A stretch of DNA of 64,000 nt from Tilletiopsis washingtonensis (taxonomy: Eukaryota; Basidiomycota; Exobasidiomycetes; Entylomatales). The stretch is from the NCBI RefSeq assembly GCF_003144115.1, contig NW_020312006.1:124001-188000 (forward strand), written 5' to 3'. The number at the start of each line of letters is the position of its first letter. Position 1 is the first letter of the stretch. The notes beneath the pieces were generated by a model. The model was not told where the DNA came from, did no database searches, and saw nothing but the letters and a program-made list of their open reading frames with translations. Shown here piece by piece: positions 1 through 64,000 of the stretch. A program made the translations under genes and the position numbers.

Positions 1-1
1 G

Positions 2-938
2 CATCGCGTTGCCCAGTCGCAGACGCCGCTCTTCGAGGTGCTGGCCGCACATCTCGTCGATGATCGACGTGCAGACAGGCCAGTGGAAGTGAGCTTCCAG
101 TGCGGGTCTCGTGCACGGCCACCGCTGACTTGCGCCTTCGTTTCAAGGCGCACGCACTGCATTTCGAGATCGTCGTCTTTCTATCTCAGCTCGTCATTCA
201 CCATGCCGAAGCCGCAGTGCTCGTCGCCGAGAGCGCCTCGCTGCTTGCTGCATTCGTGCGCTGCCTCGACTGCGACACTGCGGCTGTGTGGCATGACGAC
301 GGACTGAGCATCGATGGCGACACCGTCAAACTCGAGGAGTGAGTGACGCGACGCGCGTAGGTCTTCCCATCGCGCTGATGCACGCCACGCAGCATCGTCA
401 CTCGGATATGTATGGACGTGCGGTTACTGGCACAGCTGTACACGTTTCCCGACCGGCCACCCAACCTGGCGCGACGGCTGTGCAGCGAGGAGTGCCATGC
501 GATCTACAACGGCGGACGGCACGCCTACGTGCTGGCGCTCAGCCGCATCGCCTTCGCCGACGAGCCGTCGTGGGTGGACGACGCGGAGCGGAGACGCATG
601 CAGGTCGTCACCGGTAAGTCGAGCCGGGCAGCAGACGTCTGGCGCTTGCTGACGTCCGACCTGCAGACTTGGCCGTTGAGCTCGTGGAGCTCATGCTCAA
701 TCCCGAAGAGCTCGAGGCGGCGTGGGAGCTGTGCGCCGAGGGCGCCAGCGACGACCGCGGCGATGATGCCTCGTCTGGGTCTCTGACGCAGGCGTCGAAT
801 CCTGCCGGCGCTCCTACGCCGGTCGCCAATCGGGCGGCCGCCGCGTCGCAGACCCAGCCCGAGATGATCGTGATTGACGACGACGATGACGACGAGATGG
901 ACGACGCGGACGCCGAGGAGGCCATGCGCGGCCACTGA
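2..938 (+). CDS. 3' part of a helical protein, possibly Rad26/ATRIP-like (partial)
   Basis: Only the C-terminal 256 residues lie in the window; the start is upstream. Proposed exons are <2-88, 148-338, 393-613 and 667-938, each bounded by GTGAG/GTAAG donors and AG acceptors, with all phases consistent. The visible protein is mostly hydrophobic helices, with motifs such as FEIVVFLSQLVIHHAEA, YNGGRHAYVLALSRIAFAD and LMLNPEELEAAWELC, followed by a disordered tail holding an Asp run and the ending AMRGH. The order 'FEIVVFLSQL ... ALSRIAFAD ... LSPEEL-like' resembles the C-terminal helical repeats of fungal Rad26/UvsD (the ATRIP partner of the ATR checkpoint kinase). That match is from memory and is not secure. 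The 3' end lies 41 bp from the convergent methyltransferase gene. Confidence 0.45.
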
Positions 939-979
939 CCTGTCCTGTGCGCCTTGCTCTGCTAATTGCCACCATCCTC

Positions 980-2392
980 TTACGCTGCGTCGAGCGTGAG
1001 CAGCCAGATGCCCCAGCCCTCGTAGTCGGCGTCGTCGTGCGTCGAGGGGGCGCGGCCTGCGATCAGCCTGGCGCTGAGCCTGTGCGCCGCCAGCGTGTCC
1101 CACAGTGCTTCCTCGTCGATGTGGCGGTGCTTCTTCGCCAGCAGGGCAAGTGGCCCAGGGCCGTCCTGCGCTGCCGATGACGAGCTCGAGAGGAGACGCG
1201 CAATCGTGCGAGCAAGTGCGGTGAAGGAGGAGGGGTTGTACGTGCAGTCCGAAGCGAGCACGATGTCTGCTGCGGCTCCGTCTGTGCGCCTTAGCTCCGC
1301 AGGCAGCTTTTCCGCGTCCCAGTCGAGGAGCAGCGAGCGAACAAGCACGCTGCGATCGTCACGCGCTGCTAGACTTGCCGAGTTGAGACCGATGTTGGTG
1401 TCGATGAGCGACAACGCGGGCTCTGCGAGCTGTGCGGTCAGCGCCAGCGGACTGCATGCCGAGACACAGACTGACCGAGGTCGGTGGCCCAGCATTCAAG
1501 CGTCGTGCGAGACGGCGCATCGTCTTCTGACGAGGCGGGCGAGCTTGCTGTCCTCTTGTTCCACAGCGCAGCGAGCATGATGGAGAGCATGGCTGTGCCA
1601 GCACCGAGCTCTACGACGCGAAGGCTCGGGGCGGTGCAGAGTGATTGCAGATGATTGCGAGCTGTCCGCTCCATCTCAAGGTCCTTAGCCTCGACCTCGG
1701 CTGCCCCGGCTGGCAGCACCTCCACAAGCAGCCGACTGAGGTGCATGGCGGCGTCCCAGACGTGCTGCGACAGCGTCAGCACAACCTGTGAGCGCAGACT
1801 CAGCCGCACGCACCTTGTCGAGTGCGAAGCCAGTCTGCTCGCGGATCTCCAGCACACGATATCTCTCTTGGCGCCCGAGCGTGAAGAGTCGAGAGGTCGA
1901 GTCCACCTTGTCGTTTCCTGCAGCACCTCGGCCCACGCGGATCGGGCCCGTCACGACAGGGATAGGCAGCGCATCGAGAGCATCGTCTGCGTGCCGCCGA
2001 CTATCGAATGCCGTGCACAGATGCACGCCCAGGTCGGCCTCGCCATTCTTGCGACGCTTGTGCGTCGCCGGCCGGTGCTCGGCCCACATGGCGAGGCGCA
2101 GCTCTGCGTCGTGCCGCAGGGCGGGCGCCGTGAGCGTCGTGACGCGGTAGGCATCCTGCGGCCCACTCCATGTGACCGAGACTGGCTCCTGCTTCGGCAC
2201 GGCGCGCAGCTGGCCCTGCTGCAGCACGACCCACTGCAGCCGCAGCAGCAGCGGCTCGGCGGGCGTGTGCACCAGGTCGCGCAGGTCCGAGCAGATGAGC
2301 GGCGACACACCCACAGCCTCGCCCGGCGCGACGCGCGACGGCGGCGGTCGCTGGAAGGAGAGGTACGTGTAGGCCGCCTGCGAGCCGCTCAT
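980..2392 (-). CDS. METTL21/22-type lysine methyltransferase (Methyltransf_16 family)
   Basis: Exons 2392-1814, 1764-1476 and 1422-980 give 436 aa. The C-terminal half is a class I SAM-dependent methyltransferase fold. Motif I VVELGAGTAML lies at about residues 243-253, followed by an acidic strand end ATDL, the asparagine-bearing segment DTNIGLN, the LDWD motif and the motif-IV-like DIVLASDCTYN. The segment LLAKKHRHIDEEALWD matches the region after motif IV in METTL21/22-type enzymes. The family methylates lysines on translation factors, chaperones and other proteins; the substrate here is unknown. The N-terminal ~190 residues are poorly conserved. The 49-nt first intron uses the acceptor after CTGTCGCAG; a nearer AG would leave only 28 nt. 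The start ATG faces RPC31 across 266 bp. Confidence 0.75.
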
Positions 2393-2658
2393 TCTCCTTG
2401 CTTGACGCTGCCTGCTTGTGTGTGGTGGTGTGGAGCAGGATCGAGGAGGCACAACTTCGAGGCGAGGCCACCAAAAGTCGCGTTACCCGACTTCCGAGAC
2501 GCGCCGCACTTCTCCACCGCCTCTCCGCCCTTGCTGCCTCTTGCCGCAGCTCCACCACCTCCTCGAGTCCCGCCTCACGCTCGGCGCCCGTCTCGCAGCC
2601 TCTCTCCGGCGCGCGCCTACCGCATCGAGCACTCGTCGCACCCACAGCAGCCGGCGCC
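2393..2658. promoter_or_regulatory. Divergent promoter region, methyltransferase / RPC31
   Basis: These 266 bp separate the start codons of two divergently transcribed genes, so they must hold both 5' leaders and core promoters. Pyrimidine-rich stretches lie close to the RPC31 start. I see no clear TATA box. Confidence 0.6.
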
Positions 2659-3698
2659 ATGTCTCGCGGCGGCCGCGGCGGCGGGCGTGGCGGGCGCGGC
2701 GGCAAGGCAAACCAGAACCTGCCGAGCATGGGCGCCATCACCTTTGGCGACCTGGGTGCGATGAGCAAGGAGCAGAACGCGCTGTATCCGGTGAGTCTGC
2801 ATGCGCTCGTGCTGCCGGCGCCGCGTGCAAGGCTGAGCAGCACGTGTCTGCAGCCCATCGAGAAGATGCCGAGGATCGTGGCGCCGAGCGAGCGCGAGCG
2901 GGCGGCGGCGCAGCACCAGCTCGAGATGCTCGCCAGCATGAAGACTAGCCCGTACTGGCCGCGCGAGGACGAGAAGAAGACTGGCGTCGGTGAGTGTTCG
3001 TGCGGTGGGGCGAGGCAGGCGCAACAGCAGTACAGATCGGAGCGAGGCAAGAGAGAGGAGACGAGCTGTCGCGCGGACAGCGAGCACTCAAGGGCGAGGC
3101 CTCGCGCCCGTTTCGGACTGCTTCCGCTTCCATCTCTGGCCAGTGTGGTGGTCCGCATCGCTGACTCAAGCACTCATAGAGCTGCCGCGCTACTCAGACC
3201 GCTACCGGCCCGAGGAGCAGAGCACACCGAGCCTCAACAGCGTGCGCCTGCAGAAGGAGATGTTCCCTGCGGCCGTGTGGAAGAGCTACATGGAGGGCGA
3301 GGAGCGACGAGAGAAGGCCAAGGGTGAGTGGGAGTGTGCGGGCGCGCGCTATAGAGAGAAGGGCATATGCGCTGCGCTGGAAGGCAGAAGAGGGGCGTGG
3401 CTGCCGGAAGCCAGGTGTCCTGTGCCTGCCAGTGCGGACATGCAGCTCACACAAGGCCTTCACAGCCGCAAGCCGCAGAAAAGGGCGTACGGTGTTGGAC
3501 TGGGACAATCTGGAGAAGGGCGGCGCGCAGGGCGACGACGGCAACTCGGCCGACGGCTCCAACGCCTCCGAGGCCGGCGAGCTGCACGACTACGAGGACG
3601 ACGAGGACGACGACTACGCCGAGAACTACTTTGACAACGGCGAGGATGCAGAGGAGGACGTAGGCGGCGGCGGCGGCGAGGGCGGAGAGTACGAATGA
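2659..3698 (+). CDS. RPC31: DNA-directed RNA polymerase III subunit RPC31 (POLR3G/RPC7 type)
   Basis: Exons 2659-2790, 2854-2989, 3180-3323 and 3466-3698 encode 214 aa. The N-terminus is a GRGG-rich tract (MSRGGRGGGRGGRGG), as in many RPC31/RPC7 proteins. The middle holds the conserved blocks around TSPYWP and ELPRYSDRY, then SVRLQKEMFPAAVWKSY and the basic RKGRTVLDWDNLEK. The tail is very acidic (DDEDDDYAENYFDNGED...) and ends GGEYE, a hallmark of this subunit. RPC31 belongs to the RPC31-RPC34-RPC82 heterotrimer that lets Pol III recognise promoters and initiate transcription of tRNA and 5S genes in the nucleus. Length and order of features fit the family. The introns are 63, 190 and 142 nt, somewhat long for this window. 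Confidence 0.85.
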
Positions 3699-5461
3699 GC
3701 AAGGCATCTTGTAACAATACTTGCCGGAGCCCGCGACTGTGTCTGCGGAGTGCCGTGGCCATGGCAGGCCGCAAAGCGCTGAAGCAGCGTGCGTTCGCCG
3801 TGGGACCTGAGCCTGGCGTACGAGACGTCATCGCCGTGTCTCTCGAAGAAGAAGCGCCATTTCAGCCCTCCGCCGCTCGCGCGGTCCAGTCGGATGGGCC
3901 GGTCCTCCCTCGGCGCCGATGAGTCTCTCTCACGTGAGCTGGCCTCTGCGCGACCCGAGCATGCTCGCTGTCGGCGTCTCAGAGACGCCGATGCGGTGTC
4001 TGCATGGCTTGCAGGCGGCGGGTGCGCCAGAACGAGGCGCAACGGCTTGTGATGCTGCATCTGCTCTGCGGCCGCAGCGGCCGGGCGGGTGCGATGCGCT
4101 AGCGCCGGCCGCGACAGCGAGCGCCGCCGTGCGATGGCAGGCCAACAGCAGCCCCAAGAGCGAGATCTGCCGCTGCAGAGATCGGCGAGAGGTACACCTC
4201 CAGGCCGCTGCACCCTGAGCGCTGCTGCTGCGGCCGGCGAGCCACGCCCACGCGCCCGAGCTAAGCGCCGCGCGAGGCTAGTCAAGAGAGGGTGCCGGAG
4301 CCGCAAGACGCCCGCCAGCGCCAACAAACATGCCAGAGCGCCGGCGATCTCAGCCCTACCATTGAGAGAAAGAGAGATGAGGCTGCTGCTGGCGCCGCGC
4401 CGTGGCCAAGGTGGCACCTGCTGCTGCATGTCATGCTGGCTGCTCTCAGCCGAGCTGCACTCCGCCGCGTATCTCGGCGTCTCGTTCCGCTGCAGCGCGA
4501 GGGCGACGGCGACGCCAACACTCTCCGATCCCTTGGGCGCAGTCCAGGCATGAGCAGGCTGATTGCGCCCTCGGGCAGCCGTCTTGCCAGACACGTCGCT
4601 CCAGCATCTGCCAGCTCTGTGGAGACAGCAGGTCTGCAGGTGGTGCCGCTGCACGCCGCAACTCTGCGGCTGCGGAGAAGCAGGCACCCTCCTCGCTCAC
4701 CCTGCCTGCGGCTGTGCGGAGCAGCTGCCTTGCACGCTCTGGGTCCCTCCGCTGCTGCTGCTGCACGCCGCTGCGCGCCAGAAGAAGGCGGAGCATCGCA
4801 GCGCAGACGTCGCCCATCCTCGGACCGTCCCCCTCGATTCTGAGCGACACGGCGTTTTACACCCCTCTCCTCTCTGCCCTGAGCCGAGGATGCGAGCCGC
4901 TTCGAGCCTCCTCAGGAGCGTGGCCCAGAGAAAGCGCATAATTTCTGCTGCGCGCACTGACCCCTGGCGCGAGGGCGGGATGCGTCCGTGCTCGGGCGTT
5001 TGCTGAAGGCGGCGGCGCCCGATGCGTGCCGCCGCCGCCATCTCAGCCCGCACGCCGCGCGTGAGGAGGTGTGTCTTCATGCTCAGGGGCTGTGTGGCTG
5101 CGCGCTGCGGGAGCGAGTGGAGTGCGGTGCCGCGGCAGCGCCAGCAGCGGAGCGCGTGGCTGTGCAGCGGCGGCAGCATCAGCGCGAAGAGAACAAAGGT
5201 GCATGAGGCCAGCGTTCGGCGAAGGTTCGTGCCGCAGCGGCAGCGCAGCAGCGTGCGGAGGCGGAAGAGGAGCGAGCATGTGCAGATGGCGAGGCGCCTC
5301 GTGGTGCGCGCCGTGCGCGGCCCGGCGGCACGGCACCGGCATCCGAGCCGCAGCTGCCGCAGCAAGCCGGTGCCGTGCCGTGGCGCACTGCGCGCGTGCA
5401 GGCTGCAGCGCCGCAACGCGGAGACTGCCGGCGTGCGCGCTGCTCTGCGCCGGCGGGCCGC

Positions 5462-5485
5462 GCGGCGGCGGCGGCGGCGGCGGCG
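5462..5485. repeat. GGC trinucleotide run
   Basis: An almost perfect (GGC) microsatellite of about eight units lies in the gene-free interval. No function is implied. Confidence 0.8.
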
Positions 5486-6045
5486 TGCGGGCGGCGCGAT
5501 GAGGCACGCAGGACGGAAGGCGGCGCTCGCAGGCGGCGTGCGCCGGCCGGCCATGCGCGCCGCGAGTGTCGGTCTTCACCGAGTGCAACACCTCGGCCGT
5601 TCGGCAGCAGAGTGCATCAAGAGGCCTTCTCTCGCTGGGCTGCAGCTGCGCGGCTGCTGATGTGCCTGCTGCGGCTGCTGATGCGCTCGCCGCCCTGACG
5701 CGCAGCTCCTCTCGTCGTTTGCATCGCCGCAGCGCCGCGGGACCCCTCCGCCCGGCGCAACACGCCCACCGCACGCACGCTGCGCGCCCACGGCCGGCGG
5801 CCCGGCAGCGAGCGGCGGCAGGCGCCCAGCAGGCGCAGCGGCAGATGACATGCGCCGCTGTGCCTCCGCAGCACGCAGGCGGCCGCGGCCGCTGCCCGCC
5901 GGCCTGCAGCGGCGCCGCCGGGCTGTGTGCTGTGTGCGTGCAGCGTGCGCGGCCGGCACCGCACACGGCGCCGTCGTGGCTGGGGCGGGATTCACTCAAC
6001 TAGCCGTGCGGCGCGCCCTTGCCACCTTCCCTTCACCCCACTACG

Positions 6046-6060
6046 CTCTCTCTCTCTCTC
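6046..6060 (+). promoter_or_regulatory. CT-repeat / pyrimidine tract upstream of the GPI glycoprotein gene
   Basis: An uninterrupted CTCT tract, followed by further pyrimidine-rich DNA, lies about 175-190 bp before the start codon at 6235. CT-rich blocks are common in core promoters of strongly expressed fungal genes. The role here is inferred from position only. Confidence 0.4.
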
Positions 6061-6234
6061 GCCTCTTCGCTACTCCGTGCCGCTCGTCGTCTCGCCTCTG
6101 CACGTCACGCCCGCACGACTCTCCACGCCCTTCTGTTCTGCTGCTCCGCCTGCCCGCTCTTTGCTCTCGTGAGTGGCAGCGCCGCCAGGGTGCACCACAG
6201 CCCGTGCTCACAGACCCCCACGCGCAGAGCCAAG

Positions 6235-7399
6235 ATGCTCTCCTTCAAGACGTTCGGCGTGCTCGCCGCGCTGGCCGGCTCGGCGCTCGCGCAGGAGCCG
6301 TTCAAGTACGGCACGCCCAACCCCAACTACCCCGGCGTCGTGAGCGCGAACCGCAACGGGCCGACGAACCCGAGCGCGCCCAAGCTCGGCACGCCCATCA
6401 ACCAGACCAGCGACGCGCGCCTCGTCACCGTCAACAGCGTCGATGACTGGTGCATCTTCGGCCCGCCCGACGGCGAGACGATTGCCGACGTCGAGGACCG
6501 CACGGTGGCGTACTGCACCAAGGCGCGCAACAACGCGCGCGTCATCCCCGACGGCACCGTGACGAGCGCGCACTTTGTCAAGACGCCGCTGTACATCCAG
6601 CTCATGGCGCTCGGTGACTTCACCAAGGTGCGTGGTCGTGTGCTGCCGCAGTGGCCGACGCTCTGACTGACCCCGTGCGCAGATCAACTTTGTGCCGGGA
6701 GACATGGGCGGCGAGCTCGACCCGCACGGCGCGACCAACATGGGCAACCCGGTGGGCGGCAACGTGACGTCGAACGTGTCGGGCAAGGATGTGTTCTACG
6801 AGGAGTGGATGAACTACGTGGCGGCGAACCAGGTGTGCATCCGCATCTGCATTGCGGGCACCGACGTGGCGCCGACGCCGCTCGAGTGCCAGCACACGCT
6901 CGACGAGATGGGCTGCAACTGGGTCATGCCGGGCGACTACACCGACGGCGTCTTCGACACGTGCGACGCCGACTCGGCCTACCCGCCGGGCCTGTACCCG
7001 CAGGGCAACGGCCAGACGTCGACGTTCCAGCAGTACTTCAGCAGCGTGTACACGGCGCCCGACGGCGGCGTGCAGACCTTCATCAACGCCAGCCCGGACC
7101 AGTCGACGCCGCAGGCCGCCTACTCGACGCCCTCGTCGTCGAACTGCGTGCGCGCGTCGTCGATTGCCAACGGCATTGCCTCGATCATCCCGACGACGAG
7201 CAGCTCGTCGAGCAGCGCCGCCTCCACCGGCGGCTCGTCGCGCAGCGGCTCGTCGACGTCGTCGCGCAGCGGCAGCGGCGCCGCCGCCACGTCGTCGGGC
7301 TCCTCGGCCGGCGGAGCGGCCGGCCTGGTGCCGAGCACCGGCCTCGCCACGGCCTTTGCCGCCGTCGGTGCCTTCCTGGCCGGCGCTGCGCTGCTCTAA
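6235..7399 (+). CDS. Secreted GPI-anchored glycoprotein, basidiomycete macrophage-activating-glycoprotein type
   Basis: Two exons (6235-6627, 6683-7399) encode 369 aa. A signal peptide (MLSFKTFGVLAALAGSALA) precedes a mature start at QEPFKYG. The ectodomain carries the block DDWCIFGPPDGETIAD and paired cysteines (VAYC, CIRIC, LECQHTL, MGCNW, DTCD), typical of a family annotated in basidiomycetes as macrophage-activating glycoprotein. N-glycosylation sequons are visible (NQTS, NVTS, NVSG, NASP). The C-terminus is a Ser/Gly/Thr-rich stalk ending in a hydrophobic tail (FLAGAALL) that fits a GPI signal. The likely location is the cell wall or plasma-membrane outer face. No enzymatic residues are recognised, so the molecular role is unknown. 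Confidence 0.75.
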
Positions 7400-8904
7400 G
7401 CGTGCGCGCTCTGTGTCTCGTCTCTGCCTCTCCTACAGCTCGCTCCACTCCCTCCCACATACCTCGGCTCAGCGCTCCGCACACATATTTGCCCCTCCCA
7501 CGGCGCGACTTGCATCGTCGCCCTTGTCCATACTTGCTCTTTCCTCTCACACCTCACCTACACCTCAACTACACGTCTCTCACTCCCTTCCAGGTCTGCT
7601 CTTCAGCACCCCACACGCCTCGGCGCTCCGGCCTAAAATAAGCATGACTGCTGCGGCGCGCGCCTAGCAGCGTGCGCCGGCGGTCTTAATCTGGCCACTC
7701 TGGAGTGAGAGGGGAGCAGAGAGGCGATGCTGTAGTCTGGCTCGGGCGACGGCGGCACGGGGACGCAAGCATGTAGACGTCGCAGCGCGCAGAGCTGGCC
7801 CCTGCTTTGGCGCCTGCGATCGGGAAGCCTCTCCGCAACATGGCTGCACTCCATGCTCTTGTGCCTCAAGGCTTGGAGGTGCAAGCCGAGCCTTGGGTGC
7901 CGAGGCTGGTCGCTGCACGCTGACGGCTGGCTTTGGGTGCTTGGTGCTGCCTGGCTGCCAGCACGGCACACGCCGATTGCTCTAGACACTGCTCTATGCG
8001 CTGGACCCTGAACTCGATTTCGCGCCGCTCGGCGCCGCACCGCCGCACTTTGCTGCGCCGGGCGCCAGATCGCCGGCACCAGCTCGGCGGCACGGTTCCC
8101 TAGCCTGATCCTCTTCGAAGCACAGAACGTCGCCGGCTCGCAGCATATGCAGCTTGTGCTCTGACAGGCCTCGACGGCTGTCGGCTGCCAGCCGAGAGCG
8201 GTGCTGTCACGCCCGCCAGGTATCCTCGATCTTCCGCGGCATGCTGCTGTGATGCACGCGATGCAGCGAGGCACGCACGGCGTGTTTGCCGGCCGCGCCC
8301 CAAGACACGAGACGCTCAGGAAGCGCATGTGCTCCTCAGGCCTCTCTTTGTGCGCTGCAGACGCCCAGAGCAGGTGCGATGGCGTTCGGAAGAAGTGCAG
8401 GCAGGGCGATGCCAGCAGCATCGAACCGAGCGGCCGCCGCCTTGCGCTGCGTGGAGCGCTGGAGTGCCGTGTGGCTGCCGCATGAAGCGCATCGCGCGCA
8501 TCGCGCCGCGCCCCAACGGCGAAAAGCAACACGCCTCGCGCTCTCGCTCTCCGGCGTGCTCGGCACGCCGAGCCGAAGCGAGGGCAAGCGCGCATCGAGG
8601 GGCGACGTACCCTTCTCCTGAGCGCTTCTTCGGGCGTGGTTTGGATGAAGGCTGCTTCTGCAGGCACGCGAGTGCAACTTCAGCGAGCATCATGAGCCGC
8701 GGTTCTGGGCCTGAGGAGGGAGACCGGTCGGCTGGCGCAAGAGAGCGAGAGATGTGCGGCGCGCAGCGATGCGGGCGCCACGCTGTGTGCCTGGCGCGCG
8801 CCTTGCTTCTTCCGGCGCGCGTGGACAGCGCGAGCGCTGCCTGTCCCACTCGACTCCGCCCGCCGCTGTCCCCACCTTGCTCCTCTCCACCACCCTCGCC
8901 CGCC
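7400..8904. other. Intergenic, 1.5 kb, between the glycoprotein and elongase genes
   Basis: The first ~230 bp are pyrimidine-rich and probably the 3' UTR of the glycoprotein gene. The last part must contain the elongase promoter. Nothing between shows coding motifs or an RNA gene. Open frames here are compositional. Confidence 0.5.
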
Positions 8905-10959
8905 ATGCCCTCGACGCCCATATACGACGCCACGCTCGCGCTGCTGCCCGCCTCGCTGCGCGCCGCGCCGCTCGCGCTCTACAGCTGGCAGCCCGGCGCG
9001 ACGCCGCTCAGCACGGCCACCGGCGCCGCGGCCACCATCGCCGCCTGGCTGGCGCTCATCTTTGGCGGGCGCGAGGCGATGCGCTCGCGCGACGCCTTCT
9101 CCAAGAGCCTCAAGTGGCCCTTCTTCGTGCACGTGAGGGCGCGCGCGCGCGTGCGATGCTGCTGCCGGCGACGCAGGCTGACGCGAGGCACGCGCAGAAC
9201 GTGCTCCTCTCGGCAGGCAGCGGCCTGCTGCTGGCGCTCATGCTCGAGGAGATCCTGCCCATCTGGCGGCGCAACGGCTTCTTCTACGCCATCTGCGGCG
9301 AGGGTGCTTGGACGTCGGTGCGTGCCGCACGTCGCAACGGGGTGGTGGTGGAGGAGGAGAAGAGAGGAAAGCTGACGCGTCGTGTTTGCTGCGTGCACAG
9401 CACCTGGAGACGTTCTACATTGTGAGCTGCGCCTGGGTGCTCGTCTGGAGCACGCGCTAACCTCGTGGGCGCAGATCAACTACTACTTCAAGTACTGTGC
9501 GTTCTCTCCCAGCGCCCAGGCCACTCGGGCCGGCGCGGCCACGCATGAAGGCACCGACGCAGGGCGGCCATTTTGCTTCCGCCCTGACGCTAGGGCCTTC
9601 GGCGCGCGTGTGTTGCGCGCAGGGACTGACGCTTTCGTGCGCGTGGGCAGATGAGCTCGTCGACACCGTCTTCCTGGTGCTGAAGAAGAAGCCGCTTGGT
9701 GAGTTTGAACGTGGCCCTGAGGGAGAGCGAGGCGTAGGCGCGCGCGCTTGAGCGGCAGGGGCGAAGCTCGTGAGACGCGCTGGCTTCGGACGCGCGCTCT
9801 TCAGAGCAACGCACACAGCTTCCTGAGCGCACGCGCGCTCGGAAGCTCGGGCTCGCAAGACGCTCGAGGAGCGCTGGAGCTGCCATGCCCGGCGAGTGAG
9901 CCCGTTCGCGAGCTGGAGGCCGCAGGTCATGCTGCCCACCCAGGCGCGCGCAGGAGCTGGCAAACCAAGGCTCGGCGTCACGTCCGGCGAAGAGCGCGCC
10001 GCGTCACGCTGGCATGGCACGCGCTGCTCTGGACTTGCTTGCTTGAAGCTGTGCTTCGCCGCTCTGGCAGCGCCTGGCTGGGAGATGGGTGCGCGCAGGT
10101 GCGCGGAACGTGCGAGGCGGGCTTCAAGCTCTGCGCATTGGCAGCCGCGAGCGCGCGCTGCTTCTGGATGAAGTGGCCCGCTGAAGCTCGCGCGTGGCCT
10201 TCTCCGCTCTGCATAGCGGAGCTGCGCTGCTTCTGCTCTCTCTTTGCACAGCTTGCTGACGCGCTCGCGATTCAGCGTTCCTGCATGTGTACCACCACTC
10301 GGCCACGGCGCTGCTGTGCTTCTCGCAGCTGCACGGCAAGACGTCCGTGTCGTGGGTGGTCATCTGCCTCAATCTCTTCGTGCACCTCATCATGGTCAGT
10401 CTCTAGCGCACGCGCGAGTTTGCCTGACGCTGCCCCGGCTGACTCGGAGCGCTGCGCAGTACGCATACTACGCCCTCACTGCCATCAAGGTCCGCTGCCC
10501 GTGGAAGCGCATCGTCACGACGACGCAGATCATCCAGGTGCGCGCCGGTGCTCACGCAGCAAACCAGCTCGCTGGCTAATGCGCTCCCTCGCAGTTCGTG
10601 CTCGACCTCGGCGTCGTCTTCTTCGCCAGCTTCACGCACTGTGCGTCCATCTGTGCCGCACCCTCGCACCAGCAGCTGACTCCGCACGCACAGTCGCATA
10701 CAAGCGCTTCGGCAAGACGCGCTTCACGTGTGGCGACTGCGCGGGCAAGGAGTACGCAGCCATTGCGGGCTGCGCCGTGCTGAGCTCGTACCTGTTCCTC
10801 TTCATTGCCTGTGAGTCTCTCGTGCTTGCGGAGAGCTGGTCTGGCGGCATGCTTACGCGCAAACGACGCACAGTCTACCAGCGCACGTACTCCAAGGCCA
10901 AGGCGCAGAAGAGCGCCGCGGCCAAGCGCGAGAAGCAGGCGTCGCTGAAGGCACAGTAA
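8905..10959 (+). CDS. ELO-family very-long-chain fatty acid elongase (3-ketoacyl-CoA synthase)
   Basis: Ten exons give 294 aa: 8905-9132, 9198-9317, 9401-9421, 9475-9496, 9651-9698, 10276-10394, 10460-10537, 10595-10640, 10694-10810 and 10874-10959. Family hallmarks appear in order: [16 protein letters not shown], the histidine box [11 protein letters not shown] (H150-V-Y-H-H154), the MYAYYALTA block and TTTQIIQFVLDLG. Several hydrophobic membrane helices are present and the tail is lysine-rich, fitting the ER membrane. The enzyme condenses malonyl-CoA with long acyl-CoA for sphingolipid and membrane acyl chains. Exons 3 and 4 are only 21 and 22 nt. Intron 5 is 577 nt, about ten times the local norm, and separates LKKKPL from the histidine box. 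Paralogue identity (ELO1, 2 or 3 type) is not resolved. Confidence 0.9.
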
Positions 10960-11264
10960 AGGCTGGCCGGCCGCTGCAGCTTCACTGGACCGCCTCAAGC
11001 GCGGCCGAGACGTATGTCTGCCGAGCGCAGCCCGACGCCCGCTTCGTCGCCTCGGCGCGGAGTCTCGGGCTCAGTCAGGCCTATCTCTAGCCTCCATGCT
11101 GCCGCCATGCAGGCGCATCGCTTCTCTCTTTACCGTCTAGCAACCCCACCTAGATCTGCTCTCCTGTATTCTGCCCACTTCCTTCTTCTCCTACACACAC
11201 GCACATCGCACCTCTCAAAAGCACAAATCCAGGGATCATAGATTTGCACCGCTCTCCGCACCCG
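10960..11264. other. Convergent 3' region, elongase / RED
   Basis: 305 bp separate the two stop codons. The interval should hold both 3' UTRs. It is pyrimidine-rich with a CACACACGCACA stretch near 11194-11207. No gene is seen. Confidence 0.55.
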
Positions 11265-13053
11265 TCACTCGTCGTCGTCCGCCGCGCCGCCCTTCTTCTC
11301 CTCCTTGCCCTTCTTCTTGCCCTTCTTCCAGCCCGCGGCCTTCTTCTCCTCGAGCTTGCGCGCCGCCTCGGTCTCGCGCGCCAGCAGCTCGCGCGATACC
11401 TCGGCGGGCAGGGCCGAGGACGAGAGACCCTGCAGTCGGCCCGGCCGTGCTTCTGGCTCCTCGGCCTCCTCCGCCGGCGCAGCGGCGCGCACGCGCTCCA
11501 TCAGTGCGCGTGCCTCGCCTGCCTCGCCTGCCTCGGTGGCGCTGCGCTCCTCCGGTGTCGGCTCGGAGGAAGAGGCGCTGCCGACGCCGGCGAACCAATC
11601 TCTCTTCTTGGGTGCCGATGCGGCGTCCTCCGAGGCAGCAAGTGGTGGTGCAGCCGAGGATCCTGCGGCCGGCGCGGCGTCGCCGCCATCGTCATCTGAG
11701 TCGCCATCGGGCACGCCGGTCCACTCGCTGGCGCCCGCGAAGATATCCAAGTCATCGTCCGAGTCCGAGTCGGCTGCTGCAGGCTGCGGAGGTGCAGGCG
11801 CCGGCTCCGGAGCGGCTTGAGGAGACGTTTCCTCGGGCCTCTCGGCTTTCTTCGACGCTGGCGGCGGTAGAGCCGCTGCCGTTGCAGCAGGCTTCGGCTG
11901 GACACTGTCACTCTTCTGCGCCGAGCTCGTCTGCTCGCTGCGTGCTGTGCCTTTCTTGTCGCGCGATGCCGCGGACATGCGCGGCGGCGGTGGCGGCATG
12001 GCTCTGCTGTCTTCTTTCCTCGCCGCCTGTTGCCTCGCATCCTTCTCCTTCGCAGCGGCTGCAGCAAGCTCGTCCTCGCTCACTTGCTGCGGCGGCGGCG
12101 CAACCTTGCGCTTCTTGCGCATGCGCTTGCCGTCCTTCCAGATGTACTCTGGCTTCTCCTCCTCTTCCTTCTTCGCGCCGATGGGGCGGAACTTGCTCGC
12201 GGACGAGTCCTCCAGCTTGCGCTTCGCGAGCTCTGCCAGGACACCCTCCTTCTCTCCCGACACAGGGGCAGAAGAAGCGGCCTCGGCCTCGGCCTTGCCA
12301 CGAGCGGCGTACGCGGACTCCAAGTCATCGTCGGCAGCGCCGCCGTCGCCGCCTTCGGCACGTGCGCGCTCTTGTGCCAGCAGAGAGTAATCCAGGCCGC
12401 GCACCAGGATCGAGTGCTTTGCATCGCCGCCGAGAAAGGCCATTTGCTGCTCCAGCTGGAGAGCAAGAGATTGTGAGAAGGAGCCTCAGTAGCACGCAGA
12501 GCCGCCGAGAGGTGCTGCAGCGGCGACGGCAGGCATGGCTCTGCTGTCTTCTCTCCCGGCCGCACACGGCTTCGCCTCCTCTCCTTCGCTGCCTGCCCTG
12601 CTCAGTCAACTCAAACTCACCGCCGCGCGCTCCTCCTCGCCGACGTTCTGCATGCGCTGCTCGAACTCGGCCTTGAGGCGCTCGACCTGGGCGAACTCAT
12701 TCTCCTCGTCGCGCCCCTCGCGGCGCGCCGTGGCGCGGTCGACGTACTTTTCGCCCGTGGCGCTGTTCGTCGCCGGCGCCGCGGAGCGCTTGGGCGCCGC
12801 CGACGACGAGGCGACGGAGCGTGGCGCCAGGTCGCGCGCGGTGATCTGCGAGGTGGATGCGGCCGGCCTGTAGGAGTGCGTCAGTTGTGCAGCGCGGCCG
12901 TGCGTGCGAGACAGCGACGCACTCGCGGCGGCGCTTGGCGGCGCCGAAGTGTCTGCTCGCCGCGCCGGCGCCGCTGCCGCTGGGCGCTGCGCCGCTGCCC
13001 GAGGCGCCGGCGCGGGGCGTGGAGAGGAGCGCACGGAATGCCTGCTGGTCCAT
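11265..13053 (-). CDS. RED/IK-type spliceosomal protein
   Basis: Exons 13053-12923, 12867-12621 and 12455-11265 encode 522 aa. The conserved RED N-terminal region spans about residues 75-160: KYVDRATARREGRDEENEF, then LKAEFEQRMQNVGEEERA, then across the last splice LEQQMAFLGGDAKHSILVRG and LDYSLLAQERAR, the core signature of RED. Downstream come a basic KRMRKKRKV stretch (likely NLS), long Pro/Ala/Ser-rich and acidic disordered regions (DSDSDDDLDIF) and a Lys-rich C-terminus. RED (IK) works with SMU1 in the spliceosomal B complex. The C-terminal half is weakly conserved. The last exon start is fixed by the LEQQMAFLGGD motif, which spans the splice. Confidence 0.85.
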
Positions 13054-13257
13054 GGCCGCTGTGTGAATTGATGAAGCAGCGCGCGTCGAGGAGGGGTGCG
13101 AGAGGTGTGGAGGTGGAAGGCAACTGCAAGGCGCGGCGGTGCGAGGCGGCGCATCTCTCCCTGCTGGCGCAGCGCGCACGACACGACCCGGCGCTGCGCC
13201 CGGCATGCCCGCCGCTCTTCCTTCTCACCCCCACCTCGCCCGACACCCTCACACACC
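13054..13257. promoter_or_regulatory. Bidirectional promoter region, RED / ZNF830-like
   Basis: Only 204 bp separate two start codons facing away from each other. Both products are spliceosome components, so shared regulation is plausible. No discrete box is obvious. Confidence 0.6.
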
Positions 13258-14254
13258 ATGCCCGCCGACGCCCGCTCCCTGCTGCGCGCCGCCTCCTCCT
13301 CCAGCGCCGCCGCGCCGCGCATCCACGACGCGCACGCCAGCTACCACCCGCGCTCGGGCGCGCTGCGCTGCAGTGCCTGTGCCTACGCCGCCGTCAAGCA
13401 CGAGGCGCTCTGGGCCGCACACGTCGCCTCCAAGAGCCACCGCGGCAACGTGGCGCGCATCCGGGCCGAGCAGGAGCAGCAGGCGCGCGCACAGCAGCAG
13501 CAGAGCGCAGAGGCGTCGGCCAGCGGCACAAAACGCGCCGCAGACGCAGCCGGCGACGAGGCGGGCGACGAGGCACGCAAGCGCCCTCGTGCAGAGCCGG
13601 AGGCAGACGAGGCACCGGCAGCAGCTGTACCAGACGAGGCAGCAGAGGAGGATCCGGAGTGGGCCGCCTTCGAGGCCGAGGTGCTCAATGCGCCCGAGGC
13701 AGCCGAGGCCGCGGCGCCGCGCTACATCGACAGCACGACGGAGGTGGCGCCGCAGCTGCGCCGGCCGGGCGGCGGCATTGCGCCCGTGGTGCAGGAGGAG
13801 CAGCCGGAGCCGGAGATCAAGGAGACAGAGGAAGAGAGGCGCGAGCGCCTCGAGCGGGAGGAGAAGGAGGAGATCTTTGGACGCCTGATGGAGGAGCAGC
13901 GCGAGCAGGAGGAGGTCGAGGAACGGTGAGTTGTGCATGCGAGGCGTGTTCGTGTGAGCCTGCAGGGCTGCACCGGCCCCGGCGCGGAGCTTGTCAGAGC
14001 CGCCGTGCTTCGCTGGCCGCAGACACGCCGAGGTCGCCTGCACGCGCAGCAGCGCGCGGTATGGCATCACGGCGGCAGCCGCACCGACGACTTTGGGCTG
14101 ACTCTCCACTCTATTGCACAGCGCCACGGCCCTGCGCGCACGGCTAGAGCAGATGCGCGCCGCACGGGCGGCGCGTCTGGGCGCCAAGGGCGCCAAGGGC
14201 GTCGGGAAGGGCAAGGCGGCGGCAGGCACGGCAACAGACGCCGCTGGGCAATGA
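13258..14254 (+). CDS. ZNF830/CCDC16-like C2H2 zinc-finger spliceosomal protein
   Basis: Two exons (13258-13925, 14122-14254) encode 266 aa. Near the N-terminus lies a single C2H2-type finger with C38, C41, H55 and H61 (LRCSACAYAAVKHEALWAAH...SKSH), a spacing typical of the ZNF830 family. After a Lys/Arg/Glu-rich linker with an NLS-like KRPRAEPE comes the acidic block DPEWAAFEAEVLN, shared with ZNF830 proteins. A charged helix rich in RERLEREEKEEIFGRLMEEQ, likely a coiled coil, follows. The second exon adds ALRARLEQMRAARAARLGAK and a Lys/Gly tail. In metazoans ZNF830 is found in Bact-stage spliceosomes. It lies head-to-head with the RED gene. Confidence 0.78.
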
Positions 14255-14506
14255 CACCCTCACGTCACGCATCACCGCTCGGCCTGGTCTGTGTGAGACG
14301 CGCGCTGGAGCGTGGCGAGTGCAGAGAAGGTATGAGTTGGTCGAGGTTACAAATACAGAGAGCGAAAGGTCCAGGCGCAAGCCCTGGCCCGCTAGGAGCG
14401 TTGCGAGAGAGCGCCAGAGGTGGAGATGCAAGCCCTGCTGGCCCGCAAGGAGCGTTTCGCGCCGCGTTGAGCGCTCAGCGGCCTGCTCCGTCCGAGCCGG
14501 CCGTGC

Positions 14507-15397
14507 CTAGTACTCATATCTCGCCGTCTCGTCCCCTCCTGCTGCCTGCTGTTCCCACCGCTCCTCCTCCTCCCTCCGCCGCTCCTCCTCCTCGGCCAGG
14601 TCCTGCTGCTCCACGACGAGCGCCCATACGGAGGCCTTGAAGAGCGTGAGCACGAGGCCCATCTTGCGCTCCAGCACGCGCAGCTGCGTCAGCAGCGACG
14701 CGTGGCGCGCGGGCGACGAGAGGGGCGCCGAGATCTGGGTGATCTACAGGCGACACGGGCGAGGCGTCAGCGCGAGGAGCCGAGGCAGACGAGCCGACGC
14801 ATGGTTGCGCTGGCGCGAGGGCAGACGCATTCACAGCACGTCTACACCTGCAGAAATGCCTGCGCAGCATCGGCAGCGATGAGCCCGCAGACGGCCACCT
14901 GGCACGGCCTCGCCCAGCCTCACACCGCCAGCGAGCCATGTATAGGGCCAAGCTGCGGCGCTCCGACGAGCACAGCAGCGCGAGCCCACAGCGCCGGCGC
15001 AAATGTGCGTCGCAGCGGCCGCTGCGGGACGAGCCATGTGCCCTCCGTACGGGCAGTAAGACTGCTTGCTGCCCGGCTGCTGCCGCGCCGTCGCCCGGAC
15101 TCGGCCACGGCGCGCTTCCAGTCGTGCGCCAGCGCGCGGCAGCCTTGCCCCGCCTCTTGCCTGGCCACATGCCCTGCCTCGCTAAGTACGCTGCACCCTA
15201 CTCACGCGGCGGATCGTGTCGGCGAGGCGCGCGTACTCGCCCAGCAGCTCGGCCTCCTCTGCGCTCAGGGCGCGGTGGTTGGCGTAGGGGTTCTGCCACA
15301 CGGGCGGTGCGGCGGCGGCGGCGGCGGCGGCGGCGCCATTTGTGCCCGCTGCTGCTGCGGGCGCAGCGATGGGATCGGAAGAGACGAGGGAGGACAT
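14507..15397 (-). CDS. DAD3: DASH complex subunit Dad3
   Basis: Exons 15397-15206 and 14743-14507 give 142 aa. After a low-complexity Ala-rich N-terminus (nine consecutive Ala) the core reads QNPYANHRALSAEEAELLGE, then YARLADTIRR, joined across the intron to ITQISAPLSS and QLRVLERKMGLVLTLFKASV, then WALVVEQQDLAEEEE. This matches Dad3, whose yeast form has a parallel 'L-x-P-L-E-x-x-V-L' start and a 'GLVGTLLKGSVYSLI' helix. Dad3 is a small helical subunit of the DASH/Dam1 ring that couples kinetochores to microtubules. The single intron is 462 nt, unusually long here. The tail is Glu/Arg-rich. Convergent with ZNF830-like, 252 bp between stops. Confidence 0.85.
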
Positions 15398-16106
15398 GCT
15401 GCGCGGACGGGGCGTGGTGGACGGGAGGCGAGCCGCGGGCGGCAGAGCAACACACGCGCCGCGCCCACGCCAAGCGCGTCACACGCCGCGGCGGCGCGCC
15501 GAGCGAGTCGCGCGCCGCCGCCGCCGCAAGACGCACCGTCACCATCACCGTGGGCCGCCTGCGGGACACACAGCGCAGGCCAGGCCTCTCCACACACCGC
15601 CGCGGCACCGTGAGACATGCTGCCGCACAGCAGCAGTCGGAGTCAAGCCGCCGCCTCACCAACACCTGACGCGGCCGTGTGGCGGCAGCAGCGAGCAGCA
15701 GCGGTGTCGCGAGAGAGGCCGCGCACGCCAGGCTCGCCGTGGAGCAGACGGGCCCGCGCGCCGCTCAAAGCGGTGCTCCGAGCGCCGGATGCACCGGCGG
15801 ACATCCGCATCGCGCAGCTCCGCGCCAGGCTCGCCAGTGCGATGCACGGACCGGCATCGGCTGCTCAGCCCGACCCTCTCGGGCGCCGAGCGACCCATGG
15901 GCGCAGCGTAGTCGAAGCAACAGCACACTCTAGCTGTGGCTCGAGGCCTCAGTCGGCAGCAGCCCCACGACGCTCTGCGCACGTTCCGCGCTGACAACTG
16001 TGTGAAGACCGCGGCACTCCCTCTCCTCCCTCAACGCACGCCGTGGGCATACGCAATGGGTCCATTCCACGCGCGCGATCCCTCCTCATGTTGGCAAGCA
16101 GCACGT
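15398..16106. other. Intergenic, DAD3 promoter / QCR8 3' side
   Basis: 709 bp between two minus-strand genes. It should contain the DAD3 promoter on the left and the QCR8 3' UTR on the right. No coding motif or RNA gene was recognised. Confidence 0.5.
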
Positions 16107-17198
16107 CTACTCGTCGTGCTCGGCCGTGAGGCGGTGGCCCTCCTTGCTGTTGTACCACTCGTTCTTCTTCACGCCCCACGAGTACTGCCGCGTCAAGCAC
16201 GCCGTCAGCAGCTGTTCGCCTCGACGCGAGGTACCTTCCTGCGTGCAGCGACTCACGATGGCGTAGCCAATGCCGAAGGGCACGGCAAAGTACGGCACCT
16301 GCGCCATGATGCGCTTGTAACCGAAGAAGAGGTAGCCCTTGAGCGCGCCCGCCATCGGGTTCTGCTGGAACGGCGAGATGGCTGCACGCAAAGCGGCACA
16401 GGAGACGTGGTCAGCATGCAGGCAAAGCAGGCGGTCGGAAGGAAGGGGGGCTGCCTGTCCAATGCGCAGGTCGCTGCGAAGCTCTGGGCTGCACCACACT
16501 GGTCGCAAACAGCACTGCGGCACCTCTATGTGCGGCCCCGCCCTGCGCTGTCGCAGCGCAGACTTGATAGGTGTGGCAGTGCACATACGCCGGGCGCAAG
16601 CGACCGCAGCTGAGGCACGAACGGCTCTGGCATGCAGTGCTGGGAGATGCGCTCTGTGCCGTCGCTCCATTCGCGGCAACAGAGCGCAGCGCCGCCGTTT
16701 CGACTGGCGCTTGAAGCGAGACAGCTGCCGTTCGCCGCCGGCCAGTGGGCCAACCAGGCATCGCAGATCGCGCGCGCTGCATGCGAGATGCCAAAGCCGC
16801 GCGCGGTCGCATTCTGTAGCATCCCACAGCCCTTGCGTGCACTTGCTGGCCTCGAGGGAGGGCTCAAGAGCAGTGGCGAGGCTGCGCCCCGTCGGCATGG
16901 CAGCGCCAGAGGCCCTCGCTGCTGTGCGTGCCTGGTGCGGGATGGCTTTACTTGCTGTGCGCCCATCGCAGAAGACTCTTCTTCGCCGGTCTGTCTTTCT
17001 CAGCGCGCACCGTCCCCAGCCGGTCTCTGGCGCCTCTGCCGCCCGTGGCGCACACGCCCTCTCCCCGTCGCGCCCGTCGCCAGCACACTCACAGTACTGC
17101 ACGATGCCCTTCTGCTTGGGCCCGCCCATGGCGCCCCACCAGCCCATGTACTTGGTGCCTGTGGGCATGCCGCTGTGTGCGGGAGCAGTCGGACGCAT
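16107..17198 (-). CDS. QCR8: Cytochrome bc1 complex subunit 8 (ubiquinone-binding protein QP-C)
   Basis: Exons 17198-17093, 16381-16257 and 16184-16107 encode 102 aa. The order is PTGTKYMGWWGAMGGPKQKG, IVQYSISPFQQNPMAGALKG (spanning the first splice), YLFFGYKRIMAQVPYFAVPF with one transmembrane helix, and YSWGVKKNEWYNSKEGHRL at the C-terminus. The GGPKQKGI and SP-x-Q-x-P motifs are diagnostic of QCR8. The product is a small single-span subunit of mitochondrial complex III. The first intron is 711 nt, the longest in the window. No cleavable presequence is evident, as is usual for this subunit. Confidence 0.9.
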   Translation of the reverse strand: MRPTAPAHSGMPTGTKYMGWWGAMGGPKQKGIVQYCECAGDGRDGERACAPRAAEAPETGWGRCALRKTDRRRRVFCDGRTASKAIPHQARTAARASGAAMPTGRSLATALEPSLEASKCTQGLWDATECDRARLWHLACSARDLRCLVGPLAGGERQLSRFKRQSKRRRCALLPRMERRHRAHLPALHARAVRASAAVACARRMCTATPIKSALRQRRAGPHIEVPQCCLRPVWCSPELRSDLRIGQAAPLPSDRLLCLHADHVSCAALRAAISPFQQNPMAGALKGYLFFGYKRIMAQVPYFAVPFGIGYAIVSRCTQEGTSRRGEQLLTACLTRQYSWGVKKNEWYNSKEGHRLTAEHDE

Positions 17199-17793
17199 GA
17201 TGAGAGATGCGGAGTGAGAGGTGTAGGTGGTGAGAGGCAGAGGTGTGCGGCACGGTGAGCTGCCATGACTGGCTGGGAGCAGCGCCGCCGCCGCGGCGCC
17301 GGCGATGGCCGGGCAGCGCCACGTGGCACGGCGCTTGGAAATCAGCGCCAGGCACGCCGCCGCCAAGAGTCTGCTCCCACGCGCTCAACGCGGACCGCCG
17401 CGGCGCGCCTATGCCTCGACCCCGCCTGCGGCTGCTGCCGATGCCGCTTCCGCTGCCAGGCTTGCCTTGCTTGGGCAGTGGTGGTGCCGACGTCCACACG
17501 CTCCAGCACTGCCGCCAGCCAAGTCAGGCGCTTCGTGCTGTGCACCGCTGCTGCATGCGGCTGCTCCTCACACTGTGCTGGGTCTTAGGTCGTTGTTCAT
17601 TGCGCGTCAGATTCGGGGCAGAGAGACAGAGAAGGGATGCGTTGTAGCGACAGCGTGTAGGGAGAGGGGGCGCAGAGGCGCGCCGGCTAGAGAGAGGCGT
17701 GAGGCGTGTGGGCGTGGGGGTGCAAGGGCGGGGCGGCCGCGCAGCAGTGCGGCGCCGTGTATAGGGAGGGAGAAGGGAGACAGCGCCGCTCGC
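17199..17793. other. Intergenic, QCR8 promoter / FKS1 3' UTR
   Basis: 595 bp between two minus-strand genes. The left side must hold the QCR8 promoter and the right side the FKS1 3' UTR. No gene was recognised. Confidence 0.5.
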
Positions 17794-20700
17794 TCAGAGG
17801 TTCTTGCAGAGCGTGCAGTTGATGTCGAGCGTGTCGGAGAAGATGATCGGCAGCACGATGAGCGCGACGAACACGGCAAAGCTCAGCACAAAGAGGATGC
17901 CGTAGCGGATGACGATCGAGCGGCGCTGCTTGCGCGCGCGCAGGCTGAAGATGGGCGCCGCGAGCGAGTGCCGGCTCGGCGGCAGCCAGAAGAGCGCCAT
18001 CGACTGCAGCCGGTTCATGAAGGGGATGAGCAGCGGGATCGAGAGGCCGAAGAGCAGGATGTGGCACGTGACAAAGTCGGCCGTGAAGAGGGACATCTCG
18101 ATGATCTTGACGAGGAACTCGCGCGCCGGCTGGCTGAAGGCGTGCCCGCCGAGGCCGCGCCCGTACCAGCGGCCCGTCCACCAGGCGCGGTTCGTCTCGT
18201 CGTGCTTGAGCTCGCGCGAGAGCACGAGCGAGATGAGAATCTTGAAGATGGCGCGCTGGATCATGATGACGGCAATGAGGCCGAGCACGGCGTGCGACGT
18301 GTTCCACAGCTCGAGGAACCAGAGGAACTCGAAGAACGCCACAAAGCCGATGAAGGCAAACACGTGCGCAATCGACGCCATGACGGAGCCGAACTTGGCG
18401 CAGCAGTTGCCGAGCGCCGGGCCGAGGAACATGCTGACCATGAAGAGGATGAGCAGCACGGCCGCGTTCCACACGATGGGGCCGAGCGCGATGATGGCCA
18501 GGCGCACGATGGCGCCCATGGGCGGGTCGCCGCGCTCGTGGAACGACTTGACGAAGGCGTACGCGACGGCAAAGATGACGGCCTGGCACGTCGGGCCGAT
18601 GATCTCGGCGAACGCAATCGTGCGCCAGCTGGCGCGCGGCACGTCGCCCGCCAGCTTCTCGCTCGGGTGGCCGAGGCGCTTCTTCTTGTAGCCCGTGACC
18701 TTTGTGCGGCTGAGGCGGCAGTAGCCGATCCACGAGTTGGCGTGCGAGCGCGAGTTGCCGCGCGACATCCAGCGCAGGAACTCGCGGTAGTCGATGATAA
18801 AGTCGGGAATGCTGAACTGGTGCGGGTTGAAGAGGAACGGCGCGATGCAGAGCGCCAGAATCGAGATCCAGAAGTAGATCAGGTGCGGAATCCACAGCGT
18901 GAGCGTCACGTAGAGGAGCAGCAGCAGCAGGCGCATGCCCGAGTAGATCGACGGGCCGGCGAAGCGCGAGTAGAGCAGCGCAAACGACTGGCGCGTCGTG
19001 GCGAAGCCGCGGCCCGTGGCAATGTAGCGCGCGCCGCCGAACGTCAGGTTCGAGATGATCGAGTGGCTGTAGATCTGCGTGCTGAAGACCTCGAACACGG
19101 GCGAGAGACTGAGGAAGTGCTTCGCCAGGCGGATCACCGCCGACACGGCGCCGCGCTCCGACAGCTCCTGCAGGAAGAGCGGCAGGAAGGCAATCATGAA
19201 GACGAGGAAGATCGAGATGATGGTGCGCCGGATCCACTGGAACACGGGGCTGAGGTAGTAGCAGCCGCCTGTGCCCACCTGGTAGTCGCTGTTCGTCGAC
19301 TCGCAGATGCTCAGCTGCGAGTTGAGCGTGCCGATGAAGACGAGCGTGAACATGAAGAGCTGCACGGAGAGAATGACGAGGATGTTGTTGATGTGGAAGC
19401 CCGGGTGGCCGTAGTAGAAGGTGAGGAAGCGGTCGACGGGCAGCTGCGTGCCGAGGTAGTAGTACTCGCGCGAGAGCATCTGCTCGCCCATGCCGTTGCC
19501 GAGCTTCGTCGTGAAGTTGAGAATCGTGCCGAAGCCGAGGTCGCGGCCCTTGCCGCACTGGTAGTACTCGACGTGCTTGATGCGGCCGCCGCGGCCAAAG
19601 GCCGTCATGCCGGCGTAGATGTCCTCGTTGAGGTGCAGGCCCTTCTGCGCCTTGCTCACGCCGCCGCGCGTCGTCATGAAGATGGCGTTGAGGAAGTCCG
19701 GGTGGCCGTAGTGCAGCTTGCCGCCGATCTGCGCCAGGCCGCGGCCGGCCATCGTGCCGAACGTCTGCTCCTTGCCGGCGGCGACGTCGCCGAGGATGCC
19801 GATGTTCTCGGAGAAGATGTACTCGCGCGCGCCGAGGATCGCCACGGGCGCCTTGGCAAACTCGGCGTGGCCCGCGCCGTAGGGGTTCTGGTTCGACACG
19901 TTGAACGACTCAAACTCGCCGAGCACCGAGCGGATCTTGAGGCACTCCTCGAGGTAGTTGTCCTGGTTCGCGTCGATGAGCTGCAGGTACTCGCCGCGGT
20001 GGAAGACGATGGCGTGGTTTTGGTTGTCCGACTTGCCGTCGCCGAGGATCGGGTTGCCGGGCAGCTCGATGCGGAACTTGGGCCGGCGCTTGCCGTTGGG
20101 CAGGATCTCCGAGTGGCCGTCGACGAGCGCCGAGAACCAGCGCGACTCGCCGCCCTCCTTGCGCGGCGCCTCCTCGTCGAGGTAGGCAATCTGCAGGTCC
20201 GGGTACGCGCGCAGCAGGAACTCGGTGTTCTCGTGCTCCTCCTTGTTGAACTTCGAGTAGCGCTGCATGGAGATGACAAACTTGAACTTGCGGCGCGACA
20301 TGCGCTCCAGCTCGCGCTCCAGCTTCTCCGTGTTGCCGCCGAACAGCTGCACCACCTCGGGGTTCTCGACGCGGTAGAGCAGCTTGATGGCCTTGCTGTA
20401 GTTCATGAAGCCCGACACGGTGCGGTAGAGCGTCTGGGCGCGCAGCGACGACCAGATGCGCGTGCGCAGCGTGTACTCGGGCGCCGCGCTCTTGAAGCCG
20501 ATGCAGTAGAAGGGCAGGTCGTCCGTCTTGGAGCTCTTGGTGCCGCTCTTCTCGTCGTCGCCGCCGAACGGCGACGCGCCCGCGAGCGTGTTCGTCTCCT
20601 CGGCGAGGATCTTGGTGTCCTTGACGAAGTTGTCCCACTCGATGGGGTGCAGCTGCTTGAGGTACTCGAGCAGCGTCACGCGCGTGTTCTGGTCCTCCTC

Positions 20701-23252
20701 GCGGATGATCTCGCGCAGCGAGAGCAGAATCTTCTCGCCGTAGTGCGGCACAAGCACGGTGAACGTGGGCATGGCGTCGATGGGCAGCGCCTCGGGCAGC
20801 GTCGTGGTGAGCGACTGCGAGAAGAAGCTGATGCGGCGCTCGGCCTCGGAGCCCTTGGGGAAGAACTCGGGCTTCAGGCCCTTGTCCGACTGGCTGATGA
20901 AGAACGTGGGCGCGCGCAGCGTGCGCTTGCCCTCGTCGCCCGACGGCACCTGGTGGTAGAGCAGCTTCTGCACGTGGTCGATCGAGAGCAGGTGCTCGCG
21001 GTACATCGAGATGATGATGGCGTTCCACACCTGCGACACGAGCACCTTGGGCTTGTACTTGATCTCCATGTCGGCAGTGGCGAGCAGCTTGGCGTAGATG
21101 CGCTTCGGCAGGCGCTGGAAGATGTCGCTCCACGGCGTCCAGATCGAGAGGCCCATCGAGAAGGACCAGCCGATGGAGAAGACCGTGTTCCAGATGACGT
21201 ACCACAGGAACGTGTCGAGGAAGAAGAGGCAGAGGTCCATGATCATCATCGCCGTCAGCGCAAAGGCCGCCTGGTTGGCGCAGAGCGCCGTGCCAAAGTA
21301 CTTGTCGCTGCAGCCCTGCACGCGCATCGTAATCATGATGGCCAGCGGGTCGCGGAACGAGAGCGTGAGGAAGAAGTAGCTCTCGGTGAGCTTGCTGCCG
21401 AAGATGAGGCCCCAGAGCAGGAAGCTGAACACGCGGCGGTTCTTCTCCAGCGGCGCGTAGCTGGCCGTGAACGTCTGGTTGGCGAGGTACTTGCGCGCCT
21501 TGCCCGCCACGCGGTCGCCGAAGAGGCGGCCCGACGGCACGAGCGAGAAGAGCGCCGTAATGCAGCCCGAGACGGCAATGTGCACGATGGAGAGGATCTT
21601 GCAGATCGAGCTGTCCTTGTCCGTGGCGATGCCGTGGATGTAGACGGCGGGGCCGATCGTCACGGCCAGGCACACGGCGAGGAAGGCCATGCGCCGCGCG
21701 AGGTGGCTCGTGTTGTTCCACGTCGTCGGGATGTAGGAGAACTCGGCAAGCGTGGCAAAGATCATGAGAATCGTCGAGACGGCGCCGCCGAGCGCGGCGG
21801 CGGACCAGAGCTGCGGATTTGTCGCGGCGCCCGAGGGGTTGTAGATCTTGGGCGCGTTGTAGCTGCACGAGGGTCAGTGCGTGATGCGGCGGGCGGTGCG
21901 CGCGGCGCGACTCACGCCGTGTAGTACCAGAAGACGGAGATGTGCAGGATCCAGATGCGGTTGAAGTTGACCAGCAAGTGGAAGAAGCTGCGGATGCGTG
22001 AGCAGAGCGTATTAAGCTTGGCCGCTCGCCCACGGACTCACCTGCGCTTCTCCTTGTACGTCTTGAAGAAGACGCGGTTCCAGTCGATCTTGTCGAACTT
22101 CATGAAGCGCTGGTTCGCCGGCACGTCGACGAGGCGCGTCTTGTCGTTGAGCACGATGCGGCCGATGCCCTCGGGGTACCAGAAGAGCTGGTTGACGTCG
22201 TCGTAGCCGATGATCTGGTCGTGGTCGCGCTCCTTCTTGACGAACTTGCCGTCGATGACCTCGAAGACCTGGTCGCGCAGGAAGCGGTACAGCGGCTTGA
22301 CGACGGCGCGCAGGTACAGGCCCTCGGGCACCGGCTCCATGCGGTTCTGGCACTCGGGCGACCGGTAGTAGTCGTCGGCGCACTTGAAGATGAAGCACAG
22401 ACACTCGGGCACAAAGCGCACCTGGCCGCCCTCGCCCCAGCAGAGCAGGTAGAGGGCAATCTGGCGCAGCCGGTCGTAGTCGCTCATGCGGTTCATCGCA
22501 TCGCGCCAGCGCGTCGCGGCGCTCTCGAGCGACTTGGCGTGCGCGCTGCCCGCGGCCGCCTTGCCGCCGCGCCGGCCGCCGCGCCCGCCGCGCGCCATCG
22601 AGGCGGCGCGCCCGAGGCCCGGGTTCTGCGCCTTGCCGATGGCGTCGTCGAGGTCGAGCTGCGCGGCAAAGTACCACTTGCGGTAGTTGGCATTCTCGCC
22701 GCCGATGTAGTCGGCGTGCAGCGTCACGAGCGCCTGCGCCGGGCTCATGCGCGACGAGCGCGAGTCGAGCTGGATCATGAGGTGGTCGTACATGTTGCGC
22801 ATCGAGTCGCGCTGGAAGCCAAACTTGTTGGCGAGGTCGATGAAGATGTCCTCGATCTCCTCCTTGGCCAGCGGGATCTGGTGCTCGACGGTCCACGCCG
22901 GGTACGGCTCGCGCTGCCGGTAGCCGCCGGCGGGGTAGTCGGTGTACGGGCTGGAGACGCCCGACGCCGCGTAGCTGCCGCCGTAGCCGCCGGGCCCGGC
23001 CGATGCATTGCCGCCGCGCTGCGAGTACGACTCTTGCGAGTAGGGCCCGTTGTTGGCGCCGCCGCCCTCGTACGACTCGCTGCCGTCGTAGCCCTGCCCC
23101 GGGATCAGCTCCGCCACGCTGCCCTCGGACTGGAACGTGTCGCGGCGGCCGTAGCCGCTGGCCTCGCTGGCGTCGTCGTGGTACGCCGAGGCGCCCGCGA
23201 AAGGGTTTGGCGGCGGGCCGCCGGGCGCGCCGGGCGCAGGGTAGTGCGACAT
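17794..23252 (-). CDS. FKS1: 1,3-beta-glucan synthase catalytic subunit
   Basis: Exons 23252-22042, 21987-21916 and 21862-17794 encode 1783 aa, the normal family size. The disordered N-terminus ([20 protein letters not shown]) is followed by the FKS1_dom1 region ([20 protein letters not shown]...), the junction [19 protein letters not shown], the first membrane block, a large cytosolic GT48 domain (for example [20 protein letters not shown]-like segment and [20 protein letters not shown]), and a C-terminal block of many helices. It polymerises UDP-glucose into wall beta-1,3-glucan at the plasma membrane, with Rho1. The echinocandin hot-spot equivalents read FLTLSFRDP (residues 592-600) and QWIRRTIIS (1303-1311). 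Introns of 54 and 53 nt lie near the 5' end. Very strong codon bias suggests high expression. Confidence 0.97.
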
Positions 23253-26200
23253 GGCGGCGGGCGCAGCTGCGAGCTGCTGGGACGCGAGTGCCGCTGTGAA
23301 GGCGTCAGAGCGGGCGCGTGGCGGGCGAGCCTGGCGCTGCACGCACGACTGCTTTTGGCGAGGTGCGGTGAGTGTGGAGAGTGGAGAGAGAGATCTGCGG
23401 TGCGCAGGTATGCGCGGGGCGTGTGGCGCTCAGGAGCGGGCGCGCAGAGACGTCAGGTGGTGGATGCGCGCGGTGCGAGAGAGATGCCACCGGGGCACGG
23501 AGCGCAGCGCGAAGAGGCTCGCGAGGCGGCGGAGACGCGCGCAGACAGGTGACCGAGAGAAGGCGGCCGGGTCGGGGTGAGTGAGGCGCCGAGAATGAGT
23601 GGATGGAGGGGAAGGGAGAGGCGACGACGAGCACAGCGTGAGCAGCGAGGGGCGCCGGCTGCACTCGCAGAGCAACGCGCGGCGGAGCGCCGGCCTGCCA
23701 CGCCAAAGCACAGCCCAGCCAGCAGCGCAGGCCGGCAGCACATCACGCCCGCGGCCGCACGGCTCTCGGCGTGCCTCTGCCTGCGCTCTGCGCGTGCGCG
23801 CGTGGCGCTGCGCCGCGCATCGCGAGCCCTGCCAGAAGTGCCGCGCAGGGCGGCAGCACCAGCCCAGCGGCCGGCCGCCAGCAGCAGCGGTCAGCGCGGA
23901 GCGAGGAGGCGCGAGGAGGCGCCGGCGCGCACAGGGCGGGCACTGGCCGGCCGCCGGCTCAGGGCACAGCACCCCTGTGCCGCGCTACGCCTCGCGACAC
24001 AGCCTCCAGCCGGGCGCAGCGCGAGTGTGCGCCCTCGCAACGCCGAGCCGCGCGCGGCAAAGGCAGGCCATCGGCGGCGCGGCGCGGAGCGAGATCGTCG
24101 AATCATCGCAAACGCACACACGCCGAGCGACCACCACGGCGAGCGCTCGCCTTGACACCGCGACGCAGCGCACGCTTCCCGGCAGCTGGTATTTGCAAGC
24201 TACAGCAGCAGCAGCCTCACCTGCTGCGACGGCGATGCGAGGCTCTGCGCGCGCGATTTTTGAGCACGTCTCGGAGCGTCGGACCCTTGCGCGCGCCTGC
24301 ACGCCGTGCGCGCGTGATGGTGTGCAGCTGCTCAGGGGCTGGCGCACGCACACTCGTCCAGTGCCGCTCGCCCGCGACGCCGCAACTCCGCTGTCGGCGA
24401 GGCATGGCAGCGGCAGATGGGCAGCTCGGCGCCTCGCTCGCTGCGCCTGCGCTCGCACCTCCTTCGTGAGCTCGCTGGGAGCTGCGATGCTGTGGTGCTC
24501 GCCCGCTGCGCGAATCTGGCGCATGAGAGCCATACCGGCTGATGTCACGCCTGCGGCGGCTGCAGCGCGCTGATCCGCCACACTTGCACTCCGAGCGCCT
24601 TCAGGAGGTCGCCGAGCCGCAGAGCGGCTCAGCGTGCAGTCGACGCGCGTGGCTCGCTACGGCGCATCGGGGCTCAAGCTGTGCGCTCGGCCGAGCGCTC
24701 GGCGTGTTGACGAGGCTACTCTGCTCTCGGATCAAGGGCGACGCCGCTGCCGAGGCGGCAACGCGATGGGGATGGGCCGAGGCAGCTGAGGTCCCCTGAA
24801 GGTCAAGTGCAGGCCTCGCCTCGTCGTCATTTTCGGGTCTTGCGCCTCCTCTCTCGCGCGCAGAGGGGCGCTGAGAGGACCCACAAATAGACAGAGCCCC
24901 TCCTCTGCGGCAACTTGGCAGCGAGCCATCTGTGCCTAAGCGGCGCACAAAGCGGCGAGGCCCTGCTCAACGCGGCATGGCGCTTTCTCCTGGCGCCCCA
25001 GCGTCCTCGAGCTGCCTCCAACCATCGAGACGGTGACCGTCGTCGCGCTGCCAGCCAGCACAAACTCACGCCGCCGAAGGAGCGGCAAAGAAGACAGCTG
25101 CACACTGCTGAGAGCAGCGTGGCCTGACAGGACCTGAAAAGCGCGCGAGCAAGGCCAAGGCTTGGCGAGCTGCGAAAGAAAGTCGCAAGCGCGCTCGTCA
25201 AGGGTGCAGCGCGAACCACGAGCTGGCAGCCGCGGGCCGAAGCAGCCGATGCCGATGCCGCCTCGGGGCTTGGCGTCGCGTCGGAAGCGCGCTCTGCTGC
25301 CCTGCCCGCGGCGCCGCCGGCGTCTCTCTCTTCCCTCTCTTTTCGCGGATCTGCAGAAGAATGACAAGCGAGTCGATGTCTGATGCTGAGCGCTGCGCAC
25401 TGCCGCTGCGCTGCATCGTGAGCTTGCCTCGGAAGCCGCGCCTGAAGCTCGCCTGTCAAGGCATCAAGCGCGTCTGCCACCGCTGGTGCGGTGCCTCTGC
25501 TCAGGCAGTTCTTACGGCCGCGCCGGCGCGCAAGGGCTTGAGACCCTCGTGGGGGTCAGCCGAGCGTTGCGTGGGCTGCCCGCTGCCGCCTTTGCTCTGA
25601 CGAAGAGCTCTTCAAGTCGCATCGAGCTCTGTCACAGCGAGATTTTGAGCACTTCATCTCGCGCCCGAACGGCCTGGGAGCGGTTGAAGGATGGTCGGAA
25701 GGCGGCAGCGCGGCCAGCTGGACCCGTGCCGCGGTCTGCGGAGCCGTCGCGCCGGAGCGCTGCCGTGCGTTGCGACTTCGCGCGTGCAGGCTCGGCCCTG
25801 ACGCACAGGCAGGTCGTGCCATGGCCGAGCGTCAACGAACGGCGCGGGCCGCAAGCAGCGTCAGCGTGAAGGTGGAGAAGGGCAGCTGAGGTCGGCCGAG
25901 CATGATGGCGGCCAAGTGCGTGCCGCTCGCACCTGCACGGCTTGGCAGATGCGCAGACGTGCGCCGCGCGCTCGCGGGGTTCCGCCGCTCCGAGACGGCG
26001 GCACGGCGCACCTCGTGCACGCTGCGCTGCGGCTGTGCCGCCGTGCGGGGCGCGCGACCGCCAGTCTGAGCGCACCTGGACACCGAGGCATCGAGGGCGA
26101 CGTCGAGGCAGCAGCAGGATGGCAGCTCAATCGTGCGGTGTGCAGCTCTGCAGCTGCCACGCAAGATGACGGCGGCCGGACTTGCTGCGTCAGGAGAGCG

Positions 26201-26418
26201 GCCCTGAGGGGGCCCTCCGTGCCGCGGATCTGGTGCGCATGACGCGGCGCGGCGCGGCTAGCGTCCCCTGGCACCTTGGCCTCACGGGTCCAGAGTGCGG
26301 CACTCGCCGCCATCCTCCTCTCCACCACATCAGCGCCTCGCAAGCTCGTCGCCGCTCGTTCGCCGCACCATCGAGCATCCTCGACGCACGCAGCTCGACG
26401 CGCCCTCACACGCACAGC
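23253..26418. promoter_or_regulatory. 3.2-kb divergent intergenic region between FKS1 and the GH72 gene
   Basis: The region lies between two start codons pointing outward, so it contains both promoters and leaders. It is the longest gene-free span in the window, against 200-520 bp for most other divergent pairs here. No coding motif, repeat family or RNA gene was recognised. Open frames are compositional. Confidence 0.55.
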
Positions 26419-28477
26419 ATGCGTCTCGCCTCGCTCTGCGTCGCGGCGGCGCTCGCGGCACTCGCCGTGCTGCCGGCCCGTGTGGCGGGCATTGACCAGA
26501 TCACGCGGTGAGTGGCAGAGCCAGCTGTGACACTAGCCAGCCACGAACCTGGCCAGCTGTGTCCGTGGGCAGTTGCGGCAAGATCTGTGCTGACGCTGGT
26601 ATCCACCTTCCAGCCGCGGCAAGTACCTGTACCGGCCCGATGGCACGCGCTTCTACATCAAGGGCATCGCATATCAGGAATCAGCGCCGACGGAGAGCGA
26701 CTCGGAGACGGGCGGCTTCCCGGTACGTCGAGGCCAGACCTGCAACAGTCGATGCGGAGACGCTCATGCCCTTTGCCCACAGGAGCCCACCTCGTTCGAA
26801 GACCCCCTCGCGCTGCCGGCGGCCTGCACGCGCGACGTGCCTTACCTGCAGCAGCTGGGCGTCAACACGATCCGCGTCTACTCTGTCGATTCGCAGCGGG
26901 ACCACTCGAGCTGCATGCGGACCTTTGAGGAGGCTGTGAGTGTGTCGTGCTCTTGTGGCTGCTCATTGCTCACGCTGCTGCGACAGGGCATCTACGTCAT
27001 TCTCGACCTCGGCCTGCCCGTCAATGGCTCCATCAATCGCGCCGAGCCCTCGTGGGACACGGCACTTCTGGAGCAGTATCTCTCCACCGTCGAGGCGTTC
27101 GGCCAGTACGACAATGTCCTGGCCTACAACGTGGCTAACGAAGTCGTCACAACCGACGCCACCACCGCCGCGCTGCCCTTTGTGCGCGCTGCCGTCCGTG
27201 ACGTGAAGTCATATCTCCGTTCGCGCGGTAGAAGCTCGCTTGTCGCCTATTCGGCCACCGACGGGCCCTCTGGCCCGTCCGGACGCCGCTCCAGCGTTGC
27301 GCGCTACCTCTCGTGCGGCGACGAGGCTGAGGCCGTCGACCTGCTGGGAATCAACAGCTATAGCTGGTTAGTGGAAAGAGGGCTCGCTGCGCAGCCAGAG
27401 CACACGCTGACCCGCTGCAGGTGTGGCAACTCAAATGCTGCGGCTGCAGGCTTCGACGACCTGGCATCTGACTTCGAGCAGCTGCCAGTGGCCACCTACT
27501 TTGCAGAGTTCGGGTGTGCGACGCAGGGCGCCGACGCGCGTCCGTGGACCGAGGTGGCGGCTCTCTTTTCGCCTCCCATGACGGACTCCTTCAGTGGAGG
27601 AGTGGCCTTTACCTACTTCCCGAAGGACCCGGAAGCGGCTGGTCGGGACTACGGCATCGTGGCGTTTGCCAGTGATGCCGGAAACGACGGAGACGTGCGC
27701 CAGCGCAGCGACTTTGGTGCGCTCGCCGACCAGTTCCGAAACGCCACCGGACCTGCGGCCCCTCCGTCGCCCGAGCCGACGACGTCGACGACCTGCCCGT
27801 CTCAGAGCGACAGCTTCTTGGCGGCCGAGGCACTGCCGCCGACGCCCGACATTCAGCTCTGCCAGTGCATGGAGGACAGCGCATGGTCCTGCCTGCCGAC
27901 AACGCGCACCGCGGGCGACTCGGACGCCATTGGCACGCTCTTCGACTCGGTGTGCGGCCTGCTTGATCGCAACGACGCGCCTGTGGGCTGCGACGAGGCC
28001 TTGACTGCGGATGGCGCCGCGGGTGTCTACGGCAACTGGAGCATGTGCGCGCCGGCGCAGCGCTTGAGCTGGGTAAGTGAGCCGCGTCGACTGGCTGCAA
28101 CGCCGCTGACAACTATCCCACAGGCATTCGATGCGTACTGGCAGCTGTTCCGCAACGAGCCCAGCGCCAACGCATGCAACTTCGACACTCAGGCCACGCT
28201 CCGCGCCGACCCCACCAACAACGACGCCGACGCCGCCGCAGCGACGGCGAGCTGCATTGCTGGTAATCAGGCACCCACTGCCGTCTTCACGCCTCAGCTG
28301 CCGTCGAGCACGGCGAGCAGCAGCGGCGGCGGCAGCGGCGGCAGCGGTGGAGGCAGTGGCGGCAACACCGGTAGCGGCGCCTCGACCGGCGGCGGTCCTG
28401 ACGCCGCAACGGCCCCGGCCTTGTCGCTTCTCGCCGTCGCGGCGGCCTTCGGCGCCGGCGCCTTCATCCTGCTCTGA
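26419..28477 (+). CDS. GPI-anchored 1,3-beta-glucanosyltransferase, GH72 with X8/CBM43 module
   Basis: Exons 26419-26507, 26614-26722, 26783-26935, 26987-27366, 27421-28072 and 28124-28477 give 578 aa. Signal peptide (MRLASLCVAAALAALAVLPA), then the GH72 barrel: GKYLYRPDGTRFYIKGIAYQ, LQQLGVNTIRVYSVD, the acid/base Glu169 in YNVANEVV and the nucleophile Glu273 in YFAEFGC. A Cys-rich X8/CBM43 domain follows (LCQCMEDSAWSCLP ... VCGLLD ... YGNWSMCAPAQRLSW), then a Gly/Ser linker and a hydrophobic GPI tail (AAAFGAGAFILL). Gas/Gel/Phr enzymes cut and rejoin beta-1,3-glucan chains at the cell surface. The X8 module places it in the Gas1/Gas2-like subgroup. It is divergent from FKS1, which makes its substrate. 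Confidence 0.93.
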
Positions 28478-28758
28478 GCGGCTGCAAGCACGCACCTCTC
28501 TCCTTGGCCCTGACCCACCTCTCATTCCTGCTTGCTCATCGCTTCGTCTCGCCGCACTCCGGCTCTGTATCCCGGTCGCCCGTCACTGCGCTTTCTTTGG
28601 TCGGTCTCGCACGCCCTCGTGGGCTTCTGCTGCAACCCCTCGTCACTCTCTTCACCTCGATCATGAATGCACGTCGTTCTCCCCGCATGTGTATGTGTCT
28701 GTGACCTCGGTCCCCCAAGCCCTCTGCGCCCGTCGCCTCGTCTGCCCGATTGTGAGCC
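28478..28758. other. Convergent 3' region, GH72 / aminotransferase
   Basis: 281 bp between stop codons, pyrimidine-rich, expected to hold both 3' UTRs. Nothing else seen. Confidence 0.5.
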
Positions 28759-30795
28759 TCAGATCTGCGCCAGGACATCGTCGAGCGCCGCACGGAGCGT
28801 CTCGACGACCTCAGTGAGCTGCTCGCGTGTGATGGTGTACTGCATCGCAGCCCAGCGGTCAGTGCCGAGGTCGCCGCGCAGTCTCCGGCGCACGTACCGG
28901 GGGACAGATCAGGATGTGGTCGCCGGCGACGCCGTCCGCAGTGCCCGAGCCTGAAAGGAGAGCGTCAGCACGACAGGTTGAGCGAGGCAACGCTGAAGCT
29001 CACCGGTGTACATGACGACGCCCTTCGAGATCGCATCGTCGACGACGCGGCTGGACAGCCCGACCTTGGGGCTGAACGGCTCCTTGGTGCCCTTGTCGGC
29101 GACGAACTCGACGCCCCAAAAGAGGCCGCGGCCGCGAATGTTGCCGACGTTCGGGCTGCGAGGCTCTCGCGTCAGATTCTGCGATCGCATCGGGGCGAGA
29201 CGGCGCTCACTGGTCGTCCAGGCAGCGGTGCAGCTCGGCCTCGAGGAAGACGCCCATCTCTGCGCAGCGCTCGACGAGTCTGTCCGACTTCAGGATCTTC
29301 TGAACTTCAAGTCCGGCGCGAGTGCTAGAACGGGGTCAGCCTGGCGTCTGGACTGAGACACGGCAAGCTCAGACTCACCCGCAGCTGTAGGACTGGAAGG
29401 TGAAGCCGCTGACGAACACTTTGCTGCCGCGCTCGATGGGCTCGATGACCTTGCGACTGGCGAGCACGGCACTCAGGGGCGCGTATCTGCGTGGAGAGCA
29501 TGTGTTAGCCATTCCTGTGTCTGTGGCTGGACGTCTTAATGAGCTCCACGCACCCGCCGCTGATGCCTGAGGAAGGCGTATGTCAGCCATGTGTCGACGT
29601 GCGCCCTCGCGATGTCACCAACCTTTGGCGACGGTGAAGATGTCCGGGATCACACCTTCTTGCTCCCAAGCGTGGAGGGTGCCTTTCGAGTGTCGTCAGC
29701 AGCCGAGGAAGTCGCTGACGGGTCAAGAGAACACACCAGTTCTGCCCATGCCCGACATGACTTCGTCGAGGATGAACAGCGCTCCATGACGGTCGCAGAC
29801 TCGACGACAGGCCTGGAAGTAGCCCTTAACCGCGGGCACGCATCCGGTCGTCGCGCCCACCACAGTCTCGGCACAGAATGCCGCGACGGTCTCCGGCCCA
29901 AGCTCCTGGAACTTGGCCTCGAGCTCCGTCTCGAGGCGCGCCACGTACTCGGCCTCGCTCTCGCCCTCCTTTTGGTGGCGGTACGCATAGCAAGGCGAGA
30001 CCTTGTGGAAGGCGCCCGACGCGAGCATCGGCTCAAAGTGCTTGCGGCGGCCCTTGTGGCCTCCCAGTGCTGCACGAGATGGTCAGCGTGATATTGCCAA
30101 GCGCGCGACTCGCAACGCACCGAGGCAGCCCAGCGTGTTGCCGTTGAAGCCTGGTGCAGAGTGCGTCAGTGTGATCAAAGTGCAGCAGTATGCGTACCGC
30201 AAGCACCTTGGTCACGGCCAATGAAGTTCGTGCGCTGCAGCTCGCCCTTCTCGACAAAGTGCTGCCGGGCAAGCTTGACGGCGCTCTCAACAGCCTCAGA
30301 GCCGCCCAAAGCGAAGTACGCGCGAGCAAAGTCGCCGCCACGCTCGTTGGCTTCGGCACACAGCACCTCGGCCAGCTCCTCGCTGCAGTCCGTGGCCCAG
30401 TTGCCCGAGTGCACGTAGTTGACGGAGTTCAACTGCTCCGTCAGGGCCGCGATCATGCGCTTGTCTCCGTGGCCCACCGACACGACGGCCGCACCGCCGC
30501 ACGCGTCCAAGAAACGACGATTCTCGCCGTAGATGTAGCAGCCCTCTGCGCGGATGGCCTTGAGCGGCATGACGCCGAGGTGCCGGTGCATGACGTGGCT
30601 GCTGCTCTTCGTCGGCGCGGCGACGGGTGCGGCGGCCATGCCGGCGGCGATGGGCAGCGAGGCGGGCGCAGCGGCGCCGTCGACGAGTCCGGGCGCCATG
30701 GTTGCGAGCGGGCGTCTGAAGGTTGTGATGGAGGTGGTGGTGCGGACGCAAGTGTGGCCGCGCACGAGGGCGCCAAGAGGGAGAGCGGGGCGCAT
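28759..30795 (-). CDS. PLP-dependent class-III aminotransferase, probably mitochondrial
   Basis: Ten exons on the minus strand (510 aa): 30795-30207, 30150-30121, 30069-29737, 29682-29623, 29566-29554, 29486-29379, 29324-29211, 29155-29004, 28950-28898 and 28839-28759. Aminotran_3 motifs appear in order: the glycine pair at [53 protein letters not shown] with D308 for the PLP nitrogen, [19 protein letters not shown] with the Schiff-base Lys337, [15 protein letters not shown], and [20 protein letters not shown]. The Arg-rich, acid-poor N-terminus ([20 protein letters not shown]) looks like a mitochondrial presequence. The first ATG was chosen; an upstream in-frame codon is TTG. The amino donor cannot be inferred. 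A 13-nt exon encodes the residues right after Lys337. Confidence 0.88.
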
Positions 30796-31314
30796 GGCGG
30801 CGGCGATACGATAGCGCGAGGCACGGGCCAACCGCGCGTTGCTTGCTGTGCGGGGCCGACGAACTCGAGGCGGAGGATGAGGGAGAAAGAAAGGCTGCGC
30901 TGGTGCTGCTCCTGCGATGCTGCTCCGTCTTCTAGCCTGATAAGTTGGCCGACGGCGAGGCGGAGCGAGGGCGCAGCAGAAGAAGAGGCGCTGTCAGGGG
31001 GCGAGTCACGGGCGAGGGCACGCCGCCAGCGCCGCAGGACCCGCGAAGGCGCGCTGTGCCTGGCGTGGCTGGCGCGGAGAGATGAGCCGCGGCTATTTGG
31101 CGCGCCTCGTCGCGCTCAGAGCGGAGACGTCGCCGCGGCCGAGCGAGCCGTGCCGTCGAGCGCACGCTCCGCTCCCACTCTCACCACCCTCGCCTCCACT
31201 CGGGACAGCCTCAGCACCTCTTCGCAGTCGCACACCCAGCAGCACCTGTCGCACACCACCACCGCAGCAGCTGCGCGCAACCACCCGCCGCGCACCTCCC
31301 GCGCCGCCGCCGCC
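30796..31314. promoter_or_regulatory. Divergent promoter region, aminotransferase / VMA7
   Basis: 519 bp between divergent start codons. Repeated CACC- and CAGC-rich DNA precedes the VMA7 start. No clear TATA or other box. Confidence 0.5.
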
Positions 31315-32184
31315 ATGTCCGTCGCCGCGCAGGCGGCCGACCGCCAGCTGGTGGGCCTCATCGTCGACGAGGACAGCGCCACGGGCCTGCTGCTCGCCGG
31401 CGTCGGCGAGGTGTCGCCCGACGGCAGCAAGAACTTCTTCATCGTCGGCAGCGGCACGCCCGTCGCCGAGATCGAGGAGCACTTCACCACGCTCACGCAG
31501 ACACGCAAGGACATCGGCATCCTCCTCATCAACCAGCACCTCGCCGAGAAGATCCGCCCCATCGTCGACAAGTACGCGCAGGCGTTTCCCGCGCTCCTCG
31601 AGATTCCGAGCAAGGACCACCCGTACGGTGCGTGGGCGCAGCCAGGAGGCGGGTGTGGCGTGCTGCGGAGCTGCTGGGTGAGGTGCGGCACGCAGGGTCG
31701 CCGGCACGCCGCTGGCGCTCTCTGTGCAGATGCGCAGGAGCTGCGATCGTGGACAGCGCTGCAGAAGTGATGCACTCTGTGCCAGAGCTGCGAAGAGGTC
31801 TCGGTGGTCGCACAGCGGCGTGCCCATGTGTAGTCAACGAGGCGTGCTGGCGAGCGCACTGGGTCGTGCTGCACAGAACCAGGTCTTTCTTGGTTGCTCG
31901 TGCGCTCTTTCTTGCAATGCTCGCGCGAACCACGAGCATGCCTTTGCTCTCGCACGAAGCTTGTGCAAAAGAGCAGGCGCTTGTCGCTGCGGTGGGCTCG
32001 AGATCTGACTCGCCTTGCTGCTCGCCAAGGATGCAGCAAGCACTTGCTCACACGCCCTCTCATATGCAGATCCGTCCAAGGACAGCGTGCTGAAGCGTGT
32101 GCAGAAGGTGCGTGCGCTTCGCCGTCCTCTGCCTTTGACGCATTGCTCACTGCGCCGCTCGTACCGCAGCTCTTCGGCGAATAA
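31315..32184 (+). CDS. VMA7: V-type H+-ATPase subunit F
   Basis: Three coding exons (31315-31627, 32070-32107, 32170-32184) encode 121 aa, the exact size range of subunit F. Conserved blocks are [73 protein letters not shown] and, across the first splice, [13 protein letters not shown] with the short terminal LFGE. Subunit F sits with subunit D on the central rotor stalk of the V1 sector and couples ATP hydrolysis to proton pumping at vacuolar and Golgi membranes. Intron 1 is 442 nt. The last coding exon has only 15 nt (LFGE plus stop), well supported because the family ends in this motif. Confidence 0.93.
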
Positions 32185-32972
32185 GCGCATCTCGGCGCAT
32201 CTGCAACACGGCCTCTCTCATTCTCGCTCCCGCCCATGCATTCCTGACTCACTTGACGCAATCCGACTTGTCACGATCATGCCGCGTCTACTGCGCGCGA
32301 CTCCGCAGCAGTCGAGCTGAGCGCACCTTTGGCAGACTGAGTGGCCTGTGAGAGCACGACTGGCGGCTCGTACTGTCGCGCTTGAGGGAGAGGCTCGCAC
32401 GCTGATAAGTGCCCACTGCGTCGCCTTGCCTTGCCAGCGCTGCCAGCGGTGCAGAGACGTGCCCAGCAGGAGCAGGACTCGCTTTTGCACTCGCCATACG
32501 AGCATCATCGAAGCGTCGAAGCGTCTGTTCGGCCACAGCTGACCGAGGGGCTCGAGCGAGCATTGTGCGAGTGCGGCAGGCGCCACGTGACGACTGGCTG
32601 CCACAGCAGGGTGGCCCAAGCGCGCACGGCGCCGGCTCTCATCAGACAGAGAGCGCACTTTACTGCTCTCTTGGCCCCTGAGCGCGCTGGAAGAAGCTCC
32701 AACAGACGAATGTACACAGAGAGAGTGCCCTTGAGAGGCACCTCTGCCCAGCACCAGCGGTCGGGCAGGCGAGGGATGAATCTGCTGGGTTGCAGCGGGA
32801 AGGGGGGAAGGGCGAGATAGAGCCGTCGTGCCCTGCTGCGCTCGCGGCTGCGTGCACGCCGGCCGCGGCACGGCGGCGTCATCCCGCGGCTCGTGCTGGC
32901 GCGCCCCGCGCTGCAGCATCTGGCCAAGTCGCCGAGCTGGCGCGCCTGCTATCTCACCGCACCACTACCACC
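32185..32972. other. Intergenic, VMA7 3' side and trehalase promoter
   Basis: 788 bp between tandem genes. It should hold the VMA7 3' UTR and the neutral trehalase promoter. I looked for stress-response CCCCT/AGGGG elements; a few short matches are expected at this GC content, and none is convincing. Confidence 0.45.
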
Positions 32973-35900
32973 ATGGCACCGCCATCTCCGAGCCGCGCCA
33001 CGGGCGCGCCCGCGCCCGGCCAGCTAGGCCGCCGCGCCTCGAACCCCTTCACGCGCAACCAGGACCTCAACGACGAGCTCGAGGCGAGCAACTCGGCCGC
33101 GTCCGTCATCTCGCGCTTCCGCAACGCCTCGATTGGCTCGCTCGGCAGCCGCCGCACCAGCGGCAGCTACGGCGCCATCGAGGAGGGCAGCGACGAGGAG
33201 GGCCTGCCGCCGCTGGCGCAGCAGCGCACGCCCGCCGACCTGCAGCGCGGCGGCGCCGAGGGCTCGGGCACGGGCGTCAGCAAGCCCGCCAGCGACGCCG
33301 CGCCCGCCGGCCTGCCGCTCGAGCCCGAGCTGGCGCCCGCCGGCGGCTCGCAGCGCCACGTCTTTGCCGACAACGTCAAGAGCCCCGACGTGGCGTACGA
33401 CAAGTGCGCCGAGCTTGAGCAGGCCCGCAGCAGCAGCGATGCGCGGGGCAACCAGCGGAGCCGCGGCCTGATCCGCACGTACAGCATGGTGAGTGGAGGC
33501 GGGCGGCGCGTGGGCTGCCGCCGCTCAGACGCTCTCGCAGGCCCAACAAAAGCGCCGGCCAGCGATCATGAACGACGACCGCGTCATCCGCCAGCGGCGT
33601 CTCAGCCACGGTGAGCGAGGCAGGCTTCAAGCCGCGTCCGCGTGAGATTGACAAGCGTCCAGACGCCGTGGCTGCGACGGAGCAGCGTCGCTTCATTGTC
33701 GATGTGGAGGAGACGATGCGGCTGGTGCTGGAGCAGGAGGACACAGACGGCAACTTCCAGGTGCGTCTCGAGCCCCTGCCGCCCTGCACGGCCGCTCACC
33801 GTCTCCGCAGATCAGCATCACGGACAGCGGGCCCAAGGTGCTGAGCCTGGGCACAGCTGCGAGCAACGGGTACAAGGGCGTGGACATCCGCGGAGTGAGT
33901 GCGCCGCCGCAGCCATACGCCCGCTGCCGCTGACTTGGCCCAGACGTACATGCTTTCGAATCTGCTGCAGGAGCTCGCCCTGGCGCGCGAGCACGGGCGG
34001 TCACGCATCGTGCTCGACGAGTCGCGCCTCACGGAGAACCCGGTGGACCGGCTGTCGCGCATGATCTCGCAGACGTTCTGGCACAATCTGACGCGGCGCA
34101 TCGATGCCGACGGCCTCGAGGCGATCCTGGCAGACCCCAAGAACCGCAGCGCCAGCAAGTCGCCGCGCATCTATGTGCCCGCCGCGGAAGAGGAGATGAT
34201 CGAGTACTACCGCAACATCGCCCGCGAGCGGCCGTCGATGGGCCTCGAGGTCGAGGTGCTGCCCAAGGTACTCACGCCCGAGTATACGCGCGACCTCAAC
34301 GACAAGCCGGGCCTGCTGGCGCTGGCGATGCGCAAGGAGAAGGACGCCAAGAGCGGTGAGGAGGTGCTCAAGGGCATTCCGTTCATCGTGCCGGGCTCGC
34401 GCTTCAACGAGCTCTACAACTGGGACTCGGTCAGTAGCGTGGGCCGCAAGCGAGAACCAACAGCTGACTCCCCGCACAGTACTTCATCTCGCTGGGCCTC
34501 GTTGTCGACGGCTGGGTCGACATGACGCAAGGCATCGTCGAGCACTTCATCTTCAACATCAAGCACTACGGCAAGATCCTGAACGGCAACCGCTCCTACT
34601 ACCTCATGCGCTCGCAGCCGCCGTTCCTCACCGACATGGCGCTGCAGGTGTACTCGCGCCTCGACCCGGACAAGGAGGCGGAGAACAAGGCGTGGCTAAA
34701 GCGCGCCATCCAGGCGGCCATCAAGGAGTACCACACCGTGTGGATGCGGCAGCCGCGCTACGACCCCGTCACGGGCCTCAGCCGCTACCGCCCCGAGGGC
34801 CTCGGCGTGCCGCCCGAGACGGAGGCCAGCCACTTCACGCACGTGCTGCGCCCCTATGCCGAAAAGTACGGCTGCAGCGTCAACGAGTGAGTGCCGGTGT
34901 GAGCAGCCAGGGTGGCCTGCGGCTGACGCCGCGGCAGGTTCACGCACATGTACAACCATGGCGAGGTCAAGGAGCCGGAGCTCGACGAGTACTTCATGCA
35001 CGACCGCGGCGTGCGCGAGAGCGGCCACGACACGTCGTACCGCTTCGAGAAGCGCTGCGCCAGTCTTGCGACAATCGACCTGAACGCGCTGCTGTACAAG
35101 GTGAGTGTGCTCGGCCTCCGGGGGGTGGGCATGTTACTCACTCCCTTTGCAGTACGAGGTGGACATTGCGACGGCAATCCGCGAGGTCTTTGACGACAAG
35201 CTCGAGCTCGACGACGACTTCACGCTCTGGGCGCCGCTGCCGCCGGAGCTGGCCGACAAGCAGCCCGAGAAGCCGTCGCACTCGCACACATGCGCGCAGT
35301 CGAGCGCCGAGTGGTTTGCGCGCGCAGCGCACCGCAAGCGACAGGTGGACAAGTACTGCTGGAACGAGGGGCAGAGCCTGTACTACGACTACGACACGTC
35401 GACGGGCCGCCAGGGCTTCTACGAGAGCGTCACGGCGTACTGGGCCATGTGGGCGGGCATGGCGAGCGAGGACCAGGCGGCGAAGCTGGTGTGAGTGGCG
35501 GCTGCTGGTTGCGTGCTGTGTGCGGCGCTGACGCCCCATTCCACAGGCACAATTCGCTGCGCAAGTTCGAGGTGACCGGCGGCCTCGTGCCGGGCACGGA
35601 AGACTCGCGCGGCCGCATCTCGCTCGACCGGCCGAACCGGCAGTGGGACTACCCGTTCGCATGGCCGCCGCATCAGATGCTGGCGTGGATCGGCCTGGAG
35701 CGCGTGAGTAGAGCAATAGGCTGCGTCCGAACTGCTGCTGATGGCTGTGCCAGTACAACTACGTCGAGGAGAGCCGCCGGCTTGCATACCGCTGGCTGTA
35801 CCTGCTCACGACCTCGTTCGTCGACTTCAAGATGATTCCCGAGAAGTGTGTCGCGCGCCTCGGCTGCCGCACGCTCCCTGTAATCTGACCCTCGACTGCT

Positions 35901-36381
35901 GCGCAGGTTCGATGCCGTCGCGCTGTCGCATCTTGTCGAAGCAGAGGTGAGTGCGGCGTGTTCGCGCTGCCTGCGTACTCGTCCAGTCGCTGACAACTAA
36001 TCGCACACAGTACGGTGCGTGAACACTTCAGGCCGCTTGCTCCGCGTTTGAGGTGACTCGAGCTGTCGGGGACTGATCTTGCCCCCCTCACAGGCAACCA
36101 AGGCACGGACTGGAAGGAGTTCCCGCGCGCTGGGTGCGTCGAGCGTGACCCGTGAACGAAACCTGATTGGCTGACCCCGCTCGCGCACAGATTCGGCTGG
36201 ACAAACGCCTCGTACCAGGTGGGCCTGACCTTCCTGACGAGCGCGCAGCGGCGCGCGCTCAGTCTGTGTGCGCACCCGAACGAGGTGAGCTTCGGCGCAA
36301 GGATGGCGGACAAGGGGCGTCTAGAAGCTGATCCGCTCGCTCCCCTGCAGGTGTTCGGCACGGGGCGCAGCCAGACCTGAT
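32973..36381 (+). CDS. NTH1: Neutral (cytosolic) trehalase, GH37
   Basis: Fifteen exons encode 872 aa: 32973-33488, 33541-33610, 33663-33760, 33811-33894, 33944-34429, 34480-34886, 34938-35100, 35153-35490, 35547-35703, 35754-35845, 35907-35946, 36011-36014, 36094-36133, 36191-36284 and 36352-36381. The N-terminal extension has PKA-type sites at S23 (RRAS), S63 (RRTS) and S194 (RRLSHD), then the fungal Ca-binding loop [21 protein letters not shown]37 signatures are [15 protein letters not shown] and [12 protein letters not shown]. By alignment to yeast Nth1, the catalytic pair is D585 (RESGHDTSY) and E803 (IPEKFD). It hydrolyses trehalose on exit from stress or dormancy. Family regulation is by PKA and 14-3-3 binding. 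Exon 12 is only 4 nt and completes EYGNQGTDW. Confidence 0.93.
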
Positions 36382-37394
36382 CGCGATGCTGCAGGGCGGA
36401 GTCGGCGGCGAGCGCGCGTGCGGCATCTCCGCTCGCTGATTGAAACCAGACAGATCCAAACGCGGCACGCATGCCTGACTGTGATAGACAACCGGCTTAC
36501 CGTTGACGAAGACCCGAGCGGACAGCCGGGTGACCGAGACGGCGTCAGTCCCCCTTCGAGCCTGCGGGCAGCGAAGGAGCGACGCGCGCTGTTTTTGCCG
36601 CGGCCGAAGAAGCGTGTCCGTGCCCTGCGCGCGAGAGGTGGCTTCCTCTTGCCGCCGCAGGCGGCAGCGCAAGCCACCGATGAAGCGCTGGTTGACGAGC
36701 TCTGTGCTGCTTTGAGAAGCACTCGAAGCGGCAGGCCGACACGAGAGGGGCGCAAAGGCAGGGCAATCAGATCGCGAGCAGATCTGATAGAGGGCAGATG
36801 CTGCACGCGCATGCACGCGTTTCTCCGCCACACGCGTCTGCCTCGGCCTGCCTTTCTTCCCTCAGCGCCGCAAGTCCCTGGTGCCTCAAGGGGCCGCCTC
36901 CTCTGCCTTGGCGGCCGCCGGCTCCGACAAATCCTTCCGGCATGGAAGCAGTGTCCCGCCGGCTGAACGGCAGCTACGGCAGACGGACCGAGCGCCGGCA
37001 CCGCCGGCGCGTGTTCGATGCGCCGAAGAGGCTCCTTCGGGCAGAAGGCACGCAGCCGCTGTACCATCATGCGCCTCCCGCAGCCGCATCAGCACTTCAG
37101 AGCAGCAGCCAGGCACCTCTGGCGCTTTGCAGACGTCAGCGATCATCCGCTGTGCACCGGCAGCGAGAGGCAGCATCAGATCGCCGCGGGACGGCCTGCG
37201 TCTGCTGGGTGGTGCCCGGGCCTGCCCGAGACGGAGCGCCACTTTTGGGCATCGCCGTCATGGCGTGACAGGAAGGGCTGCATAGCCGGCCGCAGGGGCT
37301 TGCAGGAAGACGCCTGGGATCATACAAAGGCAGCTCGGCCAAGCTGCCGACACAGCAGCGCTGCTCTTGCCTCACCACAACTCATACCGGCACC
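36382..37394. other. Intergenic, 1.0 kb, trehalase 3' side and ferric reductase promoter
   Basis: No coding motifs. The right part must contain the ferric reductase promoter. A single TGATAG (GATA core) is near 36785; a consensus iron-GATA site (TGATAA) was not seen, so iron regulation is not evident from sequence. Confidence 0.45.
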
Positions 37395-39540
37395 ATGTAC
37401 GTCTATCCATGGGACATCGACGCCAAGGCCAAGGCCAAGTACCTCAAGAAGCTGAAGAAGGTGCGTCGTGCCCTGAGCGTGCCTTCGGTCGCACCGCACT
37501 GACGTCGCTGCAGCCCGAGGACCTGCCGCAGCTGGTGCGCACCGTGCAGACGCTGTACCACAACAGCTTCAAGGTGCCGTTCATGTTCGCCTTTGCCATC
37601 CTCGGCTGCGCCGCTGCGCTCGTGCTCGGCTGTCTGGCCGTGCGCGTCGTGCGGCATTTGCGCTCTTCTCCCAGCAGCAAGCGCAGTGGAGCCGTCCGCA
37701 AGCACTTCGTCGATGCACCGCTGCTCGGCTCGCGCCACGCTGAGCCGCTCACGCTGGTCCCCGGCATCGGCAAGGAGGCGCGTCCGATCATCAGCCTCGC
37801 TGTGCCGCTGCGCTCGCACACGACGGTCCTTTTCGTGCTCGCGCTGCTCAACTTCCTCCCGCTCGTCGCCTGCTACTCGCCGACGTCTGTCAAGGACAAC
37901 TACTACTACAAGACGATGTTTCTGCAGATCATCAAGTACTTCGGCGACCGCACCGCCGTGCTTGCCGTGGCGCAGCTGCCGCTCGTCATCCTCCTCTCCG
38001 GCCGCAACTCGCCCGTGCGCACGCTGACGGGCATCAGCTTCGACGTGGTGATGCTGTACCACCGGCACGTGGCGCGCTGGGTCGTGGTGCAGGTCGTGCT
38101 GCATGCCATTGCGTACAGCCTCAACGAGGCCGTCAAGGATGGCCACGAGGGCTACATCGAGACGATGAACAAGCCGTACGTCAAGTTCGGCACCGCTGCT
38201 CTTGTCTTCGTCGTCGCCATGGTGGTGCAGTCGCTGCGCGTGCTGCGCCAGAAGGCCTACGAGGTCTTTGTCGCCGTGCACATCGTGTTCGCCGCCCTCG
38301 TGCTCGCCGGCGTCTGGTGGCACATTGCGCTGCTGGCCAACACGCGCTACGCCCTCTTCTTCGACCTGCTCTGGCTCGCCATCGGCGCATGGGTGTTCGA
38401 CCGCGTGGCGCGCGTCTTCCTCCTCGTGGCGCTCAACACCAACCTGCGCATGGCCGCCGGCGTGCCGTTCCTCAGCCGCGCCAGCGTCTCGCTGGTGGAG
38501 GACAGCAACGCCTCGCTGCTCCACGTGCGCGTCTTTCCCTCGGGCGCGACACTCGGCCGCGCACTCGACGGCTCGAGCGTCATGCTGCACCTGCCTACCG
38601 TGCAAGCCTTCGTCTCGCACCCCTTCTCTGTCATGGCGGGCGGCACCGACGAGACAGGCCGTCGCTTCCTCGACCTCGCCGTCCGCCCGCAGGCCGGCAT
38701 GACGCGTCGACTGCACGAGCGTGCCATCAACGGTGCCTTCGAGTGCGTGGCGCTGCTCGAGGGCCCGTACAGCGGCGACGAGATGGACGTGAGTGTGCCT
38801 ATCTGCACAGTGCTTGACCAAGACTGACACCAGCGCCAGCTCGGAGGCTTTGAGCACGTCCTGCTCGTCACCGGAGGTATCGGCATCACGCACACGCTGC
38901 CGATCTTCACCAAGGAGATGCGGACGCCGTCGAGCAAGACGGATGCCGAGAAGCCTGCAGCGCAGCGGACCGTCGAGATGGTGTGGTGTGCCAAGAGTGC
39001 CAGTGCGTCCTCTCGTGCTGCTCTTCTCGCCTGATGCTGACCTCGAGTCCAGGCACCTTCGCTGTCGCTCTCGACACGCTCGAGCGCGAGGTCGCTTCGG
39101 CGCGAGCTTCTGGCTCGACGCACACGCGCGCCAAGATCACGCTCTGCGTCACGAGCCAGTCCGACTCGCGTCGCTCCTCGACGCTGAGCGAGAAGAAGAG
39201 CAGCAGCGACGAGGAGAAGGGCGCCGCGCCCTTCGACTCGCCCGTGCTCGAGGGCGGCCTGCCGCTCGACTCCATCCCGCAGCTGCTCTCGCGCCAGACG
39301 CCCGAAGAGAGCGCAGGCGATGCCGCACGAGTGCGCGTGCGCTTCGCCGCACTGGCGCCCGAGGTGCAGGTGCTGTGGAGCGAGGGCAAGCCGGACGTCG
39401 GCGCCGAGATTGCCCAGCGCGGCGAGGCTGGCAGCACGCTGGCCATCGTGGCGTGCGGCCCGCCGGCGCTGCTTGATGCCGCACGTGCTGGCGCCCGCGG
39501 CGTCGGCGCCGTCTACGAAGAGGCCGCCTACGGCTGGTAG
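37395..39540 (+). CDS. Ferric/cupric reductase transmembrane component (FRE family)
   Basis: Exons 37395-37460, 37514-38788, 38840-39002 and 39053-39540 give 663 aa. The membrane part has about seven helices with the two bis-heme His pairs spaced 14 residues apart: H205/H219 (LYHRHVARW ... VLHAIAYSL) and H278/H292 (FVAVHIVFAAL ... VWWHIALL). The cytosolic part has the FAD motif HPFSVM (H391), the NADPH glycine motif VTGGIGITHTLP and the C-terminal VACGPPALLDAAR. Such enzymes move electrons from NADPH through FAD and heme to extracellular Fe(III) or Cu(II) for high-affinity uptake. There is no obvious signal peptide. A Ser/Lys/Glu-rich insert (STLSEKKSSSDEEKG) sits in the NADPH domain. No multicopper oxidase or permease gene lies nearby. 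Confidence 0.93.
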
Positions 39541-39649
39541 CCTTGCCGAATGAAGCCCCGAACGAAGTCACGATGTCACGATACAATGATGCATGCACGG
39601 ATTGATGCAATAGAATTACAGATGCTTTGTTTGTTTGTGCCCGAGCCGC

Positions 39650-41342
39650 TCAGTACATGTCTGCGGGCGGGCTGTCAGCATGCCGAGGCGAGGCGCAAGA
39701 TCGAGAGAGCTCACCATTGTCGTCGCTCTCTTCCTCCTCCTCGCTGTCGCTCCTCTTCTCTCCCGCCCATCCATTCATCTCCTCCTCCGAGTCCGGGCCC
39801 TCATTGTCAGGGTAGTCGTTCCTGTAGAAGCCCTCGTCGTTGGAGTCCTCGTCCTCGCCCTCATCCCACTCCTCGCTGCCCTCGTCCTCCACCTCGAGCT
39901 CGTCGTCGCTCTCCAGATCCGCAGCGCGCAGGCCCTCAAGCGTCGCCATGGGCGCACGCTCCGCAGGCACAAGCATGCCCGTGGCAGCGGACAGCGGCGC
40001 GAGGGGGTCCGGCAGCGCGTCGGTGCCCAGCGCGCCATCGTGTCCGGGCACCGCGAGCGGGTGCATGCCCGAGTCCGAGCGGCCGGCAGGGCCGCTGCCC
40101 CAGCCCTCGCGCTCGCGGTAGTACACGTCGTAAACGTACTCCTCGTCGTCGTCGGCCTGCTCTACGGCATCGGACGGCGAGCTGCCGAGCTGCGGCGACT
40201 TGGCGGACGTGTAGAGGTCGACTGGGGGCACCAGGTCCTTCTCTACAAGCGTTCGAGGCGTCAGCAGCTAGCAGAAGCATACGAGCAAGGGCCGGACGCA
40301 CCGGCTAGGTAGTCGCCGAGCATGTCGGCAAAGCGCCGGTCCAGCTTGGCCATCTCGCTCTCGTCATCGTCTGTGCGTTCCGCCCTTCGCCGACGGCGCG
40401 TCTCGTCCGCCGCATCGATGGCAATGGCATCGATGATGCGCATGCGCGACAGTGGCGTGCCGCTCTTTGGCGTGCTGATATTACGGATCAGCTGTGCAAG
40501 TCTGCGCAGCGAGCAGCACACTCACCGCGACTTGCCGCGCCGAACGCTGCCCACACTGCTCAGGCTCGCGTCGCTGCCCACTCGCCGCAGCCGGCCCTCC
40601 ACTCGCCGCTTGCCCATCTTGGCGCCGCCGGCGCCAGGTGAAGCGAAGGCGCCGAAGCCAAGCCCGCCGCTGCGCGCATTGCGCACGACTTGAAAGCGCA
40701 GCGCCGCTGGACGTACGGCCTCGGCGTCGCCATCTGCTGCCCGTTCCGCCATGGGCGTGCGAGGCGGCGAGGCGCGGCTGCCCGGGGGCGCCGGGTCCTC
40801 TTCCGCCGCTGGTGAGGGCACAGGCCGAGAGTTACGCGCAGCGAGGCGGTCCGAGAGACCCTGCGCCAGCGTCGGGTCCGAGAAGGCAGACATCGAGACA
40901 GTCTCTGCAAGACGAAAGACTGCAGCCCAGCACACAGTCAGCCAAGACTGTCCGTCTCGGCAGCGCAGCGCAGATACACACAGTGGCCAGCACCCTGCGG
41001 CTTCTCCGTCATGCGCCGCTTGCGCTCGCCGTCGCGCGGCTCCTGCTGCGACGAGCCCTCATCGCCAGCGCCCGCCTCGGCCTCGGCCTCGTCGAGCAGC
41101 TGGCCGATGCGCAGCGCATCGACGGGCTCGGCGCCGCGCTTGCGCTTGATGCGCAGGATCACGCCCTGTCCCTGCGCCTGTCCTTGCGTCTGCGCCTGCA
41201 CGGCGCCCTGCTGCAGTGCCGAGGGCGAGGGCGGCGGCGACTCGGACGAGTGGCGGGCGCCGTCGCGCGGCGTGACGATGCGGACGGGCGTGCGGCGCGC
41301 AGGCGTCGTGGCGGCGGCCGACGGCGAGACAGGCTGCGCCAT
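39650..41342 (-). CDS. IWR1: Iwr1 / SLC7A6OS-type factor (RNA polymerase II nuclear import)
   Basis: Exons 41342-40994, 40919-40526, 40474-40302, 40242-39715 and 39660-39650 give 484 aa. The diagnostic N-terminal block is VILRIKRKRGAEPVDALRI at about residues 58-76, continued after the first splice by VFRLAETVSMSAF. The C-terminal block is EEYVYDVYYRERE, then GFYRNDYPDNEG in a very acidic tail. Both blocks define the Iwr1 family, which binds Pol II in the cytoplasm and carries its import signal. The middle is disordered. The third exon start was chosen to give a 51-nt intron; a nearer AG would make it 24 nt. The last 54-nt intron has no in-frame stop, so retention would add 18 residues before the same ending (DMY). 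Confidence 0.85.
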
Positions 41343-41570
41343 GGTGCCGAGCACGGGTGCGTGGGGTGAGGTGCGAGCACGGCACTGGGGATGGAGGGCG
41401 GAGCGACGTCGGGCGGCGCGCCGTCGGCCGCGGCAAGAGAAGCTCGGCTGCGTCGTCTGCGGCACGGCGCCTGCACCGTGACGCGCTTGTCTTGCTTCTC
41501 AGCGACGCGTTGCTTCTTGTCTTGCCTCCAGCAGCTCCTCTCACCCTCGCCTGCCCGCCGCACGCCCAGC
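41343..41570. promoter_or_regulatory. Bidirectional promoter region, IWR1 / NAA50
   Basis: 228 bp separate outward-facing start codons. The NAA50-proximal part is pyrimidine-rich (CTTGTCTTGCTTCTC). No specific box recognised. Confidence 0.55.
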
Positions 41571-42681
41571 ATGGCCACCCTCTCCAACCCGCCACAGACG
41601 TACGAGCCGCGGCGTCCGGCGCCCGTGCGCTCCGCGCTGCCGCAGCGCAGCGCCCTCGCGGCCCTCACGCCCAACAACGTCGGCCAGCTGCGCCGCCTCA
41701 ACGCCGTCCTCTTTCCCGTGCGCTTCAGCGAGCGCTGGTACCGCGACGTGCTCGGCCGCGACGTGCAGCTCATCAACCGCTTCGGTGAGTGTGGGCTATG
41801 CGCCATGGGCGTCGGCGGGTGGGATGGTCGCCGAGGGCCGGGCAAGAAGAGACGAGGCTGTGCGAGGCGCAGAGAGGCGGGCAAGGGCGAAGAGGGCAGA
41901 CAAGGGCGCCGCGTCGCAGCAGTACTAGGCTCGCCGCTTCAGTAGACGTACCGAACGCAGATACCAAGAGCCGCGGGAGCAGTCCTACAGGCGCAGCAGC
42001 CACGCTTGTCGTCTCGAGGTGCCGTCACGGGTCTCGGTCTGTGCGCGTTCTGACAGAGGCCTGGCGTGGTCGTGGTGGGCATCTCGCCCTTCTGCTAGAG
42101 ACACTGCCCGGATCTGTCACGGGACGCGGGCCCTGCCGTTCCGCGACGAATAGGCAGAACTCGGCGCTGCGCAAAGTACGCTGGACCCCAGAGCGATCTA
42201 TTGCGTCCAGCCGCTCCGGCACAGCTCGCGTGACTGACACTCGGCTCCCTCTGCAGTCCTCTTCAACGACATTCCGGTGGGCAACATCTGCTGCCGCTTC
42301 GAGCGGCTCGACGGCGGCAAGAAGGTGGCCGTGTACATCATGACGCTCGGCGTGCTTGCGCCGTACCGGCGATTGGGGCTTGCGTCGAAGCTCATTGCGC
42401 ACCTGCTCTCCGTCGCGGGCGTCGGCGACACGGTGGACCTCGTCGACCCCAACGCGCCGGCGCCGACGCCCGTCAAGGGCAAGGACGGCAAGGAGACGAA
42501 GCCCGACCCCGTCACCGAGCAGCTCGTCGTCGAGAGCATCTACCTGCACGTGCAGACGGGCAATGACGAGGCAAAGGCCTTCTACGAGAAGCACGGCTTC
42601 AAGGAGACGAAGCGCGTCGAGGACTACTACCGCGCCAACATCGAGCCGCGCAGCGCGTGGCTGCTCGAGCGGCGGGACTAG
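41571..42681 (+). CDS. NAA50: N-alpha-acetyltransferase 50 (NatE catalytic subunit, San)
   Basis: Exons 41571-41784 and 42257-42681 encode 212 aa. GNAT-fold landmarks match NAA50: LTPNNVGQLRRLNAVLFPV, FSERWYRDVL, VLFNDIPVGNICCRFE, the beta-4 strand and acetyl-CoA loop YIMTLGVLAPYRRLGLAS (R/Q-x-x-G-x-A form), then SIYLHVQTGNDEAKAFYEKH and GFKETKRVEDYY. NAA50 acetylates N-termini starting with Met plus a hydrophobic residue and supports sister-chromatid cohesion in animals. Between the CoA loop and SIYLHV lies a Pro/Lys/Asp-rich insert of roughly 30 residues (LVDPNAPAPTPVKGKDGKE) absent from human NAA50. The only intron is 472 nt, long for this genome. Convergent with the GYF gene, 90 bp between stops. 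Confidence 0.9.
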
Positions 42682-42771
42682 AGAATAGAAGCATTCACAA
42701 AGGACAGACTCAGACAGGCAGGGACAGCCGAGAAGGAGATTCGATTAGAGGTTGCCTGCTGGCGGCGTGGC

Positions 42772-45700
42772 TCAGCCGCGCGTCGTCTTCTTGCCGCCCT
42801 TGGCCTTGACGACCTTGAAGCCGCCAAAGTCGGCCGCGCCGGCGGCCGGCTTGGTCGACGACTTGAGCACGTCGCTGGCGCTGCGGCCTGCGCCGAGCGC
42901 GGCGCCGTTGGGCAGGCCGGCGCCGATGGCCGAGCGCGCCGCGGCGCTGCTGCCGGCGCCGCGGCCGCTCTGGTCGAGCTTGCGCTTGGCGACAAAGTCG
43001 GCGGCGAAGCGGCGCCCGTCGAGCGTGCTGCTGTTGGCGTACACCGACTCGGCGATGATCTCGACGACGTCGGGCGACGGGTCCAGCGGGAAGGAGAGGA
43101 GCATCTCGATGAAGTCGTCGGCTGCGGCGCACATGTCAGTAGGCGCACATTCACAGCACGACGCGCCGACTCACCCTTGACATTGAGACCCTTGAGCTGC
43201 TCCTTGCAGTACCGCAGGAAGTCGGCGCTGGGCTGGCCCGAGCCGAGCTGCTCGCTGGAGGCCGACGGCGCCACGACCATCTTCGTCTTGATCACGGGCG
43301 ACTGCACCTTGGCCGCCGGCGTGCCGTTCTGCTTGGCGCCGGCGGTGGCCCACACGCCGACCGGCGGCGTGGCGCCCAGGCTGCCGGCGCGCTGGCCCAC
43401 GGGCGTAGCTGGCGGACGAGCACTGGCAGGCACAGCGCTGGCGGGCTTGCTCCCGACGACGCTCCATGCGCCGCTGGCGGCGGCGGCGGGCGGCGGCACC
43501 TGCGTCTTGCCTGCCGAGTCGGCGTAGCCGCGCCGCAGGGCTGCCTGCTGCGCGGCCTGCGCGTCGCGCGCCTTCTGCGCGCGCTTGCGCTCCTCCTCTT
43601 GGATCTCGGTGAGCGTCTTCTTGGCCGTCGGACGCGCCGCACTCCACGGTGCCGGCGAGGCCGAGGCGGCGGCGTCGGCCGCGGGCTCTGGTGCACTCGA
43701 GCCCTGCGAGGCATGGCCCGTGGCCAGGCCCCACGTCATCGTCGCCGGCAGCGTGTCGTCGCCCGAGGCCATCGAGCGCGCGCGCTGAGCAGCCAGGGCG
43801 CGCTCGGCAGCGCGGCGGCTCTCGGCCTGGCGCGCCTCGGCCTCCTGGATCTCGCGCAGCGTGAGGCCGGGCGCAGACGCGCTCGACTCCGTCGCGGCGG
43901 CCCAGGGCGCCTTGGACGTCGTCGGCGTGTTGCTGCCGCTGTCGGGCAGCCAAGCAGACAGAGGCGCCTGGTTCTTGCTGTCCTCCTCTGCACCTCCGGG
44001 ACGCTTGAACTGCTCCTGCGACACGACCTTGACGTTGCCTCCCGCGGCGCTCGGCGGCGCCTGCCGCTTGCCGACGTCCGCGCCGGCGTACGAGCTGAGG
44101 TCAGCCGTGGGCATGGGAGCGCCAGCGGCCTCCTCTGCGCGCGTCTGCTGGCCCTTGCGGCGCGAGCGCTTGCGCGAGCTCGTCGCCGGTCCGTCGTCCA
44201 TCAAGTTGTTCTGCTGCTCGTGGTGCGCCGGCAGTGGCGGCTCGGCAGCGAACTCGACGGCAGTCGGGCTCTGCGGCCAGACCTCCTCCGGCTCAGGCTC
44301 GGCGTGCGCAGCCTCCTGCTGCTGCAGCATCACGGCAGTCTCGCGTTCCTGGCGCTCCTGCTCCTCCCGACGCTGAGCCTCCTCCTCCTCCTGTTGCTGA
44401 GCGTCGCGCTGTTGCTGCGCGAATGCCTCTTCTTGCTGCTGCTGTTGCTGTTCGGCGAAGTCCTGCTGCTGGCTACTGGCCTCCTCGACGGGGGTGCGCG
44501 AGCGGCGCGGCGTGCCGATGGGCTCCGGATCCGACTTGTGCAGCTGAGCCTCGGCCTGCTGGTGCGCCGAAGAGTCTGACCACGGCACCTGCTGCGGCTG
44601 CTGGAAGTGATACTGCGGCTGCTGCGGCGCGGTGCCGAACTGGCGCGCGGGCGTGCCCCACGGCGAGCCCGATGCGGCCTGACCCTGCTGCTGGTGTTGT
44701 TGCTGGTGCTGGTGCTGCGGCGTGCCGAAGACGTCGGGCTGCTGGTGGTGCAGATGCGCAGTTGCGGCATTCCAGCCGCCAGGCGCGCTGGCCTCCCAGC
44801 CGTTGCCTGCCGCATGGCCGCCAAAGTCCCCACCGTAAGGCGTGGCGAAGCCAAGGCCCGGGCCGGCGTGTCCGCGCGCGGCGGCAGCGGCGGCCGCCTG
44901 GCGCTGCTCCTGCAGCTCGCGCTGACGTACCATGGCGAGGTAGTCGTCCTGCCCACGCAGGCCGCCTGCGCCGAACAGAGGCGCGGCGCCGAATGGCGAC
45001 TGCGGCGCCTGCACAAAGGGCGAGTGCGGGCCGCCGAAGCCGGACATTTGCTGTCCCGGCTGCGCGCCGAAGCCGAGGTCGAGCGACGGCCAGCCGCGCG
45101 CCTGTACGCTGGCTGGCAGACCCGCGCCGCCCCATCCACCGCGCGAGAGATCACTGCCAGCCGGCTGGCCCAGCGCATCGTACGGATGACCGGCGTGGTG
45201 CTCGCCAAGGCCATTCGCCTGGTGCTGTTGCTGCGACGGCTGGTTGCCGTGCGAAAAGACGTCGTGCTCCGGCTGCTGCTGCGCTTGCTGCGGCTCGGGC
45301 GCAGGCGCAGGTGCCGGCGGCGGAACAAGGAAGGGCTGCGCCGGGTGGCCGAGCGAGGCGATGATCTCGCCCAGCGGACGGAACGACTCCTCCTCGGCGC
45401 GGCGCATCGGCAGGTCCAGCGCAAAGTAGTTCTGCTGAAACCAGTCCTGCATGATGGTGGCGGCGAACGGGCCCTGGTCCTGCCCTGACGGATCGCGGTA
45501 GTACCACTGCGCCGTGTCGGCAGACCACGGCGGCGGCGCGGCCGGATCCGACGTGGGAGCCTCGACGTCGCGGCTGTCGTCGGCAAAGCTGCCGCTGCCC
45601 ACCGGCGGGTCGTCGTCGAGGCTGAGCGCATTCAGCACAGACGCCGTGTGCTGCAGCAGCGAGTCGCCGCTGCTGCCGCCAGCCGAAGCCTGAGCATCGT

Positions 45701-47027
45701 CGTGGCCAGCAGCAGCCGCGTCGCCATCGACACGTGCGCCGCTAGAAGAGACAATCTGGCGTTCGCGCTGCGACGAGGCGTGAGCAAAGCTCTCCATGCG
45801 AAGAGACGAGTCTGACTCACCTTGCGGTTCGTGCCAAAGTTGCCAAAGCCCGCACTGCCGTCCGTCGGAGGGCCGATTGGGCCCTCTCCCGGAGCGCGGT
45901 CGCGCTTGAAGCGGCCAGAGAGGCTGACACCCGTCGCCTCTGGACGTGCGGCCACGCCGCTGCCCGAGCTGACCTCGTGTCCTTCGATCGAGGCAGGCTG
46001 GCGCGTGCGTGCGTCGTCGTCGGACGCGCGATTCTGGCGCGGCTGACGCAGGGCATCTGGGACGGCACGTGAGCCGCCTGACGGAGAGTCTTTGGCTGGC
46101 CGTTTCCACTCACCAGCGGTGCCATTCGCGCTGTCCTGTCGCTTGCGCGCAGGCGGCGCCACGCCCGACAGCACGCCACCCTGAATGCCCGCGAAGCGCT
46201 CGCGTGGGATCGTCGGCGAAAGAGGGTTGGCGGCGCCGCCCGTAATGCCGGCGCCCGTGGCGCTGCCGCGCTGGAAGAGGCCCGGACGGTCGCCGGCCGT
46301 CTTGTCGCCCGAGAAGGCGCGCGCATTCAGGCCGCGAGGCTGGTCGCTGATGCCGGGAGAGACGAGGGCGTCCGTCGGGCGACGCGCCGAGTCTCGATCC
46401 AGAGCGCCAGCAAAGGACTTTGGAGCAGCAGTCAGCAAAAGCGTCAGAGGCGTCGAGCTGCAGACACACCTTCTTCTTCGACACGGGCGCTGCGACAGAC
46501 GACGGCATGGCGCCTGCTTCTGCACCCAGCAGAGGGCTTTTCGGCGCCCCGGCGCCGGCGGCCAGAGCGGTGCGCGCGTCTGAGCTGTACAAGCTCAGCA
46601 GGCGCTCGCGCGACAGGGCCGACGCTGCGTCTTTGCCAGCACCATCGTCTGGCGCTGCGGCCGGCGACGTGGCACTGGCGCCGACGCCCGGCGTGCTGGC
46701 CGCCGACGAGGCACCCGCTGCAGCTGCCCCGCCCGCCGCCGCCGCTGCAAACGAGAAGGCGCCCGGCGAGGTCACGGCGCCGGGGCTCTGCACCGAGCCA
46801 AGACTGCCCATCGCGGAGAGATTGCCCAGGCTGGGATTGCGGCGTGCTGCCGCCGAGCCTCCGGGCACGCCGGGCAGTGCCGTCGGCGCCGGCGCACGGC
46901 CCGAGGGCGACTCGGAGCGTGCCGCGGCAGGCGCAGCGCCCGGCGTGGCGGTGCCCGACGAGGCGGACTGCTGCTTTGCCGGCGCCTTGCGCATCCACTC
47001 GGGACCGAAGTGCAGCGAGGTGGCCAT
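42772..47027 (-). CDS. GYF-domain protein (SMY2/GIGYF type)
   Basis: Exons 47027-46470, 46417-46114, 46056-45821, 45767-43175 and 43121-42772 give 1346 aa. The N-terminus MATSLHFGPEWMRKAP contains the 'FGPEWMR' start motif shared by Smy2/GIGYF proteins, an eIF4E-family-binding-like segment. The GYF domain is near residues 450-505: AQWYYRDPSGQDQGPF ... MQDWFQQNYF ... MRRAEEESFRPLGEI, with the key W, GPF and W residues intact. The rest is long Gln-, Ala- and Glu-rich disorder with a coiled coil (EEEEAQRREEQERQ) and TLREIQEAEARQAE / TLTEIQEEERKR repeats. The C-terminal FIEMLLSFPLDPSPDVVEII is also family-typical. GYF domains bind Pro-rich peptides and act in translational repression and vesicle traffic. 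Intron 2 (46057-46113, 57 nt) is in frame and stop-free. Confidence 0.85.
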
Positions 47028-48395
47028 GGTAGCGGCGCGGGGTGTGGGGGAGTAGGAAGGGATGGGGCAGGCGCGACGAAGGCTGGCCTGTGTGGAGAGA
47101 TGAAGAAGAGGTGGCGCGAGCGCGGAGAGAGGTAGGGGTGACGCTTGCGATGAGGGGCAAGAAGGCAGCGAGCGAGAGATGGGTGCGCTGTCGGCAGATG
47201 GACAGGCGAGGCTGCGCGAGGATGTGGAACGAGATGGGAAGAGAGAGGCGAGAAGACGGCCGGTGCCCTCTTGTTGGCCACCCGGCGGCGCGCTTCGGCT
47301 GCGCGCAGAGGAAGCTCGGGGGCGCAGCGAAAGAGCGGCGCGGATGGGCAGTCGCTCGCGCCGCCAGCGTGCGCATACAAAGACGCGCAGAGAAGCGCCG
47401 ACGCGTTGAAGCCGCTCCTTTGCGCCCGGAGCCGCGCCTTCTATCCTGATTAGAGGGCTGCTTGCCACGCTCTGACGACCCCGCTCGGCCCCGCACGCAG
47501 CTCCAGCCCACCCGCACCGACGTGCTGCGCAGAGCAGCCCGTTACTGAGCATGAGTCTCTGCGCAGCCAGCAGGCTTCAAGCGCTCACCGTCGACGGCGA
47601 GCCCTGCGGCGTGGACGAACGAGGCCAGACGCTCAGCATCACGTGCGGCGGCGCAGGATGACGTCGCGATGTGCGCCGTGCGCGCGCGGCGGCAGTCCTC
47701 CTCAATCTCCTTCGCCTTCCATCGCAAAGCTCAGCCAGCTCGGGATCGACAAGTGAGAGCCTTTGTCGAGCCAGTTGGATGGTGTGAAATATCTCTGGCT
47801 CGATTCAAGATGTGCGTCTCACTTGCGTTGAGGCCAGGCAGAGAGAATCGCAAGGTGAAGTGGAGCAGCGACGAGGAGCTTGCTGCGCATACCTCCGCCG
47901 CGCGCGAGCGAATGGAGGCTTGCATTGCACAGGGGGGGGGAGGGGGCACAGGAGCGGAGCCCAGAGATGACTAGAGTCAGAAAGCAGAGACACTGGCGGG
48001 GAGGAAGTGCAAGTGGAGCGCAGGTGCAGAGGCTGTAAGAAAGGGCCAGGAGGTCGCCCGGGTGCAGCACTCGTGGGATTGGCTGCGCGCGCGATGGACC
48101 TGTGGGCGCCGTGGCCATCGGGGCTGATGGCACCGTGACGACCACGATGAGGGTGCCCACAGGCACCTCCTCAGGGGCACTTCTAGCTTCCGCGAGGCAG
48201 GCAAAGGAGCGTCGCATTGGGCCGAGACAGGTGACAAGTGATCAAAATCGCGGTGCGAGCGCGGGGGAGTAAAGTGGGGCAGTAGCGAAGGCGAAGAGGG
48301 TGAAGGTAACAGCAGGAGACAATAGAATAGCCGACGAGTCGGAAGCAGGGCAAGGGGGCACGACGCGCCCGCGCGGAGGGCTCCATGCTGCGCAT
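47028..48395. other. Intergenic, 1.37 kb, GYF promoter side
   Basis: Lies between two minus-strand genes. It holds the GYF promoter and leader at the left and the 3' UTR of the secreted Cys-rich protein at the right. A small minus-strand frame near 47550-47725 has weak exon-like character but no family match. A G9-A-G5 run lies at 47932-47946. Confidence 0.45.
47932..47946 (+). repeat. G-run (G9 A G5)
   Basis: A guanine tract interrupted by one A. It could form a G-quadruplex with help from neighbouring G runs, or be a slippage-prone tract where the assembled length is uncertain. Confidence 0.6.
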
Positions 48396-49541
48396 TCACG
48401 ACTGGCACGCGGGCGAGAGGCAGTAGCCGTTGCTGTTCTTGATGGTGTTCAGCGGGCGGTCGTTGCCCTGGCCGCCCCAGTTTGTGTTCTTCAGAGTCGA
48501 CGCGCACGAGCGGAAGAAGGCGCAAGTCATCTGGCCGCCGCGCTTCGGCGCGTAGTCGGTGGCGACCTCCTCATCGTAGTAGCTGGATCCCATGTCAGTC
48601 CGAGGCTGAGCATCATCCATCATGCAACTAGACTCACGTGTTGACAAAGTGACAGGCCGACATCTGGCTGCATGCCTTGAGACATGCGTCGGCGGAATCG
48701 GCGAGAGCATAAGTGAGATAATTGTCGTTGTCGATCGTGGCGGCGCCGACGACCTTGCCCTTGTATGCGCCGCTGTCCGCGACGGTCGTGAAGTTGGTGT
48801 AGGTCACCTGGAGAAGAGCGTCAGCCGGCGTCAGCGGAGGTCAACTGTCACTGCGCTCGGTGAGACTGACCTGGTAGTCGCTCTGGCAGACTGGGCCGCC
48901 GGGGTTGACGGCTAGAGGAGCGATGTCAGAGAGCGTCACCTTGCGTAGCGATTTCCCACTCACGCGGCGGGTTCGGCTTCGGGTTCGGGCACTCTGCGGA
49001 GCGGTGTCAATAGAGGCCCTTCATCACTGCTCGAACTTGGACGGACCTGGGGTGGGGTCCGGGTACGGGTGCGGGTTGTTCGTGGTCGGGGGCTTGCATC
49101 CCGTCGTGGGCAGTGGCGCGGGCGCGTTTCCGCTGCGGCAGAAGGGCGTCCAGGCGAGCAGCGGCAGGCCGCAGAGCGCCTTGTCGCCGCCGTCCCACAT
49201 GGGCAGGGTCGGCAGCGCGAGCTTGCCGCAAGTGAAGCCTGTCGGGGGAGGGGCGTGTGTTAGAGCCGGGAGGCCACGGCGGGCGTGCAGGCTCAGGACG
49301 CACCGGGCTTGCTGTTCACCTCCCACGGACGGCCGACGGCACCGAGGTACTGCTGCTTGCACAGCGGCGTCGACTAGAGTCGTCGTGTCAGCATCTTTGC
49401 TCAAACGATGCGTAGCGCTACCAGGCGACTGACCACTCCGCCGAGCTTGGAGGTCAGGCCGCCATGAAGGTTGAGCAGGGGGTTGGCCGAGACCGACGAG
49501 GCGACGAGAGCCACCGTGGTGGCAGCGACGGCGAACTTCAT
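48396..49541 (-). CDS. Secreted cysteine-rich protein of unknown function
   Basis: Seven exons (49541-49434, 49373-49304, 49238-49047, 48993-48964, 48911-48871, 48807-48638, 48582-48396) encode 265 aa. A signal peptide (MKFAVAATTVALVASSVSA) is followed by STPLCKQQYLGAVGRPWEV, a Cys block ending CKPPTTNNPHPYPDPTP, a Pro-rich linker and a C-terminal Cys domain. That domain reads VVGAATIDNDNYLTYALADS, ADACLKACSQMSACHFVNTY, QMTCAFFRSCAS and NSNGYCLSPACQS. The pattern 'A-x-x-C-x-x-x-C-x-x-x-x-x-C-x-F-V-N-x-Y-x-D' resembles PAN/apple-like secreted domains seen in many basidiomycete proteins, but I cannot name the family. No GPI tail or catalytic motif is visible, so it is probably a soluble wall or extracellular protein. 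The 30- and 41-nt exons encode the Pro-rich linker. Confidence 0.65.
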
Positions 49542-51745
49542 GTTGAGAGAGTGTGGGCTTGAGAGAGTGTGAGTAGCAGGGAAGAGTGAGGGAGACGGAG
49601 CAGGATGAGGAGATCGTCTTTCGGACCATCGAGCACGGCCCTCTTGTAGGGCACAGAACGAGCTGCCGCAACTGACAAGACAGCGTCTGCCGGGTGCCGT
49701 GGCATGCCACGCTCTGTGGTGACACGGCCCCCACACGCTTGTCAACGAGGACAGGCTGCTGCGCCGTGCCGACTTGTCCCGTGTGCAGCTGTCTCGGGCA
49801 GCGCTCTCAGCTGCACGCACGTTCTTCTCAGAAGCGGCGGACCTGTGGCGCTGCGGGTCTGGCAACAGCTTCGGGCAGTCAACAGATGGATCTGGCCCAC
49901 GCGGGGCAGCGAGACACGGCAGGCGGCCTTGGCGACAAGGCAACGCAAGGGCGTGCTGATTCTGCCGATGCCGCCGCTCCGCAGCATCTGGCAGCTCTGC
50001 TTGCTGCGAAACGGCCTTTACCTGCATACACACTCGCTAGAGGTCGGCGAAGCGGCACATCTGGACTTCGAGAGTGACACCGCTTGCTTTCCGCGCGGGC
50101 TGTCGGAGCCGACGGCACGGGCCAGCCTTGTGTGCTTCCCGTAGCCGTCGCACCGGCCGATCTAGCGTCGGAAGCCCAACCCGAGGAGTGGCAGCAGGTA
50201 CGGGCCAATAGCTTGTCCCTCCGCGGGGCCGCGCGACTGGCGACGCGGCGGGCGCGAGATGGTCCGTGACCGGCCGATGATCGCCTGCTGTGCCCGACGG
50301 CCGCTGCGGCGCAAGCGTCGGAGGCAAGCAGACGCCTTCTTTCCGCAGCGGGTCTCTATGTGAGACCTGCTGCGCTGCAAACAAGCCGTGGCGCTGCGGC
50401 AAGCGCAGTTGCCGGCCGGGCCGGGAGCGCGTCGAGGCGAGCGTTTGCGTAGACCTTCTTCGCTTGCGCTTTCGGATGCCGCGAAACGTGGCGGCGGAGC
50501 GGGTGCAGGCCAGAAGCAGCGCGCAGCCGCCAGGCGCCGCAGCCCTGGCGCGCTGCTGCAGCAGGTGCCAGTGCAGTCGAGTGCAGCTCGCGCGGATTTT
50601 TCCCGCCAGGCCCGTCCAGCTCCTGACCCACGTGAGGGCACCCTGAAGGCCGGACCCGCGGGACAGCTGTCGACCAGGACGGCTCCCACGTGGTCGATGG
50701 TCGTGAGCTCTCTTTGTCGGCCGAGATGAGGCAGATGCTATGGACGCAGCGACGACGCAGGGCCTTCAGCGGCCGTCGCGCCGCGGCCGCCGCACCGCGT
50801 CGCTCTACGCGCGTCTCGCTCTCCGCAGCCGCTTCCTGCGTGCCCGATCCTGCGCCTATGCGAGCTGCTGCCGAGGTGCCGCGCTTTCCTGCGCCGTCGT
50901 GCGCTGATTCTGCTGCCCCGTGTCGATCCAGCGCAACAAGCATGAAACGTGGGATGTACAAGGCAGATAGAGCGTATGGTACGTGTACGGACGTCGTGAG
51001 ATGCCCGGCTGCGACCGCGCGGTCGCTCGTGGGGCTCGCAGCCAGCAGCGCAGCCGGCGAGGTGCGGGCGTGCGGTGCTGCGCGACGCATCCGTCAGCTG
51101 CTTTGAGATGCTCGCTGCCTCTGCCACTCAGCGCATCCAGGCGCTGTGCATCAGCCTCGCCGCGCCGTGTGGGACAAGAGAAGTGCAGCACATGCTGCTG
51201 GAGGTCATGTGCAGCATGGTCCATGAGGACTGCACCGCCATTGAGGCGTAGCACCGAGTGCAGGCGTGGGCTGAGGATGCATGGCGAGCGGAGGAGAGGT
51301 GCGAGGTCGCGCTGCGCTGCCGCGCTGACCATGCATCTTGACGTCGTCTCCGCGCGATGGCCATGCGGTGCGCGCCAAGGCATGCCGAGCCGGCACGGTG
51401 ACGGCGCCGTCTGTGCGTGGGAAGCGCCGCGCTCAGGGCCCTGGCGAGGGTGCTACACTGGCGAGGTGCCTGCGGAGCGCCGCGCTGCCGCTGGACGCCG
51501 CAGCGCAGATCTCGCTTCGGCGCCGGTACCTCAGCAGCCTTATGTGCCGTCAGCGAGACTCTGACTCGTCTTGTGCCATGTATCGCTGCTTGTCCTCCTG
51601 CTGACCTCGCGGCGCGGGATGGAGCGCACGCCCCGCGCGGTGAGCTGCGGCTGTGCTGCCCAGATCTTAGATTGCCTGATGTTGCCCTGCCTGAGGGGCG
51701 CGCCCTTCGTGCCTTCCCACCACCACCACCCAACTCAGCACCACG
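49542..51745. other. Divergent intergenic region, 2.2 kb, secreted protein / stomatin
   Basis: Contains the promoters of both flanking genes. The rest shows no coding motifs, RNA gene or repeat family; open frames on both strands look compositional. Pyrimidine- and CACC-rich DNA directly precedes the stomatin start. Confidence 0.45.
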
Positions 51746-53448
51746 ATGGCCTCTACCAACTACGACGACACGCTCAAGAACGCCAGCGGCGCCGGCCCGT
51801 CGGCCAACGGCGAGTCGCTCGACTTCAACATGGACGAGCAGGAGGCGCAGTACGCACAGCGCGTCGCCGCCAAGCGTTTGGCCGTGCGCGACAACGCCAC
51901 CGGCGACAAGGGCCTGCTCAAGGTGCAGCCGCTGCGCAAGCAGGACATGCAGGTTTCGTATGCCCAAACATTCGATATTGAGAATGCCAACAACGGCTTC
52001 TATGGCTCGCTGATGAACTGCCTCGGTGTCGTGGCCGGCTCGCTGGGCCAGCTGCCGTGCTGCATCTGCTGCGTGAGTGGCGCGTGCGCTGTCTCGTCCC
52101 CTCGATGCTGACGCGCGTTCGCGACACAGCCCAACCCCTTCAAGGAGATCAAGTGCGCTCGTTGACTCAGTCGAACAGTGTACAGGAGAGCTAACCTTTA
52201 TTTCTCTGTGCCTAACAGCCAGGGCTCCGTCGGTGAGTGGCTGCCGCGGCGCGCGAGTGGCATCCCGACGCGCGCAGCGCTGACGTGTCATGCCCGCTCC
52301 CCCTCTTCCTCTTCCCTTCCTCTCTCCCTTCCCCCCTACAGGCCTGGTTAGCCGCTATGGACAGGTTCTTCGAGCTGTAGACCCTGGCCTAGTTCAAATC
52401 AACCCTTGCAGCGAGACCTTGCGAACGGTGGACATGTGCGTAGTTTTCTGGACCGTCAGGATGAGGGGAAGTCGATGTGCTGACGCACAGAGAGCAGCAA
52501 GATCCAGATGTCCGTGATTCCGAAGCAGACGGTCATGACGGTGAGTCGCAGGACCTCCCTGTCTCGGCTTGTGCATCGCTCATGCTCTTTCCTCCAGCGC
52601 GACAACGTCAGCGTCGAGATCGAGTCGATCTGCTACTGGCACGTCGAGAACCCTTACCTCGTCAGTCCTCCTCCCATCGAGCATGTGTACCAGGCACTAA
52701 CGCATGACCACAGGCTGCGTACGGTATCTCCGACGTGCGCCAGGCGCTCATCGAGCGCGCCCAGGCGACGCTTCGCGACGTCGTCGGCGCACGCCCCCTG
52801 CAGTCCGTCGTCTCGGACCGTGAGGGTGTGGCAATCCAGGTGGAGGAGATTGTCGAGACAACCGCCAAGGCCTGGGGTGTGCGGGTTGAGAGCATTCTGA
52901 TGTGAGTTCGCTGGACTGCTACAGTGTTCGTGTATCGAGCTACCTGCAGAGCTGACCCTCTCCCTCCCACAGCAAAGACGTTCGTGGAGCGTCCGAACGT
53001 TCTTTGCTCGCGCCGCTGACTCCTCGCTCCACAGATCATCTTCTCGCGCGAGCTGCAGGAGTCGCTGTCCTCGGCGGCCACGCAGCGCCGCATCGGAGAG
53101 TCCAAGGTCATCGCCGCTCGCGCAGAGGTCGACGCTGCCAAGCTCATGCGCCAGGCGGCCGACATTCTTGCCTCGCCCGCGGCCATGAACATCCGCACGC
53201 TCGAGGCGTATCAAGCCATGGCCAAGTCGGTGCGTGTGCCTGTTCCTTGCCCGCCTCGCCATCCTTCCACGACCACATCCTGCATGTCCTCATGCTCCTG
53301 TCTGCACCTGCTGACCTCACACCGTACACAGGCCAACTCCAAGGTCATCTTCGTGCCCACGGACATGGCGACGGGCGCCAACGCCGCGTCTGGCAGCAGC
53401 GCGCTGCAGAACACGGCCGTGCTGCAGCAGCTCGCCGACCAGGACTGA
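51746..53448 (+). CDS. Stomatin-like SPFH/band-7 membrane protein
   Basis: Ten exons encode 356 aa: 51746-52072, 52130-52152, 52219-52232, 52342-52435, 52498-52540, 52598-52660, 52714-52901, 52973-52979, 53035-53229 and 53332-53448. After a polar N-terminus comes a hydrophobic hairpin with a cysteine cluster (LGQLPCCICCPNPFKEI), a likely palmitoylation site as in stomatin and podocin. The SPFH domain reads NQGSVGLVSRYGQVLRAVDP, IKIQMSVIPKQTVMTRDNVS, DVRQALIERAQATLRDVVG, VEEIVETTAKAWGVRVESIL and IKDIIFSRELQESLSSAA, followed by a coiled-coil with AKVIAAR-like repeats. These proteins oligomerise on the cytosolic face of the plasma membrane and organise lipid domains and channels. Exons 2, 3 and 8 are 23, 14 and 7 nt; exon 8 supplies the 'KD' of the conserved IKD motif. 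Confidence 0.88.
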
Positions 53449-53971
53449 GCGGCTGATGCGCCCTCAGCAGATGCTTCACTCTCGATGCGTCCCTCGCCAT
53501 TCCTCTGTCCCTTGCTCCTGCCTCGCTCGCTGTCTCGTGCCCACCGCTCTCGCAAGCCGCGCGCGTACCCGCGTGCGGCGCGCGGCGCGCTCGCCTACCC
53601 GTCCCGCATCGAATACCTGACGCACGCTCTCGGTCGTCACTGCCGCAGCAATGCGTGCTGGCTGACACTGCAATGTACGCCTGTTCCCCTTCAGTTGTGT
53701 TGAGTGAAGTGAGGTCAAGGGCGGACGGCTGTGCGAGCGAGCCAAGTCGAAATCTGAGTCGACCGGGTCCTGCGGCACCTCCGCGCAGACGCGCCGCCGC
53801 GGCGCCTGCATCTACATGACGCGCGCCTCATCACCGGCGCGCCGCGCATACGTGCGTCCCACTTCTCTTCCACCTCCACCACACCCTCACTTCCGCGCTT
53901 CTGCCTTCGTCTACGCGCACAGCCCTCACACTCTGTTCGCTCCGCGTGCGCTTCCACCTGCGCGCAGGATC
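53449..53971. other. Intergenic, stomatin 3' UTR and ULP1 promoter
   Basis: 523 bp between tandem genes. An in-frame ATG at 53816 could extend the ULP1 product by 52 residues; the Pro-rich, pyrimidine-encoded sequence there looks more like leader than protein. Confidence 0.45.
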
Positions 53972-56900
53972 ATGGGCAAGCGTCGGCGCTCCTTTCTCGA
54001 CGCAGAGCCGCAGCCCACGCCCGAGCTCGTCGCGAGCGGCAGCGGCAGCGCCTCTGCGTCGCCGGCGCCGGGCACGCCTGCTCGGCGCTCGGCGCGTCTC
54101 GCCGTGCCGTGGACAGGCAGCAGCAGCCGCGCAGGCGCCGACCTCAGCGAGCTTCGCTCTCAGGCTACCTCGCCGGACAGCAGAGTCCTGACGCCGCGGT
54201 CCAAGTCGCCCGGCCCGCAGCAGACTGCGGCCGCAAGACTCGAGGCGTCACGACAGGCCGACGCGTCTGGCAGCGCCTCGCGCTCCTTCTTCTCGCGCAT
54301 CGGCGGCGTCTTTGGCTGGAAGCGCCGACGCGTCGAGGAGCCGTCGTCATCCTCGACGTCTAGCTCTGCATCGCCATCGCCGCGTCCGCCGCTGCAGCTC
54401 TCTGCCGAGCGGCCCGAGCCATCACGGCCCATTCTGCGCCCGGCTGCCAGCCTGCGCGAGATCGCCGCCATGTTCCAAAGCACCGACAAGCGCGAGCTGG
54501 AGCGCAGCACGCGTGCGCGCTCTGTGCACTTTGATGAAGACGAGGACGAGCAGGCGGCAGAGGCGCCCAGCGAGGACGCGCCGCTCAGTCCGATCATGAC
54601 GCCGAAGCAGGAAGTGCAGGAGGTGGAAGCTGCGCTCGCAGCAGAGGCACCTCCCGCGCCCTTGCCGGTAGCGGAAGAGCCGCAGTCTACAGACGTAAAC
54701 ACCGGCGCAGCAGCTCCGTCCGCAAAAGCTGCCTCAACAGGCCGGCGAAAGAGCAGCGACGCTTCCGCGAAGCGGTTGGAGTCAGGGCCGGTGCCGCCAG
54801 CAGCACAGGCGCTGGCAGAGATGGACGCGGCAGAGCCAGTGTCAGTAGTGCCGAAGCGTCTGCCGCAGATGCAGAGCACACTCGGGCCGCACACACGCTC
54901 GCCGCGCTTCAACAAGCACCTGCCGCCGCCGCCGATTCCGCCGTTGCTGCACCCAGCACCCGCACCAGCAGACGAGGAACAGCAGGCTCCGGCACCGAAG
55001 CCGGAGACTGCTGCTGATGACAGCATGGCATCGGCGCAGGCTCCTGACGTCGACGCAGCTGATGAGGCAATTGGCGCGAGCTCGTCGCCTCCGCCGAGGC
55101 CGGACGCAGCTGCACTTGACGAGGCAAAGAGCGTCGTCATGGACAGCGTCGAGGACGAGGCCGCAGCTCTGTCGGAGCCAAGCTCCGCCCAGCTGGCGGA
55201 TGATCTGCCGCAAGATCCGGACGTGCCTTCCATCTACCCGGCATTGCACTCCTCTCCGAAGGCTACGGCCGCACGCGAGCAAGCGAGCGTCGCAGCCGCC
55301 GAGCCCGCGCCCAGCGTCGCCGAGGCGCCGATGCCTGCCATCTTGAGCCACGACGAGACAGACGCCGCGAGCAGCCTCTACCCCTCGCTGCCGTCACTGC
55401 AGAGCGAGCAGAACGTCGCCGGTCCTTCAAGTCCGCGAGCCGCGCCCGGCAGCCTGCCAAAGTCGCCTTCAGTCTCATCAGACGAAGACGAGATCCTCGT
55501 TCCGCGCCGCTCCACTTCGCAAGAGGCGCCTGAGCCCGTCGCGCGACCGCAGCAGCCTGCAGCACCAAGGCGGACAGCGTCCGCAGAGAAGCGGCGGCGC
55601 AGCAGTGCCGGCAGCTTCGCCGCAGATCTAGTCGGACGCGCCGCGGCAGCCGTCGGCGAGGCGATTTCCGACGCGGTGCAGGCTGCGGGCGGCGAGGCAG
55701 ACGTCGAGGCTGTGCCCGCTGCGGCGACCAGCTTTGAAGCTTCAGCGCTGGACTCGGGCTCTGACGAGGCGGAGGAGGAGCTCGTCGAGGATCAGAGCGA
55801 GGAGGACGAGAAGCCATCGGACGAAGAGGAGGACGATGACGAGATCCTGCTCATCGAGACGCAGCCGAGTCACCTCGTGCAGGGCATCAGCGGGCTCGAG
55901 GAAGAAGAGGAGCCGTTCGCTCCGGCGCTCGAGGAGAACGAGGACGTGGGAGACGTCGCCAGCGCGGAGGATGAGGACGAGGAGGAGTCCGAGTCAGGAG
56001 ATAGCGGTGATGACGACGGGGAAGGCGTCGCGCTCGACGACGCGTCGGTCGGCAGCGAATCAGCAGCATCTGGATCAAGCGAAGTGCTCGACGAGAGCGA
56101 GAGCACACCCGCTCAGCAGCTCAACGGCCACGATGCAAGCACGTCGCGCTCGTTGTCGCCGTCATCCTCCTCTGCCGCGCTGACGGACCAAGAGAATGTC
56201 TTGATGCCGCTGCCGCGTTCACCTGGCGCAGCTGCGGCCGATGTCGAGCATCCCATTGACCTCACAGGTGACAGCGACTCGGAGGAGCAGTCGACAGATG
56301 CTCTGACAGACCGGGCACTGGAAGTGCTGCGCTCGACGTCGCCGCGCAAGGTCTTGGCGGCTCTGCCCGCTCCGCGCGTCCCTCGTCCATCGTCAGGCAT
56401 CCTGTCCAGCGGACCGTTGGCGCGCGCGTCGCTGTCGGGCGCTGCGCAGCTCAACGGATCGCTCGCCCGCTCGCCTTCCGCAATCTCGAGCGTCTCTGCG
56501 ATTGGCGCTTCTGCTCTGCGGCAACCGCGCCGCTCTCTTTCGCACACGTTCGCTGCGCGCGCCGCGGCCAAAACGCAGAAGCGCAAGCGGGAGCCCATCT
56601 TTATGTGGGACCACAAGGTCAAAACGCAGGCTGCCAACGAGCAGAAGAAGCGCGCCACGCTGGCGGGCATGCGCCGCCGCGTGATGGATGCGACGGGACA
56701 CGACATTCACTCGCTCGACGCCGTCGTCAGCTACCGTACCGAGGTTGAGCGCAAGTCCAAGACCAATGGCGTCATTGTCTCGTCATTCGACTCCGAGCTT
56801 ACCATTCTTCGCGATCTGCTGGCTCGCCGGGAGAAGAGCGTCTCCCAGAATGCGCTCCGCCAATCCCGGACGCACCTGAAGGAGGCCGAGCGACTTGCAG

Positions 56901-58042
56901 CGGAGGATGCAGAGCGCAAGCGACGGGCGCGTGGCATCCTCGGCCGCCAGCCGGTGAGTAGCACGTGCATAGTCAGTGCGCAGTGCCTTACTCCCTCCTG
57001 CAGTTGCCCGAGGCTCTCACGCCCGAGCAGCAGGCAGTCGTGCAGCAGGCGCTCCGCGACCGCGGCTTCAAGAAGGCCATCACCGGCGCGGAGGCGACGC
57101 ACCGCAACATCCAGCGCCTGCAGCCGGGCAAGTGGCTCGACGACGAGGTCATCAACTTCCACATGGTGCTCATCAACACGCGCAACGCCGACATGCTGCA
57201 GCGGCGCGCCTCGGCGCCGCTGCCGCTGCAGAACACCTTTGCCAACGCCAACGGCGACGAGGTCAAGGCGGCCAAGCTCGCCGCGCGGCGGGCGCGCCAG
57301 GCGTACGGCTACTGGAACGTGCACGCCTTCATCACGGGCATGTACACGCGCATCGAGGAGGGAGGGCACAAGGCCGTCGCGCGCTGGACGAAGAAGGTCG
57401 GCGACGTCTTTGTCAAGGACCGCCTGCTCTTCCCGATCAACCGCGGGCAGAGCCACTGGGTGTGCGCGTGCATCAACCTGCGCGAGCGCCGCTTCGAGTT
57501 CTACGACAGCATGGCCGGCGGCTCGTGGGAGCGCGAGGCCGCCGAGCACCTCTCCGACTGGCTCGTGAGCGAGTGGCGCGCCAAGAAGGCCGCGGCGCAC
57601 GGCGGGCGCGAGCTCGACGTCTCGGGCTGGCAACGCTACACGTGCCGCACGAACCCGCAGCAGCGCAACGGCTACGACTGCGGCGTGTTCAGCGTGCTCA
57701 TGATCGAGCAGCTCTCGCGGCGCGACCCGTACGCGCCCATGCCGCCGCCGCTCGACCCGGCCGAGCTGCTCGAGGCGAGCGCGCGCGACGCGGAGCGGGG
57801 GCCGCCGCGCGAGGAGGATGTGCTGATCGACGAGCGGTGGAACTTCGAGCAGTGAGTCCCGCATCCCCTGCAACGTCGTCGAGTGCTCGCTGACGCAGTG
57901 CTGCCCGCGCCTCAGGAAGAACATTCCGTACTTCCGGCAGCGCATGATCTACGAGATCAGCAGTGAGTACCGCGCTCGACCGTCGGTCTTCTCTGCTGAC
58001 CCGGCGTCGCATCTACCAGCCGCGCAACTGCTTGACTACTGA
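53972..58042 (+). CDS. Ulp1/SENP-type SUMO-specific cysteine protease with a ~1000-residue disordered N-terminus
   Basis: Exons 53972-56953, 57004-57851, 57916-57962 and 58020-58042 give 1299 aa. The catalytic C48 domain is about residues 995-1299: GKWLDDEVINFHMVLIN, then H1145 in NRGQSHWVCACINL, D1162 in FEFYDSMAG, Q1214 and C1220 in QQRNGYDCGVFSVLMIE, ending NIPYFRQRMIYEISTAQLLD. The triad plus the oxyanion Gln are intact. The N-terminal thousand residues are Ser/Ala/Pro/Glu-rich with an NLS-like MGKRRRSF start, a KRKREPIFMWDHKVK block and a long acidic region with PIDLTGDSDSEE-like and DDDEILLIET-like candidate SUMO-interaction motifs. It should mature SUMO and deconjugate it, probably at the nuclear envelope or in the nucleus. 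ATG 53972 was preferred over 53816 for its basic start. Confidence 0.9.
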
Positions 58043-58120
58043 GTGCATGTCAATGGTCATTGGGCTCGCAGCTGCCTTTGCGCCAGCTTGTGTGAGCGTG
58101 TCGTGTGCGTCGTCTGCTGC

Positions 58121-60251
58121 CTACTTGGCGTGGGGGTGGAGCAGCACCTGCGCGAACAGGGTGTCAGCGCGAGTCGAGTGGAAGCCAGGTGGGCGGCTCG
58201 CCTTCGAGTAGCCCTCGATTCGCTGGTCGAACTTCTTGTAGGCGTCGGGCGCGCCTTCAAGTCCGTTGAGCTCGTTCGAGACGACAAACGACGGCTTCGC
58301 CACACCAGACGTGATCACTGAGCGAAGGCGTGAGCTGAGGACGCAAAAGGCGGCGCGGACGGGTGACTGACGGTCGCGGAGCTGACGGTTGTATGACTGC
58401 AGAGAGAGAGAGGAGAATGAGAGCACGTACGATGCGGGCATGCATGCTGCGATCCCTCACCTTGACGTTGCACTGTCCAGTGGCGATGGACAGGCCCTTC
58501 TCGAAAAGCTGAAGCAGGCGCAGTCAGCGGCCGGTTGAGCTCGTCAGGACAACGGACCGCACCTTGCCGAAGGGAAGGCTCAGCATGCCGAGCGCCGACT
58601 CCGAGTCGGGCGCTCCGGGGTCGGAGGGTACCTGCAAGGGGCATGATCAGCCATCTTGGGCCAACATCTGGCACTTCAGTCTCTTGCTCACGTAGAGGCC
58701 AGGGCAGCCGATGCCGCCGCACGCGCGCGTGACCTTGATGCACGAGGTGAGGACCGTGTTGGCCGCCTCCGTCCTGATTGGCGAAGAAGAGAGACAGTCA
58801 GACGCCTGTCAGTAGCGCGCAGCAGCCGACACGAGAGACTCACTTGCCGTCCGACGTGACGGCTTGGTAGCCAACGCAATCGACACTGCGGTCCACCATG
58901 CCGCCCTGCTCGATGATCTGGTCCACCGGGTCGGACTTGGTGAAGTCGATGGGAATGCAGCCGATCGACTCGGCGAGCTTCAGGCGCTCGGGCACGCGGT
59001 CGACGACGAAGATCTTTGACGCTCCCATGATCTTCGCCGAGTACGCAGCCACTGCGAGTGCAGCTGTGTGAGCGAGTGGTCGCTGGAGCAGGCAGCAAGA
59101 CACGCACTGAGGCCGACAGGGCCGGCTCCGAACACAGCGACCGTGTCTCCAGGAACCAGGCCCGCAAGCTTGCAGCCATGCCCTGCCGAGGAGGATCAGC
59201 TTGGGCAACCGCGTTCTCCCGCCTGCGTCAACGCACAGCCCGTGGGGAAGATGTCGCTCAGCTTTGGCAGCTTTGTGTCAGCGTTGGCCCCCGAGAACCG
59301 CTCAACAGCCTTCCGTCCCTCACCATGGCGTAGTCGGCCTCGTGCTCGGTGCCGGGCGGTAGGATGAGAGCGTTGAAGTCGGCCTGTCACACAAGCCTCG
59401 TGAGCCGGTGTCTCTACGCCCGCATCTGCGCGCTCACGTAGGGCACACGCAGGTACTCGGCCTGGCCGCCGGGGTAGGGTCCCACTGGAGAAGCACCGGC
59501 CAGTCAGCCTGCCGCGCATGACACACCCTCGGTCGGCCTTACTAGCAACGTAGCCCTGCATCAGAGCTTGCGTCAGCCTGGAGCAGCTCCTACATCCTTC
59601 ACCTGCCGCTCACGTATGCGGCCCCAGCGAAGCCCTTGTTGGCCTCGGTACAGAACGCAGTCTTGCCCGACTGGCAGTTCTAATTCGGCCAGCGTCAGCG
59701 CGCGAGCAGGTGACTGCAAGCAAGAGCACTCACACGGCAGCCGCCGCAGCCGATGTTGAACGGCAGGTTCACCCGGTCGCCCTTCTTGAGCAGCGTCACG
59801 CCGGAGCCGACCTGCGCGGGAGGTGTGAGCGTGGAATAGCGCGTGCTCACCGTCGTGGCACGCACCTCGTCTACAATGCCCTGGTTCTCGTGCCCGAAGC
59901 ACAGACCGGGCTCAGCAGCGGTGCGGCCCTAGCGCGGTGCATCAGTCAGCGAGAAATGGGACAGCCTCGACAATCAGCTCACCTCGTACATGTGCAGGTC
60001 CGAGCCGCAGATGCAGCTGGTGGTGATCTGCAGCGAGATTTAGTATGCTGCCAGTCCCGGACGCGCACCGAGGCAGTACAGTACGCACCTTGACGATGAC
60101 ATCGGAGCTGCCGGCGCGGGGATGGCATGTCAGCGAGGCTCATCTCGCGGTAAGACGCGGGCACGCACGCATGCTGGATCGTGGGCTTGGGCACGTCCTC
60201 AATCTGAACGTTGTGCGGGCCCTTGTACACGACGGCGCGGTGCGTGACCAT
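58121..60251 (-). CDS. Zinc-dependent medium-chain dehydrogenase, glutathione-independent formaldehyde dehydrogenase type
   Basis: Eighteen exons give 382 aa: 60251-60169, 60107-60089, 60027-59983, 59928-59866, 59811-59734, 59679-59614, 59555-59543, 59484-59438, 59383-59324, 59261-59237, 59182-59108, 59051-58844, 58773-58692, 58631-58563, 58508-58461, 58396-58372, 58317-58202 and 58147-58121. Motifs run TTSCICGSDLHMYEGR and FGHENQGIVDEVGSG (catalytic Zn), GCGGCRNCQSGKTAFC (four-Cys structural Zn loop), GYVAMGPYPGGQAEYLRVPY, MLSDIFPTGWHGCKLAG, VAVFGAGPVGL (NAD site) and IFVVDRVPERLKLAESIG. Order and length match P. putida-type fdhA homologues. The substrate is uncertain because fungal homologues are mostly uncharacterised. 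Exon 7 is 13 nt. The last intron begins with GC. Convergent with the SUMO protease gene, 78 bp apart. Confidence 0.88.
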
Positions 60252-60857
60252 GATGGGCAGCGGCTGGATGGCGGTGGGAGTAAGTCTTATTTGAAGCCGT
60301 GCGGCGTACGAGGCTGGTGGTCTGAGAGGGCGAGGTGGTGGTGCGGAGGCAAGCCAGACGGGACAAGAAAGGACGGGTCCAAGCGCTGCGGACTTAGCCC
60401 CGCATGTTCAACGATTGAGCTGAGAAGGCATCGCCTCGCACTTGGCGCTGATGCGTTCCCCGCCGCCCCAGCAGCAACAGCATCGGCGCTGCTTCCGCGT
60501 CTCTGCATTCTCGACCGCCGCTGCAGAGTAATCCACATGCTCGCACTCCAGCTGCAGAGCGCCCGCCTGCCTGAGATGCTCGGTCTGTGTCGCGCGACAT
60601 CCGAGCAGGGCGTGAGGTGGCTCGTGCACTCTGCGAAGGAGCGGGCTAACCGCCGCGGCGCGCCCAAGTGGAGGCGCCGCGCGGGGCGCGTGGGAACAGC
60701 TGCCTCCGCCTCCTCCTCCTGCAAGTCTCTCGCTCACCTCCTCAGACGACTCCCACACGGTCCTGTGGCCAGCGACAAGACTTATGAAGCGATGCGCAGC
60801 TCATGAATATATCGATAGGGTCCACGTGCAAGCTGCAGCATCTCCGCGCCGTCGCGC
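60252..60857. other. Intergenic, dehydrogenase promoter / Cid1-type gene 3' UTR
   Basis: 606 bp between two minus-strand genes. No gene recognised. The left end includes the dehydrogenase leader. Confidence 0.5.
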
Positions 60858-63795
60858 TCATGCCTCGTGTTGCAGCGGCGTCGTCTCGCGCTGCTGCTGC
60901 TCAAGCAGCTCGACGAGCTCGCGCGGGCACGCGGGGATCTTGGGCATCTTGTTCTGCTGCAGCGCCAGCTCGGCCTGCTGCAGGCCCGCGATGAAGTCGT
61001 GCGCCAGATCGAGGCGCACGTCGGCGCACAGCTCGCCCAGCAGACGGCGCACCGGGCCGGGCACGTCGCTGACGGGCGCGGCGCCGGCGGGCTCCGCTGC
61101 TTCTGCGGCTGCAGTCATCTGGGCTCGCGCTCGCCGCACCTCGGCGTACAACCGGTCGCAGGCACTCTCCTGAAGCGCACAGTCAGTGATGGATTGGAGC
61201 AATCCGACACGGCGCACTCACCGCCTTCATGCCGCCAGCGCAGTTGCGGTCGAGGATGAATGGATCTGCGGCGTTTGTCAGCGAGTGGGCCACGTCGTGG
61301 CTGTGATCTTGTCCTCACCCTGGATGACGAGCTGATTCTGCCGCCAAGAGTCCGGCTCCTCGAAGTTGTCGAGCGTCATGGTGACGTCTCCGTCGCGCGC
61401 GGGCAGGGCGAGATCCTCCTGCTCGGCAGCATTGACAGCCTCGTCGTCGGGCACCGCGTTCTCGACATTCGGCAGCACCTCGTCTGCCTCTTGGGCCTCT
61501 GCCTTCTGAGCCTCTACCTCCTGGGATTCAGCATCCTCAGCCTCGCTGCCGTTCTCGGCGCTAGCCATCTTGCTCTTGCGCTCGGGTGCTCGCGGCCGAA
61601 TCTTGCCCGCAGCGATGGACACGGCGCAGCGCGGCAGCTGGTCGAGCCACGTAAAGAAGCCGACAATGGCGGCGCCGAGCGCCACATTCTGGCTGTGCTC
61701 GTCCTTAGGCTCTGCGCGAAACGGCGCCGCAGCATGCGGCTTCTGCAGCCGCGCAAACGTCACGTCGTAGATCTTGCCTGGCTGCGTCACGCGCCGATCG
61801 CCCGGCCGGGCATGCCCAAGCTGGCGCGCTCGCTCCCGCTCGGCGGCAGTCGCACGGCGGTGAGTGATCTTGCCTGCCTTCCAGAGACGTTCTTGCGGCA
61901 CTTCGAGCGCCTTGAGCAGTTCAGGCGACTGCAGGTTGGGCAGATCGCCCGTCGACTGCAGGTACTGGATCGCGAGCAGCGTGTAGGAGTACGAGCTGAG
62001 CGTGGCGCTGCCGAGCGCGCCGGACGGGTCGTTAATCTGCCGCCGCTTGGCCCACGTCTTGATGGCAGACACGAAGGGCCGGAAGAGCGACGGCCGCAGC
62101 TCGGCGTACGTGCGCAGCAGGTCCGAGTTGGCCTGCCCGAAGCGGTCGTTGATGTTCAAGTCGAGCTGAAGGCCGGTCTGCGGGTCGCGGAACTTGACTG
62201 CAGCAGGGTAGTCGTCAGCGGACGCAGCGTATTTTACTTGCCGAGCCACTCACCGATCGGCACGGCGGCAAAGACGACGGGCTGCACGTCGACAAAGCCG
62301 CCGGCGCTGAGCGCATGGCCGACGACGCGCACGTCGTAGTAGTCTGGCATGTTGCCGCGCAAGCGCAGATTGCGAGCGCGCGAGGGCAGCACGAAGCGCT
62401 CCGGCTGTGAGCTTGCAGGTTAGCACGGGCGCATAGGCATCTTTGCTCGCACAACTCACAGTGCCAACGCCCAGCGGCCTCATCGGATCCAGCAGCACGA
62501 GGTCAAGATCGCTGTCTGCGCCATACATGCCCGTGATCGACGAGCCAAACGGCGCGACGATCAGGCCGTGCGCGCCCCAGCGCCGCGAGATCGCTCCCTG
62601 GACACGAGTCATGAGGCCTCGCCGGGCATTGATATCGGCCTTCGATGCGCGAGTAGACTGGAAGCCATACATCGGTCAGCAGTATGCCGGAGCCTGTCGG
62701 GCTGCGAACACTCACGTCCCAGATGTCGCGTGCCTGGCGGCCGACTGCCTCCCGCCAGTCTGACAGCGGCTTGGAGCCAGAGGCCTTCTCTGCCTTGGCG
62801 ATCGCAGCCGCCTCTGCGCCCTCCAGCTTTCTGAGGAGCGTTGTAGCGTCGGCAAGGTCTTGCGCGATGATCTCGTTCGCCTGTTCCCGTCTGGCGCGCG
62901 TGGGAGCGCCCTTGATGAGCGGCGCCATGGCTGCTTTGAGCTGCGCCTCTTCTTGACGCGATGCTGTAGGAATCGGCAGCGTGCCTTCTGCATACGGCGG
63001 GTTGCGTGGAATGCCAGGCGGCCGCGGTTGCGCCGGATGCTCATGCGGCTTCGTCGGAATGTAGAGCCCCGCGCTGGGCGTTGCAGATGGACTGGCCTCG
63101 CGACCGCCTGCGTTCGATGGGCCTGGCACAGCGACGCCGACACCACCTCCAATAGCCACGCCGGCACTGCGCGGCGCAGGGCTTTTCATGCTTCTCGGTG
63201 CATCCGGGATCGCGATGCCTTGTCCTGCGCCAGTGCCGAACACCTGCTGTGCCCGGTTCTGCTCCTCATTGAACGCAAAGGCACGCAGGCGTGCTTCGAC
63301 GTGCGCGATCTGCGTCGAGGCAGGGCCGCTTCGGAGCGGGCGTTTGGCGATGACGCGAGGCTCAGACGCAGATCCGTTCTTGGCTGCCCCAGGAACACCC
63401 AGCAGCGTCCGCGGATCTCTGCACGGCTTTGCGGGCGCGCTCTCCGGGGGTCCTGCCGAAGAGCTGGCGGTGGCAGGCTTGCCAGTCTGCCCGGTGCTAG
63501 CTCCAGGCATCTCGACGACGGGCAGTGGCGCGAGAGGCGTCGTCTGCCTTGCTCCTGCTGGCGGGCTGCTGGCACCGGCCTGCTTGGGCGCTCCATTGCG
63601 CTGTCTCGGGCCGCGCGGCAACTTCTCGCCTTGGTCCTCGCCCGCCGCTGCCTCTGCCGACGCCGAGCTGCTAGACCCCGCGGCAGCGTTGTGGCGAGCA
63701 CGCTCGCGAGCTCGGCGCGGCGCCTTGCGCGGCGACGACGACGACGACGACGACGCAGCACCAGCCGCCGCCGCACGCACAGGCGTCGAGGCCAT
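60858..63795 (-). CDS. Cid1-type non-canonical poly(A)/poly(U) RNA polymerase
   Basis: Exons 63795-62716, 62657-62460, 62404-62254, 62197-61319, 61265-61222 and 61169-60858 give 887 aa. The nucleotidyltransferase core carries the motif APFGSSITGMYGADSDLDLV with metal-binding D410 and D412, and the third Asp, D489, in LQLDLNINDRFG. Then come LLRTYAELRPSLFRPFVSAI, KTWAKRRQINDPSGALGSAT and SSYSYTLLAIQYLQ, typical of the Cid1/TUT central domain. A PAP-associated-like region follows (QNVALGAAIVGFFTWLDQLP) before an acidic segment and helical tail. The first ~360 residues are low-complexity. Such enzymes add U or A tails to RNAs for decay or regulation. Whether it prefers UTP or ATP cannot be told from motifs seen here. 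Confidence 0.82.
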
Positions 63796-64000
63796 GAGCC
63801 GCAGCAGCGACGAGACGGCGCTTATTGCGGCTGCGAGAGGCGCGGCCGCGAGTGCAGCGCAGCGGCAGAGAGGAAGGGCGTGCGAGAAGGAAGTCGAGAG
63901 GCGCGCTTGCGCCGACGATGGACAGTTGGCGTTGCGCTCGCAGTCGGCGCTCCAAGTGTATGCGCGCAGCAGAGGTGCGAAGGGGGTGAGTGCTGATGCT
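63796..64000. promoter_or_regulatory. Upstream region of the Cid1-type gene (window edge)
   Basis: 205 bp before the start codon, running to the window end. Expected to contain the leader and perhaps the core promoter. No box recognised. Confidence 0.4.

Follow-up and report, generated by a model that had tools for sequence, protein, structure and literature searches.

The DNA analysed here (the window) is a stretch of 64,000 nt from contig NW_020312006.1 of Tilletiopsis washingtonensis, and the assembly searched for comparable cases comprises 18.7 Mb in 32 contigs. The window harbors a large 1,3-beta-glucan synthase (FKS1) gene (17797-23201, minus strand; Pfam Glucan_synthase and FKS1_dom1/dom2), a ferric-reductase-like gene (37499-38791, plus strand), a GYF-domain gene (43437-45680, minus strand) and a Ulp1-protease-like gene (57016-57852, plus strand), besides the neutral trehalase gene considered in the following (Table 1). 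The model of the latter was assembled manually on the basis of open frames and splice signals, and consists of 15 exons encoding 872 amino acids without any internal stop.

Table 1. Features of the neutral trehalase gene (positions in the window) and other ultra-short exons of the genome (positions in the assembly).
Feature	Position	Strand	Details	Basis
Neutral trehalase gene (GH37, Nth1-like)	32973-36380	+		open joined frame, homology
Exons 1-5	32973-33488, 33541-33610, 33663-33760, 33811-33894, 33944-34429	+		gene model
Exons 6-10	34480-34886, 34938-35100, 35153-35490, 35547-35703, 35754-35845	+		gene model
Exon 11	35907-35946	+	40 nt, ends ...VEAE	frame, Nth1 alignment
Intron 11	35947-36010	+	64 nt; donor GAG GTGAGT, acceptor CACACAG	splice signals
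Competing in-frame acceptor	35981-35986	+	GTCCAG	position-weight score, Pfam
Exon 12 (predicted microexon)	36011-36014	+	4 nt, TACG; encodes Y818 and supplies the first base of G819	frame, homology, Pfam, shuffles
Intron 12	36015-36093	+	79 nt; donor ACG GTGCGT, acceptor CTCACAG	splice signals
Exon 13	36094-36133	+	40 nt, opens with remainder of G819; first bases GCAACC	frame, Nth1 alignment
Exons 14-15	36191-36284, 36351-36380	+		gene model
L130, 6-phosphofructo-2-kinase/fructose-2,6-bisphosphatase	G000:C10:715480-716080	-	predicted 2-nt exon CC	homology
L108, mitochondrial carrier	around G000:C9:78676-78706	+	predicted 4-nt exon TGTG within PAEVVLVRM	homology
L085, putative secreted protein	G000:C6:783958-784958		predicted 3-nt exon, SDFCLWGP motif	homologs
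L116, acyl-CoA dehydrogenase	around G000:C13:443986-444013		probable 4-nt exon	Pfam

Residues 190-871 of the predicted protein aligned to the yeast neutral trehalase Nth1 (chain 5jta; 775.8 bits, E 5.2e-232), the part N-terminal to residue 190 falling outside the alignment, and the gene matched the Pfam family Trehalase, for which a search across the genome returned this single locus. The best homolog of residues 690-872 among 965 was Ceraceosorus guamensis P0001, with 86% identity over 97% of their length. Glu803, within EKFD, aligned with Glu674 (EKYD) of Nth1, and the Nth1 block FNELYGWDSY was matched as well, so that both blocks with catalytic residues are present; the catalytic acid and base of Nth1 are Asp478 and Glu674. 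Similarity over the full catalytic domain, together with the aligned catalytic residues, identifies the putative product as a fungal neutral trehalase, as proposed by the initial annotation. Neutral trehalases of the Nth1 type are regulated by a kinase and 14-3-3 at the N-terminus.

In the C-terminal part of the gene the initial annotation had placed a 4-nt exon between two introns of 64 and 79 nt; its coordinates proved exact, and the branch-like and CAG signals are present in the genomic DNA. Exon 11 closes with GAA GCA GAG, the last codon being that of Glu817, exon 12 supplies TAC G and exon 13 continues with GC AAC CAA GGC, giving E-Y-G-N-Q-G within a joined reading of EAE-Y-G-NQGTDW (E817, Y818, G819). 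The peptide VEAEYGNQG aligned to Nth1 without gap, and Tyr818 lies 15 residues past Glu803, in agreement with the earlier claim that the two codons served by the exon are close to the predicted catalytic glutamate. EYGNQG was found in 119 of the best 120 of 965 homologs, the remaining one (P0067) reading EYGQQG, and E and Y were adjacent in all 120. The C-terminal piece of the protein matched Pfam Trehalase with 100.2 bits (residues 1-94 of the piece) when TACG was included, and with 70.1 bits when it was omitted, in which case the match broke off at residue 809, short of the junction by eight residues. Direct joining of the flanking exons had been expected to destroy the C-terminus, and it does shift the frame: 25 foreign residues are followed by a stop at 36226-36228 (position counted by hand), 56 nt upstream of the last exon junction. 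Such an exon-skipped product is predicted to be non-functional rather than an alternative isoform, and TACG appears to be required for both the reading frame and the conserved protein sequence, which would make it a microexon (an exon of at most 15 nt).

Both flanking introns carry recognizable signals. Intron 11 has two branch-like motifs, CTGAC and CTAAT, at distances of 17 nt (counted from the A) and 10 nt from its 3' splice site, while intron 12 has CTGAT at 17 nt. The remaining 12 introns of the gene measure 49-66 nt, all of them end in CAG and nine contain a YTRAY motif. A small position-weight model trained on these 12 introns assigned scores of 13.0 and 8.7 to the donors beside the microexon (8.0-13.6 in the 12 introns) and of 4.5 and 10.2 to its acceptors (4.1-11.5), the acceptor at 36010 being near the weak end of the training set; intron 12 exceeds all 12 in length. 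By these measures the two flanks of TACG resemble bona fide spliceosomal introns. Genome-wide, the signature GTGAGT...CTGAY...CAG was matched 4980 times against 98 in a reversed control and GTGCGT...CTGAY...CAG 3074 times against 162, which amounts to about 7,800 matches above control, with a GTGCGT share of 37%.

To estimate the chance of meeting such an arrangement, the interior of the 147-nt composite intron was shuffled with preservation of dinucleotides, while its first 6 and its last 25 bases were left in place. AG-TAYG-GT appeared at workable positions in 40 of 50,000 shuffles, and in none of the 50,000 when a pyrimidine before the AG and a usable donor were also required. A looser pattern for 4-nt exons (CTGAY, CAG, 4 nt, GTGMGT) had two matches in the whole window against 0.06 expected; the second of them, at 33468, was rejected as a microexon, as it sits at the end of exon 1.

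We infer the splicing of TACG, its order and its constitutive use from the sequence, and consider it highly probable (about 0.9) that these four nucleotides are a genuine, constitutively included coding exon. Within the codons of Tyr818 and Gly819, 4 nt would separate two short introns of the ordinary spliceosomal kind, each equipped with a donor, a branch-like site and an acceptor, and the splice sites would be paired across the intron, which is the expected mode for fungal introns this short. Recognition of the exon itself would be unnecessary, because each intron carries its own full set of signals. With just 4 nt between them, the factors on the acceptor and U1 on the next donor could hardly be bound at the same time, and a stepwise removal is expected, in which the introns would most likely leave one after the other; once the first is out, the second would be an ordinary intron. 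A jump from 35947 to 36093 would yield a frameshifted mRNA as a non-functional by-product. Constitutive splicing is indicated because the skipped form would be dead, the intron signals are ordinary and comparable exons are predicted in unrelated genes. In human MPC1, a 4-bp exon is described as constitutive and as depending only on intact flanking splice sites (PMC9929638), and constitutive inclusion of the trehalase exon is therefore the plain expectation.

A regulated switch, by which conditional skipping of TACG would lead to frameshift and decay and thereby to lower trehalase activity, is improbable. A premature stop does follow the skipping, and a glucose-dependent microexon switch has been reported for Trichoderma xlr2, another fungal microexon whose skipping alters the product (PMC11121469); the two xlr2 isoforms are, however, described there as functional, whereas the skipped form of the trehalase is predicted to be inactive and would provide no alternative isoform. 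None of the splice signals of TACG, moreover, departs from the range set by the gene's other introns, and similar ultra-short exons are predicted in unrelated genes of the same genome. The suggestion of the initial annotation that inclusion of TACG could control enzyme output is, on these grounds, unsupported.

The same annotation held that the block EYGNQGTDW can be read only through TACG. This stood as far as the exact conserved block is concerned, but not for the frame, as other in-frame paths exist, one through a 28-nt exon and weaker ones with a single intron. Among 49 enumerated splice paths, with one or two introns, the path through the acceptor ending at 35986 is the strongest alternative, and could occur as a minor in-frame form. 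Intron 11 would then end at 35986, and an exon of 28 nt (35987-36014) would insert SLTTNRTQ before YGNQG, in the main or in a minor form of the transcript. We regard this as very improbable: its frame is open and its position-weight score is the highest of the 49 paths (39.1 vs. 36.3 for the TACG path), but it needs a 40-nt intron (35947-35986) that is devoid of a YTRAY motif and falls short of the 49-66 nt of the 12 others, it separates by eight residues the E and Y that are invariably adjacent in the homologs compared, and its Pfam Trehalase match is lower, albeit by a small difference of 3.5 bits (96.7 vs. 100.2). The single-intron and the other two-intron paths were set aside on predicted splice-site quality, branch motif and conservation. 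A single intron, or a nested pair (twin intron) that leaves no exon in between, removing for example 35947-36062 or the whole 147 nt, has a negligible likelihood: removal of 35947-36062 preserves the frame, and stwintrons are known from fungi, but the acceptor would be TCGAG, which with a score of -8.5 ranks 3828th among the 4354 AG sites on the plus strand of the window, and 10 residues would take the place of the conserved Tyr, while removal of all 147 nt causes a frameshift, so that the absence of any exonic base between the introns, which defines a stwintron, does not apply to TACG.

The proposed constitutive 4-nt exon of the trehalase gene has several counterparts. The closest is an exon of a single nucleotide in CYP621A P450 genes of Fusarium, confirmed by RNA reads and conserved over 20 orthologs (PMC12940212): in both cases a fungal ultra-short exon restores the frame inside a conserved motif, two short introns flank it with a summed length of about twice that of a usual intron, and the exon is missed by gene callers, the difference being that the Fusarium exon belongs to an ascomycete, measures 1 nt and has RNA support, whereas the trehalase exon measures 4 nt and is known from genomic DNA. 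The MPC1 exon shares with that of the trehalase its 4 nt, which are not a multiple of three; when it was cut to 2 and 1 bp, splicing occurred without marked change, and with no exon left both introns were still spliced if both splice sites were intact, but it belongs to a human gene with an exon-definition 'island', in contrast to the trehalase exon, whose flanking introns have 64 and 79 nt (PMC9929638). Plant microexons of 1-15 nt are commonly misannotated and, like the trehalase exon, lie inside conserved protein motifs (PMC8831610). In P450 genes of the basidiomycete Phanerochaete chrysosporium, where introns are likewise short and exons may have few codons, the shortest exon has 6 bp, the exons being longer than that of the trehalase and confined to one gene family (PMC1184071). 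The literature on fungal, basidiomycete and smut microexons, covered by titles and abstract openings and including few subscription papers, showed nothing on microexons of this genome or of Ustilaginomycotina, one paper in which both terms occur being, by its title, an RNA-seq workflow (PMC11197194), and that on neutral trehalase, covered to the same extent, showed a single paper, unrelated by its title. The trehalase exon joins the known ultra-short exons, and as a lead the set found across the genome is worth more.

The genome was searched for a pattern in which CTGAY and CAG precede a tiny exon and its donor, some places being listed twice. Matches numbered 29 vs. 14 in the reversed control for exons of 4 nt, 64 vs. 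26 for 1-3 nt and 55 vs. 30 for 5-7 nt, the surrounding DNA being covered for every place of these three sizes, and the examination of exons of 8-12 nt covered the places among the first 100 of 259 matches. The raw excess (259 vs. 101, and likewise the three pairs above) was rejected as evidence because real donors inflate the counts. A stop-free two-intron path was available at seven of the 29 places with a 4-nt exon, that of the trehalase having a coding score of 9.2, two others 5.5 and 6.3, and the remaining four scores near or below zero. Filters that demanded another donor and acceptor, an uninterrupted frame and flanks of coding character left 13 candidates of all sizes, namely L130 and L137 with 2 nt, L085 and L028 with 3 nt, L110 (the trehalase), L108 and L116 with 4 nt, L146 with 7 nt, and L019, L078, L018, L099 and L027 with 10-12 nt. 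L108 scored 6.3 with flanks of 36 bases and below the cut-off of 4 with flanks of 30 bases, and no candidate passed these filters among the last 44 loci. Earlier filters were too strict, giving three candidates, and five from 98 sequences, and both missed the trehalase exon. In a decoy-donor control 12 of 208 sites with real donors passed, as compared to 2/88, 0/12, 0/22 and 0/0 decoys, a control that is imperfect in that the real pattern had served to pick the loci and there is overlap between the first decoy and real donors. Pfam searches with 10 candidate peptides returned four matches above the family cut-off and two below threshold, the other four having no match. Random placement would yield roughly 87-120 intron pairs 1-7 nt apart with strict signals, a crude estimate based on how often the signals occur in the 12 trehalase introns and on an assumed coding length of 8-11 Mb; eight candidates of 1-7 nt were left by filters that lose real cases. 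The picture suggested is that of ultra-short exons as the thinned-out tail of a dense intron population, not as a special device. Viral contigs searched for DNA of relatives contained 268 stretches fitting a pattern, none of which encodes a relative.

Homology supports six of the 13 candidate exons: that of the trehalase, L130, L108, L085, L018 and, probably, L116. The predicted 2-nt exon of 6-phosphofructo-2-kinase/fructose-2,6-bisphosphatase (L130) is more extreme than that of the trehalase: CC completes the Ala codon of a conserved HQA motif, the joined peptide aligned to 1fbt without gap, the His_Phos_1 match reached 53.3 bits with the exon and 33.3 without it, and the sole single-intron path found adds residues after HQ. 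In the mitochondrial carrier the block [NC]P[AG][ED][IV][VL]LVR was present in all six homologs, and a Pfam match of 24.5 bits was lost without TGTG; its peptide had no match among PDB chains. The region of the putative secreted protein reads D[FWY]C.[FWY] in 39 of 51 homologs, and in 22 of these it follows an N[SDG] at the distance seen in this gene; the other 12 are devoid of the motif, and many of the remaining homologs diverge just upstream. In the aspartyl protease, presumably Ddi1 (L018), a predicted exon of 12 nt raised the Asp_protease match from 36.3 to 52.5 bits. The 4-nt exon of the acyl-CoA dehydrogenase accounted for a Pfam match of 47 bits, with none in its absence, and the peptide had three weak PDB matches (E 0.0004-0.0005); the exon is only probable because intron 1, with 54 nt, is open and allows an in-frame reading in which it is retained. 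The candidates beyond homology support are L137, with chance-level matches and one sub-threshold Pfam match, L019, with a weak HAD match (E 0.052), L146, L028, L078, L027 and L099.

With the 4-nt exon of the trehalase and the 2-nt exon of the fructose-2,6-bisphosphatase, such exons would reach the central carbon metabolism of a smut-related basidiomycete. Automatic annotation can easily drop them, so that a truncated or broken enzyme is reported, and standard read aligners readily overlook exons of 4 nt. Very short introns combined with several exons of 2-4 nt would also offer a natural test of the intron-definition spliceosome, with respect to nearby splice sites and the order of removal. It could be supposed that exons of 2-12 nt, perhaps dozens, form a genome-wide class in catalytic or transport motifs, and that their splicing is ordered by an asymmetry of splice sites, the downstream GTGCGT, taken as the weaker donor, letting the upstream intron leave first without U1 blocking the adjacent acceptor; we consider this rather doubtful. 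The donor after the microexon was GTGCGT in 11 of the 13 candidates vs. 37% of the signature introns (binomial 0.0007), and in five of the six supported by homology, L116 included (binomial 0.03), a lean that may be an ordering signal, or else bias or noise among the candidates without homology support, and that we report as a lead.
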